Shown: positions 1-64,000 of the stretch, piece by piece
How positions within the stretch are numbered: the stretch's first letter is position 1
Layout of the letters: every line of letters starts with the position of its first letter
Assembly: GCF_947648125.1 (NCBI RefSeq)
Contig: NZ_CANSMR010000026.1
Location: forward strand, 33,604 to 97,603
From: an uncultured Bradyrhizobium sp.
GTDB taxonomy: Bacteria; Pseudomonadota; Alphaproteobacteria; Rhizobiales; Xanthobacteraceae
Length of the DNA stretch: 64,000 nucleotides
Reading direction: 5' to 3'
Notes under the pieces: model-generated
Seen by the model: the letters and a program-made list of their open reading frames with translations, nothing else
Told to the model about the DNA's origin: nothing
Database searches by the model: none
Program-made: the position numbers and the translations under genes

Positions 1-573
1 GCGTTCTTCAAGACCAGTCCGCGGCTGGCCTCGCCCGACATCCAGATCCACTTCCTGCCGTTCTCGACCGACAAGATGGGCGAGAAGCTGCATCCGTTCT
101 CGGGCTTCACGGCTTCGGTCTGCCAGCTGCGCCCGGAGAGCCGCGGCTCGCTGAAGATCCGGAGCGCGGACCCGAGCGTGCCGCCGGAAATCCGCATCAA
201 TTATCTGGCGACCGAGACCGATCGGCGCGCCTTCATCGACGGCATCCGCATCCTGCGCAAGATCCTGGCGGCGCCGGCGCTGAAGTCATACTCGGTCGGG
301 GAAGTCGATCCCGGCGCCAAGGTGGTGAGCGACGACGACCTGCTCGAGTTCTGCCGCCGCACCGGCAGCACGGTCTATCATCCGACCTCGACCTGCCGGA
401 TGGGCAACGATGCGCTCGCGGTCGTCGACCAGCGGCTCAAGGTGCGCGGTGTCGAGGGCCTGCGCGTGGTCGATGCGTCCGTCATGCCGGACCTGATGTC
501 GGGCAATACCAACGCGCCGACGATCATGATCGCGGAGAAGGCGTCGGATATGATTTTGGATGATGCAAGGTAG
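1..573 (+). CDS. GMC-family oxidoreductase (choline dehydrogenase-like), C-terminal part only
   Basis: Open from base 1 with no start inside the window, so this is the last ~190 residues of a flavoprotein of the glucose-methanol-choline family. These enzymes oxidise alcohols with FAD. The visible part is the substrate-binding/C-terminal GMC domain. It holds the active-site His motif YHPTSTCRMG (codons 126-135) and the closing block MSGNTNAPTIMIAEKA, whose Asn and the earlier His form the family's catalytic pair. The internal Met at 76 is not the start; the frame before it (FFKTSPRLASPDIQIHFLP) is clearly part of the same domain. The FAD-binding N-terminus lies upstream of the window. The substrate cannot be told from this fragment. 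Confidence 0.9.
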   Translation, partial: AFFKTSPRLASPDIQIHFLPFSTDKMGEKLHPFSGFTASVCQLRPESRGSLKIRSADPSVPPEIRINYLATETDRRAFIDGIRILRKILAAPALKSYSVGEVDPGAKVVSDDDLLEFCRRTGSTVYHPTSTCRMGNDALAVVDQRLKVRGVEGLRVVDASVMPDLMSGNTNAPTIMIAEKASDMILDDAR

Positions 574-615
574 CATCTCGACCCGTCTCCCGAGAGGCTG
601 TGATGCTTTCGTCGC

Positions 616-700
616 CGTCATTGCGAGGAGCGATAGCGACGAAGCAATCCATTTCTCCGCTTGCGGCGCGATGGATTGCTTCGCTTCGCTCGCAATGACG
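616..700. repeat. Intergenic palindromic repeat, family A (copy 1)
   Basis: An 85-bp imperfect palindrome that begins CGTCATTGCGAGGAGCG and ends with its near complement CGCTCGCAATGACG; the inner arms are GCAATCCAT and ATGGATTGC. The same element recurs at 11703-11787 and 30294-30377. It lies in the 217-bp gap between the GMC gene and the 3' end of hemE, where I see no gene. Repeats of this type are typical of Bradyrhizobium intergenic regions and could fold as a long hairpin at the ends of the two converging transcripts. Confidence 0.85.
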
Positions 701-723
701 AGGATGGAGCGAGGCTTACTATC

Positions 724-768
724 CCGTCACCCCCGCGCAAAGGCGAAGCCTTTGCGCGGGGGTGACGG
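724..768. repeat. Perfect 21-bp inverted repeat, likely bidirectional terminator
   Basis: Two perfectly complementary 21-base arms (724-744 and 748-768) flank a GAA loop; the arms start CCGTCACCCC and end TGACGG. It lies 22 bases beyond the hemE stop and after the GMC gene, so both converging transcripts would form this very stable hairpin. No clear T-run follows on either side. Confidence 0.7.
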
Positions 769-790
769 TGATAGAATGGGCCACTAGGCC

Positions 791-1837
791 TCACCCCTTA
801 TACGCGCGCACCCGTGCGACCATCTGCTCGACATGGGCGATCGGCGTCTCCGGCAGGATGCCGTGGCCGAGATTGAAGATCAGCCGGCCGCTGCCGAAAT
901 TCTCCAGCACATCGTCGACCGCGCGGTCGAGCGCGGCGCCGCCGGCAATCAGGGCCAGCGGATCGAGATTGCCCTGCACCGCGACGCGGCTCTGCACCCG
1001 CTCGCGGATCATCGACGGCTCGGTTGCCCAATCGATCGAGACGGCATCGACGCCGGTTTGCTCGACATAGGCCGGCAGCATGCCCGCCGCGCCGCGCGGA
1101 AAGCCGATGATCCGGGCACCGGGGACCTGCTTGCGCACCCCGGCAACGATGCGCCGGGTCGGCTCGATCGACCAGCGGGCGAACTCGCGTGGCGGCAGCA
1201 CGCCGGCCCAGGTGTCGAAGATCTGCAGGCAATCGGCGCCGGCCTTGAGCTGGCCGACGAGGTAGTGGATCGAGTTCTCGACCAGGACGTTGATGATCTT
1301 GGCGAAGGCGTCCGGATGCCGATAGGCGAGCATCCGCGCCGGCGCCTGGTCCGGCGTGCCCTGTCCGGCCACCATGTAGGTCGCAACCGTCCATGGCGCG
1401 CCGCAGAAGCCGATCAACGTGATCCCGGGCGCAAGCTCGCGCCGGACGCGGCGCAGGGTTTCAAAGACTGGCTCGAGCTTGTCGAAATTGGCCTCAGTTG
1501 CCAGCGTCGCGATCTCGCCGGGCGTTGCCAGCGGATCGAGCCGCGGCCCTTCGCCGGCCTCGAAGCGCACCGAACGGCCGAGCGCGTAGGGGATCACCAG
1601 GATGTCGGAGAAGACGATCGCGGCGTCGAAGTTGAACCTGCGGATCGGCTGCAGCGTGATCTCGGTGGCGAATTCGGGCGTGAAGCAGAGATCGAGGAAG
1701 CCGCCGGCCTTGGCGCGCAGCTCGCGATATTCCGGCAGATAGCGGCCGGCCTGCCGCATCATCCAGAGCGGTGGCACGGCCTGCCGGTGGCCCGACAGGA
1801 GGTCGATGAGCGGCTTCTTGGTGGGATCCTGGGGCAC
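791..1837 (-). CDS. hemE: Uroporphyrinogen decarboxylase HemE
   Basis: Decarboxylates the four acetate side chains of uroporphyrinogen III to give coproporphyrinogen III in heme (and bacteriochlorophyll) synthesis, in the cytoplasm. Both family signatures are present: [19 protein letters not shown] near the N-terminus, with the substrate-binding Arg residues, and [13 protein letters not shown] in the middle. The late block [14 protein letters not shown] is also typical. The GTG at 1837 is preferred: AGGAA lies a few bases upstream and the protein then begins just before [10 protein letters not shown], giving 348 residues, near the usual ~345. A GTG at 1855 or ATG at 1900 would add 6 or 21 residues that do not look conserved. 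It faces the GMC gene tail to tail. Confidence 0.95.
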
Positions 1838-1875
1838 GCGAAAGTTCCTGATCACGGTCAAAATTTGGCCCCTGA

Positions 1876-2025
<150 letters not shown>

Positions 2026-2184
2026 TAGCTGGTTTATCCCAGCGAGCGCTAACCACGATACGAAATGAGTTCGGCCCTGCGAGGAACGGCTCACCGCGCA
2101 GCGGCGGTTCGAAGCGCATGCGTGACATGTTTGCGGGCGGCCTCGACCAGCGAAGCCGCCACATGTCGCGATGGTCCGGACCGG

Positions 2185-2475
2185 CTACACCGGACCGCCT
2201 TCGGGGCGCTGCACTCGGTCAAATTCGAAGGTCACGCCGAGCCGGCGCTCCAGGCGCCAGACCAGAATGCAGTGGCGCCAGATCGGCTCGCCCTCGATCT
2301 CGAGATCGAAGGCGAACGGGATTGCGACGTCGCTTTCCACCGCCAGCCCCGCGCCGCCGGTCGAGATATTGAGCACAAGGCATTCAACGCTGGTGTTGCG
2401 GAAGAAGAGCGTTCCGCGCTTCATCAGGGGCGTTCGCTGGCTGTCGGTCTTGTATCTTTTTATTGTTGTACTCAC
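2185..2475 (-). CDS. PilZ-domain protein
   Basis: A 96-residue protein that is essentially one PilZ domain, the usual c-di-GMP receptor fold. The motif NISTGGAGLAVE (about residues 37-48) fits the conserved (D/N)xSxxG loop of PilZ. The upstream RxxxR element is only weakly represented (QRTPLMKRG), so c-di-GMP binding is plausible but not secure. It has no signal peptide or membrane segment. It lies downstream of and on the same strand as tadE/tadG, separated by a 158-bp gap filled by a palindromic repeat, so it may not be cotranscribed with them. PilZ proteins often act on motility, exopolysaccharide or pili. Confidence 0.75.
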   Translation of the reverse strand: MSTTIKRYKTDSQRTPLMKRGTLFFRNTSVECLVLNISTGGAGLAVESDVAIPFAFDLEIEGEPIWRHCILVWRLERRLGVTFEFDRVQRPEGGPV

Positions 2476-2532
2476 AGCAGTCTCCTACCCCGATGTGACG
2501 CCCGCTCGCGATCGTTCCCCCAGAGAACGCCC

Positions 2533-2636
2533 TAGAGCGGGATGACCTTTCTTCGAAACATCATCCCGCTCTATCTCTTTGTTTTGAGCATGATCGTTTC
2601 GGAAAACCGCTACACACTTTTCCGGATCATGCTCTA
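2533..2636. repeat. Double hairpin intergenic repeat (family C)
   Basis: Two palindromes in tandem. The first has perfect 13-base arms TAGAGCGGGATGA (2533-2545) and its complement (2561-2573). The second has arms GAGCATGATC (2586-2595) and GATCATGCTC (2625-2634), extended inward by CGGAAAA/TTTTCCG. The end of the second overlaps the tadG-like gene's TAG stop. This combination is a widespread intergenic element in Bradyrhizobium-type genomes. Here it separates the tadG-like gene from the PilZ gene and may end or attenuate transcription. Confidence 0.8.
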
Positions 2637-4304
2637 GTTCACCAGCACCGCGCCGTCGCAGCGAATGCCCAGCACCCAGACGTCGACCTGGCCGAGCCCG
2701 ATGCCGAGCGTCGAGAGCAGGGACGCCAGCACCTGATCGATCGGACTCGTCACGGCGTTGAGGATGCCCATGACGAGCGCGCCCAGTCCCGGGATCGGAA
2801 GCCCGAGCGGTCCGACATTGATGGTGAGCGAGAGGTCGCCGAGCAGGGTTGATGTGAGCGACGTGAGGAAGTTGGTGGTCGTCACCGTCTTCTTCGTCCC
2901 CGACTGGATGTCGCTGTAGCTGAAATTGACGTTGGTCGGCGTGGTGTTGCCCATGCCGGCATGGGCGAGGCCGGTGACGGTGACGAGGCCAAGATTGACC
3001 AGCAGCGCCGGCGGCGGATTGGGCTTGGTGGTGAAGTTGGTCATGTCGGCAACCGTGACGTTGCCGATCCAGGCGTCGACGATTCCCGGCGTCACGCCGA
3101 TCGTGACCTGTGAGGTGTTGATGTTCGGATGGCCGCAGGACACCGCGTTGAGCGTCGCGGTACCCGAGGCGACCTCGACATAGACCGGGAGGTTGATCGC
3201 GGAAACGCTGCCGGAACCGAGCACATTGATGGTCGCCAGGATCCTGGTCTGCGCGGTGTGGACGCTCACGCCCTGGGTGCCCATCGCGATCCAACTCGAG
3301 CCGACCGGGCGCTCGCCGATCGTCGCGATCACGGATACGTTGGCGATACCGGGCAGCCCGAAATTGACTGAGGTTGCGATCTGGTTGCTGCCGTTGGCGA
3401 TCTGCGCCACCGTGTTGATGAGGTCGAAGACCGAAACGCTGGCGCCGACCTTCGGTTTCTGGCCCACCGTCAGGTTGGCAAACGGGCCGAGGTCGATCAG
3501 GGTGCCCGGCGAAACCTTGGTTGAGGAGCCGGTGACGGCCTGGGAGATCGTCGACAGCGCGGTCGTCGCCCCGTTCGCGCCGTTGGTGATCTGCTGTGTG
3601 GTCAGCGCCGCCGCCATGAGATCGCCGACCTTGACGTTGCTGCTCAAGAGGTCGCTATAGGTGACGCCGGTCAGGTTGATCCGGGTCGCCAGCGCCGACA
3701 GGAAGTCGAGTGCGTCGATCTTGGCGCTGATCAGCGAATTGTAGTCCATCACCGAGAGCGACAGCGTGGTGCCGAGCATCGAGCCGAGCAGCGCATTGAT
3801 CACGCCGCCGTTGACCGAGAGCAGCCGCGAGCCGATCTCGAACGAAGCCATTTCGGTCGAGGTCGCGGTGGCGGTCGTCGTGATGTTGAAGCTGCTCGCG
3901 CCGGTCAGGTAGCGCGCGAAGTAGAGCGGGGTCTTGGTTGTCAGCGTGACACGTGCGGCATTGGGTATGCCGACCGCCGGGGTCACGAAACGGGCCTGCG
4001 GCGCGACGGCGCTGTTTGCGGTGTAGGTCCCGGTCTCGACCTTGACCAGCGCGCTGGCCGGATAGTTGTTCTGGGTCACGGTCGCGGAGGCGGCGTTGAC
4101 CGGATTGCTCAGATTGGCGGCAGCGACGATCGCGGCGAGGTCGGCGGTGCTCTGCGTCTTGCGCCGGTCGGCGAAGATCGTACCGAGATCGATGGCAAGC
4201 CCGGCGCACCCGATCAGGAGCGTCATCAGGCCGGCCGAGATCATCGCGAAGTTTCCTCGTTCGTCGGCGCCGAAGCGCCGCATCAGCATGAGGATGCCGC
4301 TCAT
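2634..4304 (-). CDS. TadG-like pilus-assembly/surface protein
   Basis: A 556-residue protein with the TadE/TadG N-terminus: a short basic segment, GNFAMISAGLMTLLIGCAGLAIDL as a single membrane helix (~residues 17-41), then an FADRRKTQSTADLAAIVAAANL-like stretch typical of Flp-pilus TadG proteins. The rest is a long Thr/Ser/Asn-rich extracytoplasmic region with no motif I recognise and no clear von Willebrand A domain. It starts one base after the stop of the upstream tadE-like gene, so the two are translationally coupled. No tadA, cpaB or rcpA homologue is in the window, so the pair is an orphan unit here. The stop codon lies inside a palindromic repeat. Confidence 0.75.
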   Translation of the reverse strand: MSGILMLMRRFGADERGNFAMISAGLMTLLIGCAGLAIDLGTIFADRRKTQSTADLAAIVAAANLSNPVNAASATVTQNNYPASALVKVETGTYTANSAVAPQARFVTPAVGIPNAARVTLTTKTPLYFARYLTGASSFNITTTATATSTEMASFEIGSRLLSVNGGVINALLGSMLGTTLSLSVMDYNSLISAKIDALDFLSALATRINLTGVTYSDLLSSNVKVGDLMAAALTTQQITNGANGATTALSTISQAVTGSSTKVSPGTLIDLGPFANLTVGQKPKVGASVSVFDLINTVAQIANGSNQIATSVNFGLPGIANVSVIATIGERPVGSSWIAMGTQGVSVHTAQTRILATINVLGSGSVSAINLPVYVEVASGTATLNAVSCGHPNINTSQVTIGVTPGIVDAWIGNVTVADMTNFTTKPNPPPALLVNLGLVTVTGLAHAGMGNTTPTNVNFSYSDIQSGTKKTVTTTNFLTSLTSTLLGDLSLTINVGPLGLPIPGLGALVMGILNAVTSPIDQVLASLLSTLGIGLGQVDVWVLGIRCDGAVLVN

Positions 4305-4305
4305 G

Positions 4306-4719
4306 CTAGAATCCCCCGTACTGTATCGCAGCGGAGCGGACGATGGTGCTCGCCGGAGCGGGGACGAAAGGCAGCTTGTAGATGAAGTTTCCGGCCGCGT
4401 TGTAGTTGACCGTCACGACGTAGACGTTGGCGTTCGCTGGGGACGGCGCGGCATTGACGGTGAGATTGCTAGCGACGAGCAGCGGATAGGTCGATGCGTT
4501 GGCGGTGACGTAACTCGTCGCGAGGCTGTTGCGCTCGGTGTCGGTCATTCCGGCAATCGACGACCGCGCCGCTTCGGCGGCGAGTTGCTGAACGCCATGC
4601 ACCATCGCGAGATACGAACCGAATACAATGATGCCGAAAATGAATGCGAGAAACAGCGGCAGCATCAGCGCAAATTCGACAGCAGAAGCGCCGCTACGAC
4701 AGCGAAAGAACCTGGTCAT
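4306..4719 (-). CDS. TadE-family pseudopilin-like protein
   Basis: A 137-residue protein with the TadE signature: basic N-terminus (MTRFFRCRSGASAVEFALML), the conserved Gly-Ala-Ser-Ala-Val-Glu-Phe-Ala block, and one hydrophobic helix (LPLFLAFIFGIIVFGSYLAM), followed by an extracytoplasmic domain. TadE proteins are minor pilins or assembly factors of Flp/Tad pili, and the Glu in the hydrophobic block is diagnostic. It is the first gene of a two-gene unit with the tadG-like gene. The promoter should lie in the AT-richer region 4720-5116 shared with the divergent lysR gene. Confidence 0.8.
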   Translation of the reverse strand: MTRFFRCRSGASAVEFALMLPLFLAFIFGIIVFGSYLAMVHGVQQLAAEAARSSIAGMTDTERNSLATSYVTANASTYPLLVASNLTVNAAPSPANANVYVVTVNYNAAGNFIYKLPFVPAPASTIVRSAAIQYGGF

Positions 4720-4962
4720 GGCACACCTCGAAACGCAGACTAGGGCGCCACGTTGCGATGGCTTTGATTAAGGAAAACTATGAAAAGGCTTCCGCGAATC
4801 GGTGACGTCAATTCAGATGAATGGCAGCGTTCAAACTTATTGGGTGGGCGACACGTTATGGGGCGATCAGAATCTTTGATGCCGTGTCCGCAGAAACCCG
4901 GGGTCTGATGGAGTTGAGGTGCTGCATATGCGTGCAGATGCAGTCGTCCGATACCGTAACAC

Positions 4963-4980
4963 TACGTGGCAATGCACGTA
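4963..4980. promoter_or_regulatory. Inverted repeat in the tadE/lysR divergent region
   Basis: TACGTG-N6-CACGTA, a perfect 6-base inverted repeat flanked on each side by a CGTAACA copy. It lies in the ~400-bp gap between tadE and lysR (4720-5116), which is markedly more AT-rich than its neighbours and holds no convincing gene. It is a candidate operator for the adjacent LysR protein or another regulator. No promoter hexamers were assigned with confidence. Confidence 0.35.
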
Positions 4981-5116
4981 ACAATACATATGGTCTGCAT
5001 TCACGGCGCCATAGCGACAAATTGAAACTAAACGAAAGTGCAACCAAATGTTAGTATAGCTGAATCACATACTGGAGAACGAAATTGCGTCCCGTGCTGA
5101 GATTGGAGGGCTCGCG

Positions 5117-6004
5117 ATGCACAGACCACGTCAGCATTTGAATATTCCTACTGAGATCGTTCGCACCGTCGTTGCGATCGCGGAGACGGGAAGTCTATCG
5201 AAGGCCGGCGAGCGTCTCGGCCTCAGTCAGCCAGCGATCAGTTCGCAGGTCAAACGACTGCAGAGCCTGGTCGGCGGCGCGCTCTTCGTCAGAACGGCGA
5301 ACGGCACCACGACGACGGAGCTCGGCAAGGTTGCCGTGCAGCAGGCAAGGCGAATCCTCGAAGCGAACGACCAACTGCTTCGGCTCGGCGGCAATCACGA
5401 AGGACCGCAGCCGTTGCGGCTCGGAATGAGCACGATGCTCGCCGAGGAATTCCTCAAGCTGCATCCGGCCGACGCACTTGCCGACGTGCTCATTCACGCC
5501 GACATGTCGCCGGTCGTCATCAGAGGATTGATCGACGGCTACATCGACATCGCCTTCGTCTACAGCAACCCTTCGCTGGAGAACGAAGACGAGGTGACGA
5601 TCGCCGCCGAGGCCGACGAGCGCTCGGTTTGGGTACGATCACGCGATTTTGTTCTCCGGCCGGGCGCCCCGATCCCGATCCTGGCGTGGCCCGGTGACGA
5701 CTGGATGATCCGGACGCTCGCCAAGCACAACATCTCGTACAAGATCGTGTTCAGGAGCCCGAACCATCAGTTGCGACTGGAAGCAGCACGGGCCGGATAC
5801 GGCCTGACGGCCTGTCCCGAGCGGATGATCCCGTCCTCGCTGATTTCGGCGAAGGACTATTATCTTCCCGAGCTTCCGCTGCAGAAGCGTATGCTCTGTG
5901 TTCGCCCGGGCCTCGAGGGAAGCCGCGCGACGGCGATGGTGCAGCGGCTGTCCAGCCTGTTCTTCAGCGGCGCGAAGCCGATGCGTCAGGTGAGCAACAT
6001 GTAG
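5117..6004 (+). CDS. LysR-family transcriptional regulator
   Basis: 295 residues, the normal length for the family. The N-terminal winged helix-turn-helix is clear: SLSKAGERLGLSQPAISSQV (~residues 27-46), followed by LFVRTANGTTTTELGK. The C-terminal half is a substrate-binding-like effector domain. The ATG at 5117 has GGAGGG a few bases upstream. It diverges from tadE, and LysR regulators usually control a divergent neighbour, but the effector and target cannot be read from the sequence. Confidence 0.9.
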   Translation: MHRPRQHLNIPTEIVRTVVAIAETGSLSKAGERLGLSQPAISSQVKRLQSLVGGALFVRTANGTTTTELGKVAVQQARRILEANDQLLRLGGNHEGPQPLRLGMSTMLAEEFLKLHPADALADVLIHADMSPVVIRGLIDGYIDIAFVYSNPSLENEDEVTIAAEADERSVWVRSRDFVLRPGAPIPILAWPGDDWMIRTLAKHNISYKIVFRSPNHQLRLEAARAGYGLTACPERMIPSSLISAKDYYLPELPLQKRMLCVRPGLEGSRATAMVQRLSSLFFSGAKPMRQVSNM

Positions 6005-6034
6005 TCCGGCGCCGCCGGGCTCCGGCGGCACCGA

Positions 6035-6250
6035 TCAGTAGTGCGGCGGGCGCTCGTTGGCCGGGCCCGGCGCCTGGCGTTCGGCTTCCTGAAGCCGGTC
6101 GCGCAGCTCGGCGAGCTGGCGCGTCAGCGCGTCGATCTGCTTCCATTGCGCCGTGATGGTCTGGTTCAGCGTTTCGATGGCCTCATCCTGGTAGGTCAGG
6201 CGGACCTCCAGCGCATCGATCCGTTCGCTCAGCTTTGCCGCGTCATTCAT
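6035..6250 (-). CDS. slyX: SlyX-family small coiled-coil protein
   Basis: 71 residues, nearly all a heptad-patterned coiled coil (LSERIDALEVRLTYQDEAIE followed by ALTRQLAELRDRL), ending in PPHY as SlyX proteins typically do. The molecular role of SlyX is not established. The ATG at 6250 (MNDAAKL) is chosen because earlier in-frame starts lie well inside trhO. The start overlaps the trhO stop by 8 bases, so the two genes are translationally coupled. Confidence 0.85.
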   Translation of the reverse strand: MNDAAKLSERIDALEVRLTYQDEAIETLNQTITAQWKQIDALTRQLAELRDRLQEAERQAPGPANERPPHY

Positions 6251-6995
6251 GCACGGCGTCCTCGTGCCCACGCTCGCGCAGGCCGTGGCCGAGCGCGACC
6301 CGTTCGTCGAACACAAAGCAGTTGCCGCGCCAGCGGCTGTCCTGCCGCGGCGTTTCCTCGAGATATTTCAGGATGCCGCCCTTGAGGTGATAGACCTCGC
6401 TGAAGCCTTGCGCGAGCAGATAGGCGCTCGCCTTCTCGCAGCGGATGCCGCCGGTGCAGAACATCGCAATCCTGCGGTGCTTCGCGGGATCGAGGTGCCG
6501 CGCGGCAAATTCCTTGAACTGTCCGAAGCTCGCGATCTTCGGATCGACCGCGCCTTCGAAACTGCCCATCGCGACCTCGAACGCGTTGCGGGTGTCGAGT
6601 ACCATGATGTCGGGCGAGCCGATGAGTTCGTTCCAGTCGCCGGGGTCGACATAGGTGCCGACCTGCCGCGTCGGATCGACCGTGGTGTCGCCGAGCGTCA
6701 CGATCTCCTTCTTCAGCCGCACCTTGAGCCGCTGGAACGGCATCTGTGCGGCTTCGGAGAATTTCAGCTCGAGATTGTCGAGGCGGCCGCCGAACAGCGG
6801 TCCGTCCTTAAGCTCCGCGACGAAGCGATCGATGGCTTCGTCGCTGCCGGCGATGGTGCCGTTGATGCCCTCATGCGCGAGCAGCACGCTGCCCTTGAGA
6901 TCAAGCCCGGTGCAGAGCGCGCGCAGCGGCTCGCGCAACGCGCGGAAATCGGGCAGCGCGGCGAACTGGTAGAAGGCGGCGACCTTGAGGGGCAT
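6243..6995 (-). CDS. trhO: tRNA uridine(34) hydroxylase TrhO (rhodanese-domain, YceA)
   Basis: A 250-residue YceA/TrhO protein. These enzymes use oxygen to hydroxylate U34 of certain tRNAs, the first step to 5-methoxyuridine-type wobble modifications. An N-terminal acylphosphatase-like part (HEGINGTIAG) is followed by a rhodanese domain with the catalytic loop CTGGIRCEKAS; the active Cys is residue 180. The strings VGTYVDPGDWNELI and YHLKGGILKYLEE are also characteristic. slyX follows with an 8-base overlap. Confidence 0.92.
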   Translation of the reverse strand: MPLKVAAFYQFAALPDFRALREPLRALCTGLDLKGSVLLAHEGINGTIAGSDEAIDRFVAELKDGPLFGGRLDNLELKFSEAAQMPFQRLKVRLKKEIVTLGDTTVDPTRQVGTYVDPGDWNELIGSPDIMVLDTRNAFEVAMGSFEGAVDPKIASFGQFKEFAARHLDPAKHRRIAMFCTGGIRCEKASAYLLAQGFSEVYHLKGGILKYLEETPRQDSRWRGNCFVFDERVALGHGLRERGHEDAVHE

Positions 6996-7179
6996 GGCCG
7001 GGGTTTATCAGGCCGGCCAGATCGGCGAAACCCCGCAAAGCCATGCATTATCGGGATAATTCCTCTGGCATACCATGCATTGCCCTGCCGGGGACGAATG
7101 TGCCATGTACTTCGCATCCCCTTGGCATCCATCCGCCGCAGCAGCATCAGACCATCACCGATCAAGCGAGCTCTCCGTT

Positions 7180-8766
7180 ATGAGGAATTTCCACTTCGCC
7201 GGCCGTTCCACGGTCCACGCCCAGAACGCGATGGTCGCAACGTCGCATCCGGAGGCGGCCCTGGTGGCCATCGAGGTGATGCGCGCGGGCGGCACGGCCG
7301 CCGACGCTGCGGTTGCCGCCTGCGCGCTGCTCGGCGTCATCGAGCCGCAATCGACCGGCATCGGCGGCGACTGCTTTGCGCTGATCCAACCGAAGGGCGA
7401 GGGCAAGATCACGGCCTATAACGGCAGCGGCCGGGCGCCGATGGCCGCCACCGCCGAGTGGTATCTCGAACGAAAGATCCATTCGGTGCCGCTGACCTCG
7501 GCGCATGCCGTCAGCATTCCCGGCGCGATCGACGCCTGGAACGTGATCCTCAGGGATCACGGCAAGTTCGGCTTCGACCGGCTGCTGCAGCCCGCGATCA
7601 AGGCGGCCGAGGAGGGCTATGTCGTCGCTCCGCGCATCGCCTTCGACTGGAAGAACGGCTTCGAGAAGCTGAAGAACGGCACCAACACCGAGCGCTATCT
7701 GCTGCCGCACGGCAAGCCCGCGGCCGCCGGCGACGTGATCCGGCAGCCCGAGCTCGGCAAAACGCTGCGCGCCATCGCGCAAAAGGGCCGCGACGCCTTC
7801 TATAGCGGCGAGATCGCCGCCGACATGGTCGACACGCTGCGCGGCATCGGCGGTCTGCACACGCTGGAGGACTTTGCCGCGCACTCGACCGAGACGACCT
7901 CGCCGATCGGCACGATGTACAAGGGCCACGACGTCTGGCAGTGCCCGCCGAACGGCCCCGGCATCACCATGCTGGTCATGCTGAACATCCTGTCGCGCTT
8001 CGACCTGACCAAGTTCAAGCCGCTCAGCATCGAGCGCTTCCACCTCGAGGCCGAGGCGGCGCGCATCGCCTACATGATGCGCGAGCAGCATATCGGCGAT
8101 CCCCAGCACGCGCATGTCGATGTTGCCGGCATCCTGTCGCGCGAATTCGCCGACGAGCACATCAAGAACATCCGGATGGACCGGCTGCTCGAGCTGCCGA
8201 ACGTGGCTCCGCCGATGAATCCCTCGACCGTCTACATCACGGTGGTCGACAAGGACCGCAACGTCTGCTCCTTCATCAACTCGATTGCGCATTCGTTCGG
8301 CTCGGCGATCGTCTCCAACAAGACCGGCGTGCTGCTGCAGAACCGCGCCGGCGGCTTCCGCATCCAGCCCGGCCATCCGAATTGCATCGCGCCGGGCAAG
8401 CGTCCGCTGCACACCATCATCCCGGCGCTGGCCACAAAAAACGGCCGCGCGGTGATGCCGTATGGCGTGATGGGCGGGCAGTATCAGCCGGTCGGCCAGA
8501 CCCGCGTGCTGACCAACATGCTCGACTATGGCTGCGACATTCAGGAGGCGATCGACATGCCGCGCGGCCTGCATTACGAGGGCGTCTACCAGCTCGAGGA
8601 CAGCGTGCCGGCGGAGATCGTCGAAGGCCTGAAGAAGATCGGCCACAAGACCACCAGCGTGGTCGCGCCGCTCGGCGGCGGCCAGGGCATCTGGATCGAT
8701 TGGGAGAAGGGCACGCTGACCGGCGGCTCCGATCCGCGCAAGGACGGCTGCGCGCTCGGCTACTGA
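7180..8766 (+). CDS. Gamma-glutamyltransferase-family Ntn hydrolase
   Basis: A 528-residue member of the self-processing GGT family, which either transfers or hydrolyses gamma-glutamyl groups or, in some subfamilies, hydrolyses other amides such as oxamate (HpxW-like). The catalytic/processing Thr is Thr350 in [11 protein letters not shown], aligning with the TTHxSVVD block of classical GGTs, but the following TH is VY. There is no signal peptide, unlike periplasmic GGTs, and the length also fits the cytoplasmic YwrD/HpxW group. [19 protein letters not shown] and the TGIGGD block are the family N-terminal signatures. The ATG at 7180 is preferred to 7075, since the extra 35 residues look non-coding. 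The fkbp gene follows after 34 bases. Confidence 0.82.
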
Positions 8767-8800
8767 TCGGATCAACATCAATCAAGGAAGGACGTCCCAG

Positions 8801-9259
8801 ATGCAATCTTCACGACGCGCGATCATCACGACTGCATTCGCCGGCCTTGCGGCGGCAGTCTCCACGTCCGTTGCCGGCAGGACGGCAACGGCCCAAACCG
8901 CAGGAAAGCCCATGACCACAGCTTCAGGCCTCCAGATCATCGACAGCAAGGTCGGCACCGGCGCCTCGCCGAAGACCGGCCAGACCTGTGTCATGCACTA
9001 TACCGGCTGGCTCTACGAGAACGGCCAGAAGGGCAAGAAGTTCGACTCCTCCGTCGACCGCAACGAGCCGTTCGAGTTTCCGATCGGCCAGGGCCACGTG
9101 ATCAAGGGTTGGGACGAGGGTGTCGCCACCATGAAGGTCGGCGGCAAGCGCACGCTGATCATCCCGCCGAACCTCGGCTATGGCGCGCGCGGCGCGGGCG
9201 GAGTGATCCCGCCGAACGCCACGCTGATGTTCGATGTCGAACTGCTTGGCGTAAAATGA
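8801..9259 (+). CDS. Exported FKBP-type peptidyl-prolyl cis-trans isomerase
   Basis: 152 residues. The N-terminus ([20 protein letters not shown]) is a signal peptide with a twin-Arg start, so Tat export is possible; cleavage would fall near TATAQ. A single FKBP domain covers ~residues 45-152 with [34 protein letters not shown] and FDVELL, the core of the family active site. It likely catalyses prolyl isomerisation in the periplasm. It follows the GGT-family gene closely and may share its transcript. Confidence 0.9.
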
Positions 9260-9305
9260 CTTGATGGCCGTCAAGTAACCGGCCCATGATAAGAGGGGCG
9301 CAGCG

Positions 9306-10295
9306 ATGAAGATCTCGATCCTCGACGATTATTTCGACACGCTGCGCACCCTCGATTGCTTCCGCAAGCTCGACGGCTACGACGTCACGATCTGGAACGA
9401 CCATGTCCAGAGCGTCGATGCCCTTGCAGAACGGCTGCGCGACACCGAGGTGCTGGTGCTGATCCGCGAACGCACCCAGATCCGCACCCCGCTGCTGGAG
9501 CGGCTGCCCAAATTGAAGCTGATCAGCCAGCGCAGCGTCTATCCGCATATCGACATCGACACCTGCACGCGGCTCGGCATCATCGTATCGTCAGGCCAGC
9601 ATGCCGATACGCCGTCGTACGCTACTGCCGAATTCACCTGGGGTCTGATCCTCGCGGCGATGCGTGCGATCCCGCAGCAGATGGCGGCGCTCAAGGCCGG
9701 CAAATGGCAGATCGGCGTCGGCCATACGTTGCGCGGCAAGATACTCGGCATCTACGGCTATGGGCGTATCGGCGCCGTGGTCGCGGGCTATGGCAGGGCG
9801 TTCGGCATGAACGTGCTGGTCTGGGCGCGCGAGCCGGCGCTGGCCAAGGCTCGCGCCGACGGCTATGAGACTGCCGCCAGCAAAGCCGATTTCTTTGCCC
9901 GCTGCGACGTGCTGTCGCTGCACATGCGGCTGGTCGACGCAACGCGCGGCATCGTCAAGGCGGAAGACCTCGCGCGAATGAAGGACACCGCGCTGATCGT
10001 CAACACCAGCCGCGCGCCGCTGATCGAGCCGGGCGCACTGGTCAACGCGCTGCGCGCCGGCCGGCCCGGCATGGCCGCGATCGACGTCTACGAGAAGGAG
10101 CCGCTGCGCGACACGTCGGATCCGTTGCTCAACATGGACAATGTGGTCTGCACGCCGCATCTCGGCTACGTCTCGCGCGACGAATACGAGATTCAGTTCA
10201 CCGATATCTTCGATCAGATATTGGCCTACGCCGCCGGTACGCCGACGAATGTCGTCAATCCGGATGTGCTGGCACATCCGCGCCCGCGCAGCTGA
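9306..10295 (+). CDS. D-2-hydroxyacid dehydrogenase family protein
   Basis: 329 residues. The Rossmann nucleotide-binding loop is GYGRIG (residues 151-156). The family catalytic triad is present: Arg in NTSRAPLIE, Glu in DVYEKEP and His in CTPHLGY. Such enzymes reduce 2-keto acids or oxidise D-2-hydroxyacids with NAD(P)H; the substrate is not evident. It lies between the FKBP gene and a His-rich cupin gene on the same strand, separated by 46 and 87 bases. Confidence 0.9.
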
Positions 10296-10382
10296 CCGGA
10301 ACGTTCCGATTTTCCGCTCGCCTGCGCGCGTGCTTTTCGGTAGCGTTCCAGGCACGAAACTTGACCAACGAAAGCAGGAACG

Positions 10383-10907
10383 ATGAGCGGTTCCCACGAT
10401 CACACCCATTCTCACGACCACGATCATCACCATCACGACGACGAGCGCTGGAAGCACGACGGCGTCCGGGTGATTCCAGGTAACCAGCTCGATCCGAACG
10501 TGCCGTCGACCGCCGGCATGGACCGCAAGGCCGCGATCAATTTCGCCCGGGTCGGCGCGCAGAAATTGTGGGCAGGCACCGTCAGCATCAAGCCGGACGC
10601 CAAGACCGGCGCGCATCATCACGGTCACCTCGAAAGCATCATCTATGTCGTGAAGGGCAAGGCGCGGATGCGCTGGGGCGAGAAGCTGCAGTTCACCGCG
10701 GAAGCCGGTCCCGGCGATTTCATCTTCGTGCCGCCCTACGTGCCGCACCAGGAGATCAACGCCAGTCCCGACGAGGTTCTGGAATGCGTGCTGGTGCGTT
10801 CCGACGGCGAGGCGGTCGCGATCAATCTCGACATCGAGCCGGTCGAGAAGCCGGAGAACGTGCTCTGGGTCGATCCCGTGCACCGGCATCCCGACGAGAA
10901 GAAATAA
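10383..10907 (+). CDS. Cupin-domain protein with His-rich N-terminus
   Basis: 174 residues. The first ~22 residues are a His/Asp run (SHDHTHSHDHDHHHHDDERW), a likely metal-binding tail. A single cupin domain follows: motif 1 at GAHHHGHLESIIYVV and motif 2 at GDFIFVPPYVPHQ, with the His/Glu metal ligands retained. No enzymatic activity can be assigned; small cupins of this kind act as isomerases, dioxygenases or sugar/metal binders. Start chosen by AGGA just upstream of the ATG. Its neighbours are a hydroxyacid dehydrogenase and a crotonase. Confidence 0.85.
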   Translation: MSGSHDHTHSHDHDHHHHDDERWKHDGVRVIPGNQLDPNVPSTAGMDRKAAINFARVGAQKLWAGTVSIKPDAKTGAHHHGHLESIIYVVKGKARMRWGEKLQFTAEAGPGDFIFVPPYVPHQEINASPDEVLECVLVRSDGEAVAINLDIEPVEKPENVLWVDPVHRHPDEKK

Positions 10908-10961
10908 CGTCGCGACGCAGCCGCGACGAAAGACAATAACAACAAAAGCAGGGAGGCCAGC

Positions 10962-11699
10962 ATGACGCTCGTTCGTTACGAGAGCGTCGACCACGTCGCG
11001 ACCATCACGATGGCGCGCAGCGATAAGCACAACGCGCTCAACAACGCGTTGTGCACCGAGCTGCGTGACGCCTGGCTGCGGTTTCGGGACAGCGACGATC
11101 GTGTCGCAGTGCTGGCTTCGGCGGAGGAAAAATATTTCTCAGTCGGCGCCGACGTTGGTGATCTCCCCGCCAACATGTGGCACGCCGTGCCTGGCCTCGG
11201 CGTGGAGCTGGACAAGCCGGTGATATCAGCGACATCCGGCTGGGTCGTGGGTGGTGCCTTCGTGCTGGTCCAGATGTCCGATCTATGTGTGGCGTCGGAG
11301 ACGACGCGCTTCATCTACCCCGAGGGAAAGATCGGCACCACCGCGGGCGGCGTCTCGTCGGTGATGGCGCGGATGCCGCACAAGATCGCGATGGAGTTTC
11401 TGCTGGTCGGCGACGAGATGTCGGCGGAACGCGCCTTCCAGATCGGTTTCGTCAACAAGGTCGCACCGAAAGGTCAGCACCTCGCGCTGGCGCAGGAGAT
11501 GGCTGCGAAGATCGCCGGCAACGCGCCGCTGGTGGTCCGCGCGCTGAAGAAGCTGGCCCGCGAAGCGATGCCGAAGGGACCGCTGGAAACGGTCGCGGAT
11601 GCGCGGCGGCTGCTCGATGAGGTCAGGGACAGCGAGGATCTCAAGGAGGGCGTGCAGGCCTTCGCCGAGAAGCGGAAGCCGAAGTTCACGGGGAAGTAG
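10962..11699 (+). CDS. Enoyl-CoA hydratase/isomerase (crotonase) family protein
   Basis: 245 residues, slightly shorter than the usual ~260. The crotonase core is visible: DKHNALNNALCTELRDAW, then the oxyanion-hole region YFSVGADVGDL, and YPEGKIGTTAGGVSSVMARM where the catalytic residues normally lie. The substrate acyl-CoA is unknown. GGGAGG precedes the ATG. It is the last gene of the 7.2-11.7 kb plus-strand group and is followed directly by a family A palindromic repeat. Confidence 0.88.
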   Translation: MTLVRYESVDHVATITMARSDKHNALNNALCTELRDAWLRFRDSDDRVAVLASAEEKYFSVGADVGDLPANMWHAVPGLGVELDKPVISATSGWVVGGAFVLVQMSDLCVASETTRFIYPEGKIGTTAGGVSSVMARMPHKIAMEFLLVGDEMSAERAFQIGFVNKVAPKGQHLALAQEMAAKIAGNAPLVVRALKKLAREAMPKGPLETVADARRLLDEVRDSEDLKEGVQAFAEKRKPKFTGK

Positions 11700-11702
11700 C
11701 CC

Positions 11703-11787
11703 CGTCATTGCGAGGAGCGAAGCGACAAAGCAATCCATCTCTCCGGTGCGCGGCGCGATGGATTGCTTCGCTTTGCTCGCAATGACG
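11703..11787. repeat. Intergenic palindromic repeat, family A (copy 2)
   Basis: Same element as 616-700: begins CGTCATTGCGAGGAGCGAAG and ends CTCGCAATGACG, with inner arms CAATCCAT and ATGGATTG. It lies between the tail-to-tail crotonase and amidohydrolase genes, filling nearly all of the gap, so it may act as a two-way terminator. Confidence 0.85.
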
Positions 11788-11798
11788 GCGTCTGATGA

Positions 11799-13325
11799 CT
11801 ACGCAAATACCCGGTGATCGATCGCCGCGTTCGGCACCACATAGCCGTAACGCGTATTCGACGGCTCCGCACCGGCCTTCTCATACTGCGCCTTCATCAT
11901 CGCAAAGCGGTCGCCCCTGATGTCGAGCATCGCGCGCTTCGGCTGGATGTTGTAGAGCCGGGCATTGTTGTCGCCGAAAATCGCGGTCTTCACCGGTCCA
12001 TCGGCGGGCCCGAGCGGCGCGTAGCCGAACTTCTTCTGCATCACTTCGGGGATTTCGAGCCGCCGCAGGCCCTCGATCTGCCATTGTGGCGCACCGGTCC
12101 ACAGCGCGTCGGTGCCCCAGCAAACGTGGTCGACGCCGAGGCCCTTGATCAGGGTGCCCATCAGCGCCGCGCAGACATTGGGTTCGGCGACCAGCGTGGT
12201 CGCGAACAATTGCCCGACATCGCCGTAGACATTGTTGACGCCATACTGCGCCGGGATGTCGGCGAGGTCGGAGGTCCAGGCGATCCGGCCGGTGCGTTCG
12301 AATTCGGCCAGCGCGACCTTGGGATCGCCGCCGACGTGACGATAGGCCGAGTGATAGATCACGAAGTTGAGCTGCGGCCAGTCCTTGGCCGCCTGGCCGA
12401 CATCGGCAACGTCGGCGAAGCCGCGCAGGTTCGGATACTGCTTCTCGATTCCGGGCGGAAACAGTCCCTTGTGGACGCAGACATTCTTGATGCCCGCCTT
12501 CACCATCTTCTCATAGCCCTTGTAGGCGACCTTCTCGTCGTCCAGCCGCCAGGGGTAGCGGCTGATCTCCTTGTGGGTGTTGTCGCCGATCGTGTAGCCC
12601 TTGCAGGATTCCGGCTTTAGCGCCAGCGCGGCATCGAGCTTGTCGAGCCAGCCGGGCTGGCCGGGCGTGAAGATCGCGTGACAGAACACGCGGCGCGAAC
12701 CGGCCTCGTCGTTCATTTTCTTGCGCGCATCGGCCATCTGCTCGTTGGTCAGGAACCAGTCCTGCTCGATGTCCGACGGCGCCGATGAGATCAGCGCGAT
12801 CTTGGTATCGGAATCGAGAAACATCTCTTTCTTGTAGTTGTTGAACTTCAGATCCTCGATGGTCTGCTCGTGATCGTTGAGCTCCTTGTTCCAGCCGGCC
12901 TTGCCGACCGCCTTGCGCATTTCCACAAAGCCCATGATGCGGGTGTCGTCGCGCAGGAAATGCGTGTGCATGTCCATGATGAACTGGTCTTTCAATCCGT
13001 TGGCGCGCTCTTGCGCCATCGCCGGCGTTGCGGCCTCGGCCGGCGTCACATCGAACAACTCCCCATAGACCTGGTTCATCGCGACAAAGGAAGCGGCCAT
13101 GCCGGCCGCGGTCTGGAAGAACCGGCGGCGATCGAGGCCCTGCTTGCCACCGAGATCGTCGGCCATCGCCAGCAGACGTGCCTCGACCTCGCGCTGCCGT
13201 TCGTTCTGCGGGTCGGGATAGAACTCGTCGCTGGAGACGATCTGGGTCGGGATCGGCGTCGGGTACTGGCACAGTTCGGAGGGCATCAAGGCGGCAAGTT
13301 CTTCGTCGGTGAGATTGCTGCTCAT
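11799..13325 (-). CDS. Amidohydrolase-family metal-dependent hydrolase with delayed Tat-like signal
   Basis: 508 residues when started at the ATG at 13325, which has GGAG 8 bases upstream; a start at 13472 would add 49 unlikely residues. Residues ~64-95 hold LDRRRFFQTAAGMAASFVAM, a twin-arginine motif followed by a hydrophobic stretch and an Ala-rich region, which looks like a Tat signal with a very long N-terminal extension. The rest is an amidohydrolase TIM barrel: metal-binding DMHTHF, a later His in VIYHSAYRH and the CWGTDALW strand end with Asp. Related proteins are decarboxylases or lactonases; the substrate is unknown. It is divergent from the Tat-type alpha/beta hydrolase at 13542. 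Confidence 0.85.
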   Translation of the reverse strand: MSSNLTDEELAALMPSELCQYPTPIPTQIVSSDEFYPDPQNERQREVEARLLAMADDLGGKQGLDRRRFFQTAAGMAASFVAMNQVYGELFDVTPAEAATPAMAQERANGLKDQFIMDMHTHFLRDDTRIMGFVEMRKAVGKAGWNKELNDHEQTIEDLKFNNYKKEMFLDSDTKIALISSAPSDIEQDWFLTNEQMADARKKMNDEAGSRRVFCHAIFTPGQPGWLDKLDAALALKPESCKGYTIGDNTHKEISRYPWRLDDEKVAYKGYEKMVKAGIKNVCVHKGLFPPGIEKQYPNLRGFADVADVGQAAKDWPQLNFVIYHSAYRHVGGDPKVALAEFERTGRIAWTSDLADIPAQYGVNNVYGDVGQLFATTLVAEPNVCAALMGTLIKGLGVDHVCWGTDALWTGAPQWQIEGLRRLEIPEVMQKKFGYAPLGPADGPVKTAIFGDNNARLYNIQPKRAMLDIRGDRFAMMKAQYEKAGAEPSNTRYGYVVPNAAIDHRVFA

Positions 13326-13541
13326 TCTTCGCTCCCGCATCGCGCCGGATTTTTCCGGTCGGGCCGCGGCGGAGACTAGGACCAAGTCCGTCCGTCGTCC
13401 GCGCCGATTGCCGGAAACCGCGTTCACAAAATCGTGCATCGCAGCTGCGGCCGCGAGATGCCGGCTTCGCACAACCGGTCCTGTGCGCTGCTATGCTCGA
13501 TTACACCGGGTCGGACGAAGAAATCCGGAAGGGAGCGAACC

Positions 13542-14558
13542 ATGATGCCGGCAGACCATTCGCGGCGCAGCATGATCAAGGCCATCGGCGTTACGACGGC
13601 AGCCGGTGTGCTCGGCGCAGCGCCGGCGCAGGCCGCGACCGCAGTTCCTGCTGAGGGAGAAATATGGAGCAACGAATATTGGGCGAAGAAGGGTGACATC
13701 CCGCTGTGGATGTTCCGCAAGCGGATCGGCGCGCCGAAACCAGGCGAGCCGGCGCGGCCCGTAGTGTTCTTCGTCCACGGCTCGTCGGTGACATCGAGGG
13801 TGTTCGACCTCACGGTGCCGGGCAAGGGCGAGTATTCGCTGCTCAATGTCTTTGCGCGCTACGGCTTCGATTGCTGGACCATGGATCACGAGAACTACGG
13901 CAAGTCGGGCCGCACCTCGGGCAATGCGGATATCGCGAGTGGCGTCGAGGATCTGAAGGCGGCCGTCGAGGTGATCGCGCGCGAGACCGGCGAGCGGCGA
14001 TATCACTTCATCGGCGAATCCTCCGGCGCGCTGCGGGCGGGTGCCTTCGCGATGGCCGCGCCCGAGCGCATCGATCGCCTGGTGTTCGCCGCCTTCACCT
14101 ACAAGGGCGAGGGCTCGCCGACACTGGCAAAGCGCGCCGAGCAACTCGCCTACTATCGCAGCCACAACATGCGTACGCGCGACCGCGACATGATCCGCTC
14201 GATCGCGACCCGCGACAGGCCGGGCACGTCGGACCCTGCCGTGGTGGAAGTGCTCGCCGATGTCGAAATGCAGTTCGGCGACCAGATCCCGACCGGCACC
14301 TATCTCGACATGACGGCCAATCTGCCGGTGGTGCATCCGGAGAAGGTGCTGGCGCCGGTGCTGCTGGTCCGCGGCGAGTATGACGGGATCGCGGCAGTCC
14401 CCGACCTCGAGGAGTTCTTCAACAGGCTGCCGAATGGCGACCGGCAGTTCATCATCCTGCCCGGCACCGCCCATTCGGTGGCGCTGGCCACCAATCGTGA
14501 GCTGTTCTGGCATGTGACGCGGGCATTCTTGACCATGCCGACGCCGATCGTGACCTAG
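13542..14558 (+). CDS. Tat-exported alpha/beta hydrolase
   Basis: 338 residues from the ATG at 13542, which follows GGAAGGGAG; an upstream start would overlap the divergent gene's leader. The signal SRRSMIKAIGVTTAAGVLGA ends at an AQA site, so it is probably exported by Tat. The hydrolase fold shows VVFFVHGSSV (oxyanion loop), the nucleophile elbow GESSG, and the late His in PGTAHSVAL. The substrate is unknown. It is divergent from another probable Tat substrate, the amidohydrolase; the 216-bp region between them (13326-13541) must hold both promoters. Confidence 0.85.
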   Translation: MMPADHSRRSMIKAIGVTTAAGVLGAAPAQAATAVPAEGEIWSNEYWAKKGDIPLWMFRKRIGAPKPGEPARPVVFFVHGSSVTSRVFDLTVPGKGEYSLLNVFARYGFDCWTMDHENYGKSGRTSGNADIASGVEDLKAAVEVIARETGERRYHFIGESSGALRAGAFAMAAPERIDRLVFAAFTYKGEGSPTLAKRAEQLAYYRSHNMRTRDRDMIRSIATRDRPGTSDPAVVEVLADVEMQFGDQIPTGTYLDMTANLPVVHPEKVLAPVLLVRGEYDGIAAVPDLEEFFNRLPNGDRQFIILPGTAHSVALATNRELFWHVTRAFLTMPTPIVT

Positions 14559-14661
14559 GCGGCCTGCGGCAGGACGCCGCAAGAAAAATCTGCGCGGCAA
14601 TGTCGGGATCCGGCTATTCGGTTCGTCCTCGGAGCACAAATTGCAAAATGGAGCGCCTTTC

Positions 14662-15099
14662 ATGGCCAAGCCGACAATGATCTTCGTCAACCTGCCGGTC
14701 AGCAATCTCGCCCGCGCTACTGCCTTCTACGAGGCGATCGGCGCGACAAAAAATCCGCAATTCTCCGACGACACCGCCTCCGGCATGGTGATCTCCGAGA
14801 CCATCCACGTCATGTTGCTGACGCACGACAAGTTTCGCCAGTTCACGCCGAAGGCAATCGCCGACGCCAGGACCACGAGCGAGGTGCTGATCTGCCTCTC
14901 CGCCGAGAGCCGCGAGGCCGTCGACGGCTATGTCACCAGGGCGAAGGGTGCGGGCGGCACCGCCGATCCGTCGCCGCAGCAGGATTACGGCTTCATGTAC
15001 GGCCGCAGCTTCGAGGATCCCGATGGTCACATCTGGGAAGTGATGTGGATGGACGTCGAGGCTGCGATGAAGGCGCAGTCCGCGCCGGCCACCGCCTGA
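14662..15099 (+). CDS. VOC (glyoxalase/bleomycin-resistance) family protein
   Basis: 145 residues. It begins TMIFVNLPVSNLARATAFYE, the usual first beta-alpha-beta module, and ends with FEDPDGHIWEVMWMD, where the His/Glu metal-ligand positions of the fold lie. Start at 14662 is preferred, as GGAG lies 8 bases upstream; a TTG at 14641 would add 7 residues. VOC proteins include glyoxalases, dioxygenases and drug-binding proteins; no specific function can be given. Confidence 0.85.
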   Translation: MAKPTMIFVNLPVSNLARATAFYEAIGATKNPQFSDDTASGMVISETIHVMLLTHDKFRQFTPKAIADARTTSEVLICLSAESREAVDGYVTRAKGAGGTADPSPQQDYGFMYGRSFEDPDGHIWEVMWMDVEAAMKAQSAPATA

Positions 15100-15176
15100 G
15101 CCGCCGCACAATGCAGGCATTCGAAGCCGGCCATGACCGACAGTTGGCAATCCGCCTGACGGATTGAGGCAGCACT

Positions 15177-16625
15177 TCAAGCAGCTGAGATGCCGTCCGG
15201 CCGGGCTTCGGTCATGGCTTGGACGGCTTTTCTCCCCTGAGGTAGATCGGCTTGCCGGCAGCCAGCGACCGGAAAGTTCAGTTCGACCGTGGTGCCGCCG
15301 CCGGGCGTGTCGCAGAGGGAAACGGTCCCGCCGTGGGTGGTCATCACCTGGGAGACAATCGAAAGTCCCAACCCTGTTCCTTCGGTGCGCGTGCTTCCGC
15401 GCTTGAAGGGCTCAAGCAGCAGTTCGGGCTCACCGAGTTGGAGCCCCGATCCGTAGTCGATAACGCTCAACCGCGCTGGTGCTCCGACTTCGATGAGGAC
15501 GGAGCCACCTGCGGCGCCATGAGTCACGGCGTTTCGGATCAGGTTCGAGAGCGCGACGGCGATCGCGGTTTCCGAGCCGCGCACCCAGACCGGGTGACGA
15601 GGCTCGGTGAACTCGACATCGCTTCCGTTCTTCAACGCCATCGGCACGTGTTCGGCCGCAACCCTGCGCGCAAGCGCCGCAAGATCCATTTCGATCAGTT
15701 CGGCAGGTTCCGCGGAGATGCGCGCCAACTGGAGCAGCATGGTGACGATCGACGACAGCTTCTGGTTCTCGGCTATCAGCCTGGCACGCAATGGAGCGTC
15801 CTCGACCTGCTCGAGTATGGTGCGCGCATTGGTCAAGGGCGTACGAAGTTCGTGTGCCGCATTCGACAGGAAATTTCGTTGCGATTTCGAAGCGACGTCT
15901 ATTCGCGATAGCGCGCGGTTGAAGGCCGCGACCAAAGGCAAGAGCTCGGCTGGCGCATCTTGTTCCGGCAGTCGTCGGCCATCCGAAACCCCATCGATCA
16001 TCTCGGCGGCCGCCGCGACGGCCCGGACGGGACGCGCGATGAGCGTCGGTACGAAAACCATCGCGGTAAACGCCGTCGCCGCCAGGACAAGGATGATGGG
16101 CAGCGCGACAATCGTCGCATCGGTGAGCATTCCGGTCGTCAGTTGTGCTGCCGTATAGGCCACGCCACCGGTTTCAATCCACACCTCGCCCACGGGCGTA
16201 TTTCTGACGACCGCCATCTTCCTCAGATTCGTGGTTTCGCCGTCAAACGCGTAGGCGATGAAACTCGTCCCGTCACGCGATGTCTGGGTCTTTTGCGGAC
16301 GCCACTTCGGGATTGGGCCGTAGCTGACCTCTCCACCCTTGTCGGACACGACATACCAGAATGTCGGGAAATTGCGGGTAATCTCGTCCAGCCTCGAGGT
16401 TCGCTTGAGCGCCAGTTGCCCGGTCTCGTTGCGGGTGACGGCTTCCTTCAATGCATCGGCGACGTCGGCGGCGGCCCAGGTGCCGTCATCGTCGCCGCCA
16501 AACCGGATCAGCAGCGCTGCCGCGCAGAGCAGCATGATGGTCGTCACGGCGCCGATCAGCGTCGCGGACAGCACCGCGATCGAGCGATGGACGCGCTTGA
16601 GCCTTTGCCACTTCAACATCATCAT
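15177..16625 (-). CDS. Sensor histidine kinase of an OmpR-type two-component system
   Basis: 482 residues. Two membrane helices (about 18-41 and 171-192) bracket a ~130-residue periplasmic sensor. A HAMP-like linker precedes the HisKA motif SNAAHELRTPLTN, with phospho-acceptor His258. The ATP-binding domain has the N box (NLIRNAVTHG), IDYGSGL in place of a strict DxGxG, and GTGLGLSIV. The gene starts at the stop of the response regulator (overlap ATGA), so the pair is one operon. Its signal is unknown; the neighbouring ArnT-like transferase suggests envelope stress or cation sensing by analogy with PmrAB, which is inference. Confidence 0.92.
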   Translation of the reverse strand: MMMLKWQRLKRVHRSIAVLSATLIGAVTTIMLLCAAALLIRFGGDDDGTWAAADVADALKEAVTRNETGQLALKRTSRLDEITRNFPTFWYVVSDKGGEVSYGPIPKWRPQKTQTSRDGTSFIAYAFDGETTNLRKMAVVRNTPVGEVWIETGGVAYTAAQLTTGMLTDATIVALPIILVLAATAFTAMVFVPTLIARPVRAVAAAAEMIDGVSDGRRLPEQDAPAELLPLVAAFNRALSRIDVASKSQRNFLSNAAHELRTPLTNARTILEQVEDAPLRARLIAENQKLSSIVTMLLQLARISAEPAELIEMDLAALARRVAAEHVPMALKNGSDVEFTEPRHPVWVRGSETAIAVALSNLIRNAVTHGAAGGSVLIEVGAPARLSVIDYGSGLQLGEPELLLEPFKRGSTRTEGTGLGLSIVSQVMTTHGGTVSLCDTPGGGTTVELNFPVAGCRQADLPQGRKAVQAMTEARPDGISAA

Positions 16626-17293
16626 TCGCCACTCAAGAGGTATCCGAGGCCACGGACAGGTTTGATGACGACCTTGCAGTTGGCCGCGCGGAGACGCCGG
16701 CGCAGCCGCGAAACGTGTGCCTCGATCGCGTTTGATTGAATCTCGTCATCAAAGCTGTAAGCGGCGACTTCAAGGGTCTCGCGCAGGACGACGCGCCCAA
16801 TGCGCCGAACCATCGCTTCCAGAATCGCCAGCTCACGCCGCGGGACAACAATGGGAGCGTGATCGACGCAGACCTCGCGATTGAGGACGTCGTAGCTCAG
16901 ATTGCCGATGCGAACGATCGCTCCTCGATCCAGAAACAGACGTCGGAGCACGGCCTTGGCTCGCGCAATCAGCTCAATCGGCTCGAAGGGCTTGGCCACG
17001 TAGTCGTCCGCCCCTTCGTCGAGGGCGCGAGCAATATCAAGGGGGTCATCAAGTGCCGTCAGCACGATCGTCGCGGGGCTCGGCTTCTGCTGCTTCAGGT
17101 CGCGCAGCAACGCCAGACCGTCGCCATCCGGCAATCCGCGGTCGATCACGACGAGTTCAAAGCTTCGCACGGCGACTGCGGCTCGTCCCTCCTCGAGCGT
17201 CGTGACCATGTCGGATGCGCCGAAGGCCGTAGCCAAGGTATCCCGCAGCCATGGCCCAAGCTGAGGGTCATCCTCCACGACCAGAACGCGCAC
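16622..17293 (-). CDS. OmpR/PhoB-family response regulator
   Basis: 223 residues from the GTG at 17293, which follows GGGAG and gives the usual VRVLVVEDD start; ATGs at 17317 and 17329 would add 8 or 12 residues. Receiver domain with acidic pair Asp8/Asp9 and phospho-acceptor Asp51 (VVIDRGLPDGDG), Thr in VLTALDD and Lys in VAKPFEP. The C-terminal winged helix carries SNAIEAHVSRLRRRL and VRGLGYLL, typical of QseB/PmrA/TctD-like regulators. Three GTAAT(C/G) repeats at 11-bp steps lie just upstream, which suggests autoregulation. Confidence 0.93.
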   Translation of the reverse strand: MRVLVVEDDPQLGPWLRDTLATAFGASDMVTTLEEGRAAVAVRSFELVVIDRGLPDGDGLALLRDLKQQKPSPATIVLTALDDPLDIARALDEGADDYVAKPFEPIELIARAKAVLRRLFLDRGAIVRIGNLSYDVLNREVCVDHAPIVVPRRELAILEAMVRRIGRVVLRETLEVAAYSFDDEIQSNAIEAHVSRLRRRLRAANCKVVIKPVRGLGYLLSGE

Positions 17294-17326
17294 CGCATTC
17301 TCCCAATTGTAAACCATTGTTTCTAC

Positions 17327-17354
17327 CATTACAGACGGATTACAATAAGATTAC
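17327..17354 (-). promoter_or_regulatory. Three tandem GTAATC-type boxes upstream of the response regulator
   Basis: On the minus strand: GTAATC-N5-GTAATC-N5-GTAATG, each 11 bases from the next, ending 34 bases before the regulator's GTG start. Direct repeats at 11-bp spacing are the standard binding pattern of OmpR/PhoB-family proteins. A second pair of exact GTAATC boxes lies at 19573-19589. A possible -10 (TACAAT, 17311-17306) lies downstream but would put the transcript start too near the ribosome-binding site, so the promoter is unresolved. The rest of the gap (17355-17762) shows no gene. Confidence 0.6.
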
Positions 17355-17762
17355 GGCCGGCAAGAAAACTGCGGTGTTCACACGAATGCATTGATGTGAT
17401 TGGCCTTTTCCTGGGGGCTTGACTGGCCATCCGCGAATGGCAGGGGTGATCGGATCGACACCTGATGGGGGGCAGTCCGAAAGACTCAATCAGGGGCGAC
17501 GCACAGATCAGCGCTCCAGAGCCGATCAGCGTCATGACAGCGAGTGAGCTTTCGCATGTGCATCCCGTCTCAGCGATTTCCCCGCCAGAGACGTCGATCA
17601 ACATGACCGGCGAATGACGGCGCGTCGCCGCGCGCAGGAATACGTCGACAGAGGCGTGAACGGAACCACGTCAGGCTATCGTAATGGTCGCTGTGAAAAG
17701 CATGTCGGACAACGCGGCTCGCATCGCGCTTTCCATCTCCGTCCCCCAGGCTTCCGAACGAT

Positions 17763-19532
17763 ATGCCGGTCGATTTTGCGTTCTCAGCGATGGCCAAGCG
17801 GTCGGATCGCAGCCCGGCGTCTTGGCGCCGTCCGTTCAATCGATGGCTGGATGGAGTCGAGGCGGGGTGGTCAGTGCCACTGCTGCTCGTTTGCTTCGTC
17901 GGCATCTGGACGGTGTATCTGTCAGTGGCCTATCACGGCGCCGGCCTGCATCCGGACGTGCTGGAGACCTGGACGTATGGCAGGCATTTCGCATGGGGTT
18001 ATCCCAAGCACCCGCCGTTGATGGGGTGGACGACCGGCGCATGGACCTTGGTCTTTCCGCTCACCGACTGGTCGCTGCAGCTGATGGCGATGACGAATGC
18101 GGCGTTGGCCTTGTGGTTCGTCGATCTCATCGCAAGAAGGTTCGTGACCGGCCACAAGCGCCTGATCGTGCTGCTCCTGCTGATGCTGACCCCGGCATAC
18201 CAGTTTCATGCGCAGCGCTTCAACGCCAACGCCGTGTTGCTCGCGGTCTGGCCGCTTGCGACTTACTGCTTCCTGCGCGCCTTTGAAACCAGGGCGCCGC
18301 TCTGGGCGATTGCTGCGGGTATCACGGCATCGCTTGCAATGCTGGGCAAGTACTATTCCATCTTTCTGATCGCCAGCTTCGCATTGTCGGCAATCATCCA
18401 TCCCATGCGACGAGCCTATTTCACGTCCAGTTCGCCCTGGATCTCCACTGCCGTCGGGCTGATTGCGCTATCTCCGCATCTGCACTGGTTGGCCACGACA
18501 GGCGCGGAGCCTGTCCACTATGCCGCGACGCATGTAGGGGCCGATTTCCCCCGTTCACTGCGGGATGCCGTCAATTTCCTGTTGGGCCTTGTCGCGGCGA
18601 CGAGTGTGTCCGCCGTGACGTGGGCGATGATCGTCGGGTATCGAATAAAGCGCCTTCCTCGGGATTTTGCGGCGGCAGATCCGAACCTGAAGCTACTCGG
18701 CCACGTTGCGATCGGCACGATCGCTCTTCCTTTCATCACGTCCATATTGCTCGGCACCGACCTGCCATCGCTATGGGCGCTTCAAGGATTGTTCCTGTTC
18801 GCTGTGCCCGTCGTGTGCAGCACGCGTTACCAGATCGAGCGGTTCTATACGGTCAATGCAGCGCTCCTGGTCGCCGGAATAGCGATCGTCGCCACCGTGA
18901 TGGCGGCCCCAGCCCATGCGCTCTACCGCAACAGCTACGGTTATGAGGAAGGGCGAAACGTCTATCACCAGGCCGCCGACAAACTCACCCGGCTGTGGCA
19001 CGAGCAGATGGGCACGCCGCTGTCGATCGTCGGTGGCAACGATAGCCTTGGGGTTGCGGTGGCCTTCTACAGCTCCGATCACCCGCATTACGGCGAGCCT
19101 TTCGCCTTCCAATATTCATTGGCGTTGCCTCGCGAGGTAACGCCGGAGCGCGGCTGGGCGGCGCTCTGTTTCGATGACCAGGACGATTGCCTTGAATGGA
19201 CCGGGCGAATGGCAGCCCACGCCGGAAACTATGTCAAACGCGAGTTTTCCGTTCAATCGAGCCTGTTCGGAATTCCAGGCATCAAGCGAAACCTCGTTGC
19301 ATTCCTGGTCGCGCCCCGTCGTGAGCCGGACGACGCACCGTCAAGCCTCGTCAATGATGCCGGTCAGGGCGGAGGACATGTCCCTCCGCAAACAGATCCG
19401 CCGCTCCGCGTGGAGCCGGATGTCGCGTTGCCGGAAAATCAGCCGCCGGGAAATGCGCCGCAGACGAACGATCCAGGAGCCAACATGCTTGTGCATCATG
19501 GAGCAGCAAAGCTCTTCGTCTTGATGCGCTGA
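17763..19532 (+). CDS. ArnT-like GT39 family membrane glycosyltransferase
   Basis: 589 residues with many hydrophobic helices, in the PMT_2/ArnT-type family that moves sugars from a polyprenyl-phosphate carrier to lipid A or other envelope targets. The first periplasmic loop is recognisable: DVLETWTYGRHFAWGYPKHP followed by PLMGW, where classic members have DE near the start and HPP at the end; here the DE is DV. The C-terminal ~70 residues are Pro/Asp/Asn-rich and not part of the membrane core. The start at 17763 lacks a strong Shine-Dalgarno; an ATG at 17790 is an alternative. It is divergent from the two-component system, recalling PmrAB-ArnT arrangements. Confidence 0.82.
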   Translation: MPVDFAFSAMAKRSDRSPASWRRPFNRWLDGVEAGWSVPLLLVCFVGIWTVYLSVAYHGAGLHPDVLETWTYGRHFAWGYPKHPPLMGWTTGAWTLVFPLTDWSLQLMAMTNAALALWFVDLIARRFVTGHKRLIVLLLLMLTPAYQFHAQRFNANAVLLAVWPLATYCFLRAFETRAPLWAIAAGITASLAMLGKYYSIFLIASFALSAIIHPMRRAYFTSSSPWISTAVGLIALSPHLHWLATTGAEPVHYAATHVGADFPRSLRDAVNFLLGLVAATSVSAVTWAMIVGYRIKRLPRDFAAADPNLKLLGHVAIGTIALPFITSILLGTDLPSLWALQGLFLFAVPVVCSTRYQIERFYTVNAALLVAGIAIVATVMAAPAHALYRNSYGYEEGRNVYHQAADKLTRLWHEQMGTPLSIVGGNDSLGVAVAFYSSDHPHYGEPFAFQYSLALPREVTPERGWAALCFDDQDDCLEWTGRMAAHAGNYVKREFSVQSSLFGIPGIKRNLVAFLVAPRREPDDAPSSLVNDAGQGGGHVPPQTDPPLRVEPDVALPENQPPGNAPQTNDPGANMLVHHGAAKLFVLMR

Positions 19533-19572
19533 TCAAGCTCATCCTGGGAATGCCGCCGTGCCGATCGCGCGC

Positions 19573-19589
19573 GTAATCTTGCGGTAATC
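19573..19589 (+). promoter_or_regulatory. GTAATC-N5-GTAATC operator upstream of the ComEA-like gene
   Basis: Two exact GTAATC copies 11 bases apart, same orientation as the downstream gene (ATG at 19648). They match the triple repeat upstream of the response regulator at 17293. A TATCGG/TTTATC stretch about 10 bases downstream could be the -10, the usual distance for PhoB-type activation. I did not find another intergenic tandem pair in the window. Confidence 0.6.
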
Positions 19590-19647
19590 GGCCCCCGCTT
19601 TATCGGCGGCGGGGTCAAGGGCGTCATATCACGAAGGATAGCGGTCC

Positions 19648-19971
19648 ATGCTTATCAGGTTGGTTTGCATCAGCCTCGGCGTTTGCGGCATCATCGGTGC
19701 CACCGCGGTCGCGCAGACGTCTCCATCGATGACCGGTTCAACTCACCCGGCCCCCGCAACACGAGCGTCGATCAGTCACGCCGACAAGATCAACCTCAAC
19801 ACCGCTCCTGTCAGCGAACTGGTGAAGCTTCCGCACCTCAGCGTGCGCGGTGTCACTGCGATCACGGAGGCGAGAGCAAAGTCAAAGTTCAAGGATTGGA
19901 ATGATTTCGTGGCCAGACGGGTTGTGCCGCGATTCGTAAGGAACGAGCTCAAGGAGCTCGTCACGTTCTAG
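19648..19971 (+). CDS. Exported ComEA-like helix-hairpin-helix protein
   Basis: 107 residues: an N-terminal signal peptide (LIRLVCISLGVCGIIGATAV, ending near AVAQ), a short Thr/Ala/Pro linker, then a ComEA-type helix-hairpin-helix domain beginning KINLNTAPVSELVKLPHLSV and continuing to KFKDWNDFV. ComEA domains bind DNA non-specifically, in competence at the outer face of the membrane. No other competence gene is nearby. The GTAATC boxes 60-75 bases upstream place it in the presumed regulon of the adjacent two-component system. Confidence 0.82.
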   Translation: MLIRLVCISLGVCGIIGATAVAQTSPSMTGSTHPAPATRASISHADKINLNTAPVSELVKLPHLSVRGVTAITEARAKSKFKDWNDFVARRVVPRFVRNELKELVTF

Positions 19972-20036
19972 AGGGGCTCTGTCGATCGCTGCCGAGGGCG
20001 GGCGCGGTTGTTGAACGCGAACAAGGATATGCTTCA

Positions 20037-20366
20037 ATGAAACGAGCAGCTGTTTTTGCGACCATGGCGGTGATCGCTGTGGGATGTCTTGCGTCGACAG
20101 AGGCCACGGCACGTGGCCGGCGGGGAGATGCGGTCGCCGTCGGCATCGTCGGCGGCTTGGCTGTCGGCGCCCTGTTGGGCTCGACCATGGCTGCCGGTGC
20201 GGCTCCGGCCTATGTCTACGAGAGAGACTATTATTCGCCGGCCCCTGTCGTCCACTACCATCGTCAAGTGTACGAATACGGCGACGAATATCCCGGCGGA
20301 TATCACTACGGTTATAGATCCGGGTACCGGGAAGGCTACTCGGACGGCTATTGGGACAACGACTAA
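20037..20366 (+). CDS. Small secreted Tyr/Gly-rich protein
   Basis: 109 residues. A signal peptide (MKRAAVFATMAVIAVGCLAS; possible weak lipobox AVGC) is followed by a Gly/Ala-rich segment with glycine-zipper spacing (VGIVGGLAVGALLGSTMAAG) that could insert in a membrane, then a Tyr/Gly/Asp-rich tail (YHYGYRSGYREGYSDGYWD). This organisation is common among small alphaproteobacterial envelope proteins, but I cannot name a function. Preceded by a short gap after the ComEA-like gene and possibly cotranscribed. Confidence 0.7.
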   Translation: MKRAAVFATMAVIAVGCLASTEATARGRRGDAVAVGIVGGLAVGALLGSTMAAGAAPAYVYERDYYSPAPVVHYHRQVYEYGDEYPGGYHYGYRSGYREGYSDGYWDND

Positions 20367-20547
20367 ACGTAGATCGGCGTCGTCGCCGGCGGACAGCTGT
20401 GACACGATAGCGACCCGCGTTTTTGGACCAAACCTTTACCGTCGGCGCTGCCGCCGGCGGTTGATTGCCGAGGTCGGCTTGTCGCCGCCGGACCGATTGA
20501 TTACCGTCGATCGGTGGATATGCGCGGCGATTGCGTGGGGCAGGGTG

Positions 20548-21447
20548 ATGCGCGAGCGGACTGACGGTTCTTCGTTTGCATCGAAGGTAGACCTGGTGAT
20601 CTGGCCGGCCGTCGCGGCCATCCTGGCGGCGGGCGTCGGCTTCTCCTGGAATCCGACGCCGATGGCGCAGCTGCTTGCGGCCCTGTTCGTTGCGTGCGGA
20701 ATCGTGCACGCCGTCATCTCCTATGGATCGCGGGCCGCTCTCGTTTTCTTCGCGATGAGCGTCGCGGTCGGATTCGTCATGGAGAATATCGGTGTCACCA
20801 CCGGCTTCCCGTTCGGCCGATATCATTTTGAGATCGGTGCTGGTCTTCCGAACGTCGGACGTATCCCGTTCGTCGTCGGCCCGATGTGGTTCGCTGCGGG
20901 CTATTTCTCCTGGGTCGTTGCCGCGACCCTGCTCGGCGGGGCCGACCGTCAACTGGATCGCCGGTTCAACCTGGTCGTCCTGCCTGTCATCGCGGCGTTC
21001 GTCACCGCGCAGTGGGACCTGGTGGTCGACCCTCCCAGCTCGACGATCGCCAAGGCCTGGATCTGGCACGAGGGCGGAGCCGTGTTCGGTGTGCCGCCGT
21101 CGAATTTCTTCGGCTGGCTGTTGACCTCATGGCTGTTCTTCCAGGGCTTTGCCTTGTACCTGCACCATCGCAACGGTCCGGTCAGGCCCGATCGAGCCGC
21201 CGATCGCAAGCTTCGCCTCGTCGGCGTCCTGTTCTATGTCTGCGGCGGCATCACGCACGTTGTGCCATGGATGTCGGGGCAGTCCGGCGACATCGTCGAC
21301 GCCGCGGGCCAGTCCTGGCGCTTGCAGGATATCCGTGGCGCGACCGTCGTGATCATGGTGTTCACCATGTTCTTCACGTCGCTGTTGGCGCTGATCCGGT
21401 TGCTCGACAGTGCGGGGCCGGACGAGCGGCCCCGTCCTAGTAACTGA
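20548..21447 (+). CDS. Carotenoid biosynthesis protein (DUF422, CruF-like)
   Basis: 299-residue integral membrane protein of the DUF422 family, whose known members (CruF, bisanhydrobacterioruberin hydratase) hydrate the 1,2 end of acyclic carotenoids. Characteristic stretches: FAMSVAVGFVMENIGVTTGF, FGRYHFE, VGPMWFAAGYFSW and WDLVVDPPSSTIAKAWIWHE. About seven hydrophobic helices. The ATG at 20548 follows AGGG; the upstream open frame overlaps the preceding small gene in another frame and is not coding. No other carotenoid gene is in the window, so its pathway role is uncertain. It converges on the outer-membrane gene, overlapping it by 11 bases. Confidence 0.82.
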   Translation: MRERTDGSSFASKVDLVIWPAVAAILAAGVGFSWNPTPMAQLLAALFVACGIVHAVISYGSRAALVFFAMSVAVGFVMENIGVTTGFPFGRYHFEIGAGLPNVGRIPFVVGPMWFAAGYFSWVVAATLLGGADRQLDRRFNLVVLPVIAAFVTAQWDLVVDPPSSTIAKAWIWHEGGAVFGVPPSNFFGWLLTSWLFFQGFALYLHHRNGPVRPDRAADRKLRLVGVLFYVCGGITHVVPWMSGQSGDIVDAAGQSWRLQDIRGATVVIMVFTMFFTSLLALIRLLDSAGPDERPRPSN

Positions 21448-22591
21448 TCCGCAGGCCGACGCCGCCGTGAAGCGTGTTGCCGACCGGCTGCGGTCCGGCG
21501 GTCCCGTTGAGGAAGAGATCGGCGATCCAGCCCTTGGTGATGCGGAAGCCGACGCGGCCGCCATATTCGAACCAGCCCTGGTTGCCGATCGTCGGCACGA
21601 TGGTGCCATCGCCGGTGACGGTGGCGACGATGCCGGAATGGGTGGCGAAGGATTGCACCCAGCCGCCATTGATGTTGGTCTCGATGTTCGATCCGAACAA
21701 ATGCGTCCACTGGCCGCCGATCTTGACCAGGCTGGTGCGATCGGTGCCGTCGGCGATGGTGGCGTCGAACGGATTGAAGGCAATCGCAGGATCGCTGTAG
21801 CCCTTGACCCGCTGCCATAGCTGCCAGACCTCGACCGAAGCCGCGACCTCGTCGCGCGCCGACAGCCGGTTGATCCAGCCCGCGCGCCCGTACACGCCGT
21901 AATTCTCGCTCGAGGTCTGGCCGGTGACCGACACCGGGCCGAGGCTGGTGGTGTAGCTGCGGGTGTAGCGTACCTTCTCCGACGGCGAGAGGATGGCGCC
22001 GATGTCGAAGAACGGCCGTGACGAGCCCCAGTCGACGAAGTCGTAGCGCAGCGCGAAGGCGCCGATCGGCGCGCTGGTGACGTTGTAGCCGCCCTGGCCA
22101 TATTGCGTGTAGGCGATGCCGGCGAGCAGCGACAAATTCGGCGTGATGGTCTTGCGGCCATGGATGCCGGCCGAGAACGAGCCGGCGGAGCCGAAGGCAC
22201 TGATGCAGTCGTCGCAATTGACCTGCTCGTTGACGCCGAGCAGCACCGATCCGAGCACGCGGTTGGTGATCATCTGGTTGAAGCGCTGGTCAGCAAGTCC
22301 GTTGATCGAACTGCCGCTCGACGGCGCGCCGGTGATCGGCGTCGGCGACGGGCTGGGCGTTGGTGTCGGTGTGGGGATAGGCGTGGGTGTTGGCGTTGGC
22401 GATGGCGTGGCAGTAGGTGTCGGCGTCGGCGTGGGGGTCGATGTGCAGTTCGACGACAGGTTGGTATCGGACGTGCAGTTCGGCGTTGGGCTTTGAGCGC
22501 GGGCTGGCGTAGCCAGCGCCGGCAGTATCGCGAGCGACAGCGCCAATATCAGAGCCGTCGACAGGATCACGTGATGGATACGCCGCGCCAT
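21437..22591 (-). CDS. Outer-membrane beta-barrel (autotransporter-like) with Thr/Pro/Ser-rich stalk
   Basis: 384 residues. A signal peptide (residues ~1-33) is followed by a mature N-terminus with Cys-containing NCTSDTNLSSNC, then a ~45-residue stalk of TP/SP repeats (TPTPTPTPTATPSPTPTPTP and on). The last ~280 residues are a beta barrel of alternating strands like autotransporter translocators, ending GGVGLRISY with a terminal aromatic residue as outer-membrane proteins do. No passenger domain is present. It starts two bases after the stop of the FecR-domain gene, so they are translationally coupled. The stalk resembles known O-mannosylation targets, and a protein O-mannosyltransferase homologue lies divergently nearby. 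Confidence 0.78.
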   Translation of the reverse strand: MARRIHHVILSTALILALSLAILPALATPARAQSPTPNCTSDTNLSSNCTSTPTPTPTPTATPSPTPTPTPIPTPTPTPSPSPTPITGAPSSGSSINGLADQRFNQMITNRVLGSVLLGVNEQVNCDDCISAFGSAGSFSAGIHGRKTITPNLSLLAGIAYTQYGQGGYNVTSAPIGAFALRYDFVDWGSSRPFFDIGAILSPSEKVRYTRSYTTSLGPVSVTGQTSSENYGVYGRAGWINRLSARDEVAASVEVWQLWQRVKGYSDPAIAFNPFDATIADGTDRTSLVKIGGQWTHLFGSNIETNINGGWVQSFATHSGIVATVTGDGTIVPTIGNQGWFEYGGRVGFRITKGWIADLFLNGTAGPQPVGNTLHGGVGLRISY

Positions 22592-22593
22592 CG

Positions 22594-23298
22594 TCACCGT
22601 CCGCACAGCATGCCGGTGTCGTCGACCGGCGGCGTCAAGGGTGTCGCATCCGCGAACTGGGTGACTGTGCAGAGCCCTGCGGCCTGGGTACAGGTCGCGG
22701 CAAAGGTCCATGGCGGGTTGTTGGTCTTCTGGATCGTGGTGCGGCCGCCGCTCGAGGTGATGATCGCGGTGTCGCCGGGCTGGGTCAGGTCGATGCATTG
22801 CCGGTTCGACGTACACACCGTCGATGCGCCTTCCTGCAACACCACGGTGGTCTTGCCGCGCTGCGATAGGATGTCGAGCACCGTGCCGCGAACGCCGATG
22901 GTCGCAAGCGGCGTCGTGATCGTGTAGGCGGCCTTCTCCGAATGGCCGGTGACGAAGCGGAACGCTCCCGAGGTCAGGCGGATTGCAACATCGCGATAAT
23001 GATGCTCGTCGTCGAACACGGTGCGATCGAGCTTGAGCGAGGCATTCGGTCCGAGCGACAGGTTGGTGCTGTCGGCCATCACCAGCCGCGCAGCGCTCTC
23101 GAGGCCGGTGCGCACCATCTCGTCGCGCAGCAGCGCGTCGCCGACATTGATCGGCGTGGTCGCGGTCGCAACGCGGACGACCTCGTTCTTCACCATGGCC
23201 GCTTCGCCGACGCGCGTCTGCGCCTGAACGGGACGAGCCGTCAGCGCGACCGCAAGACCGAGTGCGAGGAGGGAGAAAAAGCTGTGGCGCGAATTCAT
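22594..23298 (-). CDS. Exported FecR-domain protein
   Basis: 234 residues with a cleavable signal peptide (SFFSLLALGLAVALTARPVQ, then AQ). The FecR domain spans ~55-165 with ITTPLATIGVRGTVLDI, the strongest part of the family pattern. Unlike true FecR it has no membrane helix or sigma-factor partner, so it is probably a secreted periplasmic or surface protein rather than an anti-sigma factor. Four Cys in the C-terminal third could form disulfides. It is the upstream partner of the beta-barrel gene, two bases apart. Confidence 0.82.
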   Translation of the reverse strand: MNSRHSFFSLLALGLAVALTARPVQAQTRVGEAAMVKNEVVRVATATTPINVGDALLRDEMVRTGLESAARLVMADSTNLSLGPNASLKLDRTVFDDEHHYRDVAIRLTSGAFRFVTGHSEKAAYTITTPLATIGVRGTVLDILSQRGKTTVVLQEGASTVCTSNRQCIDLTQPGDTAIITSSGGRTTIQKTNNPPWTFAATCTQAAGLCTVTQFADATPLTPPVDDTGMLCGR

Positions 23299-23534
23299 TG
23301 CAATACCGATCGATCTACCCTCTCATCGTACCGGATCGCGGACGCAGCTGATATTGTATAATTGTCACAAGCCGTGTTGAGTTGCGCCGGATGGTTCGTG
23401 TCGACGGATTCGAAAATGCTCGCGGCTGCGGCCATCAACGTGAGATTTGATCACAATCGTCACATACATCACACTCGCGGCCGTCGTAGCTCACACTTCG
23501 CTCACACTGGGTCCCCTCGCAGCGTGCTTGTCCT

Positions 23535-24839
23535 TTGATCATCGCATCCGAATCTCCTTCTGTTCTGCGACGTCCCGTCGCGCGCACGGCGATCGTCGCG
23601 GCCATCATCTTCATCGTCGCCCATGTCGTGTTGCTGCTCGGGATCACCACGCCGAACAAGCTCTACTTCGATGAGGTGCATTATGTGCCGGCGGCGCGCC
23701 AGATGCTGTTGCCGGTGGTCGAGGGCCCGATCCTCAACCCGATGCATCCGCCGCTCGCCAAGGAGATCATCGCCCTGTCGATCAAGGCGTTCGGTGACGT
23801 GCCGCTCGGATGGCGCTATCCCGCGGCGCTGTTCGGTGCGCTCGCGCTGGTTGCGGTTTATCTCGGCGCGCTTGCGCTGTTCGCGTCGCAGGAGCGGGCC
23901 ATTGCGGCCGTGCTGCTCGCCTTCTTCAACCAGATGCTGTTCGTGCAGTCGCGGATCGCGATGCTGGATGTTTTCGCGCTCGCCTTCTGTCTGTTCGCGA
24001 TCGCGGCCTTCATCCACGGCTTCAGGCAGAAGCGGCCGCAGTCTGCCTTCGCGCTGACGGGGGTTTTCGCAGGGCTTGCCTGTGCCTGCAAATGGAGCGG
24101 GTTGTTCGTGCTCGCGACCTGCATCGCGATCGTCGCGGTGATCCGCCTGATGCAGGGCTGGCGCACGCGCTTCGCCGACGCCAATGCGGAGGACTGGTAC
24201 CGGCCGGACCTGTGGCCGGACTTCCGTCTTCCCCACTTCATCGGCTGTTTCGTGCTGATCCCGTCGGCCGTCTATCTCGCGAGCTTCGTGCCGCCGTACG
24301 GCTTCTCGTTCACCGACCTCGTCGAGGCACAGCGCCGCATCTTTGCCGACAACACCACGACCGCGATCGCGGGCCACACCTATATGAGCTCATGGCCGTC
24401 CTGGCCGTTCCTGGTGCGTCCGGTCTGGTATCTGTTCGAGAAGGCCGGCGACGACCGGTTCGCCGCGATCGTGTTTCTCGGCAATCCGCTGATATTGTGG
24501 CCGGCGTTGATCGCGCTGATCGTCGCGCTGCGCGACTGGATCGTGACCCGCGGCCGCGAGGCGTTTCTCGTGCTGGCGTTCTATCTCGGCCCGTATCTCG
24601 CCTGGGCGCTGCTTCCGCGCACGCTCGGCTTCATCTATTACTACCTGCCGGCCGCGACCAGCGCGAGTTTCGTTCTGGTCTACGCCTTGACGCGCAAGGG
24701 GATGCCGCGCTGGCTGTTGTGGGCCTTCGTGGCGGTCGGTTGCGCAGGCTTCATCGCGATGCTGCCGATCACGGTTGCCGCCATCGGGACGTCGATGGCG
24801 ACCTTCAATCGGCTGATGCTGTTCCAGAACTGGATTTGA
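23535..24839 (+). CDS. Protein O-mannosyltransferase-family (GT39/PMT) membrane glycosyltransferase
   Basis: 434 residues with about ten hydrophobic helices. The first luminal loop has the catalytic acidic pair of PMTs (LYFDEVHYVPAAR, Asp46-Glu47) and the loop NPMHPPLAKEI with His71. These enzymes transfer mannose from a polyprenyl-phosphate carrier to Ser/Thr of exported proteins. Its start is unusual: the only frame-compatible start near the conserved part is a TTG at 23535 without a good Shine-Dalgarno, so the start is uncertain. Divergent from the FecR/beta-barrel pair across a 236-bp gap (23299-23534). A Thr/Pro-rich neighbour makes protein glycosylation plausible. Confidence 0.85.
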   Translation: MIIASESPSVLRRPVARTAIVAAIIFIVAHVVLLLGITTPNKLYFDEVHYVPAARQMLLPVVEGPILNPMHPPLAKEIIALSIKAFGDVPLGWRYPAALFGALALVAVYLGALALFASQERAIAAVLLAFFNQMLFVQSRIAMLDVFALAFCLFAIAAFIHGFRQKRPQSAFALTGVFAGLACACKWSGLFVLATCIAIVAVIRLMQGWRTRFADANAEDWYRPDLWPDFRLPHFIGCFVLIPSAVYLASFVPPYGFSFTDLVEAQRRIFADNTTTAIAGHTYMSSWPSWPFLVRPVWYLFEKAGDDRFAAIVFLGNPLILWPALIALIVALRDWIVTRGREAFLVLAFYLGPYLAWALLPRTLGFIYYYLPAATSASFVLVYALTRKGMPRWLLWAFVAVGCAGFIAMLPITVAAIGTSMATFNRLMLFQNWI

Positions 24840-24861
24840 GTCTCTCTGAAACAAGCGATCC

Positions 24862-24881
24862 GCCTGCCAGGGCTGGCAGGC
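24862..24881. terminator. Bidirectional hairpin terminator candidate
   Basis: GCCTGCCAG-GG-CTGGCAGGC, a perfect 9-base stem centred between the converging PMT and OmpA-family genes. No strong T-run on either side, so its terminator role is inferred from position and stability. Confidence 0.55.
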
Positions 24882-24900
24882 AGATCGGAAGTTGGGGAGA

Positions 24901-25533
24901 TTACTGCGACGCCGTCTTGGTATCCATGTTGACGACCTGTACGCGACGGTTGGTCGGGTCCATCGGCGCTTTCGGATCCTTCGGCCGGGTCTTGCCGTAG
25001 CCGACGGTCACGAGATCGGAGCCGTTCAGGCCGTAATGCTCGACCAGATAGTTCTTGATCGTGTCGGCGCGGCGCTCCGAGAGATCCTGGTTATAGGCCT
25101 CGCTGCCGATCGCATCGGTATGGCCGGCGACGATGAAGGTCGAGCCCTTCATGCTGGCATCCGACAGCGCCTTGCCGAGCTCCTGCACCGCCTGGGTCGA
25201 GCCCCTGGCGATCTCCGCCGAGTTGTAGTCGAAGTGAATCTCCAGATCGATCTTCGGCTTGTTGGCGGCGATGTCGGCGATCTCCTGGCGTTCGCCCAAT
25301 GACAGCGAGCGGGTCTGCCGGTTGCGAACGGTGTTGAGGAAGCTCGCCTCCTTGGCCGAGGCGGCCGGGTCGACCTGCGTGCCGGCGGAGAGGCCGCGGG
25401 TGGCCGACTTCGGCTTCAGCGCATTGAGGATCTGGGCGGCAGGAACGGTGTCGCTGCCAGCCAGTGCGACGCCCGCCGTCATCGACAGCGCAGCGCCGAT
25501 CGTCAAAAGAGACAGGGAAAAGGAGCGGGTCAT
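24901..25533 (-). CDS. OmpA-family peptidoglycan-binding protein
   Basis: 210 residues from the ATG at 25533, preceded by GGAG-type sequence in the mRNA sense; an earlier ATG at 25563 is unlikely. Signal peptide SFSLSLLTIGAALSMTAGVA. The C-terminal OmpA domain is complete: IHFDYNSAEI, VAGHTDAIGSEAYNQDLSER and RADTIKNYLVE, with the Asp and Arg that bind meso-diaminopimelate. There is no N-terminal barrel, so it is a periplasmic or outer-membrane-associated anchor. It faces the PMT gene tail to tail. Confidence 0.9.
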   Translation of the reverse strand: MTRSFSLSLLTIGAALSMTAGVALAGSDTVPAAQILNALKPKSATRGLSAGTQVDPAASAKEASFLNTVRNRQTRSLSLGERQEIADIAANKPKIDLEIHFDYNSAEIARGSTQAVQELGKALSDASMKGSTFIVAGHTDAIGSEAYNQDLSERRADTIKNYLVEHYGLNGSDLVTVGYGKTRPKDPKAPMDPTNRRVQVVNMDTKTASQ

Positions 25534-25695
25534 GGTTTCGTCCTTAAATGTCAGGCCAGCCAATCCGGCTGTTGTCGTTTTGATGCTGGGAACCTAGGAC
25601 TGGTTCAAAGCCGGGAATGTGATCTAGATCACGGTTGAGTGTCCCGGGGCCCCTCCCGTGCCAAGGCAGGGGCCGGCGACGGAGAGGAGAACATC

Positions 25696-25938
25696 TTGGC
25701 TCATGTCAATCGCGTCCTCCGCTCGATCAATGACGAAGGTGCCTCGCGCTGCGTCGATATCTTCGTTCGCCCGGAAGGGACGATCGGCTTCGAAGAATAT
25801 CGCCGGGACGTAGAGGACGGCCGCGGTTGGTTTCCGGTTGGCGGTCATTCGTCCCGGGTCTTTCATGAGGAAAGCGCCGCGCTCGCGGCGGCACTGGCGG
25901 ACGTTCCCTGGTTGCGGCGGGCCGTTGGATCGCCGTAA
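25696..25938 (+). CDS. Small conserved hypothetical protein
   Basis: About 80 residues. The TTG at 25696 is preceded by GGAGAGGAG and gives a compact protein with RPEGTIGFEEYRRDVEDGRG and WFPVGGHSS, a pattern I associate with uncharacterised short Bradyrhizobium proteins. An upstream GTG at 25639 in the same frame lacks such a ribosome-binding site. It has no signal peptide or membrane segment. Function unknown. Confidence 0.55.
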   Translation: MAHVNRVLRSINDEGASRCVDIFVRPEGTIGFEEYRRDVEDGRGWFPVGGHSSRVFHEESAALAAALADVPWLRRAVGSP

Positions 25939-26043
25939 CCGGTACGAAGCGCCCCGAACGTCCAGAGGGCGATGATGATGCGCGACTGATTTCCCTCGCA
26001 CAGCTCTCCACAGCTGCGCGAATCTCACTACATTGCCAGAGCA

Positions 26044-27207
26044 ATGCCCCGCGCCGCCGAACCCTTATCCCTGAACAATGCCGCCGCCTGCCATATCTGG
26101 CTGCGCGCGCAACGGCTCGATACAACGGCACCGTTCGGGGAAGGGGCGTCAGCCGTGGCGGCCGCCGTCGACCATCTCGGCTATGTGCAGATCGACACCA
26201 TCAACGTGATCGAACGTTGTCACCACCATATCCTGTTCACCCGGATTCCGGACTACCGCCGCGCCGACCTCAAGCAGGCGCAGAGCCAGGACAAGAGCGT
26301 GTTCGAATACTGGACCCACGCGCTGTCCTACGTGCCGTCCAAGGACATCAACATCTTCCTGCCGGCGATGAAGGCACACAAGCGCGAGGGCCATAAATGG
26401 TTCTCGTCGGTGACGCCGTCGGATACCCGCAAGGTGCTGCGGCTGCTGCGGGCCGGTCCGCTGACCATCCGCGACATCGACGACGACGTGCTGACCGAGA
26501 AGGAGCATCTCTGGCAGAGCCGCAAACCCTCCAAGCGTGCGCTGCAACTCGCCTTCTATGGCGGCGTGGTCACGATCAGCGAGCGCGCCGGCATGCTGAA
26601 GACCTACGAGCTGATGGCCAGGCATTTCGGCTGGGACAAGCCGCCGAAGCCCGCACCGGCCTCGGCCAGAACAGCCTATCTGCTCGACCGCGCGCTGCGC
26701 TCGCAGGGCATCGTCAGCCTGGACTCGATCTGCCATCTCGACGCGCCGAGCAAGAAGGCGGTGCGCAGCCTGATCGAGGCGAGGGTGCGCCGCAAGGCGC
26801 TGGTGCGGATCGCGCTCGATGGCGCCGGCAAGCAGGAGCATTGGGCGCGGCCCGAGGTGTTGGAGGAGACCGGCGAGGGCGATCCCGCTTTGGTTCACAT
26901 CCTCTCGCCGTTCGATCCCCTGATCATCCAGCGCAAGCGCACCGAGCTGTTCTTCGGCTATGGCCACAGGTTCGAGGCCTATGTGCCGAAGGAGAAGCGC
27001 CTGTTTGGCTATTTCGCGCTGCCGGTGCTGGTCGGCGAGGACATCGTCGCCGCCCTCGACCTGAAGACCGACCGGCAGAACAGGAAGCTGCTGATGCAGA
27101 AATGGAGCTGGGTCGGCAACGGCAAGAAGCAGGCGGCACGCAAGGAGCTGAAGCGTCGGATCGAGGAGGAGCTCGACCGCTTCGAGCGGTTTCAGCTTGC
27201 TGAATAG
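26044..27207 (+). CDS. YcaQ/AlkX-type DNA glycosylase (HTH_42, winged-helix)
   Basis: 387 residues, the normal size for the HTH_42/YcaQ family. Members unhook DNA interstrand crosslinks and alkylated bases. The catalytic QxD motif is present as Gln49-Ile-Asp51 in GYVQIDTINVIERCHHHILF. VFEYWTHALSYVP and HILSPFDPLIIQRKRTELFF are also typical blocks. It is probably a monofunctional repair enzyme in the cytoplasm. It stands alone, with a family D palindromic repeat downstream. Confidence 0.88.
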   Translation: MPRAAEPLSLNNAAACHIWLRAQRLDTTAPFGEGASAVAAAVDHLGYVQIDTINVIERCHHHILFTRIPDYRRADLKQAQSQDKSVFEYWTHALSYVPSKDINIFLPAMKAHKREGHKWFSSVTPSDTRKVLRLLRAGPLTIRDIDDDVLTEKEHLWQSRKPSKRALQLAFYGGVVTISERAGMLKTYELMARHFGWDKPPKPAPASARTAYLLDRALRSQGIVSLDSICHLDAPSKKAVRSLIEARVRRKALVRIALDGAGKQEHWARPEVLEETGEGDPALVHILSPFDPLIIQRKRTELFFGYGHRFEAYVPKEKRLFGYFALPVLVGEDIVAALDLKTDRQNRKLLMQKWSWVGNGKKQAARKELKRRIEEELDRFERFQLAE

Positions 27208-27267
27208 ATCCCAGTTCGATCCAGGGCCGGTGGTTTCAGCAGGCTCTTGGCGCCCGTCTTTCCACAC

Positions 27268-27353
27268 CGTCATGGCCGGGCTTGTCCCGGCCATCCACGT
27301 CTCTTTCACGCGAGATCAAGACGTGGATGCCCGGCACAAGGCCGGGCATGACG
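27268..27353. repeat. Intergenic palindromic repeat, family D (copy 1)
   Basis: Begins CGTCATGGCCGGGCTTGTCC and ends GGCACAAGGCCGGGCATGACG, with inner arms CCATCCACGTCT and AGACGTGGATG. A longer copy lies at 35002-35135. It lies in the 290-bp gap between the glycosylase and MFS genes; the rest of that gap shows nothing recognisable apart from the MFS leader. Confidence 0.85.
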
Positions 27354-27497
27354 AGCTTGGAAAGCGATTGACCGCAGCGCGGGAGCCCGCCCGCAGCCCG
27401 CGTTCCCGTCTGTGCTGTGTGCTACGAGTTTTTGCCATTGCTCAATGCGGGGCCACCCAATAATCCTCAAGGCAAGCAATAGCTTTGGGGGAAACAG

Positions 27498-28823
27498 ATG
27501 AGCCAGACCGCAACCGCTGCGCCTGATCGCGGCGCCCGCAGCGAGATCGAGACGTCCACGATCCGCGCGATCTCCTGGCGGCTGATCCCGTTCCTGATCC
27601 TGGCCTACTTCTTCTCCTATCTCGACCGCGTCAATCTCGGCTTCGCCGCGCTGACCATGAACTCGGAGCTGAAGTTCTCGCCGGTGGTGTTCTCGTTCGG
27701 CGCCGGCATCTTCTTCATCGGCTATTTCATCTTCGAGGTGCCGAGCAATCTGGCGCTGGAGAGATTCGGCGCCAGCAAGTGGATCGCCCGCATCATGGTG
27801 AGCTGGGGCATCCTCTCGGCCTTGATGGCGGCGGTCTATGACGAGCACAGCTTCTACGCGTTGCGCTTCTTCCTCGGTGTCGCCGAGGCCGGCTTCTTCC
27901 CTGGCATCATCCTCTATCTCACTTACTGGTACCCGGCCGAATATCGCGCGCGCTTCCTCGCCGCCTTCGCGCTCGCCGTGCCGATTTCGACCGTGATCGG
28001 CGCCCCGATCTCCGGCCTGTTGCTCGGGCTCGACGGCGTGATGGGGCTGAAGGGCTGGCAGTGGCTGTTCGTCATCGAGGGCATCCCCTCGGTGCTGCTC
28101 GGCATCGTCACCTGGTTCTATCTCACCGACCGGCCGGAGAAGGCCGATTGGCTCTCGGCCGAGCAGAAGGCGTGGCTGAAGGCGAAGCTCGATGCCGAGG
28201 TCGCGGCCAAGCAGGCGGCGCAGCACTTCACGCTGGGCCAGGCGCTGTCCTCGCCGAAGGTGCTGGCGCTCAGCGCGATCTATTTCGGCTTTGTCGCCTC
28301 GCTCTATGGCATGCAGTTCTGGCTGCCGCAGATCGTCAAGGCGTTCGGTCTCACCAACGCGCAGACCGGCTTCGTCACCGCGATCCCTTATGCGTTCGGC
28401 ACCGTCGCGATGATCCTGTGGGCGCGCCGTTCCGACGCCACGCGGGAGCGTGTGTTTCATGTCGGCGCGCCGCTGTTGCTCACGGCGCTGGCGCTCGCCG
28501 TCTCCAGCTACATCACCGATCCGACCATGACCATGGTCGTGCTGACGGTTGCTGCGATCGGCGTGTTCTGCACCTTCGCGGTGTTCTGGACGCTGCCGAC
28601 CGCCTGGCTGTCAGGCACTGCCGCCGCCGGCGCGATCGCGCTGATCAACTCGATCGGCAACCTTGCCGGGTTCGGCGGGCCCTATCTGATCGGCTGGGTG
28701 AAGGAGACCACCGGCAGCACGTCGACCGGCCTCTTGGTGCTGTCGCTGCTGCCGCTCGCGGCGGGCCTTCTGGTCTTCCTCGGCAGCCACGAAACCAAGA
28801 CCGAGTTCGCCAGCGCGAAGTAG
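27498..28823 (+). CDS. MFS transporter, anion:cation symporter (ACS) family
   Basis: 441 residues with twelve predicted helices. The first loop YLDRVNLGFAALTMNSELKF and FIGYFIFEVPSNLALERFGA match the ACS/phthalate-tartrate-galactonate group, which imports organic acid anions with protons. The substrate is not evident and there are no catabolic neighbours. The conserved Asp and Arg of the DRVN motif are present. GGGGGAAAC lies just before the ATG. Confidence 0.88.
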   Translation: MSQTATAAPDRGARSEIETSTIRAISWRLIPFLILAYFFSYLDRVNLGFAALTMNSELKFSPVVFSFGAGIFFIGYFIFEVPSNLALERFGASKWIARIMVSWGILSALMAAVYDEHSFYALRFFLGVAEAGFFPGIILYLTYWYPAEYRARFLAAFALAVPISTVIGAPISGLLLGLDGVMGLKGWQWLFVIEGIPSVLLGIVTWFYLTDRPEKADWLSAEQKAWLKAKLDAEVAAKQAAQHFTLGQALSSPKVLALSAIYFGFVASLYGMQFWLPQIVKAFGLTNAQTGFVTAIPYAFGTVAMILWARRSDATRERVFHVGAPLLLTALALAVSSYITDPTMTMVVLTVAAIGVFCTFAVFWTLPTAWLSGTAAAGAIALINSIGNLAGFGGPYLIGWVKETTGSTSTGLLVLSLLPLAAGLLVFLGSHETKTEFASAK

Positions 28824-28850
28824 CGATCGCGCGAGCGCCGTGACGGCTGC

Positions 28851-28933
28851 GTAGGATGGGTAGAGCGAAGCGAAACCCATCGTTTGTCGTCCGCGGCGCG
28901 ATGATGGGTTTCGCTGCGCTCTACCCATCCTAC
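28851..28933. repeat. Intergenic palindromic repeat, family E
   Basis: GTAGGATGGGTAGAGCG at one end and its complement at the other (GCTCTACCCATCCTAC), with inner AAACCCATC/GATGGGTTT arms. One copy in the window, in tandem with a family F element 25 bases downstream. Together they fill most of the gap after the MFS gene. Confidence 0.8.
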
Positions 28934-28958
28934 GACTTGGCCGTACCTAACGGGTTGT

Positions 28959-29042
28959 CGTAGCCCGGATGGAGCGCAGCGCAATCCGGGGGCGCCGTGT
29001 GCAGACCGTCCCCGGATTTCGCTGCGCTCCATCCGGGCTGCG
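28959..29042. repeat. Intergenic palindromic repeat, family F (copy 1)
   Basis: CGTAGCCCGGATGGAGCGCA at one end, with complementary GCGCTCCATCCGGGCTGCG at the other; inner arms AATCCGGGG and CCCCGGATT. Further copies at 34241-34327 and 62670-62757. It lies 60 bases upstream of the efflux promoter. Confidence 0.85.
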
Positions 29043-29105
29043 CAATTTCCAAAGTTCCCCGCTTAACCCCGCGTTAATTACTGCCGTCCTCACGAATTGG
29101 TTACT

Positions 29106-29145
29106 ACTGACGAATATTGACATTCATCAGTGATAAATCGATACT
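29106..29145 (+). promoter_or_regulatory. RND operon promoter overlapped by an inverted-repeat operator
   Basis: The near-perfect palindrome ACTGACGAAT-N6-ATTCATCAGT (29106-29131) overlaps a consensus -35 TTGACA (29117-29122). With 17 bases' spacing a -10-like GATACT follows (29140-29145), about 33 bases before the adaptor ATG at 29178. A bound repressor would block the -35 box, and the TetR gene ending this gene set is the obvious candidate. A further CATCAGTCGTCAG lies just downstream. Confidence 0.6.
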
Positions 29146-29177
29146 CTTCATCAGTCGTCAGCCGATGGAGATTTCAG

Positions 29178-30284
29178 ATGTTCGTTCGTTCCGTTTTGTC
29201 GAGCTATTACAGGCTCTTGACCGGAGCAACGCTGGCATTCGCGGTGTTCGCGCTGACCGGCTGCAATGACAAGGCGGCCGAAACGGCCGATCCGGGACGC
29301 CCCGTTCTGGTGGCGACCGTCCATTACGAAGCCGAAACCCCTGAGCGCAGCTTTGTCGGCACCATCAAGCCCCGTATCGAGGCCGATATGGGCTTTCGGG
29401 TCGCCGGCAAGGTGGCCAAGCGGCTGGTCGAGGTCGGACAGACAGTCGACGTCGACCAGCCCTTGGCCACCCTCGATGAGGTCGACCTGAAGCTGCAGGC
29501 CGAGCAGGCGGAGGCGGAATTCCGCGCCGCCACCGGCGTGCTGGCACAGGCCGCGGCCGCCGAGCAGCGCGCCAAGGATCTGAAGGTCAAGGGCTGGACC
29601 ACCGATGCGGCGCTCGATTCCGCCAAGGCCGCCGGCGACGAGGCGCGGGCGCGGCTGAACCGTGCCGAGCGCTCGGTCGAGCTGACCAAGAATTCCCTCT
29701 CTTATGCAACGCTGGTGGCCGACACGAGGGGTGTCGTCACAGCGACCATGATCGAGCCCGGCCAGGTGGTTGCCGCGGGCCAGGCATCGATCCGTGTCGC
29801 CCGACTTGGCGAGAAGGAAGCTGTCGTCGCGATCCCCGAGACGCTTCTCGCTCGTGCCAGGTCGGGCGTTGCCACGGTGACGCTGTGGTCGGATGCCAAG
29901 AAGACCTATGCCGCCAGGCTGCGCGAGGTCGCGCCGCAGGCCGATCCCGCGACCCGCACCTATCTCGCGAAGTTCTCGCTGCCCGACGCCGACGAGGCCG
30001 TCTCGCTCGGCATGACCGCAACTCTGACCCTGGCCGACAAGGCGACCGGGCGGGTGGCGAAACTGCCGCTGTCGGCGCTGTACAGCCAGGGCGGCGATCC
30101 CTCGCTCTACATCGTCGACGACAAGGGCGACATCGCGCTGAAGCCGGTCAAGGTGAAGGCCTATGAGAGCAACAACGTGGTCATCTCCGGCGGCGTCGAC
30201 GACGGCGCCAAGGTGGTTGCCCTCGGCGTGCAGAAACTCGATCCGAGCCAGAAGGTGCGGGTCGTATCGTCGCTGTCGTTCTGA
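29178..30284 (+). CDS. RND efflux periplasmic adaptor (membrane-fusion) lipoprotein
   Basis: 368 residues from the ATG at 29178, preceded by GGAG; an earlier GTG at 29130 lies within the promoter. The signal ends in a lipobox (LTGC, Cys29), so the protein is probably lipid-anchored. Lipoyl/barrel-sandwich halves flank a ~70-residue alpha-helical hairpin rich in Ala/Glu/Lys (AEAEFRAATGVLAQAAAAEQ). It links the inner-membrane pump encoded next to an outer-membrane channel, which is not in the window. It is separated from the pump gene by a family A palindrome. Confidence 0.9.
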   Translation: MFVRSVLSSYYRLLTGATLAFAVFALTGCNDKAAETADPGRPVLVATVHYEAETPERSFVGTIKPRIEADMGFRVAGKVAKRLVEVGQTVDVDQPLATLDEVDLKLQAEQAEAEFRAATGVLAQAAAAEQRAKDLKVKGWTTDAALDSAKAAGDEARARLNRAERSVELTKNSLSYATLVADTRGVVTATMIEPGQVVAAGQASIRVARLGEKEAVVAIPETLLARARSGVATVTLWSDAKKTYAARLREVAPQADPATRTYLAKFSLPDADEAVSLGMTATLTLADKATGRVAKLPLSALYSQGGDPSLYIVDDKGDIALKPVKVKAYESNNVVISGGVDDGAKVVALGVQKLDPSQKVRVVSSLSF

Positions 30285-30293
30285 TCAATCGTC

Positions 30294-30377
30294 CGTCATT
30301 GCGAGCGAAGCGAAGCAATCCATCTCGCCGCAAAACAAGTGTGGATTGCTTCGTCGCTGACGCTCCTCGCAATGACG
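30294..30377. repeat. Palindromic repeat, family A (copy 3), inside the RND operon
   Basis: Begins CGTCATTGCGAGCGAAGCGA and ends CTCCTCGCAATGACG. Unlike the other copies it separates two genes that should be cotranscribed, adaptor and pump. A hairpin here could protect or end the upstream message and lower pump expression. Confidence 0.85.
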
Positions 30378-30414
30378 GGTGCAGCGAAATCGGTTCAGGG
30401 ACTTGGAGAGTTCG

Positions 30415-33400
30415 ATGAAGCGCTTCAACCTTTCGGCCTGGGCGGTCAGCCATCCGACGCTGGTGCTGTTCCTGATGATCATCCTCGGCGCCGCCGGCTT
30501 CTTCTCCTATGAGAAGCTCGGCCGTGCCGAGGATCCGTTCTTCACCGTCAAGGTGGTGAATGTCTCGGTGATGTGGCCGGGCGCGACCTCGCAGGAAATG
30601 CAGATGCAGGTCGCCGATCCGATCGAGAAGAAGCTGCAGGAGCTGCCGTTCTTCGACAAGGTGCAGACCTATTCCAAGCCCGGCTTCACCGCGATGCAGG
30701 TCTCCTTCAAGGATTCGACCTCGCCGAAGGACGTGCCCTATCTCTTCTATCTCATCCGCAAGAAGCTGGTTGACGTGCAGGGCGAGCTGCCCTCCGGCAT
30801 CCTCGGGCCCGTGGTCAACGACGAATTCTCCGACGTCGATTCGATCCTCTATATGATGACCGGCGACGGTGCCGATTACGCGCAGCTCAAGAAGGTCGCG
30901 GAAGGTTTTCGCCAGCGTCTCTTGAAAGTGCCCGGGGTCACCAAGATCGACCTCTACGGCACCCAGGACGAGCGCATCTTCGTCGAGTTCTCGCATGCCA
31001 AGCTTGCGACGCTCGGCATCACGCCGCAGGCGCTGTTCGACTCGCTCGCCAAGCAGAACAACGTCACCCCGGCCGGCACGGTCGAGACGTCGTCGCAGCG
31101 CGTGCCGCTGCGCGTCACCGGCGCGCTTGACGGCGTCAAGGCGGTTGCCGAGACGCCGGTCGAGAGCAACGGTCGCGTGTTCCGGCTCGGCGATATCGCA
31201 ACCGTCAGCCACGGCTATGTCGATCCGCCGAGCTTCAGGGTGCGTCAGGAAGGCAAGCCCGCGCTCGGTATCGGCGTCGTCACCGCCAAGGGCGCCAACA
31301 TCCTCGAGCTCGGCAAGGAGGTCCAGCAGGCCACCGCCGAGTTCATGAAGGCGGTGCCGCAGGGCGTTGATATCCAGCAGATCGCCGACCAGCCCAAGGT
31401 GGTCGAGCACGCCGTCGGCGAGTTCGTGCACTCCTTCGTCGAGGCGCTCGCGATCGTGCTGTTCGTCTCCTTTGTCGCGCTTGGCTGGCGCACCGGCATC
31501 GTGGTGGCACTCTCGGTGCCGCTGGTGCTCGGCATCGTCTTCATCGTGATGAACGCGATGTCGCTCGATCTGCACCGCATCACGCTCGGCGCGCTGATCA
31601 TTGCGCTCGGCCTCCTGGTCGATGACGCCATCATCGCGGTCGAGATGATGGTCGTGAAAATGGAACAGGGCTGGGACCGCATGAAGGCGGCGTCCTTTGC
31701 CTGGGAATCCACTGCGTTTCCGATGCTCACGGGGACGCTGGTCACAGCCGCTGGCTTCCTCCCCATCGGCTTTGCCAATTCGGCGGTCGGCGAATATGCC
31801 GGCGGCATCTTCTGGATCGTGGCGATCGCGCTGGTCGCCTCCTGGTTCGTCGCGGTGATCTTCACGCCCTATATCGGCGTCAAGCTGCTGCCCAACATCA
31901 AGGTGCACCAGAACCACGATCCGCACGCGATCTACGAGACGCGGATGTATCGCGGCCTGCGCAGCGTTGTGCAGTGGTGCGTCGATCACCGCATCAAGGT
32001 GGTGGCGGCGACCGTCGGCGTGTTCGTCGCCGCGATCGTGGGCTTCGGCCACGTCCAGCAGCAGTTCTTCCCGCTGTCGGAGCGGCCCGAGCTGTTCCTG
32101 CAACTTCGTCTGCCGGAGGGTACCGCCTTCAACGTCACCGAGAAGGCGGTGAAGCAGGCCGAAGGGCTGTTGAAGGACGACCAGGACATCCAGACCTACA
32201 CCGCCTATGTCGGCCAGGGCTCGCCGCGCTTCTGGCTCGGCCTCAATCCGCAGCTGCCGAACGAGGCCTTTGCCGAGATCGTCATCCTCGCCAAGAACGT
32301 CGAGGCGCGCGAGCGCGTCAAGGCGAAGATCGAGCAGGCCGCCGCCGACGGCGCGCTGAACGAGGCGCGGGTCCGGGTCGACCGCTTCAACTTCGGTCCG
32401 CCGGTCGGCTTCCCGGTCCAGTTCCGCGTGATCGGGCCCGACGCCAACAAGGTGCGCGACATCGCCTACCAGGTGCGCGAGGTGATGCGGCAGAACAAGA
32501 ACGTCAAGGACGTCCAGCTCGACTGGAACGAGCAGTCGCCTTACCTGAAGCTCGCCGTTGACCAGGATCGGGCGCGCGCGCTCGGCCTGACCCCGCAGGA
32601 TGTCTCGCAGGCGCTGGCGATGCTGATCTCGGGCGCGCCGGTCACCACGATCCGCGACGGCATCGAGAAGGTCGGCGTGGTCGCCCGCGCGGTGCCGTCC
32701 GAGCGGTTCGATCTCGGCCGCGTCGGCGATCTCACCATCACCACGCGCAACGGCGTGGCGGTGCCGCTGCAGCAGATCGCCAAGATCGAATACGCGCATG
32801 AGGAGCCGATCCTGTGGCGGCGCAACCGCGACATGGCGATCACCGTGCGCTCCGACGTCGTCGACGGCGTGCAGGCGCCCGACGTCACCAACCAGATCTC
32901 GCCGAAGCTGAAGGACATCCAGGCCCATCTCGAGCCGGCCTACCGGATCGAGCCGGGTGGGGCGTTCGAGGAATCCGCCAAGGGCAACGCGTCGATCTTC
33001 ATCCTCTTCCCGGTGATGGTGATGGTGATGCTGACGCTCTTGATGATCCAGTTGCAGAGCTTCTCGCGCCTGACGCTGGTGTTCCTGACCGCGCCGCTCG
33101 GCATCGTCGGCGCTTCGCTCGGGTTGAACGTCGCCAACCAGCCGTTCGGCTTCGTGGCGCTGCTCGGCCTGATCGCGCTCGCCGGCATGATCATGCGTAA
33201 CGCCGTGATCCTGGTCGACCAGATCGAGAGCGACGTGGCGTCCGGCCTGACCCGGCGGGAGGCGATCGTCGAGGCCACCGTCCGGCGCGCCCGGCCGGTG
33301 GTGCTGACCGCGCTCGCCGCGATCCTCGCCATGATCCCGCTGTCGCGCTCGGCGTTCTGGGGCCCGATGGCGATCACCATCATGGGCGGTTTGTTTGTTG

Positions 33401-33552
33401 CGACTTTCCTGACCTTGCTGTATTTGCCAGGCCTTTACGCCCTCTGGTTCCGCAAGACCTTGGACGAAAGCGGTCCTGCGCAAACCGATACTGCGCCGCA
33501 GCATGCAGGAAAAGGACAACTCGCATTTCCACTTGCTGAGGCGGCCGAATAA
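30415..33552 (+). CDS. RND efflux pump, inner-membrane transporter (HAE1/AcrB-like)
   Basis: 1045 residues, the size expected for RND pumps. The ATG at 30415 follows GGAGAG. The proton-relay motif of transmembrane helix 4 is present: GLLVDDAIIAVEMM, Asp403-Asp404. First helix LVLFLMIILGAAGFFSYEKL, PLVLGIVFIV and the late block GMIMRNAVILVDQIE are further landmarks. Large periplasmic docking/porter loops follow helices 1 and 7. Some features (WPGATSQEMQMQVADPIEKK) recall the VexF/MdtBC-type pumps. It exports drugs or other amphiphiles together with the adaptor; the substrate is unknown. Confidence 0.93.
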   Translation: MKRFNLSAWAVSHPTLVLFLMIILGAAGFFSYEKLGRAEDPFFTVKVVNVSVMWPGATSQEMQMQVADPIEKKLQELPFFDKVQTYSKPGFTAMQVSFKDSTSPKDVPYLFYLIRKKLVDVQGELPSGILGPVVNDEFSDVDSILYMMTGDGADYAQLKKVAEGFRQRLLKVPGVTKIDLYGTQDERIFVEFSHAKLATLGITPQALFDSLAKQNNVTPAGTVETSSQRVPLRVTGALDGVKAVAETPVESNGRVFRLGDIATVSHGYVDPPSFRVRQEGKPALGIGVVTAKGANILELGKEVQQATAEFMKAVPQGVDIQQIADQPKVVEHAVGEFVHSFVEALAIVLFVSFVALGWRTGIVVALSVPLVLGIVFIVMNAMSLDLHRITLGALIIALGLLVDDAIIAVEMMVVKMEQGWDRMKAASFAWESTAFPMLTGTLVTAAGFLPIGFANSAVGEYAGGIFWIVAIALVASWFVAVIFTPYIGVKLLPNIKVHQNHDPHAIYETRMYRGLRSVVQWCVDHRIKVVAATVGVFVAAIVGFGHVQQQFFPLSERPELFLQLRLPEGTAFNVTEKAVKQAEGLLKDDQDIQTYTAYVGQGSPRFWLGLNPQLPNEAFAEIVILAKNVEARERVKAKIEQAAADGALNEARVRVDRFNFGPPVGFPVQFRVIGPDANKVRDIAYQVREVMRQNKNVKDVQLDWNEQSPYLKLAVDQDRARALGLTPQDVSQALAMLISGAPVTTIRDGIEKVGVVARAVPSERFDLGRVGDLTITTRNGVAVPLQQIAKIEYAHEEPILWRRNRDMAITVRSDVVDGVQAPDVTNQISPKLKDIQAHLEPAYRIEPGGAFEESAKGNASIFILFPVMVMVMLTLLMIQLQSFSRLTLVFLTAPLGIVGASLGLNVANQPFGFVALLGLIALAGMIMRNAVILVDQIESDVASGLTRREAIVEATVRRARPVVLTALAAILAMIPLSRSAFWGPMAITIMGGLFVATFLTLLYLPGLYALWFRKTLDESGPAQTDTAPQHAGKGQLAFPLAEAAE

Positions 33553-33573
33553 TTGAAGATTGAGCAGGCCAAC

Positions 33574-34182
33574 ATGACACTGATCTCGGAACATAGCGAA
33601 ACCGACACCCGCGAGCGGATTCTCGTGGTGGCGGAGCGCTTGTTCCGGCAGATCGGCTACCAGAAGACCACGGTCGCCGACATCGCCAAAGAGCTGCGGA
33701 TGAGCCCCGCCAACGTGTATCGCTTCTTCGATTCGAAGAAGTCGATCCACGAGGGCGTGGCGCGCGGCCTGATGGGCGAGGTCGAGATCGAGGCGCAGCG
33801 GATCGCGCGATCCGAAGGGCCGGCTGCGACGCGCTTGCGCCAGATGATGACGACCATCAATCGCATGAACACCGAGCGCTATGTCGGCGATTCCAAGCTG
33901 CACGAGATGGTCGAGATCGCGATGCAGGAGGATTGGGAGGTCTGCGTCGCCCATATGGAGCTGATCGGCCAGATCATCGGCGAGGTGATCGCGCAGGGCA
34001 TGGCCACGGGCGAATTCGAGGTCAAGGACCTGGAGCTTGCCGCGCTGTGTGCGTGCACGGCGATGATGCGGTTTTTCCACCCGCAGATGATCGCCCAATG
34101 CGCCACCAAGCCGGGCCCGACCATCGACCAGATGATCGATTTCGTGATCGCCGGCCTGTCGCCGCGCACCCGCGCCAATTGA
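33574..34182 (+). CDS. TetR-family transcriptional regulator
   Basis: About 202 residues from the ATG at 33574. The N-terminal helix-turn-helix is typical: TTVADIAKELRMSPANVYRF, followed by FDSKKSI. The C-terminal ligand domain is of the AefR-like type. It follows the pump gene within 21 bases and is likely cotranscribed, so it would be an autoregulatory repressor acting at 29106-29131. A TTG at 33553 is a less likely start. Confidence 0.9.
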   Translation: MTLISEHSETDTRERILVVAERLFRQIGYQKTTVADIAKELRMSPANVYRFFDSKKSIHEGVARGLMGEVEIEAQRIARSEGPAATRLRQMMTTINRMNTERYVGDSKLHEMVEIAMQEDWEVCVAHMELIGQIIGEVIAQGMATGEFEVKDLELAALCACTAMMRFFHPQMIAQCATKPGPTIDQMIDFVIAGLSPRTRAN

Positions 34183-34190
34183 GCGCCGGT

Positions 34191-34208
34191 ACTGACGTTT
34201 TCGTCAGT
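34191..34208. promoter_or_regulatory. ACTGACG-N4-CGTCAGT inverted repeat after the TetR gene
   Basis: A perfect 7-base inverted repeat with a TTTT loop, 9 bases after the TetR stop. Its half-site ACTGACG also occurs in the operator at 29106. It may be a second TetR site or simply the operon's terminator. The half-site spacing (4 against 12) differs, which argues for caution. Confidence 0.35.
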
Positions 34209-34240
34209 TGACTCTTCCCGCATTGCAAGCGAAGCGAAAT

Positions 34241-34327
34241 CGTAGCCCGGATGGAGCGCAGCGCAATCCGGGAATGCTTCCACTTGTGAGACGAGTCCCG
34301 GACTGCGCTGCGCTCCATCCGGGCTAC
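34241..34327. repeat. Intergenic palindromic repeat, family F (copy 2)
   Basis: CGTAGCCCGGATGGAGCGCA at one end and GCGCTCCATCCGGGCTACCG at the other. It lies between the TetR gene and the flavin-reductase-like gene and ends about 17 bases before the latter's start. Confidence 0.85.
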
Positions 34328-34344
34328 CGTGAGAGGGGCCCCGC

Positions 34345-34968
34345 GTGACCGCAAAAGACCTGCATTTCTACGAGCCGAAGAACGGCCACGGCCTGAAGCA
34401 CGACCCGTTCAACGCCATCGTGGCGCCGCGGCCGATCGGCTGGATCTCCTCGCGCGATGCGGGCGGCAACGTCAACCTCGCGCCCTACAGCTTCTTCAAC
34501 GCCTTCTGCTACGTGCCGCCGATCATCGGCTTCTCCTCCACCAACTGGAAGGACAGCGTCGCCAATATCAAGGACACCGGCGAGTTCGTCTGGAACCTGG
34601 CGACGATGGATCTCGCCAAGCACATGAACGCGACCGCGGCGCATGTCGCGCGCGATGTCGACGAGTTCAAGCTCGCAGGGCTGACGCAGGTCGCCGGCAA
34701 GCTCGTGAACGTCCCGCGCGTCGCCGAGAGCCCGGTGTCGTTCGAATGCAAGGTGAGCCAGATCATCCAGCTCCAGGGCGCCGACGGCAAGAAGGCCGAG
34801 GCCTGGCTGACGCTCGGCGAGGTCGTCGCCGTCCACATCGACAAGACCTTCATCAAGGACGGCGTCTATCAGACCGGTCTCGCCCACCCGATCGTCCGCG
34901 CGGGCCGCCGCGGCGACTACTTTGAGATCAAGCCGGAAAACATGTTCGAGATGATCCGGCCGGATTGA
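34345..34968 (+). CDS. Flavin reductase-like FMN-binding domain protein
   Basis: 207 residues with the FMN-binding split-barrel fold of flavin reductases and related proteins: AIVAPRPIGWISSRDAGGNV followed by NLAPYSFFNAFCYVPP is the family signature. It probably reduces or binds FMN; the redox partner is unknown. The GTG at 34345 has GAGAGGGG upstream. It stands alone between the efflux genes and the SMP-30 gene. Confidence 0.85.
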   Translation: MTAKDLHFYEPKNGHGLKHDPFNAIVAPRPIGWISSRDAGGNVNLAPYSFFNAFCYVPPIIGFSSTNWKDSVANIKDTGEFVWNLATMDLAKHMNATAAHVARDVDEFKLAGLTQVAGKLVNVPRVAESPVSFECKVSQIIQLQGADGKKAEAWLTLGEVVAVHIDKTFIKDGVYQTGLAHPIVRAGRRGDYFEIKPENMFEMIRPD

Positions 34969-35001
34969 AGTTTCCTTTTCCTTGCCGCTGCCTCTTGGCG
35001 T

Positions 35002-35135
35002 CGTTATGGCCGGGCTTGTCCCGGCCATCCACGTCTTCTCTCTCGCACGGCAGCCGGCTACGCCAAGGTTTCGCCGGGCTGTGTCGTCAGCCCCGCCGAA
35101 GCTTCAGCGAAGGCGGGCACAAGGCCGGGCATGAC
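35002..35135. repeat. Intergenic palindromic repeat, family D (copy 2, expanded)
   Basis: Begins CGTTATGGCCGGGCTTGTCC and ends GGGCACAAGGCCGGGCATGACG as at 27268, but the middle is ~48 bases longer and contains a second imperfect palindrome around GCCCCGCCGAAGCTTC. The remainder of the 313-bp gap (34969-35281) holds no gene. Confidence 0.75.
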
Positions 35136-35281
35136 GAGCTTGCGGAACACACGGCATCGCAGCAATGTGAAATTTTCGCCCGCAGTGATGAAAAGCCGTC
35201 ACTCGCAACCTCCGAGCGAGCAGTCTAACCTCCCGCGCGCCAGGCCGGATCAACGGCCGGCGAACACAGTGGGAGGATGCG

Positions 35282-36547
35282 ATGACACGCCAGGAGCGAA
35301 GCGGTCCAAAAGGCGCGCAGAGCGGTCAGAAAGAAGAGCGGCGCGATCCGAACGTTTCACGTCGAACGCTCGTCCAGGGATTGGCGGTGGGGGCGGCCGC
35401 TGCCGCAGCCGGCGTCAGCAGCGCGTTGGCGCAGAACGCGCCCGCGCCGGTCGGACCGCCGACAACCATCACCAGTCCGCCGCGCGATTTCAGTCCGCGC
35501 GGTGCGCCGACCACCTATTTCTGGGACCCCGACATCATCGCGGTCGATCCGTCCTTCAACGACCTTGCCCAGCCCAACACCTCGATCAAGCGCCTCTTTA
35601 CGGGTGTGCTGTGGGCGGAAGGCCCGGCCTGGAGCTCGCAGGGCCGCTATCTCCTGTGGAGCGACATCCCGAACAACCGGCAGATGCGTTGGTCGGAGGA
35701 TGACGGCCATGTCAGCGTGTTCCGCATGCCGTCGAACTATTCGAACGGCAACTCGTTCGACTTCCAAGGCCGCCAGCTGTCCTGCGAACATCTCACCCGC
35801 CGGGTGACGCGCTACGAGAATGACGGCACTGCGACGGTGCTGGCCGATAACTATCAAGGCAAGCGGCTGAACTCGCCGAACGACATCGTCGCGCATCCCG
35901 ACGGCAGCTATTGGTTCACCGATCCGCCCTATGGCGGCCAGCTCTACGAGGGCGAGCCTGACGCGGCCGGTGGGCCCAGCAATTCCGCCGGCAAGCTCAA
36001 TCCGCGGATCGGGCAGCCGGCGGGCTTCGTGCCGGCCAAGCGCGAGCTGCCGACCAATTGCTATCGCATCGATCCCTCGGGACGGATCGATGTCGTGGTG
36101 ACCGAGGACCAGGTGCCGGATCCGAACGGCATCTGCTTCTCGCCGGACTACAAGAAGCTTTACGTCGTCTCGACCGGCAAGGGACCGGGCGACACCGGCC
36201 CCGGCGGCAAGGGCGACGTCTTCGTGTTCGATGTCGGCGCCGACAACAAGCCGGTCAACGGCAAGCGGTTCAGCGACTTCACGATCGACGGCGTGAAGTG
36301 CGGGCCGGACGGCATCCGCTGTGACGTCAACGGCAATGTCTGGTGCTCGAGCAATGCCGGCCGCGCGGTCGGTTACAACGGCGTGACGGTGTGGTCGCCC
36401 GAAGGCAAGCTGCTCGGCCGTATCCGGCTGCCCGAGGTCTGCGGCAACATCACCTTCGGCGGCCCCAAGCGCAACCGCCTGTTCATGGCCGCAAGCCAGT
36501 CGCTCTATGCGGTCTACACCGCAACCCAGGGTGCCGGGCCGGCCTAG
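35282..36547 (+). CDS. Tat-exported SMP-30/gluconolactonase family protein
   Basis: 421 residues. A Tat signal lies unusually late (VSRRTLVQGLAVGAAAAAAG, about residues 28-47), ending near ALAQ. The mature part is a six-bladed SMP-30/gluconolactonase beta-propeller, with LLWSDIPNNRQMRW, LNSPNDIVAHPDGSYWFTDP and DPNGICFSPDYKKLYV holding the Glu/Asn/Asp metal ligands. It likely hydrolyses a sugar lactone or related ester in the periplasm. GGGAGG precedes the ATG at 35282. Confidence 0.88.
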   Translation: MTRQERSGPKGAQSGQKEERRDPNVSRRTLVQGLAVGAAAAAAGVSSALAQNAPAPVGPPTTITSPPRDFSPRGAPTTYFWDPDIIAVDPSFNDLAQPNTSIKRLFTGVLWAEGPAWSSQGRYLLWSDIPNNRQMRWSEDDGHVSVFRMPSNYSNGNSFDFQGRQLSCEHLTRRVTRYENDGTATVLADNYQGKRLNSPNDIVAHPDGSYWFTDPPYGGQLYEGEPDAAGGPSNSAGKLNPRIGQPAGFVPAKRELPTNCYRIDPSGRIDVVVTEDQVPDPNGICFSPDYKKLYVVSTGKGPGDTGPGGKGDVFVFDVGADNKPVNGKRFSDFTIDGVKCGPDGIRCDVNGNVWCSSNAGRAVGYNGVTVWSPEGKLLGRIRLPEVCGNITFGGPKRNRLFMAASQSLYAVYTATQGAGPA

Positions 36548-36554
36548 CCGTGGA

Positions 36555-36589
36555 GGGGTGGCGCCGGCACGAGCTGCTGGCGCCACCCC
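36555..36589 (+). terminator. Stem-loop terminator candidate after the SMP-30 gene
   Basis: Perfect 11-base arms GGGGTGGCGCC (36555-36565) and GGCGCCACCCC (36579-36589), starting 8 bases after the stop. No T-run follows, so it may stop polymerase or simply protect the message. Confidence 0.55.
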
Positions 36590-36763
36590 CGGCTACCTGA
36601 TTGTCGCAGCTCAGCTTTCGGAACTGAACGCGCGGCCTGCCGTTAACAAACGGCGGCTTGGCCGCGTCAATTTCGCTTTATTTGCAGGGCGAAGTGTTCA
36701 CCCGTGACCGGCACTTTCCGCTAGGATCATGCCACCGCTGCGCCGATCCATGAGGGCCCCACC

Positions 36764-39031
36764 ATGAGCTTCCGCCGCGATTATCTCTCCAAGCCGATCT
36801 TCTCCTGGGCGCGTGGCGTGCTGCCGACCATGTCGGACACCGAGCGCGAGGCGCTGGAAGCCGGCGACGTCTGGTGGGACGCCGATCTGTTCACCGGCAA
36901 TCCCGACTGGTCGAAATTGCTGGCGTTCGCACCGGCCAAATTGACCGACGAGGAGAACGCCTTCCTGCACGGGCCGGTCGACGAGCTCTGCGCGATGCTC
37001 GACGAGTGGAAGATCAACTGGGAATGGCGCGACCTGCCGCCCGAGGTGTGGAGCTTCATCAAGGCCAAGAAATTCTTCGGCATGATCATCCCGAAGGAAT
37101 TCGGCGGCCTCGGCTTCTCGCCCTACGCGCATTCCGAAGTGGTGCGCAAGATCTCCTCGCGCTCGCTGACCGCGGCCGTCACCGTGATGGTGCCGAACTC
37201 GCTCGGGCCGGGCGAACTCCTGATGCGCTTCGGCACCAAAGAGCAGCAGGACAGATGGCTGCCGCGCCTCGCCGCGGGCCAGGACATTCCCTGCTTCGGG
37301 CTGACCAGCCCGGAGGCCGGCTCGGACGCCGCCTCGATGATCGACACCGGCGTCATCTGCAAGGGCAATTTCGAAGGCCGCGAGGTGATCGGGCTGAAGC
37401 TGAACTGGCACAAGCGTTACATCACGCTGGGGCCAGTCGCGACTCTGCTCGGCCTCGCCTTCAAGGCCTATGATCCCGACCACCTGGTCGGCGATCAGGA
37501 AGAACTCGGCATCACGGTCGCGCTGATCCCGACCCATCTGCCCGGCGTCTCGATCGGCCATCGCCATCTGCCGGCGATGCAAGTGTTCCAGAACGGCCCG
37601 AACTGGGGCCGTGACGTCTTCATTCCGCTCGACTACATCATCGGCGGTCAGGAGCGCCTGGGGCAGGGCTGGAAGATGCTGATGACGGCGCTCGCCGCCG
37701 GCCGCGGCATCTCGCTGCCGTCGCTGTCGGCCGCCGGTGCCGCCTATGCCGCGCGCACCACCGGCGCCTATGCCCGCATCCGCGAACAGTTCGGCATCTC
37801 GATCTCGAAATTCGAGGGTATCGAGGAGCCGCTCGCGCGCATCGCCGGCACCGCCTACCTGCTCGACGCCGCGCGGCGGCTGACCTGCGCCGCGCTGAAC
37901 GAGGGGCATCACCCCGCCGTCATCTCAGGGATTATGAAGCTGCACGCCACCGAGCGGATGCGGATCGCGATCGACGACGCCATGGACATCCATGGCGGCA
38001 AGGCCGTGATCGACGGGCCGCAGAATTATCTCGGCGGCCTCTACCGCTCGGTGCCGGTCGGCATCACGGTCGAGGGCGCCAATATCCTGACCCGCAATCT
38101 GATCGTGTTCGGGCAGGGTGCGATCCGAGCGCATCCTTATCTGTTGCAGGAGATGAACGCGCTCAGCGAGACCGATCGCGACAAGGGCCTGACTGCGTTC
38201 GACACTGCGTTCTGGAAACATGTCGGCCACAGCTTTGCGACCATGTTCCGCGCCTGGGGCCGCAGCTGGAGCTTTGGCCTGTTCGCACCGGCACCGGATG
38301 CCGGCGATGCAACGGAGTTCTATCGCCAGCTCTCGCGCTATTCGTCGGCGTTCGCGCTGTGCGCCGACATGGCGCTGCTCACCCTCGGTGGCGCGCTGAA
38401 GCGCAAGGAAATGCTCTCCGCGCGCTTCGGCGATATCCTCTCCGAACTCTATTTGCTCTCCGCGGCGCTCAAGCGCTGGCAGGACGAGAGCCGGCAGAAG
38501 GAGGATCTTCCCGCGCTCCAATGGTGCATGGCGTCCGGCTTCAAGACCATCGAGAACCGCTTTGCGGAAATCCTCGCCAATCTGCCCAACCGCCCGGTGG
38601 CTTGGATGTTGAAATTCCTGATCCAGCCGTTCGGCGCCCGCGTCACGGGTCCGTCGGACCGTGTCGTGCATCTCTGCGCACAGCTTGTGCTGTCGCCGTC
38701 GGCGGCGCGCGACCGCCTGACGCCGGATCTCGCGTTCGTCGAGGACGACGGCGGTATCGCGCGGCTGGAAAAGGCCTTCCGCCTTGTCACCGCGGCCGAG
38801 GATGCCGCCAAGCAGCTGCGCGCGGCGCGGCTGCTTGACTGGAAGGATGCGGTCAAGAAAGGCGTCCTCACCGAGGCCGACGGCGAGAAGCTCGCCGCCG
38901 CCCATGAGGCCGTGGCCAAGGTCATCGAGGTCGATGATTTTGCGCCCGAGGCGCTGTCCCCGATTTACAAGAAAACCGCCGACGTGCATCAGTTCTTCCA
39001 GGAGCTGGGTGAGCAGAGGGCGGCGAGCTGA
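36764..39031 (+). CDS. fadE: Long-chain acyl-CoA dehydrogenase, FadE type
   Basis: 755 residues, a long bacterial acyl-CoA dehydrogenase with the extra C-terminal domain found in FadE-like proteins. It oxidises acyl-CoA to trans-2-enoyl-CoA, the first step of beta-oxidation, with FAD. Landmarks: FFGMIIPKEFGGLGFSPYAH, CFGLTSPEAGSDAASM (flavin/substrate region), LNWHKRYITLGPVATL and the late IHGGKAVIDGPQNYL. The stop overlaps the thiolase ATG by one base, so it heads an operon with the next three genes. E. coli FadE is somewhat longer (814). Confidence 0.9.
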   Translation: MSFRRDYLSKPIFSWARGVLPTMSDTEREALEAGDVWWDADLFTGNPDWSKLLAFAPAKLTDEENAFLHGPVDELCAMLDEWKINWEWRDLPPEVWSFIKAKKFFGMIIPKEFGGLGFSPYAHSEVVRKISSRSLTAAVTVMVPNSLGPGELLMRFGTKEQQDRWLPRLAAGQDIPCFGLTSPEAGSDAASMIDTGVICKGNFEGREVIGLKLNWHKRYITLGPVATLLGLAFKAYDPDHLVGDQEELGITVALIPTHLPGVSIGHRHLPAMQVFQNGPNWGRDVFIPLDYIIGGQERLGQGWKMLMTALAAGRGISLPSLSAAGAAYAARTTGAYARIREQFGISISKFEGIEEPLARIAGTAYLLDAARRLTCAALNEGHHPAVISGIMKLHATERMRIAIDDAMDIHGGKAVIDGPQNYLGGLYRSVPVGITVEGANILTRNLIVFGQGAIRAHPYLLQEMNALSETDRDKGLTAFDTAFWKHVGHSFATMFRAWGRSWSFGLFAPAPDAGDATEFYRQLSRYSSAFALCADMALLTLGGALKRKEMLSARFGDILSELYLLSAALKRWQDESRQKEDLPALQWCMASGFKTIENRFAEILANLPNRPVAWMLKFLIQPFGARVTGPSDRVVHLCAQLVLSPSAARDRLTPDLAFVEDDGGIARLEKAFRLVTAAEDAAKQLRAARLLDWKDAVKKGVLTEADGEKLAAAHEAVAKVIEVDDFAPEALSPIYKKTADVHQFFQELGEQRAAS

Positions 39032-40314
39032 TGGCGCGACCAGTCTTTATCGTCGACGGCAGCCGGACGCCGTTCCTGAAGGCGCGTTCCGGTCCCGGCC
39101 CGTTCACCCCGGTCGATCTCGCCGTGCAATGCGGCCGTCCGTTGCTGGCGCGGCAGCCGTTCGCGCCCACCGCCTTCGACCAGGTCATCCTCGGCTGCGT
39201 CAACGTGATCGCCGACGAGATGAACCCGGCGCGGGTGGCGGCGCTCCGGCTTGGCATGGGCGAGCAGATGGTCGCCTTCACGGTGCAGATCAATTGCGGC
39301 TCCGGCATGCAGTCGATCGATACCGGTTATCGCTACATCCGCGAGGGCATCTCCGATTTGATCCTCGCCGGTGGCGCCGAGGCGCTGAGCCATGCGCCGC
39401 TGGTCTGGCCCAATTCAGGCGTGCGCTGGTTTGCCGGCTTTGCCGGAGCCAAGGGCTTGGGCGCCAAGATCGCGGCGGTGCTGAAGGTGAAGCCAAGCTA
39501 CTTCAAGCCGATCATCGGCCTTGAGCGCGGGCTGACCGATCCGATCACCGAGCTCAACATGGGGCAGACCGCCGAGAAGGTCGGCCATCTCTTCGGCATC
39601 ACCCGCGGGCAATCCGACGCTTACGCCGCCGAGAGCCATCAGCGCCTCGCCAACGCGCAGAAGCAGGGTTTTCTCAAGGGCGAAGTCGAGACCGCTTTCT
39701 CCCGCGACGGCAAGTTCTATGACCATGACGACGGCGTCCGCCCGGACTCGACAGCCGAGAGCCTGGCCAAGCTGAAGCCGGTGTTCGAGCGTCCCTGGGG
39801 CCAGGTCACCGCCGGCAATTCCTCGCAGATCACCGACGGCGCCTCCTGGGTAATCCTGGCATCCGAGACCGCGGTCGCAAAGCACGGGCTGACGCCGAAG
39901 GCCGTCATCCTCGACAGCCAGTGGTCGGCGCTCGATCCCTCGATCATGGGCCTCGGTCCGGTGCTGTCGGCAAGTGCGCTGCTCAAGCGCAACGGGCTGA
40001 CCTTGCAGGAGGTCGAGACCTGGGAGCTGAACGAGGCTTTTGCCACGCAGGTGCTGGGCTGTCTCGCAGCCTGGAACGATGACAAATTCTGCCGCGAGAT
40101 TTTGGGACTTGATGGCGCGGCCGGCGAGATCGACCGCGCCAAGTTGAATGTCGACGGCGGCGCGATCAGCCTCGGCCATCCGGTCGGCACCAGCGGCAAC
40201 CGCATCGTGCTGCATCTGGTCAATGCGATGAAGCGGCTCGGCACCCGGCGCGGCGTCGCCACCGAATGCATCGGTGGCGGGCAGGGCGGCGCGATGTTGA
40301 TAGAGACGGTGTGA
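39031..40314 (+). CDS. Acetyl-CoA acyltransferase (3-ketoacyl-CoA thiolase)
   Basis: 427 residues, a FadI/FadA-like thiolase. The nucleophilic Cys is Cys89 in INCGSGMQS; the C-terminal catalytic GHPVGTSGNR His and ECIGGGQGGAM Cys are also present. It cleaves 3-ketoacyl-CoA with CoA to release acetyl-CoA, the last step of each beta-oxidation round. Its length fits the anaerobic-type FadI group, which normally pairs with a FadJ-like partner as here. It overlaps fadE by one base; the bifunctional gene starts two bases after its stop. Confidence 0.92.
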   Translation: MARPVFIVDGSRTPFLKARSGPGPFTPVDLAVQCGRPLLARQPFAPTAFDQVILGCVNVIADEMNPARVAALRLGMGEQMVAFTVQINCGSGMQSIDTGYRYIREGISDLILAGGAEALSHAPLVWPNSGVRWFAGFAGAKGLGAKIAAVLKVKPSYFKPIIGLERGLTDPITELNMGQTAEKVGHLFGITRGQSDAYAAESHQRLANAQKQGFLKGEVETAFSRDGKFYDHDDGVRPDSTAESLAKLKPVFERPWGQVTAGNSSQITDGASWVILASETAVAKHGLTPKAVILDSQWSALDPSIMGLGPVLSASALLKRNGLTLQEVETWELNEAFATQVLGCLAAWNDDKFCREILGLDGAAGEIDRAKLNVDGGAISLGHPVGTSGNRIVLHLVNAMKRLGTRRGVATECIGGGQGGAMLIETV

Positions 40315-40316
40315 TC

Positions 40317-42413
40317 ATGGATTCACGGATCATGGACCTTCTCGCCGATCGCGTGCTCGAGCTCGGGCCGACCCCGGCCGCCGACAGCCCGTACAGGAAT
40401 TTCAGGCTCACGCGGGACGAGGACGGTATTGCCTGGCTGCTGTTCGACCGCGCCGGCACGAGCGCCAATACGTTGTCCGCCGATCTGCTCGAGGAGCTCG
40501 ATGCCATCGTCGCGGCGCTGGAGAACCAGCGGCCCACCGGCCTTGTGGTGCGCTCCGCGAAGACAAGCGGCTTCATCGCCGGTGCCGACGTCAATGAATT
40601 TCGCGGCGCCAGCGACCCCCGCGCGGTCGAGGCCGAGATCGGCCGCGCCCATGCGGTGATCGACCGGCTCGAGGCGCTGCGCGTGCCGTCGGTCGCCGTC
40701 ATCCACGGTTTCTGTCTCGGCGGCGGCCTCGAGGTCGCACTGGCCTGCCAGATGCGGATCGCGATCGACGATGCCAGGTTCGGCTTCCCCGAGGTGATGC
40801 TCGGCCTGCATCCCGGCCTCGGCGGCACCGTGCGCTTCACCGAGCTGGTCAACCCGATGCAGGCGATGACATTGATGCTGACCGGCAAGACGATCGACGC
40901 GCGCCGCGCTAGGTCGCTCGGTCTGGTCGACGCCGTCTCCCAGGAGCGCCACGTCCGCAACGCGGTGAAGGACGCGGTGTTCGGCCGGCTGAAGCGCGCC
41001 AAGCCCGGCGTGCTCAATACCATCCTCAATTTTGGTCCGGTCAGGGGCTTGCTCGCCTCGCGGATGCGCAGCGAGGCCGAAAAGGCCGCGCCGCGCAAGC
41101 ATTATCCGGCGCCCTATGCACTAATCGATCTCTGGGAGAAGCACGCCGGCAATCGCTCGGCGATGCTGAATGCTGAGAAGGCGTCCTTTGCCAATCTGAT
41201 GGTGACGCCCACTGCGCAGAATCTGATCCGGGTGTTTTTCCTGCGCGAGCAGATGAAGAAGGCGGCAGGCCCCGGCAACAAGGTTGCGCACGTCCATGTC
41301 ATCGGCGCCGGCGCGATGGGCGGCGACATCGCGGCCTGGTGCGCCAACCAGGACATGCGCGTCACGCTCGCCGACATGAAGGCCGAGCCGATCGCGGGGG
41401 CCATGAAGCGTGCCGCCGATCTGTTCGGCAAGATCATGCGCACGAAGATCGACCAGCGCGACGCGCTCGATCGGCTGATCCCCGACATGGACGGCGAGGG
41501 CGTCCGCAACGCCGATCTGATCATCGAGGCGGTACCGGAAAAGCTCGAGCTGAAGCAGAAGGTCTATGCCGGCCTCGAGCCGAAGATGAAGCAGGGCGCG
41601 ATCCTCGCCACCAATACGTCGAGCATCCCGCTGCAGGATTTGCGCACCACGCTGGCACGGCCGGAGCGGCTGCTCGGCCTGCACTTCTTCAACCCGGTGT
41701 CGCGGCTGCAACTCGTCGAGGTCGTCAGCCATGACGGCACCGATGCCGCGATGCTCAAGGAGGCGCTCGCCTTTGTCGGCGCCATCGATCGTCTGCCGCT
41801 GCCGGTGAAGAGCTCGCCGGGCTTCCTCGTCAACCGCGCGCTGACGCCCTACATGCTGGAAGCGATGATGATGCTGGACGAGAAGACCGACCAGCGCCTG
41901 ATTGACGCGGCCGCCGTCGAGTTCGGCATGCCGATGGGGCCGATCGAGCTCGCCGACCAGGTCGGCCTCGATATCTGCCTCGATGTCGGCGACATGCTGC
42001 GCTCGAAATTCGGCGACACCTTGCCGCCGACGCCGGCCTGGCTGCGCGAGAAGGTCGCCAAGGGTGAGCTCGGCCGCAAGACCGGCAAGGGCTTCTACAC
42101 CTGGAAGGACGGTAAGGCGGAGAAGGCGCCGCTGCCGGAGACCGGTCCGAAAGTCAGCGACGAGATGATCGATCGGCTGGTGCTGCCGATCTCGAATGTC
42201 TGCGTCGCCGCCTTGCGCGAAGGCATCGTCGACGACCCCGATATGGTCGACGGCGCGATGATCTTCGGCACCGGCTTTGCCCCGTTCCGCGGCGGCCCGC
42301 TCAACTACGCGCGCACCCGCGGCGTCGACAGCGTCGTATCCGCGCTGCGCGCATTGACGCAGAAGTTCGGCGATCGTTTCGCACCCGATGCAGGCTGGGA
42401 GACCTTCAAGTGA
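40317..42413 (+). CDS. Bifunctional enoyl-CoA hydratase/3-hydroxyacyl-CoA dehydrogenase (FadJ/FadB-like)
   Basis: 698 residues from the ATG at 40317. N-terminal crotonase domain (GFIAGADVNEF, FGFPEVMLGLHPGLGGTVRF with catalytic Glu) is followed by an NAD-binding dehydrogenase domain (HVIGAGAMGGDIAAW, near residue 330), and C-terminal domains with NPVSRLQLVEVV and PFRGGPLNYAR. It performs hydration and NAD-dependent oxidation of the fatty-acyl chain. It forms a multienzyme set with the upstream thiolase and shares its stop region with the thioesterase (GTGA overlap). Confidence 0.92.
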   Translation: MDSRIMDLLADRVLELGPTPAADSPYRNFRLTRDEDGIAWLLFDRAGTSANTLSADLLEELDAIVAALENQRPTGLVVRSAKTSGFIAGADVNEFRGASDPRAVEAEIGRAHAVIDRLEALRVPSVAVIHGFCLGGGLEVALACQMRIAIDDARFGFPEVMLGLHPGLGGTVRFTELVNPMQAMTLMLTGKTIDARRARSLGLVDAVSQERHVRNAVKDAVFGRLKRAKPGVLNTILNFGPVRGLLASRMRSEAEKAAPRKHYPAPYALIDLWEKHAGNRSAMLNAEKASFANLMVTPTAQNLIRVFFLREQMKKAAGPGNKVAHVHVIGAGAMGGDIAAWCANQDMRVTLADMKAEPIAGAMKRAADLFGKIMRTKIDQRDALDRLIPDMDGEGVRNADLIIEAVPEKLELKQKVYAGLEPKMKQGAILATNTSSIPLQDLRTTLARPERLLGLHFFNPVSRLQLVEVVSHDGTDAAMLKEALAFVGAIDRLPLPVKSSPGFLVNRALTPYMLEAMMMLDEKTDQRLIDAAAVEFGMPMGPIELADQVGLDICLDVGDMLRSKFGDTLPPTPAWLREKVAKGELGRKTGKGFYTWKDGKAEKAPLPETGPKVSDEMIDRLVLPISNVCVAALREGIVDDPDMVDGAMIFGTGFAPFRGGPLNYARTRGVDSVVSALRALTQKFGDRFAPDAGWETFK

Positions 42414-42856
42414 CCGACACCCAAGCGCCTGAAACGCATGTTCACGCACCGGCGATCAGCGGCAACGAGCCGCAGGGCGATCTCTGTATCCGCACGCTGG
42501 CGATGCCGGCCGACACCAATGCCAATGGCGATATCTTCGGCGGCTGGCTGCTCAGCCAGATGGATCTCGGCGGCGGGGTGTTCGCCTCGAAGGTGGCGAA
42601 GTCCCGCACCGTGACGGTTGCGATCGAGGCGATGAACTTCCGTAAGGCGGTCTATGTCGGCGATCTCGTCTCGGTGCACGCCAATCTCGTGCGCGTCGGC
42701 CGCACCTCGATCACGGTGCATCTCGAAGCCTGGGTGCTGCGTCGCCGCGAGCAGCAGTCGATCCTCGTCACCGACGGCAATTTCACCTACGTCTCGATCG
42801 ACGATCAGGGGCGTCCGCAACCGATCCAGCGCGATGGTGCGACGATTTCGACGTGA
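42410..42856 (+). CDS. Acyl-CoA thioesterase (YciA-like hotdog)
   Basis: 148 residues. Single hotdog domain with ADTNANGDIFGGWLLSQMD, the YciA/BACH signature including the catalytic Asp. It hydrolyses acyl-CoA to free acid and CoA, likely relieving CoA shortage during fatty-acid turnover. The GTG start overlaps the previous stop in GTGA, so it is translationally coupled as the fourth gene of the beta-oxidation operon. No terminator hairpin was found directly after it. Confidence 0.88.
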   Translation: MTDTQAPETHVHAPAISGNEPQGDLCIRTLAMPADTNANGDIFGGWLLSQMDLGGGVFASKVAKSRTVTVAIEAMNFRKAVYVGDLVSVHANLVRVGRTSITVHLEAWVLRRREQQSILVTDGNFTYVSIDDQGRPQPIQRDGATIST

Positions 42857-43022
42857 CGTCTTCCGCGCGAAAAGCGCCGCTGATTCGGCGCGAGAGGAAA
42901 CGCGTCGAAACTGAGACCGGAACGCGACTGGATTGCAAAAGCGGCGCTTCGCGTCGCAAATAAACTGAGGAACAAACAGACGGTGATGCAGTTGTCGGCT
43001 CGGAATCAAACCGAGGCCGATA

Positions 43023-43217
43023 ATGTCTGACTGCTACGTCATCGAAGTGAGTTCACAGACCGCGGGTATCGTGGTGCGCGATACCAAGGGTTACGCGTTT
43101 TTTGCAGCCTCGCACCGCTTCTACGCCCTTGAAGGCCAGATTTTTCGCAATGCACGCGAGGCCGAGCGCGCGGCGCGACGGCTTGTCACTGGGCAAGATC
43201 TGCAGATGGCCTCCTGA
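43023..43217 (+). CDS. Small conserved hypothetical protein
   Basis: 64 residues: MSDCYVIEVSSQTAGIVVRD then GYAFFAASHRFYALEGQIFR and a basic helix (NAREAERAARRLV). It resembles short uncharacterised Bradyrhizobium proteins. GAGG precedes the ATG by about 6 bases. No signal or membrane segment. A GC-rich hairpin-like stretch lies just downstream (about 43229-43252). Confidence 0.6.
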   Translation: MSDCYVIEVSSQTAGIVVRDTKGYAFFAASHRFYALEGQIFRNAREAERAARRLVTGQDLQMAS

Positions 43218-43298
43218 TCAGGAACCACGCGGCGCGCTGTTTGCGCGCGCCGCTGGAGTCTGTATTGATGCATCCGAACTCACGGAAACGTTTTTCGG

Positions 43299-43973
43299 AT
43301 GTCGCAGACACAAGGCAAAGCGCTGCTGTTCGATATCGACGGCACGCTCGCCGACACCGATCCGCTGCATCTGGCAGCGTTCAATCAGGTGCTCGGCCCC
43401 CATGGACACAGCTTCGATCACGCGCGCTTCGGCAAGGAACTGCAAGGCTTCTCCAACGCGTCGATCGGCGAGCGTTTCCTCGCCCACGAAGCGCCTGAAC
43501 GCCGCGCCAGCATCCTCGGCGAGAAGGAGCGGATCTTCCGCGAATTGGTCGGTGGCCAGATCGTGCCGGTGCCGGGATTGATGGCGCTGCTCGACCGGGC
43601 CGATCGCGCCGGCGTGCCCATGGTGGCGGTGACCAATGCGCCGCGCCCGAACGCCGAATTGCTGCTCGCGGGACTGGGCATCGCGCACCGCTTCAAGGCG
43701 CTCGTGATCGGCGATGAATTGGCGCACGGCAAGCCGCATCCATTGCCGTATCTCGAGGGGCTGCGCCTTGCAGGCGCGCAGGCTTCGGCTTCGCTGGCGT
43801 TCGAGGATTCGCGCTCCGGCATCCAGTCCGCGACGGCGGCGGGCATTGCGACGATCGGGATGCGAACCGGGCTCGGTCATGCCGATCTGCTCGCGGCCGG
43901 CGCCGTCGCCAGCGCCCGGGCGTTCGATGATCCGGAATTGATTCGCCTTGTCGCATCGGCCATGGCGTGGTGA
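43299..43973 (+). CDS. HAD-superfamily phosphatase (beta-phosphoglucomutase/Gph-like)
   Basis: 224 residues. Nucleophile motif LLFDIDGTLADT (Asp12, general acid Asp14), motif II in VAVTNAPRPN, Lys in HGKPHPLPY and motif IV in AFEDSRSGIQSA. A helical cap domain sits between motif I and II as in subfamily I enzymes. Probably a phosphoglycolate- or sugar-phosphate phosphatase; the substrate cannot be told. Confidence 0.87.
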   Translation: MSQTQGKALLFDIDGTLADTDPLHLAAFNQVLGPHGHSFDHARFGKELQGFSNASIGERFLAHEAPERRASILGEKERIFRELVGGQIVPVPGLMALLDRADRAGVPMVAVTNAPRPNAELLLAGLGIAHRFKALVIGDELAHGKPHPLPYLEGLRLAGAQASASLAFEDSRSGIQSATAAGIATIGMRTGLGHADLLAAGAVASARAFDDPELIRLVASAMAW

Positions 43974-44132
43974 GACAAAGTCTTGGTCGGAAATGGCGCG
44001 GTGAGGAATCGCGCCAGCACTCACCGGCTCGACATTGCTGCAACGCAGTTCTTAACCCCGGCGATGCTTGCTCGTTGACCTCGGTGCCGAACGGTCGCAC
44101 GATGGGTCATTCGCCGTTTCAAGGGGGCCGCC

Positions 44133-44963
44133 GTGGCCGGACTCTCCCATCGCCAGACTGAAATCCTCAACATCGCACGCGCATTCGGCCGGGTCATGGT
44201 CGAGGACCTTGCCAAGCGATTCGAGGTGTCGGCGCAGACCATCCGCAAGGACCTCAACGATCTCTGCGACGAGCGGTCGCTGACCCGCATCCACGGCGGC
44301 GCGATCATCGCCTCGGGCGTCGAGAACCTCGCCTATGAGGCGCGCCGCTTCGTCGCCGCCGAGGAGAAGAAGGCGATCGGCGCCGCCGCGGCCGCGCGGA
44401 TTCCGAACGGCTGCTCGCTGTTCATCAATATCGGCACCACGACGGAAGAGGTCGCGAGCGCGCTGACCTCGCATGAGGACCTGCTGGTCATCACCAACAA
44501 CCTCAACGTCGCGATGCTGCTGTACCGCCATCCGCGCATCGAGGTGGTGGTGGCCGGCGGCACGGTGCGCCGCGCCGACGGCGCCGTGGTCGGCTCGACC
44601 GCGACGCAGCTGATCGGCCAGTTCAAGGTCGATTACGCGATCATCGGCGCATCGGCGATCGACGAGGAGGGCGCGCTGCTCGACTTCGACTATCGCGAGG
44701 TGCAGGTGGCGCAGGCGATCATTGCCAATGCGCGCAACGTGATGCTGGTGTCGGATGCGACAAAACTCCGCCGCAGCGCGCCGGTGCGCATCGCGCATAT
44801 GAGCCAGATCCAGACCTTCGTCACCGATTCGCCGTTGCCCGCGGGCCTCGCCAACATCTGCCACAGCCGCGGCATCGAGGTGGTTGTCGCGATGGACAAG
44901 CCGGCGGTCGATATCGACGACAACGGCGCCGACCCCGCACCCGCGACGCTGCGCAGCGCGTAG
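44133..44963 (+). CDS. glpR: DeoR-family repressor of glycerol metabolism GlpR
   Basis: 276 residues. N-terminal DeoR helix-turn-helix (VEDLAKRFEVSAQTIRKDLN, ~residues 23-42, then SLTRIHGGA). The C-terminal sugar-phosphate sensor domain has NIGTTTEEVASAL, VVAGGTVRRADGAVVG and SDATKLRR, as in GlpR proteins that bind glycerol-3-phosphate. Its place before glpD and the importer, with a cluster of DeoR-type half-sites at 45182-45251, makes it the probable repressor of that operon. GTG start; the upstream purine-rich GGGGG serves as a ribosome-binding site. Confidence 0.9.
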   Translation: MAGLSHRQTEILNIARAFGRVMVEDLAKRFEVSAQTIRKDLNDLCDERSLTRIHGGAIIASGVENLAYEARRFVAAEEKKAIGAAAAARIPNGCSLFINIGTTTEEVASALTSHEDLLVITNNLNVAMLLYRHPRIEVVVAGGTVRRADGAVVGSTATQLIGQFKVDYAIIGASAIDEEGALLDFDYREVQVAQAIIANARNVMLVSDATKLRRSAPVRIAHMSQIQTFVTDSPLPAGLANICHSRGIEVVVAMDKPAVDIDDNGADPAPATLRSA

Positions 44964-44990
44964 TTGACTCCCCAAGCATTCATGCTCTGA

Positions 44991-45099
44991 CCCGTCGCCC
45001 TGAGGAGCGCGCATTTGCGCGCGTCTCGAAGGGCGAACGGCCACACTCGGGCCGCGCACCCTTCGAGGCTCGCTTGCGCTCGCACCTCAGGGTGACGGG
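44991..45099. repeat. Intergenic palindromic repeat, family G (copy 1)
   Basis: CCCGTCGCCCTGAGGAGCGC at one end and GCACCTCAGGGTGACGGG at the other, with inner arms TCGAAGGG and CCCTTCGA. A relative at 59328-59432 has the same layout. Located between glpR and the glpD operator region. Confidence 0.8.
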
Positions 45100-45181
45100 T
45101 CTGGTGACCCGAAGCGTCGCACGGAAACTTGCCCCTGCCGCGATCACGCCGCCCAAAAAATCCCCAACTAAAGTTCCCTGT

Positions 45182-45251
45182 TTTCACTTTGCTTTCGTTT
45201 TCGGTTGTGATCTACTCCAATCCGAAAGTAAAACCGTCAAAGCGAAAACGG
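45182..45251 (+). promoter_or_regulatory. GlpR-type operator cluster upstream of glpD
   Basis: Repeated TTTCG/CGAAA elements: TTTCACTTTGCTTTCG and TTTTCGG (45182-45204) on one side and CCGAAAGTAAAAC (45222-45234) and AAAGCGAAAACGG (45239-45251) on the other. The two arms face each other across ~17 bases. TTTCG direct repeats are typical DeoR/GlpR half-sites. The last site ends about 20 bases before the TTG start of glpD. Promoter hexamers were not assigned. Confidence 0.6.
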
Positions 45252-45270
45252 TTGCCGGGGGAAGCGTTCT

Positions 45271-46811
45271 TTGGACCGAATTTACGACCTCGCCATCATT
45301 GGAGGCGGCGTTAATGGCTGCGGCATCGCGCGCGATGCGGCGGGCCGGGGCAATTCTGTTTTCCTCTGTGAAATGAATGATTTGGCCAGCGGGACGTCGT
45401 CCTGGTCGACCAAGCTCGTGCATGGGGGTCTGCGCTATCTCGAGTATTACGAGTTTCGTCTGGTGCGCGAGGCGCTGATCGAGCGCGAGATCCTCTGGCA
45501 GATCGCGCCGCATATCATTCGCCCGCTGCGTTTCGTTTTGCCGCACCATTCGGGCCTGCGCCCGGCCTGGCTGCTGCGGCTCGGCCTCTTCCTCTACGAT
45601 CATATCGGCGGCCGGCACCTGTTGCCCGCGACGCGCTCGCTCGATCTGACTCGCGACGTGGTCGGCAAGCCGCTGATCCCCGGGCGCTACACCAAGGGCT
45701 TCGAATATTCCGATTGCTTCGTCGACGACGCACGGCTGGTAGCGCTGACCGCGCGCGATGCCGCCGATCGCGGCGCCGAGATCCGCACCCGCACCCGCGC
45801 GGTCGAGATCAGGCAGATCGACGGCGTCTGGCACGTCACGGTCGAGGACGGCGCCACCGGCGCGCGCGACACCATCAAGGCGCGTGTGCTGGTCAATGCC
45901 GGCGGTCCCTGGGTTGAGCAGGTGCTGGCGACCGGCGTCGGCGTCAACGCGCGGGCCAAGGTGCGCCTGGTGCAGGGCTCGCATATCGTGGTGCCGAAAC
46001 TCTACGACCACGACCGCGCCTACATCTTCCAGAATGCCGACGGCCGCATCATCTTCGTCATTCCCTACCAGAACGATTTCTCGCTGATCGGCACCACCGA
46101 TCGCGACTATGACGGCGATCCGGCCAAGGTGAAGGCGACGCGCGAGGAGATCGAGTATCTCTGCGCCTCCGCCAGCGAATACCTTGCCAAGCCGGTGAAG
46201 CCCGAGGACGTGGTCTGGAATTACTCCGGCGTGCGTCCGCTCTATGACGACGGTGCGAGTGAAGCCAAGGCCGCGACCCGCGACTACGTGTTCGAGCTCG
46301 ATACGCCCGGCGGCGCGCCGCTGCTGTCGATCTATGGCGGCAAGATCACCACCTATCGCCGCCTCTCCGAAGAGGCGTTGGAGCGGCTGTCGCCCTATCT
46401 TCGCGGCGCGAAAGCGCAGGAAGGCTGGACCGGCAAGGCGCCGCTGCCCGGCGGCGACATGGATGTCTCCGCGGTCGCGGCGCTGAGCGCCGAACTGGTT
46501 CGCAATCATCCGTTCCTCGCGCAGTCCCACGCCAACCGTCTCGCGCACGCCTACGGCACACGCGCCAGCAAGGTGTTGGGCAATGCAGCAACGGCTGATG
46601 ATCTCGGCCGCTCCTTCGGCGCCACCTTGACGGAGAGTGAAGTCCGGTACCTGATGGCGAACGAATGGGCGCGGACCGCGGAAGATGTCGTCTGGCGACG
46701 ATCCAAGTTGGGCTTGCGGATGACGGCGGGTGAAATCGCCGCGCTCGACGAGTGGATGGTCGCCAACCGTGTGTCCGGTGAACGTCCCCTCCGCGAAGCG
46801 GGAGGACGGGC

Positions 46812-46815
<4 letters not shown>
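45271..46815 (+). CDS. glpD: Glycerol-3-phosphate dehydrogenase, FAD-dependent
   Basis: 514 residues. Oxidises glycerol-3-phosphate to dihydroxyacetone phosphate at the inner membrane, passing electrons to quinone. N-terminal FAD-binding loop DLAIIGGGVNGCGIARDAAG, then MNDLASGTSSWSTKLVHGGL, RYLEYYEFRLVREAL and GTTDRDYDGDP, all GlpD hallmarks. The start is TTG at 45271 with GGGGGAAG upstream; no ATG or GTG gives the conserved start. It heads the importer operon: the glpS ATG overlaps its stop by four bases. Confidence 0.95.
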
Positions 46816-47951
<1,136 letters not shown>

Positions 47952-47963
47952 GGGAGATGCCCG

Positions 47964-49049
47964 ATGGCTCGCATTGACCTCGTCGATCTCGCGCAATCCT
48001 ACAGCGGCAATGACGCGCCGCTGGAATCCTTTGCGCTGAAGCCCGTGACCATGACCTGGCGGCAGGGCGGCGCCTATGCGCTGCTAGGGCCCTCCGGCTG
48101 CGGCAAGACCACGCTGCTGAACCTGATCTCCGGCATCGTGACGCCGTCGCGCGGCAAGATCCTGTTCGACGGCCAGGACATCACCCCGCTGTCGACCCAG
48201 AAGCGCAACATCGCGCAGGTGTTCCAGTTTCCTGTCATCTACGACACCATGACGGTCGGCCAGAACCTGGCCTTCCCGCTAAAGAACCGTGGCGTCGCCA
48301 AGGCCGAGGTCGATGCGCGGGTCAGGCAGATCGCCGATCTGCTCGACCTCACGCCGTATCTGAACCGCAAGGCGACGCGGCTCACCGCCGACGCCAAGCA
48401 GAAGATCTCGCTCGGCCGCGGCCTGGTGCGCTCCGACGTCGCCGCCGTGCTGTTCGACGAGCCGCTGACCGTGATTGATCCCGAGCTGAAATGGCAGCTG
48501 CGCTCGAAGCTGAAGGCGCTGCATCGCGAGCTCGACCTCACGATGATCTACGTCACCCACGACCAGACCGAGGCGCTGACCTTTGCCGATACCGTCGTCG
48601 TCATGCATGACGGCCGCGTGGTGCAGAGCGGCACGCCTGCCGAATTGTTCGACAAGCCGGCCCACACCTTCGTCGGCTATTTCATCGGCTCACCCGGCAT
48701 GAACATCGTGTCCGCCGAGGTCTCAGGGCACGAGGCGCGGATCGACGGCCATGTCATCGGCCTGCATCGAAACTATGGTGTGCTGCCGGCCGGCAAGAAA
48801 ATCGAGATCGGCGTGCGGCCTGAATTTGTCGATGTCGCGGCACCCGCATCCGGGTTGCTGTCGGCCACCATCGAGCGGATCGACGATCTCGGCCGCATCC
48901 AGTTCGCCCGCGTCCGCGTCGGCAACACCAAACTGGCGGCGCGCGTGCCGCCGGGCTTCTCGGTCTCCGGCGACACCGCCGGCCTGATCTTCAATCCCGC
49001 CTATGTCCACGTCTATGCCGACAGCCATTTGGTGGAAGGGGTCGCCTGA
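47964..49049 (+). CDS. glpT: Glycerol ABC importer, ATPase 2 (GlpT), degenerate signature motif
   Basis: 361 residues. Walker A GPSGCGKT (42-49), Walker B VLFDEPLT and switch His199 (YVTHDQTEAL) are intact. The ABC signature is not LSGGQ but LTADAKQ (140-146), and the D-loop is LTVID. Its Walker/His face would pair with the intact LSGGQ of GlpS, giving one full ATP site. The C-terminal MalK-like domain is present (IEIGVRPEFVDV). The name is by analogy with rhizobial GlpT (an ATPase, not the E. coli glycerol-3-phosphate antiporter). Stop overlaps glpP by one base. Confidence 0.9.
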   Translation: MARIDLVDLAQSYSGNDAPLESFALKPVTMTWRQGGAYALLGPSGCGKTTLLNLISGIVTPSRGKILFDGQDITPLSTQKRNIAQVFQFPVIYDTMTVGQNLAFPLKNRGVAKAEVDARVRQIADLLDLTPYLNRKATRLTADAKQKISLGRGLVRSDVAAVLFDEPLTVIDPELKWQLRSKLKALHRELDLTMIYVTHDQTEALTFADTVVVMHDGRVVQSGTPAELFDKPAHTFVGYFIGSPGMNIVSAEVSGHEARIDGHVIGLHRNYGVLPAGKKIEIGVRPEFVDVAAPASGLLSATIERIDDLGRIQFARVRVGNTKLAARVPPGFSVSGDTAGLIFNPAYVHVYADSHLVEGVA

Positions 49050-49951
49050 TGGACAAGACTATCAACCAAAAAGCCTGGTTCCTGGTGCTGCCGGTGTTCC
49101 TGGTGGTGGCGTTCTCGGCGGTGCTGCCGCTGATGACCGTCGTGAACTATTCGATGCAGGACACCTTCGGCAACAACCAGTTCTTCTGGAACGGCGTCGG
49201 CTGGTTCAAGGAGCTGCTCGATCCCTCGACCGATCTCGGTGGCCGCTTCCTGGCCTCGCTCGGCCGCAACCTGTTCTTCTCCGCCGTGATCCTTGCGATC
49301 GAGGTGCCGCTCGGCATCGTCGTCGCGCTGTCGATGCCGCGCGAGGGCTGGAGCGTCGCGGCCTGCCTCGTCATCCTCGCATTGCCGCTTCTGATTCCGT
49401 GGAACGTGGTCGGCACCATCTGGCAGATCTTCGGCCGGCCCGATATCGGCCTGCTCGGCTATGTGCTGAACCACCTCGGCTTCAACTACAATTACGTCTC
49501 CAACGAGGTCGACGCCTGGGTCACGGTCATCGTGATGGACGTCTGGCACTGGACCAGCCTCGTCGCGCTGCTCTGCTACGCCGGCCTGAAGTCGATCCCC
49601 GACGCCTATTACCAGGCGGCGCAGATCGACGGCGCCTCGCGCTGGGCGGTGTTCAAGGCGATCCAGCTGCCGAAGATGAACCGCGTGCTGCTGATCGCGG
49701 TGCTGCTGCGCTTCATGGACTCGTTCATGATCTACACCGAGCCGTTCGTGGTCACCGGCGGCGGTCCCGGCAACTCGACGACCTTCGTCTCGATCGAGCT
49801 CGTCAAGATCGCGCTCGGCCAGTTCGACCTCGGCAAGGCCGCGGCGCTGTCGCTGGTCTACAATTTGATCATCCTGATCGTGTGCTGGGTGTTCTACACC
49901 GTGATGACCAATGCCGGCTCCGAGCGCCCGGTCAAGCAAGGAGCGGCGTGA
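49049..49951 (+). CDS. glpP: Glycerol ABC importer, permease 1
   Basis: 300 residues, MalF-type permease with six helices. The EAA loop that contacts the ATPases is YYQAAQIDGASRWAVFKAIQ. The N-terminal helix KAWFLVLPVFLVVAFSAVLP is typical. It overlaps the previous stop by one base (TGATG) and shares its own stop with glpQ in the same way. Forms the channel with GlpQ. Confidence 0.92.
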   Translation: MDKTINQKAWFLVLPVFLVVAFSAVLPLMTVVNYSMQDTFGNNQFFWNGVGWFKELLDPSTDLGGRFLASLGRNLFFSAVILAIEVPLGIVVALSMPREGWSVAACLVILALPLLIPWNVVGTIWQIFGRPDIGLLGYVLNHLGFNYNYVSNEVDAWVTVIVMDVWHWTSLVALLCYAGLKSIPDAYYQAAQIDGASRWAVFKAIQLPKMNRVLLIAVLLRFMDSFMIYTEPFVVTGGGPGNSTTFVSIELVKIALGQFDLGKAAALSLVYNLIILIVCWVFYTVMTNAGSERPVKQGAA

Positions 49952-50757
49952 TGCATTCGATCCCTGGCCGCCGCCTGATCATGGCGCTGTTCCTGATCTT
50001 CCTGCTGTTGCCGATCTACTGGCTCGTCAACATGAGCTTCAAGACCAACGCCGAGATCGTCTCGACGATGACGCTATGGCCGCATACGCCGACGCTGCAG
50101 CACTATCGGCGCATCTTCACCGACGAGAGCTGGTATTCGGGCTACATCAACTCGCTGGAATATGTCGTCATCAACACCGTGATCTCGATCGCGGTGGCGC
50201 TGCCGGCGGCCTACGCGTTCTCGCGCTACCGCTTCCTCGGCGACAAGCATTTGTTCTTCTGGCTGCTGTCCAACCGCATGGCGCCGGCGGCGGTCTATGC
50301 GCTGCCGTTCTTCAACCTGTACTCGGCGATCGGCCTGTTCGATACGCCGTGGGCGGTTGCGCTCGCGCACTGCATCTTCAACGTGCCGCTGGCGGTGTGG
50401 ATCCTCGAAGGCTTCGTCTCCGGCGTGCCGCGGGAGATCGATGAGACCGCTTTCCTCGACGGCTATTCGTTCCCGCGTTTCTTCATCAAGATCCTGGTGC
50501 CGCTGATCGCGAGCGGTATCGGCGTCGCCGCGTTCTTCTGCTTCATGTTCTCATGGGTCGAGCTGCTGCTGGCGCGCACGCTGACCTCGGTGCAAGCCAA
50601 GCCGATCGCTGCGATCATGACGCGCACGGTCTCGGCTGCCGGCATGGATTGGGGCCTGCTTGCCGCAGCCGGCGTGCTCACCATCATCCCCGGCGCGCTC
50701 GTGATCTGGTTCGTCCGCAATTACATCGCGCGCGGCTTCGCGCTCGGCCGGGTCTAG
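49951..50757 (+). CDS. glpQ: Glycerol ABC importer, permease 2
   Basis: 268 residues, MalG-type permease. First helix LIMALFLIFLLLPIYWLVNM; EAA loop EIDETAFLDGYSFPRFFIKI; C-terminal IARGFALGRV ends as MalG-type proteins do. The ATG at 49951 is chosen by overlap with glpP's stop; the longer open frame upstream is glpP read out of frame. glpU follows after nine bases. The name is by analogy to the rhizobial system and does not mean the phosphodiesterase GlpQ. Confidence 0.92.
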   Translation: MHSIPGRRLIMALFLIFLLLPIYWLVNMSFKTNAEIVSTMTLWPHTPTLQHYRRIFTDESWYSGYINSLEYVVINTVISIAVALPAAYAFSRYRFLGDKHLFFWLLSNRMAPAAVYALPFFNLYSAIGLFDTPWAVALAHCIFNVPLAVWILEGFVSGVPREIDETAFLDGYSFPRFFIKILVPLIASGIGVAAFFCFMFSWVELLLARTLTSVQAKPIAAIMTRTVSAAGMDWGLLAAAGVLTIIPGALVIWFVRNYIARGFALGRV

Positions 50758-50766
50758 GAGGCGCTC

Positions 50767-51093
50767 ATGGACAGCATCGCATGGATGGCATGGACCTGGC
50801 CCACCGCGGTCTTCTTCGTGCTGCTTGCCTCTACGCTCGGGATGATGACCTGGCTCGCGATCGCCTATCCTGAGGCTGAGCGGGTCGGCGTGCTGCGCAT
50901 TCCGACCACGCGCGGCGACCGTCTGTTCGTCTCGCTGGTGCTGGCGGCGGTGATCCACCTGCTGTGGATCGGCCTCGTCGGCACTGATCCGATTTTCACC
51001 CTGCCGATCGGGGAGGGCGTCGAGATTTCGAGCCTGTGGCTCGGAACGGTAATTTCGCTTCTTTCAGCCGTGGTGATTTTTCGCACCGTCTGA
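50767..51093 (+). CDS. glpU: Small membrane protein GlpU (DUF2160)
   Basis: 108 residues with three hydrophobic helices (TAVFFVLLASTLGMMTWLAI, LFVSLVLAAVIHLLWIGLVG and LGTVISLLSAVVIF). It matches the DUF2160 family that always accompanies this kind of importer in Rhizobiales. Its role is not established; it may stabilise the permeases. GGAGG precedes the ATG. Confidence 0.85.
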   Translation: MDSIAWMAWTWPTAVFFVLLASTLGMMTWLAIAYPEAERVGVLRIPTTRGDRLFVSLVLAAVIHLLWIGLVGTDPIFTLPIGEGVEISSLWLGTVISLLSAVVIFRTV

Positions 51094-51162
51094 AGAACGC
51101 GAAAAAGAGCAGATCCGGGGTCTACCCGGGCCTGATTTAGTCGCTGCAACCGGAGGAATCTA

Positions 51163-52944
51163 ATGCGACATTTACGAATGACTAAAGATAAGCTTTTGAC
51201 GATGACCAGCGCGGTCGCGCTCGTCGCAGCATCGGTCACTCTTGTCGCGCCGGCCCGCGCCGACGAGGCGGCCGCCAAGAAGTGGATCGACAGCGAATTC
51301 CAGCCGTCGACCCTCTCCAAGGACGACCAGATGAAGGAGATGCAGTGGTTCATCAAGGCCGCTGCCCCCTTCAAGGGCATGGAGATCAACGTCGTCTCCG
51401 AGACCCTGACGGTGCACGAATATGAATCCCGCACGCTCGCCAAGGCGTTCGAGGAGATCACCGGCATCAAGGTCAAGCACGACATCATCCAGGAAGGTGA
51501 CGTCGTCGAAAAGATCCAGACCCAGATGCAGTCCGGCAAGAACGTCTATGACGGCTGGATCAACGACTCCGACTTCATCGGCACCCACTTCCGCTATGGC
51601 CAGGCCGTCGACCTGACCGAGTGGATGAAGGGCGAAGCCAAGGACGTCACCGATCCGATGCTCGACGTTGACGACTTCATCGGCAAGTCGTTCACGACGG
51701 CACCGAACGGCCACCTCTATCAGCTGCCCGACCAGCAGTTCGCGAACCTCTACTGGTTCCGCTACGACTGGTTCACCAACCCGGAGTACAAGGCCAAGTT
51801 CAAGGCCAAGTACGGCTACGACCTCGGCGTGCCCGTGAACTGGTCGGCCTATGAAGATATCGCCGAGTTCTTCACCAACGACATCAAGGAGATCAGCGGC
51901 GTCAAGGTCTACGGCCATATGGACTATGGCAAGAAGGACCCCTCGCTCGGCTGGCGTTTCACCGACGCCTGGCTGTCGATGGCCGGCAACGGCGACAAGG
52001 GTCTCCCGAACGGCCTGCCGGTCGACGAATGGGGCATCCGCATGGAAGGCTGCCGTCCGGTCGGCTCGTCGGTCGAGCGTGGCGGCGACGTCAACGGCCC
52101 GGCGTCGGTCTACTCGATCGTCAAGTATCTCGACTGGATGAAGAAGTATGCTCCGCCGCAAGCGCAAGGCATGACCTTCTCCGAGTCGGGCCCGGTGCCG
52201 TCGCAGGGCAACATCGCCCAGCAGATCTTCTGGTACACCGCTTTCACCGCCGACATGGTGAAGCCCGGGATCGCCGTGATGAACGCGGACGGTACGCCGA
52301 AGTGGCGTATGGCTCCGTCACCGCACGGCTCGTACTGGAAGGACGGCATGAAGCTCGGCTACCAGGACGTGGGTTCGGCCACGCTGCTGAAGTCGACCCC
52401 GGTTGATCGCCGCAAGGCGGCCTGGCTCTATCTGCAGTTCATCGTCTCCAAGACGACGAGCCTGAAGAAGAGCCAAGTCGGTCTCACCTTCATCCGTGAA
52501 TCCGACATCTGGGACAAGTCGTTCACCGAGCGTGCTCCGAAGCTCGGCGGTCTGATCGAGTTCTACCGTTCGCCCGCGCGCGTGCAGTGGACCCCGACCG
52601 GCAACAACGTGCCTGACTATCCGAAGCTCGCTCAGCTCTGGTGGCAGAACATCGGCGATGCGTCGTCCGGTGCGAAGACGCCGCAAGCTGCGATGGACGC
52701 GCTCGCCGCGGCCCAGGATTCGGTGATGGAGCGTCTTGAGAAGTCCGGTGTGCAGGGTGCCTGCGGACCGAAGCTGAACAAGAAGGAAACCGCCGAGTAC
52801 TGGTACAAGAAGGCCGAGAAGGACGGCACCATCGCTCCGCAGCGCAAGCTCGCGAACGAGAAGCCGAAGGGCGAAACGATCGACTACGACACCCTGATCA
52901 AGTCGTGGCCGGCGAGCCCGCCCAAGCGCGCCGAAGCTAAGTAA
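51163..52944 (+). CDS. glpV: Glycerol ABC importer, substrate-binding protein
   Basis: 593 residues, long for a family 1 solute-binding protein. Signal peptide LLTMTSAVALVAASVTLVAP, cleaved near ARA. The mature N-terminus (KGMEINVVSETLTVHEYESR) and AFEEITGIKVKHDIIQEGDV are the binding-protein core. It delivers glycerol to GlpPQ in the periplasm. GGAGG precedes the ATG. It has a somewhat different codon texture from its neighbours, with a long uninterrupted set of preferred codons, consistent with high expression. A strong terminator follows. Confidence 0.9.
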   Translation: MRHLRMTKDKLLTMTSAVALVAASVTLVAPARADEAAAKKWIDSEFQPSTLSKDDQMKEMQWFIKAAAPFKGMEINVVSETLTVHEYESRTLAKAFEEITGIKVKHDIIQEGDVVEKIQTQMQSGKNVYDGWINDSDFIGTHFRYGQAVDLTEWMKGEAKDVTDPMLDVDDFIGKSFTTAPNGHLYQLPDQQFANLYWFRYDWFTNPEYKAKFKAKYGYDLGVPVNWSAYEDIAEFFTNDIKEISGVKVYGHMDYGKKDPSLGWRFTDAWLSMAGNGDKGLPNGLPVDEWGIRMEGCRPVGSSVERGGDVNGPASVYSIVKYLDWMKKYAPPQAQGMTFSESGPVPSQGNIAQQIFWYTAFTADMVKPGIAVMNADGTPKWRMAPSPHGSYWKDGMKLGYQDVGSATLLKSTPVDRRKAAWLYLQFIVSKTTSLKKSQVGLTFIRESDIWDKSFTERAPKLGGLIEFYRSPARVQWTPTGNNVPDYPKLAQLWWQNIGDASSGAKTPQAAMDALAAAQDSVMERLEKSGVQGACGPKLNKKETAEYWYKKAEKDGTIAPQRKLANEKPKGETIDYDTLIKSWPASPPKRAEAK

Positions 52945-52984
52945 GGCGGCAAGGCTTGACCGCCCACGCCATCCGCTAACTGCA

Positions 52985-53013
52985 AAAGGCCGGGAGCAAT
53001 CCCGGCCTTTTTT
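52985..53013 (+). terminator. Intrinsic terminator of the glp operon
   Basis: Perfect 11-base stem AAAGGCCGGGA / TCCCGGCCTTT with a GCAA tetraloop, followed by three more T, so the transcript ends in six U. It is 40 bases after the glpV stop. This is the clearest rho-independent terminator in the window. Confidence 0.9.
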
Positions 53014-53117
53014 GCTGGATCTGTGGCTGTGGAGACCGGTTCAGGATTGTGCTCAAATGACGCGATGAGATCATCATGCGTCTCCTTGTCGTCGCATCAT
53101 GATCGGGGAGTTTCGCC

Positions 53118-53828
53118 ATGCGCATGACATTTCGCTGCGATCCACGGCTTGCCGATCATCTGCCGCGGCCACATCCGGCCCGCATTGCGTTGCCCGATTG
53201 GCTGCGTGCGATGCCGGCGAAGGCGCATTCCGACATCCACGACCGCGAGATCCGCACCGTCAAGCAATGTCCGCCCTTTGTCGATGCGATGGCCCATGGG
53301 GTCATGATCCCGCTGCCCTGCGATGTCAGGGTCGAGCGCGGCGCCTTCGCATGGGACTGGGACATTCCGGAGCCGGCGACGCAGGGCCATCCGCGCGCGC
53401 CGCTCAGCTTCCATCCCGTCGCGCAATTCGCCGGCGCGCCGTTCGCGAACGGGCAGGCGGCGCTGAAATTCAACAGCTTCTGGACCATCGAGCTCGAGCC
53501 GGGCTGGTCGCTGTTCGCGACGCATCCGGTCAATCGCGACGACCTGCCGTTCCGCGTGATCTCGGGGCTGGTCGACGCCGACCGGTTTCACGACGGCGGG
53601 ATCAATTTCCCGGCGGTCTGGACCCAGCCGGATTTTGCCGGCGTGTTGCCGAAGGGGACGCCGGTCGTGCAATGCTTCGCGGTGCCGCGCGCGGCTCCCG
53701 AACTGGTGTTCGAGGCCTTCGACGACGCGCACCGCGAAGCCTATTCGAAAGTCGTCGGCGAGGTGTTGGCCGCGCCCAACGTCTATCGCAAGCATTTCCG
53801 CGCCAAGCGCGGCCGGCTAGTGACCTAG
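53118..53828 (+). CDS. Conserved hypothetical protein
   Basis: 236 residues. Begins RCDPRLADHLPRPHPARIAL, then PDWLRAMPA, VKQCPPFVDAMAHGVMIPLP, KFNSFWTIELEPGWSLFATH and DADRFHDGGINFPAVW. It looks like a complete cytoplasmic domain with conserved Trp/His/Cys positions, in a family seen in other alphaproteobacteria, but I cannot assign a function. It has no signal peptide. The stop overlaps the converging TPR gene by 12 bases. A minor start at ATG 53124 is possible. Confidence 0.7.
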   Translation: MRMTFRCDPRLADHLPRPHPARIALPDWLRAMPAKAHSDIHDREIRTVKQCPPFVDAMAHGVMIPLPCDVRVERGAFAWDWDIPEPATQGHPRAPLSFHPVAQFAGAPFANGQAALKFNSFWTIELEPGWSLFATHPVNRDDLPFRVISGLVDADRFHDGGINFPAVWTQPDFAGVLPKGTPVVQCFAVPRAAPELVFEAFDDAHREAYSKVVGEVLAAPNVYRKHFRAKRGRLVT

Positions 53829-54629
53829 GGCCGCGCGCAGCGCGCGCTCATCGAGCCACAGCCGGCCGTGCGGGGCCGAGGTCAACGCCATCGCGATCGA
53901 TCCGAATAAATGCGGACGCAAGGCATAGGCGCGCGCGAAGGCCTGCATCGCGGCGTCGGGCTCGCCGCTCTCCTGCAGCGTGGTCCCCAGATTGAGCGCC
54001 GCTTCGGCGTAGTCCGGCTTGATCTCGAGCGCCTTGCGATAGGCGCGTGCGGCGCCGTCGTGATCGCGCAGATCCTGCTTTGCGACGCCGAGATCGAACC
54101 ACACCGAGGCCGGCGCCGTGCTCGCAACAGCGCGCTCAAGCAGGCTCACCGCTTCGGCGAGATTGCCATCTTCCCAGGCAAGCCGGCCGAGCCGCGCATG
54201 GGCTTCCTGATGCTCGGGGATGGCCTTGAGGATCGCCTCCCAGGCCTCGCGGGCCTGTGCCTTGCGACCGGCCAGCTCCAGCGTGCGTGCCTTCTCAACA
54301 AAGGCCTCGCGCTGCGGCTTGAGGGCGACGGCGCGGTCGAGATGCGTCAGTGCCGCATCGAATTCGCCGCCGGCGCGGGCGAGGCGGGCCGCGAGCAGCT
54401 GCGCCGCCGCATTGTCGGGGCGCCGCGCCAGGCTGGTTTCGACATGCCTGCGGGCCGGTGCGATCTCGCCTTTGGCGAACAATACGGCGGCCAGCAAATG
54501 GCTCAGCATCGGTTCGCCGGGTTGACGCGCAAGGCCGCGCTCGCAGAGCTCGATCGCTTCGCCATGCCGGCCGCCATTGAAGGCGACGGTGGCGCGTCGA
54601 ACGATGTCCTCGGCGTTGTCCTTGTTCAT
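53817..54629 (-). CDS. Tetratricopeptide-repeat protein
   Basis: 270 residues of TPR units: about seven helix-turn-helix repeats beginning at AVAFNGGRHGEAIELCERGL-like spacing, through AALTHLDRAVALKPQREAFV, ARLGRLAWEDGNLAEAVSLL and AARAYRKALEIKPDYAEAAL. No signal peptide or other domain is seen. It is probably a scaffold; its partner is unknown. Convergent overlap of 12 bases with the preceding gene. Confidence 0.85.
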   Translation of the reverse strand: MNKDNAEDIVRRATVAFNGGRHGEAIELCERGLARQPGEPMLSHLLAAVLFAKGEIAPARRHVETSLARRPDNAAAQLLAARLARAGGEFDAALTHLDRAVALKPQREAFVEKARTLELAGRKAQAREAWEAILKAIPEHQEAHARLGRLAWEDGNLAEAVSLLERAVASTAPASVWFDLGVAKQDLRDHDGAARAYRKALEIKPDYAEAALNLGTTLQESGEPDAAMQAFARAYALRPHLFGSIAMALTSAPHGRLWLDERALRAALGH

Positions 54630-54701
54630 TCCGTGCGCGACCGTCTTCAGGTTAGCTCGTTATGGTCCATGCTATGCGGCGCCGGAGATCATGACCAGCG
54701 C

Positions 54702-55871
54702 TTACCGCGCCGCGGAGTCGCCGGCTGCCGCGCGCATTTGCATGTACGCCTGGTGGTGCGCCAGCGTCAGTTCCTGGCTGATATGCGACAGCTCGGTCGC
54801 GGCGGCTTCGGCGGCCTCGCCGGCGGGCTGGGCGACGCGCACGAACATCCCGGTCTCGTACGCGCGAACGGCCTCGCGCCAATCCTTTGATCCCACCAGA
54901 TGCGCCGCCAGCTCCGCCGCGTCCAGCATCGCGGCGTTGACGCCTTCACCGCCGAACGGCGACATCAGATGCGCGGCATCGCCGAGCAGGGTGATGCCGG
55001 CGCGGTTGGTCCAGTGATGCCCGACAGGCAGCGCGTGGATCGGCCGCAGCGCGAACTGATCATTGCTGGCGCGGATCAGGTCGAGCAGGGCATCGGCCCA
55101 TCCGGCGAACTCGCCGAGCAGCGCGTGACGCATCGCGGATGGCGAGGTGATGTGGAAGCGCCGCTCGGCCCATTCGACGGGTACGCGGAAGATCGCATAG
55201 CCGCGCAGATGGGCTTTGCCGTTGCGCAGGACCATCAGGCTGCGGCCAGCGCTCTCGGCGCCCATCTTGCCGCGGCCGACCAGCTGCGACAATGCAGGGT
55301 GCCTCGCATCTACATCGTCGATGCCGAACTCGATGAAGGTCAGCCCGCTGTATTGCGGTTGATAGCGCGACACCAGCGGCCGCACCCGGGACCACGCGCC
55401 GTCGGCGCCGATCACGAGATCGAACGGCCCTTCGCGCTTGTCGTCGAAGATAAGATCGTAGCGGCCGTCCTCGCGTGGCGCGACCTCGCGCAGGCCGCGC
55501 GCCCAGGTGACGGCATCCGGCGGCAAGGATTGCAGCAGCAGGTCGCGCAGCGCCGTACGGTCGACCTCCGGACGGTCGCCGGTCATGTCGTCATCCGCGA
55601 GCAGCAGCCGGCCATCGCTGGTGTAGAGCCGGCTGCCCTGGTCCTCGTAACGTGCGATGCGCAGGAAGCCGTCGGTGAGCCCGGCGCGCGCCAGCGCCAG
55701 CTGACCACTCTCGGTGTGCAGGTCGAGCGTTCCGCCCTGCGGCCGCTTGGTTGCCGAGCTTTCGCGTTCGAACAGGCTGGTCTTGATCCCGGCAACATGC
55801 AGCAGGCGGGCGAGCGTCAGGCCACCGGGGCCGGCGCCGACAATGGCTATGCGAATTGGATCTGAACTCAT
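54702..55871 (-). CDS. TetX-like FAD-dependent monooxygenase
   Basis: 389 residues from the ATG at 55871. FAD-binding IVGAGPGGLTLARLLHVAGI, then GGTLDLHTESGQLALARAGL, which closely follows the TetX block, and the late LLGDAAHLMSPFGGEGVNAA that binds FAD ribityl. TetX-type enzymes hydroxylate aromatic polyketides including tetracyclines; whether this one does is unknown. It is divergent from a MarR gene, with two palindromic operators between, suggesting substrate-inducible control. Confidence 0.82.
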   Translation of the reverse strand: MSSDPIRIAIVGAGPGGLTLARLLHVAGIKTSLFERESSATKRPQGGTLDLHTESGQLALARAGLTDGFLRIARYEDQGSRLYTSDGRLLLADDDMTGDRPEVDRTALRDLLLQSLPPDAVTWARGLREVAPREDGRYDLIFDDKREGPFDLVIGADGAWSRVRPLVSRYQPQYSGLTFIEFGIDDVDARHPALSQLVGRGKMGAESAGRSLMVLRNGKAHLRGYAIFRVPVEWAERRFHITSPSAMRHALLGEFAGWADALLDLIRASNDQFALRPIHALPVGHHWTNRAGITLLGDAAHLMSPFGGEGVNAAMLDAAELAAHLVGSKDWREAVRAYETGMFVRVAQPAGEAAEAAATELSHISQELTLAHHQAYMQMRAAAGDSAAR

Positions 55872-55896
55872 GGACACCACGCTCACAACAAGATAC

Positions 55897-55929
55897 ATAG
55901 GTGCCTATCTAGTATAAATAGGGGCCTAT
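55897..55929. promoter_or_regulatory. Two palindromic MarR-type operators between the monooxygenase and MarR genes
   Basis: ATAGG-TG-CCTAT (55897-55908) and ATAGG-GG-CCTAT (55918-55929), each a perfect 5+5 palindrome, with centres exactly 21 bases apart (two turns of DNA). They occupy the middle of the 73-bp divergent region, with TATAAA-like sequence between, so a dimer bound at each would control both promoters. Confidence 0.65.
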
Positions 55930-55944
55930 GTAAATGGTGGGATC

Positions 55945-56418
55945 GTGACCGACTGGGACCTGTTCGATCGTCCGGCGCCGCTGGTCAACATGGCCTCGCG
56001 CAGCTTCCTCAGGCTCGGTGAGCGGCGCGTGAAACCGCACGGCTTCAGCATCGGCCAGTTGCCGGTGATCTATCTGCTGCGCGACGGCAACGCGATGTCA
56101 CAGCGCGATCTCGCCCGCGCCGCGAAGGTCGAGCAGCCGTCGATGGCGCAGATCCTGGCGCGGATGGAGCGCGATGGCCTGGTGCAGCGGACGCCGATGC
56201 CGGGCGACGGCCGCAGCCAGCAGGTTTCGCTGACCAAGGCGGCCAGGGCCAAACTGCCGGCCGCGCGCAAGGCGTTGCATCGCAATCAGGACCAGGCACT
56301 CGCGGGTTTTACCGCAGCCGAAACCGCAACCCTGCTCGACCTGCTGCGGCGGCTCAATCGAAACCTCGACCGCATGGTCGCGGAGGAGGTGGAGAGCGGT
56401 GAGGCTGCCGAGGTGTAG
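55945..56418 (+). CDS. MarR-family transcriptional regulator
   Basis: 157 residues. Winged helix-turn-helix MSQRDLARAAKVEQPSMAQI then RMERDGLVQRTPMPGDGRSQ with the wing. GTG start at 55945. It is the probable repressor of itself and of the divergent TetX-like monooxygenase through the ATAGGnnCCTAT sites. A terminator follows its stop. Confidence 0.9.
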   Translation: MTDWDLFDRPAPLVNMASRSFLRLGERRVKPHGFSIGQLPVIYLLRDGNAMSQRDLARAAKVEQPSMAQILARMERDGLVQRTPMPGDGRSQQVSLTKAARAKLPAARKALHRNQDQALAGFTAAETATLLDLLRRLNRNLDRMVAEEVESGEAAEV

Positions 56419-56442
56419 GAATCCGGCATGCAGCGCGCAATG

Positions 56443-56471
56443 AAAAAGGCCGGGAGCGATCCCGGCCCTTT
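56443..56471 (+). terminator. Terminator after the marR gene
   Basis: GGCCGGGA-GCGA-TCCCGGCC stem with an A-run before and a CTTT tail after, 25 bases beyond the marR stop; near-identical core to the glp terminator. It also lies downstream of the converging Old Yellow Enzyme gene. Confidence 0.75.
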
Positions 56472-56535
56472 CTGTTTCTCCGTTGTCATCGCCCGGCTTG
56501 CCGCCTTCGCGGGGCATGACCGGCTTTGGTGTACG

Positions 56536-57639
56536 TTACTCCGCAGCTTCGGTCGCCTTCAGCGTCGGATAGTCGGTATAGCCCTTGGCGCCGCCGCCGT
56601 AGAAGGTCGCCTTGTCCCAGTCGTTGAGCGGGGCGCCGGCCTTGAGCCGCTCGACCAGATCGGGGTTGGAGATGAACGGCTTGCCGAACGCGATCAGGTC
56701 GGCCGCACCCGCCTCCAGCACCTTCTCCGCCAGCGCGAAGTCGTAGCCGTTGTTGGCAACATAGGCCTGCTTGAAGCGCTTGCGCAGCGAGGCGTAGTCG
56801 AACGGCGCGATGTCGCGCGGGCCGCCGGTCGCGCCCTCGATGACGTGGATATAGGTCAGCTTCAGTGCATTGAGCTGGTCGACGATGTAGTCGAACAGCG
56901 GCTGCGGGTTGGAGTCGGAGACGTCGTTGGCCGGCGTCACCGGCGAGATGCGGATGCCGGTGCGGTCGGCGCCGGCCTCCTTGGCGACCGCCTTGGAGAC
57001 TTCCAGCATCAGCTGGGCGCGTTTCTCGATCGAACCGCCATAGGCGTCGGTGCGCTTGTTGGTGCTGTCCCTGGCGAACTGGTCGAGCAAATAGCCGTTG
57101 GCGCCATGGATCTCGACGCCGTCGAAGCCGGCCGCCAGCGCATTCGCCGTGCCGCGCTTGAAGTCCTCGATGATCCCTGGGATCTCCGACAGTTCGAGCG
57201 CGCGCGGCTCGGACACGTCGGCAAAGGTACCGTTCACGAAGGTCTTGGTCTTGGCACGGATTGCGCTCGGCGCCACCGGCGCGCCGCCATTCGGCTGCAG
57301 CGAGGTGTGCGAGATGCGGCCGACATGCCAGAGCTGGATGAAGATGTGACCGCCGCGCTCATGCACGCGATCGGTGACCTTGCGCCAGGCCGCGACCTGT
57401 TCCTTCGAATAGATGCCAGGCGTGTCCTGGTAGCCCTGGCCCTGCTGCGAGACCTGGCTCGCCTCGGTGATCAGAAGGCCGGCGGAAGCGCGCTGGCCGT
57501 AATAGTCCACCGCCAGCGGGCTTGGCACCATGCCGGGCGGCACCGCGCGGTTGCGCGTCAGCGGCGCCATCACGAAGCGGTTCGGCAGCGTCAGCGGGCC
57601 AAGCTTGTAGGGCTCGAGAAGTTTGGTCGGTTGGCTCAT
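56536..57639 (-). CDS. Old Yellow Enzyme family alkene reductase
   Basis: 367 residues from the ATG at 57639 (MSQPTKLLEPYKLGPLTLPN), usual for NemA/XenB-type OYEs. FMN enzyme that reduces activated alkenes and nitro compounds. Landmarks: FVMAPLTRNRA, QLWHVGRISHTSLQPNGGAP, the VEIHGANGYLLDQFARDSTN block with the substrate-binding His/Asn pair, and LIAFGKPFISNPDL. The frame upstream of 57639 overlaps the next gene and is not coding. Confidence 0.92.
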   Translation of the reverse strand: MSQPTKLLEPYKLGPLTLPNRFVMAPLTRNRAVPPGMVPSPLAVDYYGQRASAGLLITEASQVSQQGQGYQDTPGIYSKEQVAAWRKVTDRVHERGGHIFIQLWHVGRISHTSLQPNGGAPVAPSAIRAKTKTFVNGTFADVSEPRALELSEIPGIIEDFKRGTANALAAGFDGVEIHGANGYLLDQFARDSTNKRTDAYGGSIEKRAQLMLEVSKAVAKEAGADRTGIRISPVTPANDVSDSNPQPLFDYIVDQLNALKLTYIHVIEGATGGPRDIAPFDYASLRKRFKQAYVANNGYDFALAEKVLEAGAADLIAFGKPFISNPDLVERLKAGAPLNDWDKATFYGGGAKGYTDYPTLKATEAAE

Positions 57640-57727
57640 GTGAAACGGTTCCAGACAATGATCGATGAGGAGAGATTTGTGCATTGCCGCGACGAGCGCA
57701 ATGGCCGGGATATGCCCAGTTTGCAGG

Positions 57728-58585
57728 CTAGCCGCGCACAATTCCGCCCATGTGGCCAGCATCGAGGAACAGAGTGTGCGCATTCACATAGGAGGATTCA
57801 TTCGAAATCAGGAACAGCGCAGTATAGGCGACCTCCCAGCCGGTGCCCTGGCGGCCGAAAGGCACCGTCACGGCGCGGTCCGATCGCCTGCGGCTGGCAT
57901 CGCGGCCCATCGGCGTGTCCATGAAGCCGGGCGCGATCACATTGCAGCGAATGCCCTTGTCCTCGCCGGCCCGCGCGATCGCCCGGCCGAGCGCGATCTG
58001 CGCCGCCTTGGAGGATTCATAGGCCGGGTTGCGTCCGCCGGCGCGCTGGCTTGCCATCGAGGAGATCAGGATGATCGCGCCGCCCGGCGCCATCACCTCG
58101 AGCGCCTTCTGCGCGAACAGCATGTGGCTGCGCACATTGACGGCGTAGTCGCGGTCCCAGGCTTCCACCGTCATCTTGGGCAGCGACAGGCCGGAGGAAA
58201 TGCCGACATTCAGCGCCAGGCCGTCGAGCCCGCCGAGCTTATGCGCGCAGCGTTCGACCGCGGGTGCGATCGCCGCGACGTCGGAGACATCGACCACGTC
58301 GGTGAAGGCCTTGCCGCCTTCGCCCGTGATCTGCGCGACGGTGTCGTCGGCGGCGTCCTTGTTGACGTCGAGACACGCGACCGCGGCGCCCTCGCGCGCG
58401 AACAGCACGCTCATGGCGCGGCCGTTGCCGATCGGCGGCGCTTCATCCACGGTTGTACGCTGTCCCGCACCGACCACGATAATGCGCCGGCCGGCGAGGC
58501 GGCCGTGGTTCTTTGCCAGCCCGAGCGATTCCGCATGCAGCGAGGCGGACGGATCGATGGCTTTCGGGGCGTGAGTGGTCGACAT
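57728..58585 (-). CDS. Short-chain dehydrogenase/reductase (SDR)
   Basis: 285 residues. Catalytic Ser (ILISSMAS), Tyr-x-x-x-Lys (PAYESSKAAQ) and the NVG/NAG-type motif (LALNVGISSG) are present. The cofactor loop is unusual: VGAGQRTTVDEAPPIGNGRA, with the glycines separated by a long insertion in place of the compact TGxxxGxG, so its nucleotide binding may be atypical. The C-terminal AGHMGGIVRG is normal. The substrate is unknown. Its ribosome-binding site lies in a perfect hairpin (see 58591-58621). Confidence 0.85.
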   Translation of the reverse strand: MSTTHAPKAIDPSASLHAESLGLAKNHGRLAGRRIIVVGAGQRTTVDEAPPIGNGRAMSVLFAREGAAVACLDVNKDAADDTVAQITGEGGKAFTDVVDVSDVAAIAPAVERCAHKLGGLDGLALNVGISSGLSLPKMTVEAWDRDYAVNVRSHMLFAQKALEVMAPGGAIILISSMASQRAGGRNPAYESSKAAQIALGRAIARAGEDKGIRCNVIAPGFMDTPMGRDASRRRSDRAVTVPFGRQGTGWEVAYTALFLISNESSYVNAHTLFLDAGHMGGIVRG

Positions 58586-58590
58586 GGCGT

Positions 58591-58621
58591 GCTCCCTGAC
58601 GTCTTGTTGTTGTCAGGGAGC
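58591..58621 (-). promoter_or_regulatory. Hairpin sequestering the SDR ribosome-binding site
   Basis: In the mRNA sense: GCTCCCTGAC, an 11-base A-rich loop, then GTCAGGGAGC, a perfect 10-bp stem, ending 5 bases before the ATG. The Shine-Dalgarno AGGGAG lies entirely within the 3' arm, so ribosome access needs the stem to open. Candidate thermosensor or protein/small-RNA-controlled switch. Confidence 0.55.
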
Positions 58622-58692
58622 AGTAGCACGGCTGTGCGTGCGAGGCGACGTGTCGCGCCGAAGCGGGAAATCCCGCGGCGGGGAATATGACG

Positions 58693-59196
58693 TCAGCTCA
58701 CGCCGAGGAAATCGCGCTTGCCGATCTCGACGCCGTTGTGACGCAGGATGCCGTGCGCGGTGACGGCGTGGAAGTAGAAATTCGGGAACGAGAAGGCGTT
58801 GAGGAATTGCTGGCCCTTCAAGGTCATGGTGCGATCGGGGCCGATCGGGAAGGTGACGTCCTTGGCGTCGCCGCCGTCGAACTGCGCCGGCTTGAACGAT
58901 TTCACATAGTCGATCGTCTTCGCCAGCCGCTGCTTCAGTTCGGCGAAGGTCTTCTCGGTGTCGGGCGTCGACGGCACCTCGCTATGGGTCAGCCGCGCGC
59001 AGCCTCTTGCCGCGTGATCGCAGACCAGCTGCACCTGCTTGGTCAGCGGCAGCATGTCCGGATAGAGCCTCGATCCCAACAGCACCTCGGGCGCGATCTT
59101 CTTCGCTTCGCAATGCGCTTCGGCCTTGGTCAGCTCGCCGGTGAGGCTGTTGAGGATCTGCAAGTACGCGGGGACGACGGCGTCATGAAAGGACAT
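58693..59196 (-). CDS. DUF1993 domain protein
   Basis: 167 residues, matching DUF1993 (a DinB/YfiT-like four-helix fold): LQILNSLTGELTKAEAHCEA, LLGSRLYPDMLPLTKQVQLV and FSFPNFYFHAVTAHGILRHN. The family's function is unknown; related folds bind metal at three His. It begins after GGGAGCATCCCC. It is the upstream neighbour of the SDR gene on the same strand. Confidence 0.88.
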   Translation of the reverse strand: MSFHDAVVPAYLQILNSLTGELTKAEAHCEAKKIAPEVLLGSRLYPDMLPLTKQVQLVCDHAARGCARLTHSEVPSTPDTEKTFAELKQRLAKTIDYVKSFKPAQFDGGDAKDVTFPIGPDRTMTLKGQQFLNAFSFPNFYFHAVTAHGILRHNGVEIGKRDFLGVS

Positions 59197-59327
59197 GGGG
59201 ATGCTCCCTGTTCAGATGAAATCCGGATGTTACCGAACGGCGATGCTGCAAGTGGGGCTGCATAGGGAAGAAAACAACCGCGGGCGGCTGTAACAACTGG
59301 TCAAATATTCTGCGGCACTTTCGTGCC

Positions 59328-59432
59328 CCGTCATCCTGAAGGAGCGCGAAGCGCGTCTCAAAGGATGCCCGGCCCGGCCGGTGGCCGTCGATCCTTCGAG
59401 GCGGCCGCTCCGCGGCCTCCTCAGGATGACGG
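59328..59432. repeat. Intergenic palindromic repeat, family G (copy 2)
   Basis: CCGTCATCCTGAAGGAGCGC at one end and GGCCTCCTCAGGATGACGG at the other, inner arms AAGGATG/ATCCTTCGAG. Same layout as 44991-45099. The 277-bp gap (59197-59473) between the DUF1993 and transglycosylase genes holds nothing else recognisable. Confidence 0.75.
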
Positions 59433-59473
59433 TCCAAGAGCAACGCGGGCCGCTTAGGCAGCCCGACGATGTC

Positions 59474-60820
59474 CTACCGCGTCCCCGGCATCGCGGCGTC
59501 TGCGGCCGGCTGCGTGCGGCCACCGCCGCGCATCCGCGCCAGGAGCTCCGCGGTCGGCCAGGAATCCGCCGGCAGGCCGTATTTCAACTGCATCGCCTTC
59601 ACCGCGCTGCGGCTCGCCTGGCCGAGCACGCCGTCTATCTTACCGACGTCGTAGCCGGAGCGCGCCAGCAGCGATTGCAGCTCCTTGATCTCGCCAAACG
59701 GCAACTGCGCGACCGGCGCGTGCGGCCGCTGCATCGGCGGTGCGCCCGCGATGCGGCCGGCGAGATAGCCGGCGGTGGTCGAATAGATCAGCGAGTTATT
59801 CCACTCGGTGTAGGCCGCGAAGTTCGGGTAAGCGAGGAATGCCGGACCCATTCGGCCCATCGGCAGCAGCAGCGAGGCCGGCATCTCGTCATTCGGCAGC
59901 GCCTTGCCGTCGGTCAAGCTGACGCCGAGCGACGCCCATTTCGAGCGCGGCAGCTTGACGGTGAGGTCGGCCTGGTCCCAAGGAAAATTCGCGGCCTGCG
60001 GCACGCGCACCTCCTGCAGCCACGGCTCGCCGCGCCGCCACTTCAATCCATTGGCGATGTAATTTGCGGTCGAGCCGATCACGTCGGGGCCGCTGGCGAG
60101 CAGATTGCGATGGCCGTCGCCGTCATAGTCGACGGCATAGTTGAAATAGTGCGTCGGCAAAAATTGCGTCTGGCCGAGCTCGCCGGCCCAGGAGCCGATC
60201 ATCTCATCGGGCGTCAGGTCGCCGCGCTCGATGATCTTCAGTGCCGCGATGGTCTCGCCCTGGAACATCTCCGAGCGGCGGCAATCATAGGCCAGCGACA
60301 CCAGCGATTTCAGCGTCGGCAGATTGCCCATCTGGGCGCCGAAATCGCTCTCCAGTCCCCAGAACGCGGCGATCACCGCCGGCGGTACGCCATACTCCTT
60401 CTCGGCCCGCGCGAACGCGGCTGCGTAGGTCCGAATGTATTGCTGGCCCTGCTGCATCCGGTAGTTCGCGGCCATGCGGCCGGCGAACTGGGTGAAGATC
60501 TGGCCGAACACGCGCTGGCCGCGGTCGCGGTTGACGATGCCCTGGTCGTAAACGAGATAAGGCGCGGCCTCCGCGATCGTACGCTGCGAGACGCCGGCGG
60601 CGACCGCCTTCTGCTTCAGCTCGGCGAGGAAGCGATCGAAGCTCTGCCCGTTGTGGCAGGACGCGGCCCTTGGCGATGCCACCGCGGCCGGGCGCGCCCT
60701 GACCGGGGCCGGCCCTGCGGGATTGGGCAGCGGCTGCTGCGCCTGACCCAGCGAGGAGAGCGCCAGCGCCCCTGCGATCGCTGCGAACATGATCGGGGCG
60801 CGGAGGCGAGAAGCTGGCAT
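59474..60820 (-). CDS. Lytic murein transglycosylase (MltB-like) with peptidoglycan-binding domain
   Basis: 448 residues from the ATG at 60820; ATG 60790 is an alternative. Signal peptide around PIMFAAIAGALALSSLGQAQ. Catalytic domain SLT_2/MltB: FWGLESDFGAQMGNLPTLKS with the catalytic Glu, IGSWAGELGQTQFLPTHYFN, YAVDYDGDGHRNLLASGPDV. C-terminal peptidoglycan-binding domain ELQSLLARSGYDVGKIDGVL through SAVKAMQLKYGL. Cleaves murein glycan strands in the periplasm. It diverges from the hybrid kinase. Confidence 0.93.
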   Translation of the reverse strand: MPASRLRAPIMFAAIAGALALSSLGQAQQPLPNPAGPAPVRARPAAVASPRAASCHNGQSFDRFLAELKQKAVAAGVSQRTIAEAAPYLVYDQGIVNRDRGQRVFGQIFTQFAGRMAANYRMQQGQQYIRTYAAAFARAEKEYGVPPAVIAAFWGLESDFGAQMGNLPTLKSLVSLAYDCRRSEMFQGETIAALKIIERGDLTPDEMIGSWAGELGQTQFLPTHYFNYAVDYDGDGHRNLLASGPDVIGSTANYIANGLKWRRGEPWLQEVRVPQAANFPWDQADLTVKLPRSKWASLGVSLTDGKALPNDEMPASLLLPMGRMGPAFLAYPNFAAYTEWNNSLIYSTTAGYLAGRIAGAPPMQRPHAPVAQLPFGEIKELQSLLARSGYDVGKIDGVLGQASRSAVKAMQLKYGLPADSWPTAELLARMRGGGRTQPAADAAMPGTR

Positions 60821-61004
60821 CGATGTCACCGGCTGGGAAAGGGGGATCAAGGTCCATCCTGCATACACCAGGGCGACACCGGGCAACAACGGGGGTGCCC
60901 TGTTAGACCAATTGAGCTTCGGCAGGTTCAGTCCTCGCCGCTATGATCGGCGGGTGATTCGCGGGGCAGGGGTGCCGGCGGATCGATCACGCCCGGAGGG
61001 ACCC

Positions 61005-62660
61005 ATGTGGAGTTTTCTCGAGCGGCTGTTGGATTCGTCGACGTTTTCGCCGCACGGCATCTGCCTGTTGTGGGAGCCGGAGCTGATCTGGCTCCACGTG
61101 ATTTCAGACGCGATCATCGCCGCTTCGTATTTCTCGATTCCGTTTGCGCTGGCGATCCTCGTCTCCAAGCGGCGCGACTTCCAGTTCGGCTGGATGGCCT
61201 GGCCGTTCGCCGCGTTCATCCTCGCCTGCGGCCTCACGCATGTGTTTTCGATCTACACGCTATGGGTGCCGATCTACGGCCTCGAAGGAATAGTCAAGGC
61301 GCTGACCGCAATCGCCTCGATCTTCACCGCGGTGCTGCTCTGGCCGCTGATCCCGAAAATCCTGGCGATCCCGACCGAGCGACAGCTGCGCGAGGCGCAT
61401 GTCGCGCTCGCCGAGGAAGGACGGCAGCGCCAGCGCTCGGAAGTCCTGCTCGAGCGTTTCCGCGAGGCCGAGGCCAATGAGAGCAGGATCCGCCAGGCGC
61501 AGAAGATGGAAGCGGTGGGCCAGCTCACCGGCGGCATCGCGCACGACTTCAACAACATCCTCACCGTCATCACCGGTACCATCGACATCCTGGCCGAGGC
61601 GGTCACCCAAAACCGCCAGCTGGTCGAAATCACCTCGCTGATCCGCGATGCCGCCGAGCGCGGTGCATCGCTGACGCGGCATCTGCTTGCCTTCGCGCGC
61701 AAGCAGCCGTTGCAGCCGAGCGATGTCGACGTCAATGCGTTGATGGTCGACACCATCGAGCTGCTGCGGTCGACCATCGGCGACCATGTCGATATCGATT
61801 TTCGCTCCGCACCCGATCTGCCGCGCGCGCTGGTCGATTCCAACCAGCTGGTCACCGCGATCATCAATCTCGCGCTGAACGCGCGCGACGCGATGCCGAA
61901 GGGTGGCAAGCTGCGGATCGAGACCCGCACCGCCGAACTGAAGCCATCAGACGTGCACGCCCATGACGGGCTTGCCGCCGGCGACTATGTCGCGATCGCG
62001 CTGATCGACAACGGCCAGGGCATCGCGGAAGCCGATCTCGCCAAAGTATTCGAGCCGTTCTTCACCACCAAGGACGTCGGCAAGGGTACGGGCCTCGGGC
62101 TTTCCATGGTCTACGGCTTCGTCAAGCAGTCCAACGGCCACATCGCGCTCGACAGCGAGGTCGGCCGCGGCACCAGGGTGATGCTCTATCTGCCGCGCGC
62201 GGCGGTGCTTTCGCCGGCCGCGGCGCCGGAACGGCGGCAGCCGGAAATGCGCGGCGCGCAGGAGATCGTGCTCGTGGTCGAGGACGACAGACTGGTGCGC
62301 TCCTACGTGCTGACCCAGATCGAGAGCCTCGGCTACACGACGTTGTCGGCCAACAATGGCGGCGAGGCGCTTGCCGTGCTCGACAGCGGCGCGCCGGTCG
62401 ATCTGTTGTTTACCGACGTCATCATGCCCGGTGCGATGAACGGACGCGACCTCGCCACCGAGGCCGCGCGGCGGCGCCCCGGCCTGCGCGTGCTGTTCAC
62501 CTCGGGCTACACCGATGACGCCATCGACCAGGACGGCAAGCTCGAGCAGGGCATCCTGTTCCTGGCAAAACCCTACAGCCGCGCCGAGCTCGCCCGCATG
62601 CTGCGGATCGCGCTGCATGAGGGCGAAAGGCAGTTCGCGCAGCAGGAGCCGGCGGAGTAG
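61005..62660 (+). CDS. Hybrid histidine kinase with ethylene-receptor-like transmembrane sensor domain
   Basis: 551 residues from the ATG at 61005 (GGAGGG upstream; the longer open frame is not coding). Three N-terminal helices (~27-52, 63-83, 91-115) match the plant ETR1 ethylene-binding domain: [20 protein letters not shown] and [13 protein letters not shown]. With a constant +10 offset, Asp35, Tyr42, Ile45, Pro46, Ile72, Cys75 and His79 correspond to ETR1 residues Asp25, Tyr32, Ile35, Pro36, Ile62, Cys65 and His69; Cys and His are the copper ligands. No GAF domain follows. A coiled linker leads to HisKA (His180 in [11 protein letters not shown]), a HATPase with [17 protein letters not shown] and GTGLGLSMV, and a C-terminal receiver with Asp471 ([10 protein letters not shown]). 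Confidence 0.88.
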
Positions 62661-62669
62661 CCACGATGC

Positions 62670-62757
62670 CGTAGCCCGGATGGAGCAAAGCGAAATCCGG
62701 GGCGGTTTCTCCGCAGTGAGATGGTCCCGGATTTCGCTGCGCTCCATCCGGGCTACG
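62670..62757. repeat. Intergenic palindromic repeat, family F (copy 3)
   Basis: CGTAGCCCGGATGGAGCAAA at one end and GCGCTCCATCCGGGCTACG at the other. It begins about 9 bases after the kinase stop and probably marks the end of that transcript. Confidence 0.85.
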
Positions 62758-62900
62758 GGTGACTGCTTCGTCACATGACCAATCGTTAATCCGCGCCGCG
62801 TCGCTGCGACGCACGCCTTCCCCTTGCGGCTTCAACGGCAAAATCCCTACCTCAGCGCCGTCAGTTGTGGCAGCATGCCGCTCGCCGTGAGGGAACCACG

Positions 62901-63833
62901 ATGAATTATTTCCGCACCGCGCTCCTGCTTGCCGGCCTCACTGCGCTGTTCATGGGCGTCGGCTATCTGATCGGCGGCGGCACCGGCGCCGTGATCGCGC
63001 TGGTCGTTGCGGCTGCGACAAATCTGTTCACCTACTGGAATTCCGATCGCATGGTGCTGTCGATGTACGGCGCCCATCAGGTCGACGCGCGTTCGGCGCC
63101 GGACCTTTACAATCTCGTCGCCGAGCTCGCGCAGCGCGCCGCTCTGCCGATCCCGCGCGTGTTCGTGATGGACGAGGCGCAGCCGAACGCATTCGCGACC
63201 GGCCGCAATCCCGAGAATGCGGCGGTCGCCGTCACCACGGGGTTGATGCAGCAGCTCAGCCGCGAGGAGCTCGCCGGCGTGATCGCGCATGAGCTCGCGC
63301 ATATCAAGCACCACGACACGCTGACCATGACGATCACGGCGACGATCGCCGGCGCGATCTCGATGCTGGCGCAGTTCGGCATGTTCTTCGGCGGCAACCG
63401 CAACAACAACGGTCCCGGCATCGTCGGCTCGATCGCGATGATGATCCTGGCGCCGCTCGGCGCCATGCTGGTGCAGATGGCGATCAGCCGCACCCGCGAA
63501 TACGCCGCCGACAATCTCGGCGCGCGGATCGTCGGCCAGCCGATGTGGCTGGCGTCCGCGCTCGCGAAGATCGAGAACGCCGCGCACCAGCTGCCGAACA
63601 TGGAAGCCGAGCGTAATCCGGCCACCGCGCACATGTTCATCGTCAACCCGCTGTCGGGGCACGGTGTCGACAATCTGTTCGCCACCCACCCCTCGACCGC
63701 GAACCGCATCGCCGCGCTGCAGCAGCTCGCCGCCGAACTCGGCACCCAGACCGCGCCACGGCCGGCCGGCGCCAGCTATCCGCCGCGCAGCCCGTGGGGC
63801 GGTGCCTCAGGCCAGCGCGGGCCCTGGGGTTAG
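62901..63833 (+). CDS. htpX: Membrane zinc metalloprotease HtpX
   Basis: 310 residues from the ATG at 62901 (GAGGGA upstream). Two N-terminal membrane helices, then the zinc site [13 protein letters not shown] (HExxH) and the third ligand in [13 protein letters not shown] (Glu). Two more hydrophobic segments follow ([20 protein letters not shown] and [18 protein letters not shown]). HtpX degrades misfolded membrane proteins with FtsH. The C-terminal tail ([17 protein letters not shown]) is Gly/Pro-rich, as in many rhizobial HtpX. Confidence 0.93.
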
Positions 63834-63877
63834 GGCGAGGTGAGATTAGGCTGAATAGCAGCCGCATATTTCCTTCG

Positions 63878-63992
63878 CCTCTCCCGCTTGCGGGGGAGGC
63901 CGACGCGCGCAGCGCGGCGGGTGGGGGCTCTCTCCACGATACGACTCGTGGAGAGAGCCCCCACCCCAGCCCTCCCCCGCAAGCGGGAGAGG
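63878..63992. repeat. Large intergenic palindrome, family H
   Basis: Two nested perfect inverted repeats: outer 22-base arms at 63878-63899 and 63971-63992 (starting CCTCTCCCGCTTGCGGG), and inner 19-base arms at 63921-63939 and 63946-63964 (starting GTGGGGGCTCTCTCC), around TACGAC. Could form a very stable ~115-base hairpin after htpX. The window ends eight bases later. Confidence 0.85.
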
Positions 63993-64000
63993 GAGCGCAC

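Follow-up and report, generated by a model that had tools for sequence, protein, structure and literature searches.

The gene at positions 61005..62660 (+ strand) of the window, by which we mean the whole stretch of 64,000 nucleotides analysed here, raises the question of whether a Bradyrhizobium carries a receptor for ethylene. It encodes a hybrid histidine kinase of 551 aa, as judged from its open reading frame and Pfam matches, and a GGAGG ribosome-binding-like site, read by eye, lies 5 nt 5' of the ATG at 61005 (60995..60999, + strand). A first-pass annotation of the same DNA had predicted a kinase able to sense ethylene, and this prediction is supported by seven kept pocket residues, a low sensor omega and strong conservation. 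We put the probability that the gene encodes a bacterial ethylene receptor, with ethylene binding predicted from its sequence, at about 0.82.

The N-terminal sensor (residues 26-122; 61080..61370, + strand) was delimited by Pfam, hydropathy and AlphaFold2, and matches the ethylene-binding-type family ETR1_N over model positions 1-97 of 97, with 127.8 bits against a cut-off of 27 (E 2e-37). With E values up to 1 allowed, Pfam matches the domain to no other family, so that the profile search places the sensor in the ethylene-receptor family, as the first-pass annotation had it; the domain extends to residue 122 (nt 61370), beyond the end at 61350 given there. Against NCBIfam the sensor alone gave only a far sub-threshold match to SecDF (E 0.042, 12.2 bits against a cut-off of 1171), and a PDB sequence search with it returned nothing at E up to 10. 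An AlphaFold2 model, computed from an alignment of 44 sensors (43 of the 80 named loci described below and the window sensor), has helices at residues 25-55, 62-87 and 93-120 at low confidence (mean pLDDT 66.4), and is consistent with a three-helix membrane domain without proving it.

Alignment with Arabidopsis ETR1 places Asp35 (61107..61109), Tyr42, Ile45 and Pro46 (within Tyr42-Phe-Ser-Ile45-Pro46, 61128..61142) and Ile72, Cys75 and His79 (within 61218..61241, all on the + strand) opposite ETR1 D25, Y32, I35, P36, I62, C65 and H69, with the constant shift of +10 that had been claimed; Cys75 and His79 are the predicted Cu(I) ligands. Here we take Y32 to be a pocket position. The window sensor shares 42 of 111 residues with ETR1 (score 159, against a maximum of 54 in 1000 shuffles of residues 19-128), and the shuffle test together with the Pfam score excludes a chance likeness. 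The alignment had been described as gapless, which holds from TM1 to His79 but not ahead of TM1, where there is a 6-residue gap, nor between TM2 and TM3, where a 3-residue gap shifts the conserved lysine by +7, from K91 to Lys98 (61296..61298, + strand), the proposed partner of Asp35. The signalling residues T94, S98 and P110 of ETR1 align with T101, S105 and P117; among 11 diverse domains S105 and P117 are invariant and K98 is not, being missing from two short HisKA_2-type domains. The ETR1 numbers D25, I35, P36, I62, C65 and H69 come from PMC6586836 and PMC12643061, the first of which also describes the signalling roles of T94, S98 and P110, and PMC6682694 and PMC11819568 state that the seven residues are required for ethylene binding to ETR1.

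Behind the sensor, the protein consists of HisKA (residues 172-234; 61518..61706) with the phospho-acceptor His180 in GGIAHDFNN, HATPase_c (residues 278-399; 61836..62201) with its N, G1, F and G2 boxes, and a C-terminal receiver (Response_reg, residues 422-533; 62268..62603) with the phospho-acceptor Asp471 and Lys522, all on the + strand and assigned by Pfam and motifs, so that the catalytic motifs of kinase and receiver are all present. Neither GAF nor PAS was found between sensor and HisKA at E up to 1, and the architecture described in the first pass, with HisKA directly behind the sensor, no GAF and a terminal receiver, was recovered. The other Pfam matches in the protein, HPTransfase and Peripla_BP_1, fall under their own cut-offs, and none of the best 25 of 127 NCBIfam matches is above its cut-off. 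The kinase-receiver half resembles PRK13557 and the cell-cycle kinase CckA; an identity as CckA was rejected, since the protein reaches 351.7 bits against an equivalog cut-off of 1000 and the likeness is limited to that half. Upstream, on the opposite strand, lies an SLT_2 transglycosylase gene, and downstream a Peptidase_M48 gene. Among the typed neighbours there is no response regulator gene, the receiver being built in instead, no evident ethylene-forming gene, and no copper-handling gene (0/5). A promoter scan gave one site (60919-60947; 9/12 matches, against 0.2 expected), and Rfam gave nothing above the gathering score within the window.

How widely is this sensor kept? Bradyrhizobium sp. 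C9 has a sensor that matches the window's at every position (100%), and 17 further loci, including B. embrapense, B. pachyrhizi, B. tropiciagri and B. viridifuturi, reach 91-98% identity; every site residue is kept in all 18 named loci with a sensor identity of at least 91%. A scan of named genomes, from which the best 80 of 435 confirmed stretches were kept, gave Bradyrhizobium throughout except for one Frankia, one Tardiphaga MAG and one Bradyrhizobiaceae MAG; DYIPICH and the lysine were read in all 80, a result to some extent built into the scan, since the Y-SIP motif is contained in one of its two patterns. At E up to 0.001, and in overlapping samples that include the window's own genome, ETR1_N was found in 43/60 genus genomes, in 40/198 of the family sample, in 64/397 of the order sample (55 above the cut-off) and in 29/398 of the phylum sample (28 above), with no match in the 14 control genomes. 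The own genome holds one match, and also an ACC deaminase gene (G000:C14:68040-69044). That the host is a plant-associated alphaproteobacterium, as first annotated, fits its being a Bradyrhizobium, but this genome has no match to nodA or NodA.

The 60 genus genomes contain 49 ETR1_N open reading frames, 36 with all seven residues and 13 without; the intact form occurs alone in 30 genomes, the altered form alone in 7 and the two together in 6, so that an intact homologue is present in 36/60. With this spread, and with a functional Azospirillum receptor published in 2025 (PMC11819568), the novelty is lower than the first-pass annotation had implied. The literature searched gave no report on a Bradyrhizobium receptor; since its coverage of subscription papers was limited, we do not claim that such a receptor is unreported.

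The intact forms fall into four groups. A single representative of each of B, C, D and the altered class was scanned with Pfam, and the remaining proteins were placed by their length and their position in the kinase tree. Group A is the window type and has no PAS (5 genomes); group B (19 genomes, ~660 aa) has a PAS in the member scanned; group C (10 genomes) has none in the member scanned; and group D (2 genomes) has a PAS and no receiver in the member scanned, with two regulators downstream. One group C member, L047 (genome G037), keeps the pocket in an ORF of 357 aa in which, by eye, the ATPase region between HisKA and receiver is missing, and might therefore act without kinase activity of its own. 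In L065 and L067 an ETR1_N-PAS-kinase is followed by a single-domain regulator and a FixJ-like regulator, an arrangement closely resembling the AzoEtr1 gene pair of Azospirillum, and in L065 the regulator start overlaps the kinase stop. With neighbour genes called crudely (ORFs of at least 90 aa, codon-position G+C), each of groups A, B and C was mostly found at a chromosomal site of its own, with neighbours of its own. Exceptions are L033 and L057, whose neighbours are unshared, a flavin-oxidoreductase family (F16) that occurs close to A as well as to D, and the altered class, which is scattered over several places. A conserved operon partner was sought for the window gene and not found, regulators lying behind only the small PAS group of L065 and L067. 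Links to nodulation were likewise not borne out: with four weak partial NodA matches excluded and relatedness ignored, full-length nodA was found in 17/36 genomes with an intact receptor vs 15/24 without (p 0.30), and in 8/13 with the altered class vs 24/47 without it (p 0.55). ACC deaminase, matched in 54/60 genus genomes (52 above cut-off) and in 6/14 controls (none above), is so common in the genus as to be uninformative for association.

Selection on the sensor was compared with that on the kinase and receiver by median pairwise omega, computed with our own Nei-Gojobori script; the pairs are non-independent and the differences are descriptive. Sensor omega was lower in group A (0.061 vs 0.157, 10 pairs), in group B (0.090 vs 0.176) and, narrowly, in group C (0.116 vs 0.145), which argues for a working sensor. 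In the altered class the order is reversed (0.309 vs 0.134).

This altered class is the freshest part of the finding. Its 13 genus members read D-F-T-A-(V/A/L)-C-R at the seven positions, so that the copper-ligand histidine is lost and the kinase is kept; L079 has Ala instead of Cys, and L080 is a fragment. Asp35 and Lys98 are kept in L068-L080, L146, L147 and L239. Another genus genome, G594, has three ETR1_N kinases (L236, L237, L238), all altered (DFIAVCR, GFIASSR and ESMAAGC). In a quick sensor tree on 105 columns, with the site columns omitted and many forks unresolved, the 13 genus ORFs, three further rows of the same pattern and the three rows of G594 form one clade (SH-aLRT 100), nested in a clade of 68 rows whose other 49 are intact (SH-aLRT 95), and from this nesting we read the altered class as a secondary loss of the pocket. 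Between 15 altered and 34 intact rows, 14 columns are fixed differently at ≥90%. An enrichment of site positions among the columns changed in the altered class was considered and not upheld (5/7 vs 29/70, p 0.10, not significant), and the argument therefore rests on the identity of the changes.

In a kinase-half tree, which is quick, holds 45 rows of only such kinases as bear an ETR1_N-type sensor, and has long branches flagged, group A pairs with the altered class (SH-aLRT 95); the window kinase and receiver have a median identity of 58.8% to that class vs ~45% to groups B and C. Groups A and B share 80% of the sensor vs 45% of the kinase, hinting at a sensor swap. For A and the altered class a swap is not claimed, because the sensor tree is compatible both with a clade of A and the altered class (p-AU 0.41) and with a clade that joins A, B and C (p-AU 0.54). 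It is conceivable, at not quite even odds, that a single ethylene receptor gave rise to a pair in Bradyrhizobium: an intact form and a sister that keeps kinase, receiver, Asp35 and Lys98, but in which Arg stands for the copper-ligand His and three pocket residues are consistently F, T and A. By its residues the sister has lost the pocket; its new function might be that of a sensor of another signal or of an ethylene-blind partner. If so, the genus would offer a natural series of pocket losses in which to study how the ligand of an ethylene receptor changes.

Departures from the pocket are also frequent in the wider family. Here 159 rows were read, including one duplicate (L275 of L148) and AzoEtr1 itself, with 2 family-sample, 9 order-sample and 2 phylum-sample matches left out, as well as L150 (no match) and L263 (another protein type, by eye). 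All seven residues are present in 89/158 distinct domains and at least one is missing in 69. Of these, 16 have the altered pattern, 13 retain both Cys and His but are changed elsewhere in the site, and the remaining 40 are without one or both; Cys or His is missing at the aligned positions in 56/158, the most divergent rows being aligned with little certainty. The fold can therefore do something else, and since pocket-less ETR1_N kinases exist, it is the residues, and not a profile match alone, that show an ethylene receptor. Short proteins (~200-230 aa) of the same bacterial family, L102, L104-L108 and L274, have ETR1_N with all seven residues; in the two that were scanned, a phospho-acceptor stretch of HisKA_2 type follows, and an ATPase domain was not recognised at E up to 0.1. 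Such proteins are possible phosphotransfer-only receptors. Kinases of the order with weak ETR1_N matches and few site residues (L244-L248, L250-L262) are signs of a broader three-helix sensor family that may bind other ligands.

For the window protein itself we infer copper and ethylene binding, a direction of signalling, a downstream partner and a role at the root. The three-helix inner-membrane domain would bind Cu(I) through Cys75 and His79, the latter kept in place by Asp35, which would also pair with Lys98. Ethylene, dissolving into the membrane, would bind the copper, and the change would travel via helix 3 (Ser105, Pro117) and the short linker to the dimerisation and phospho-acceptor helices, altering autophosphorylation of His180 and then transfer to Asp471 of the built-in receiver, from which the signal could pass to a phosphotransfer protein or regulator. 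By analogy, ethylene most likely lowers receptor output, because ethylene and receptor loss both cut biofilm formation in the host of AzoEtr1.

The same residues could serve a membrane Cu(I) sensor that binds copper at C75 and H79 and naturally responds to the amount of copper present, or to a different gas that binds copper, such as CO. A ligand role alone explains the conservation of C75 and H79, ETR1 is made more rigid by Cu(I) itself according to PMC12643061, and no ethylene-forming gene is evident among the typed neighbours. However, Y42, I45, P46 and I72, which are not ligands but without which ETR1 does not bind ethylene, vary no more than the ligands do across the 44 aligned sequences, none of the five typed neighbours handles copper, and the closest tested homologue binds ethylene in a host that responds to 100 ppb (PMC11819568), so that we consider a copper sensor improbable. 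Still less probable, to the point of being a slim chance, is an ethylene-receptor fold moved to another ligand, as the altered class seems to have, with the pocket kept by descent only. The frequent pocket departures in the family (16 in the F-T-A pattern) and a kinase module nearest the altered class are compatible with it; against it, sensor omega is 0.31 where the pocket is lost but 0.06-0.09 in the window group, and the 18 closest named loci are all intact.

An ethylene receptor remains the preferred reading, and within it the source of the gas may vary. That the ethylene comes mainly from other soil microbes, the receptor then serving microbial competition and not the host plant, is rather unlikely. 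The own genome has the plant-ethylene-lowering enzyme ACC deaminase, yet so do most genomes of the genus, and several of the nearest named relatives are legume isolates. The lack of a nodA match in the own genome speaks for a microbial source, a possibility also raised by the Azospirillum authors (PMC11819568).

In the abstracts covered, rhizobia are discussed as lowering plant ethylene via ACC deaminase or rhizobitoxine, not as sensing it. With an intact receptor in more than half of the sampled genus genomes, one can test directly whether they sense a hormone whose level they also alter. The altered class is a warning against calling every ETR1_N match an ethylene receptor, and its members, natural kinase-bearing sisters without the copper-ligand histidine, are ready negative controls. 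Bacterial ethylene receptors are already known; what the genus holds in addition is close copies without the pocket.

Among known systems, the closest is AzoEtr1 of A. brasilense Sp7 (L031), the first functional ethylene receptor described in a proteobacterium (PMC11819568), whose sensor is 55.6% identical to that of the window over residues 1-124. Both are N-terminal sensors on a histidine kinase in an alphaproteobacterial host, with D35, Y42, I45, P46, I72, C75, H79 and K98 at identical residue numbers (section 7 of PMC11819568 numbers D35, C75, H79 and K98). AzoEtr1 differs in having PAS and no receiver match, whereas the window protein has its own receiver and no PAS, and a separate response regulator overlaps the AzoEtr1 stop codon (PMC11819568), none being found beside the window gene. 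According to the same study, AzoEtr1 residues 1-130 bind 14C-ethylene, and saturable binding is almost or entirely lost when the gene is disrupted; D35A and C75A did not rescue biofilm formation and were considered non-functional by the authors, with the caveat of two-plasmid expression, whereas comparable plant mutants still signal. Biofilm was reduced by 100 ppb ethylene and by receptor disruption alike, but colony surface and peroxide sensitivity were altered in disruptants and not by ethylene (PMC11819568), so that the match of phenotypes is not complete. Putative receptors occur in many non-pathogenic plant-associated proteobacteria (PMC11819568), and according to a review (PMC7700396) such domains are found, joined to output domains of various kinds, in many proteobacteria and cyanobacteria.

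As described in PMC6682694, SynEtr1 (slr1212, Synechocystis) and GeiEtr1/2 (Geitlerinema) share with the window protein a bacterial ethylene-binding domain, the seven residues being stated for GeiEtr1/2, and an N-terminal stretch of ~30 residues with one cysteine; they differ in the GAF, PAS-GAF or cyanobacteriochrome domains between membrane domain and kinase. Within the genus, group B (e.g. L043, 659 aa) resembles the window protein in a sensor 80% identical (median), all residues kept and a terminal receiver, and differs in the PAS in between, a kinase and receiver only 45% identical and another chromosomal site. The altered class has the same ETR1_N-HisKA-HATPase-REC order without PAS (L068) and the nearest kinase and receiver of the groups compared (59% identical), but carries Y42F, I45T, P46A, I72V/A/L and H79R in a sensor only 46% identical, with a higher omega. 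Plant ETR1 shares the three-helix domain, the seven residues, K91, S98, P110 and a C-terminal receiver; unlike it, the window protein has no GAF and no Cys4/Cys6 pair, with a single Cys20 ahead of TM1, a TM2-TM3 connection 3 residues shorter and a CckA-like bacterial kinase-receiver half. Judged by its sequence, the window protein joins the known bacterial ethylene receptors, in the bacterial subfamily of ETR1_N.
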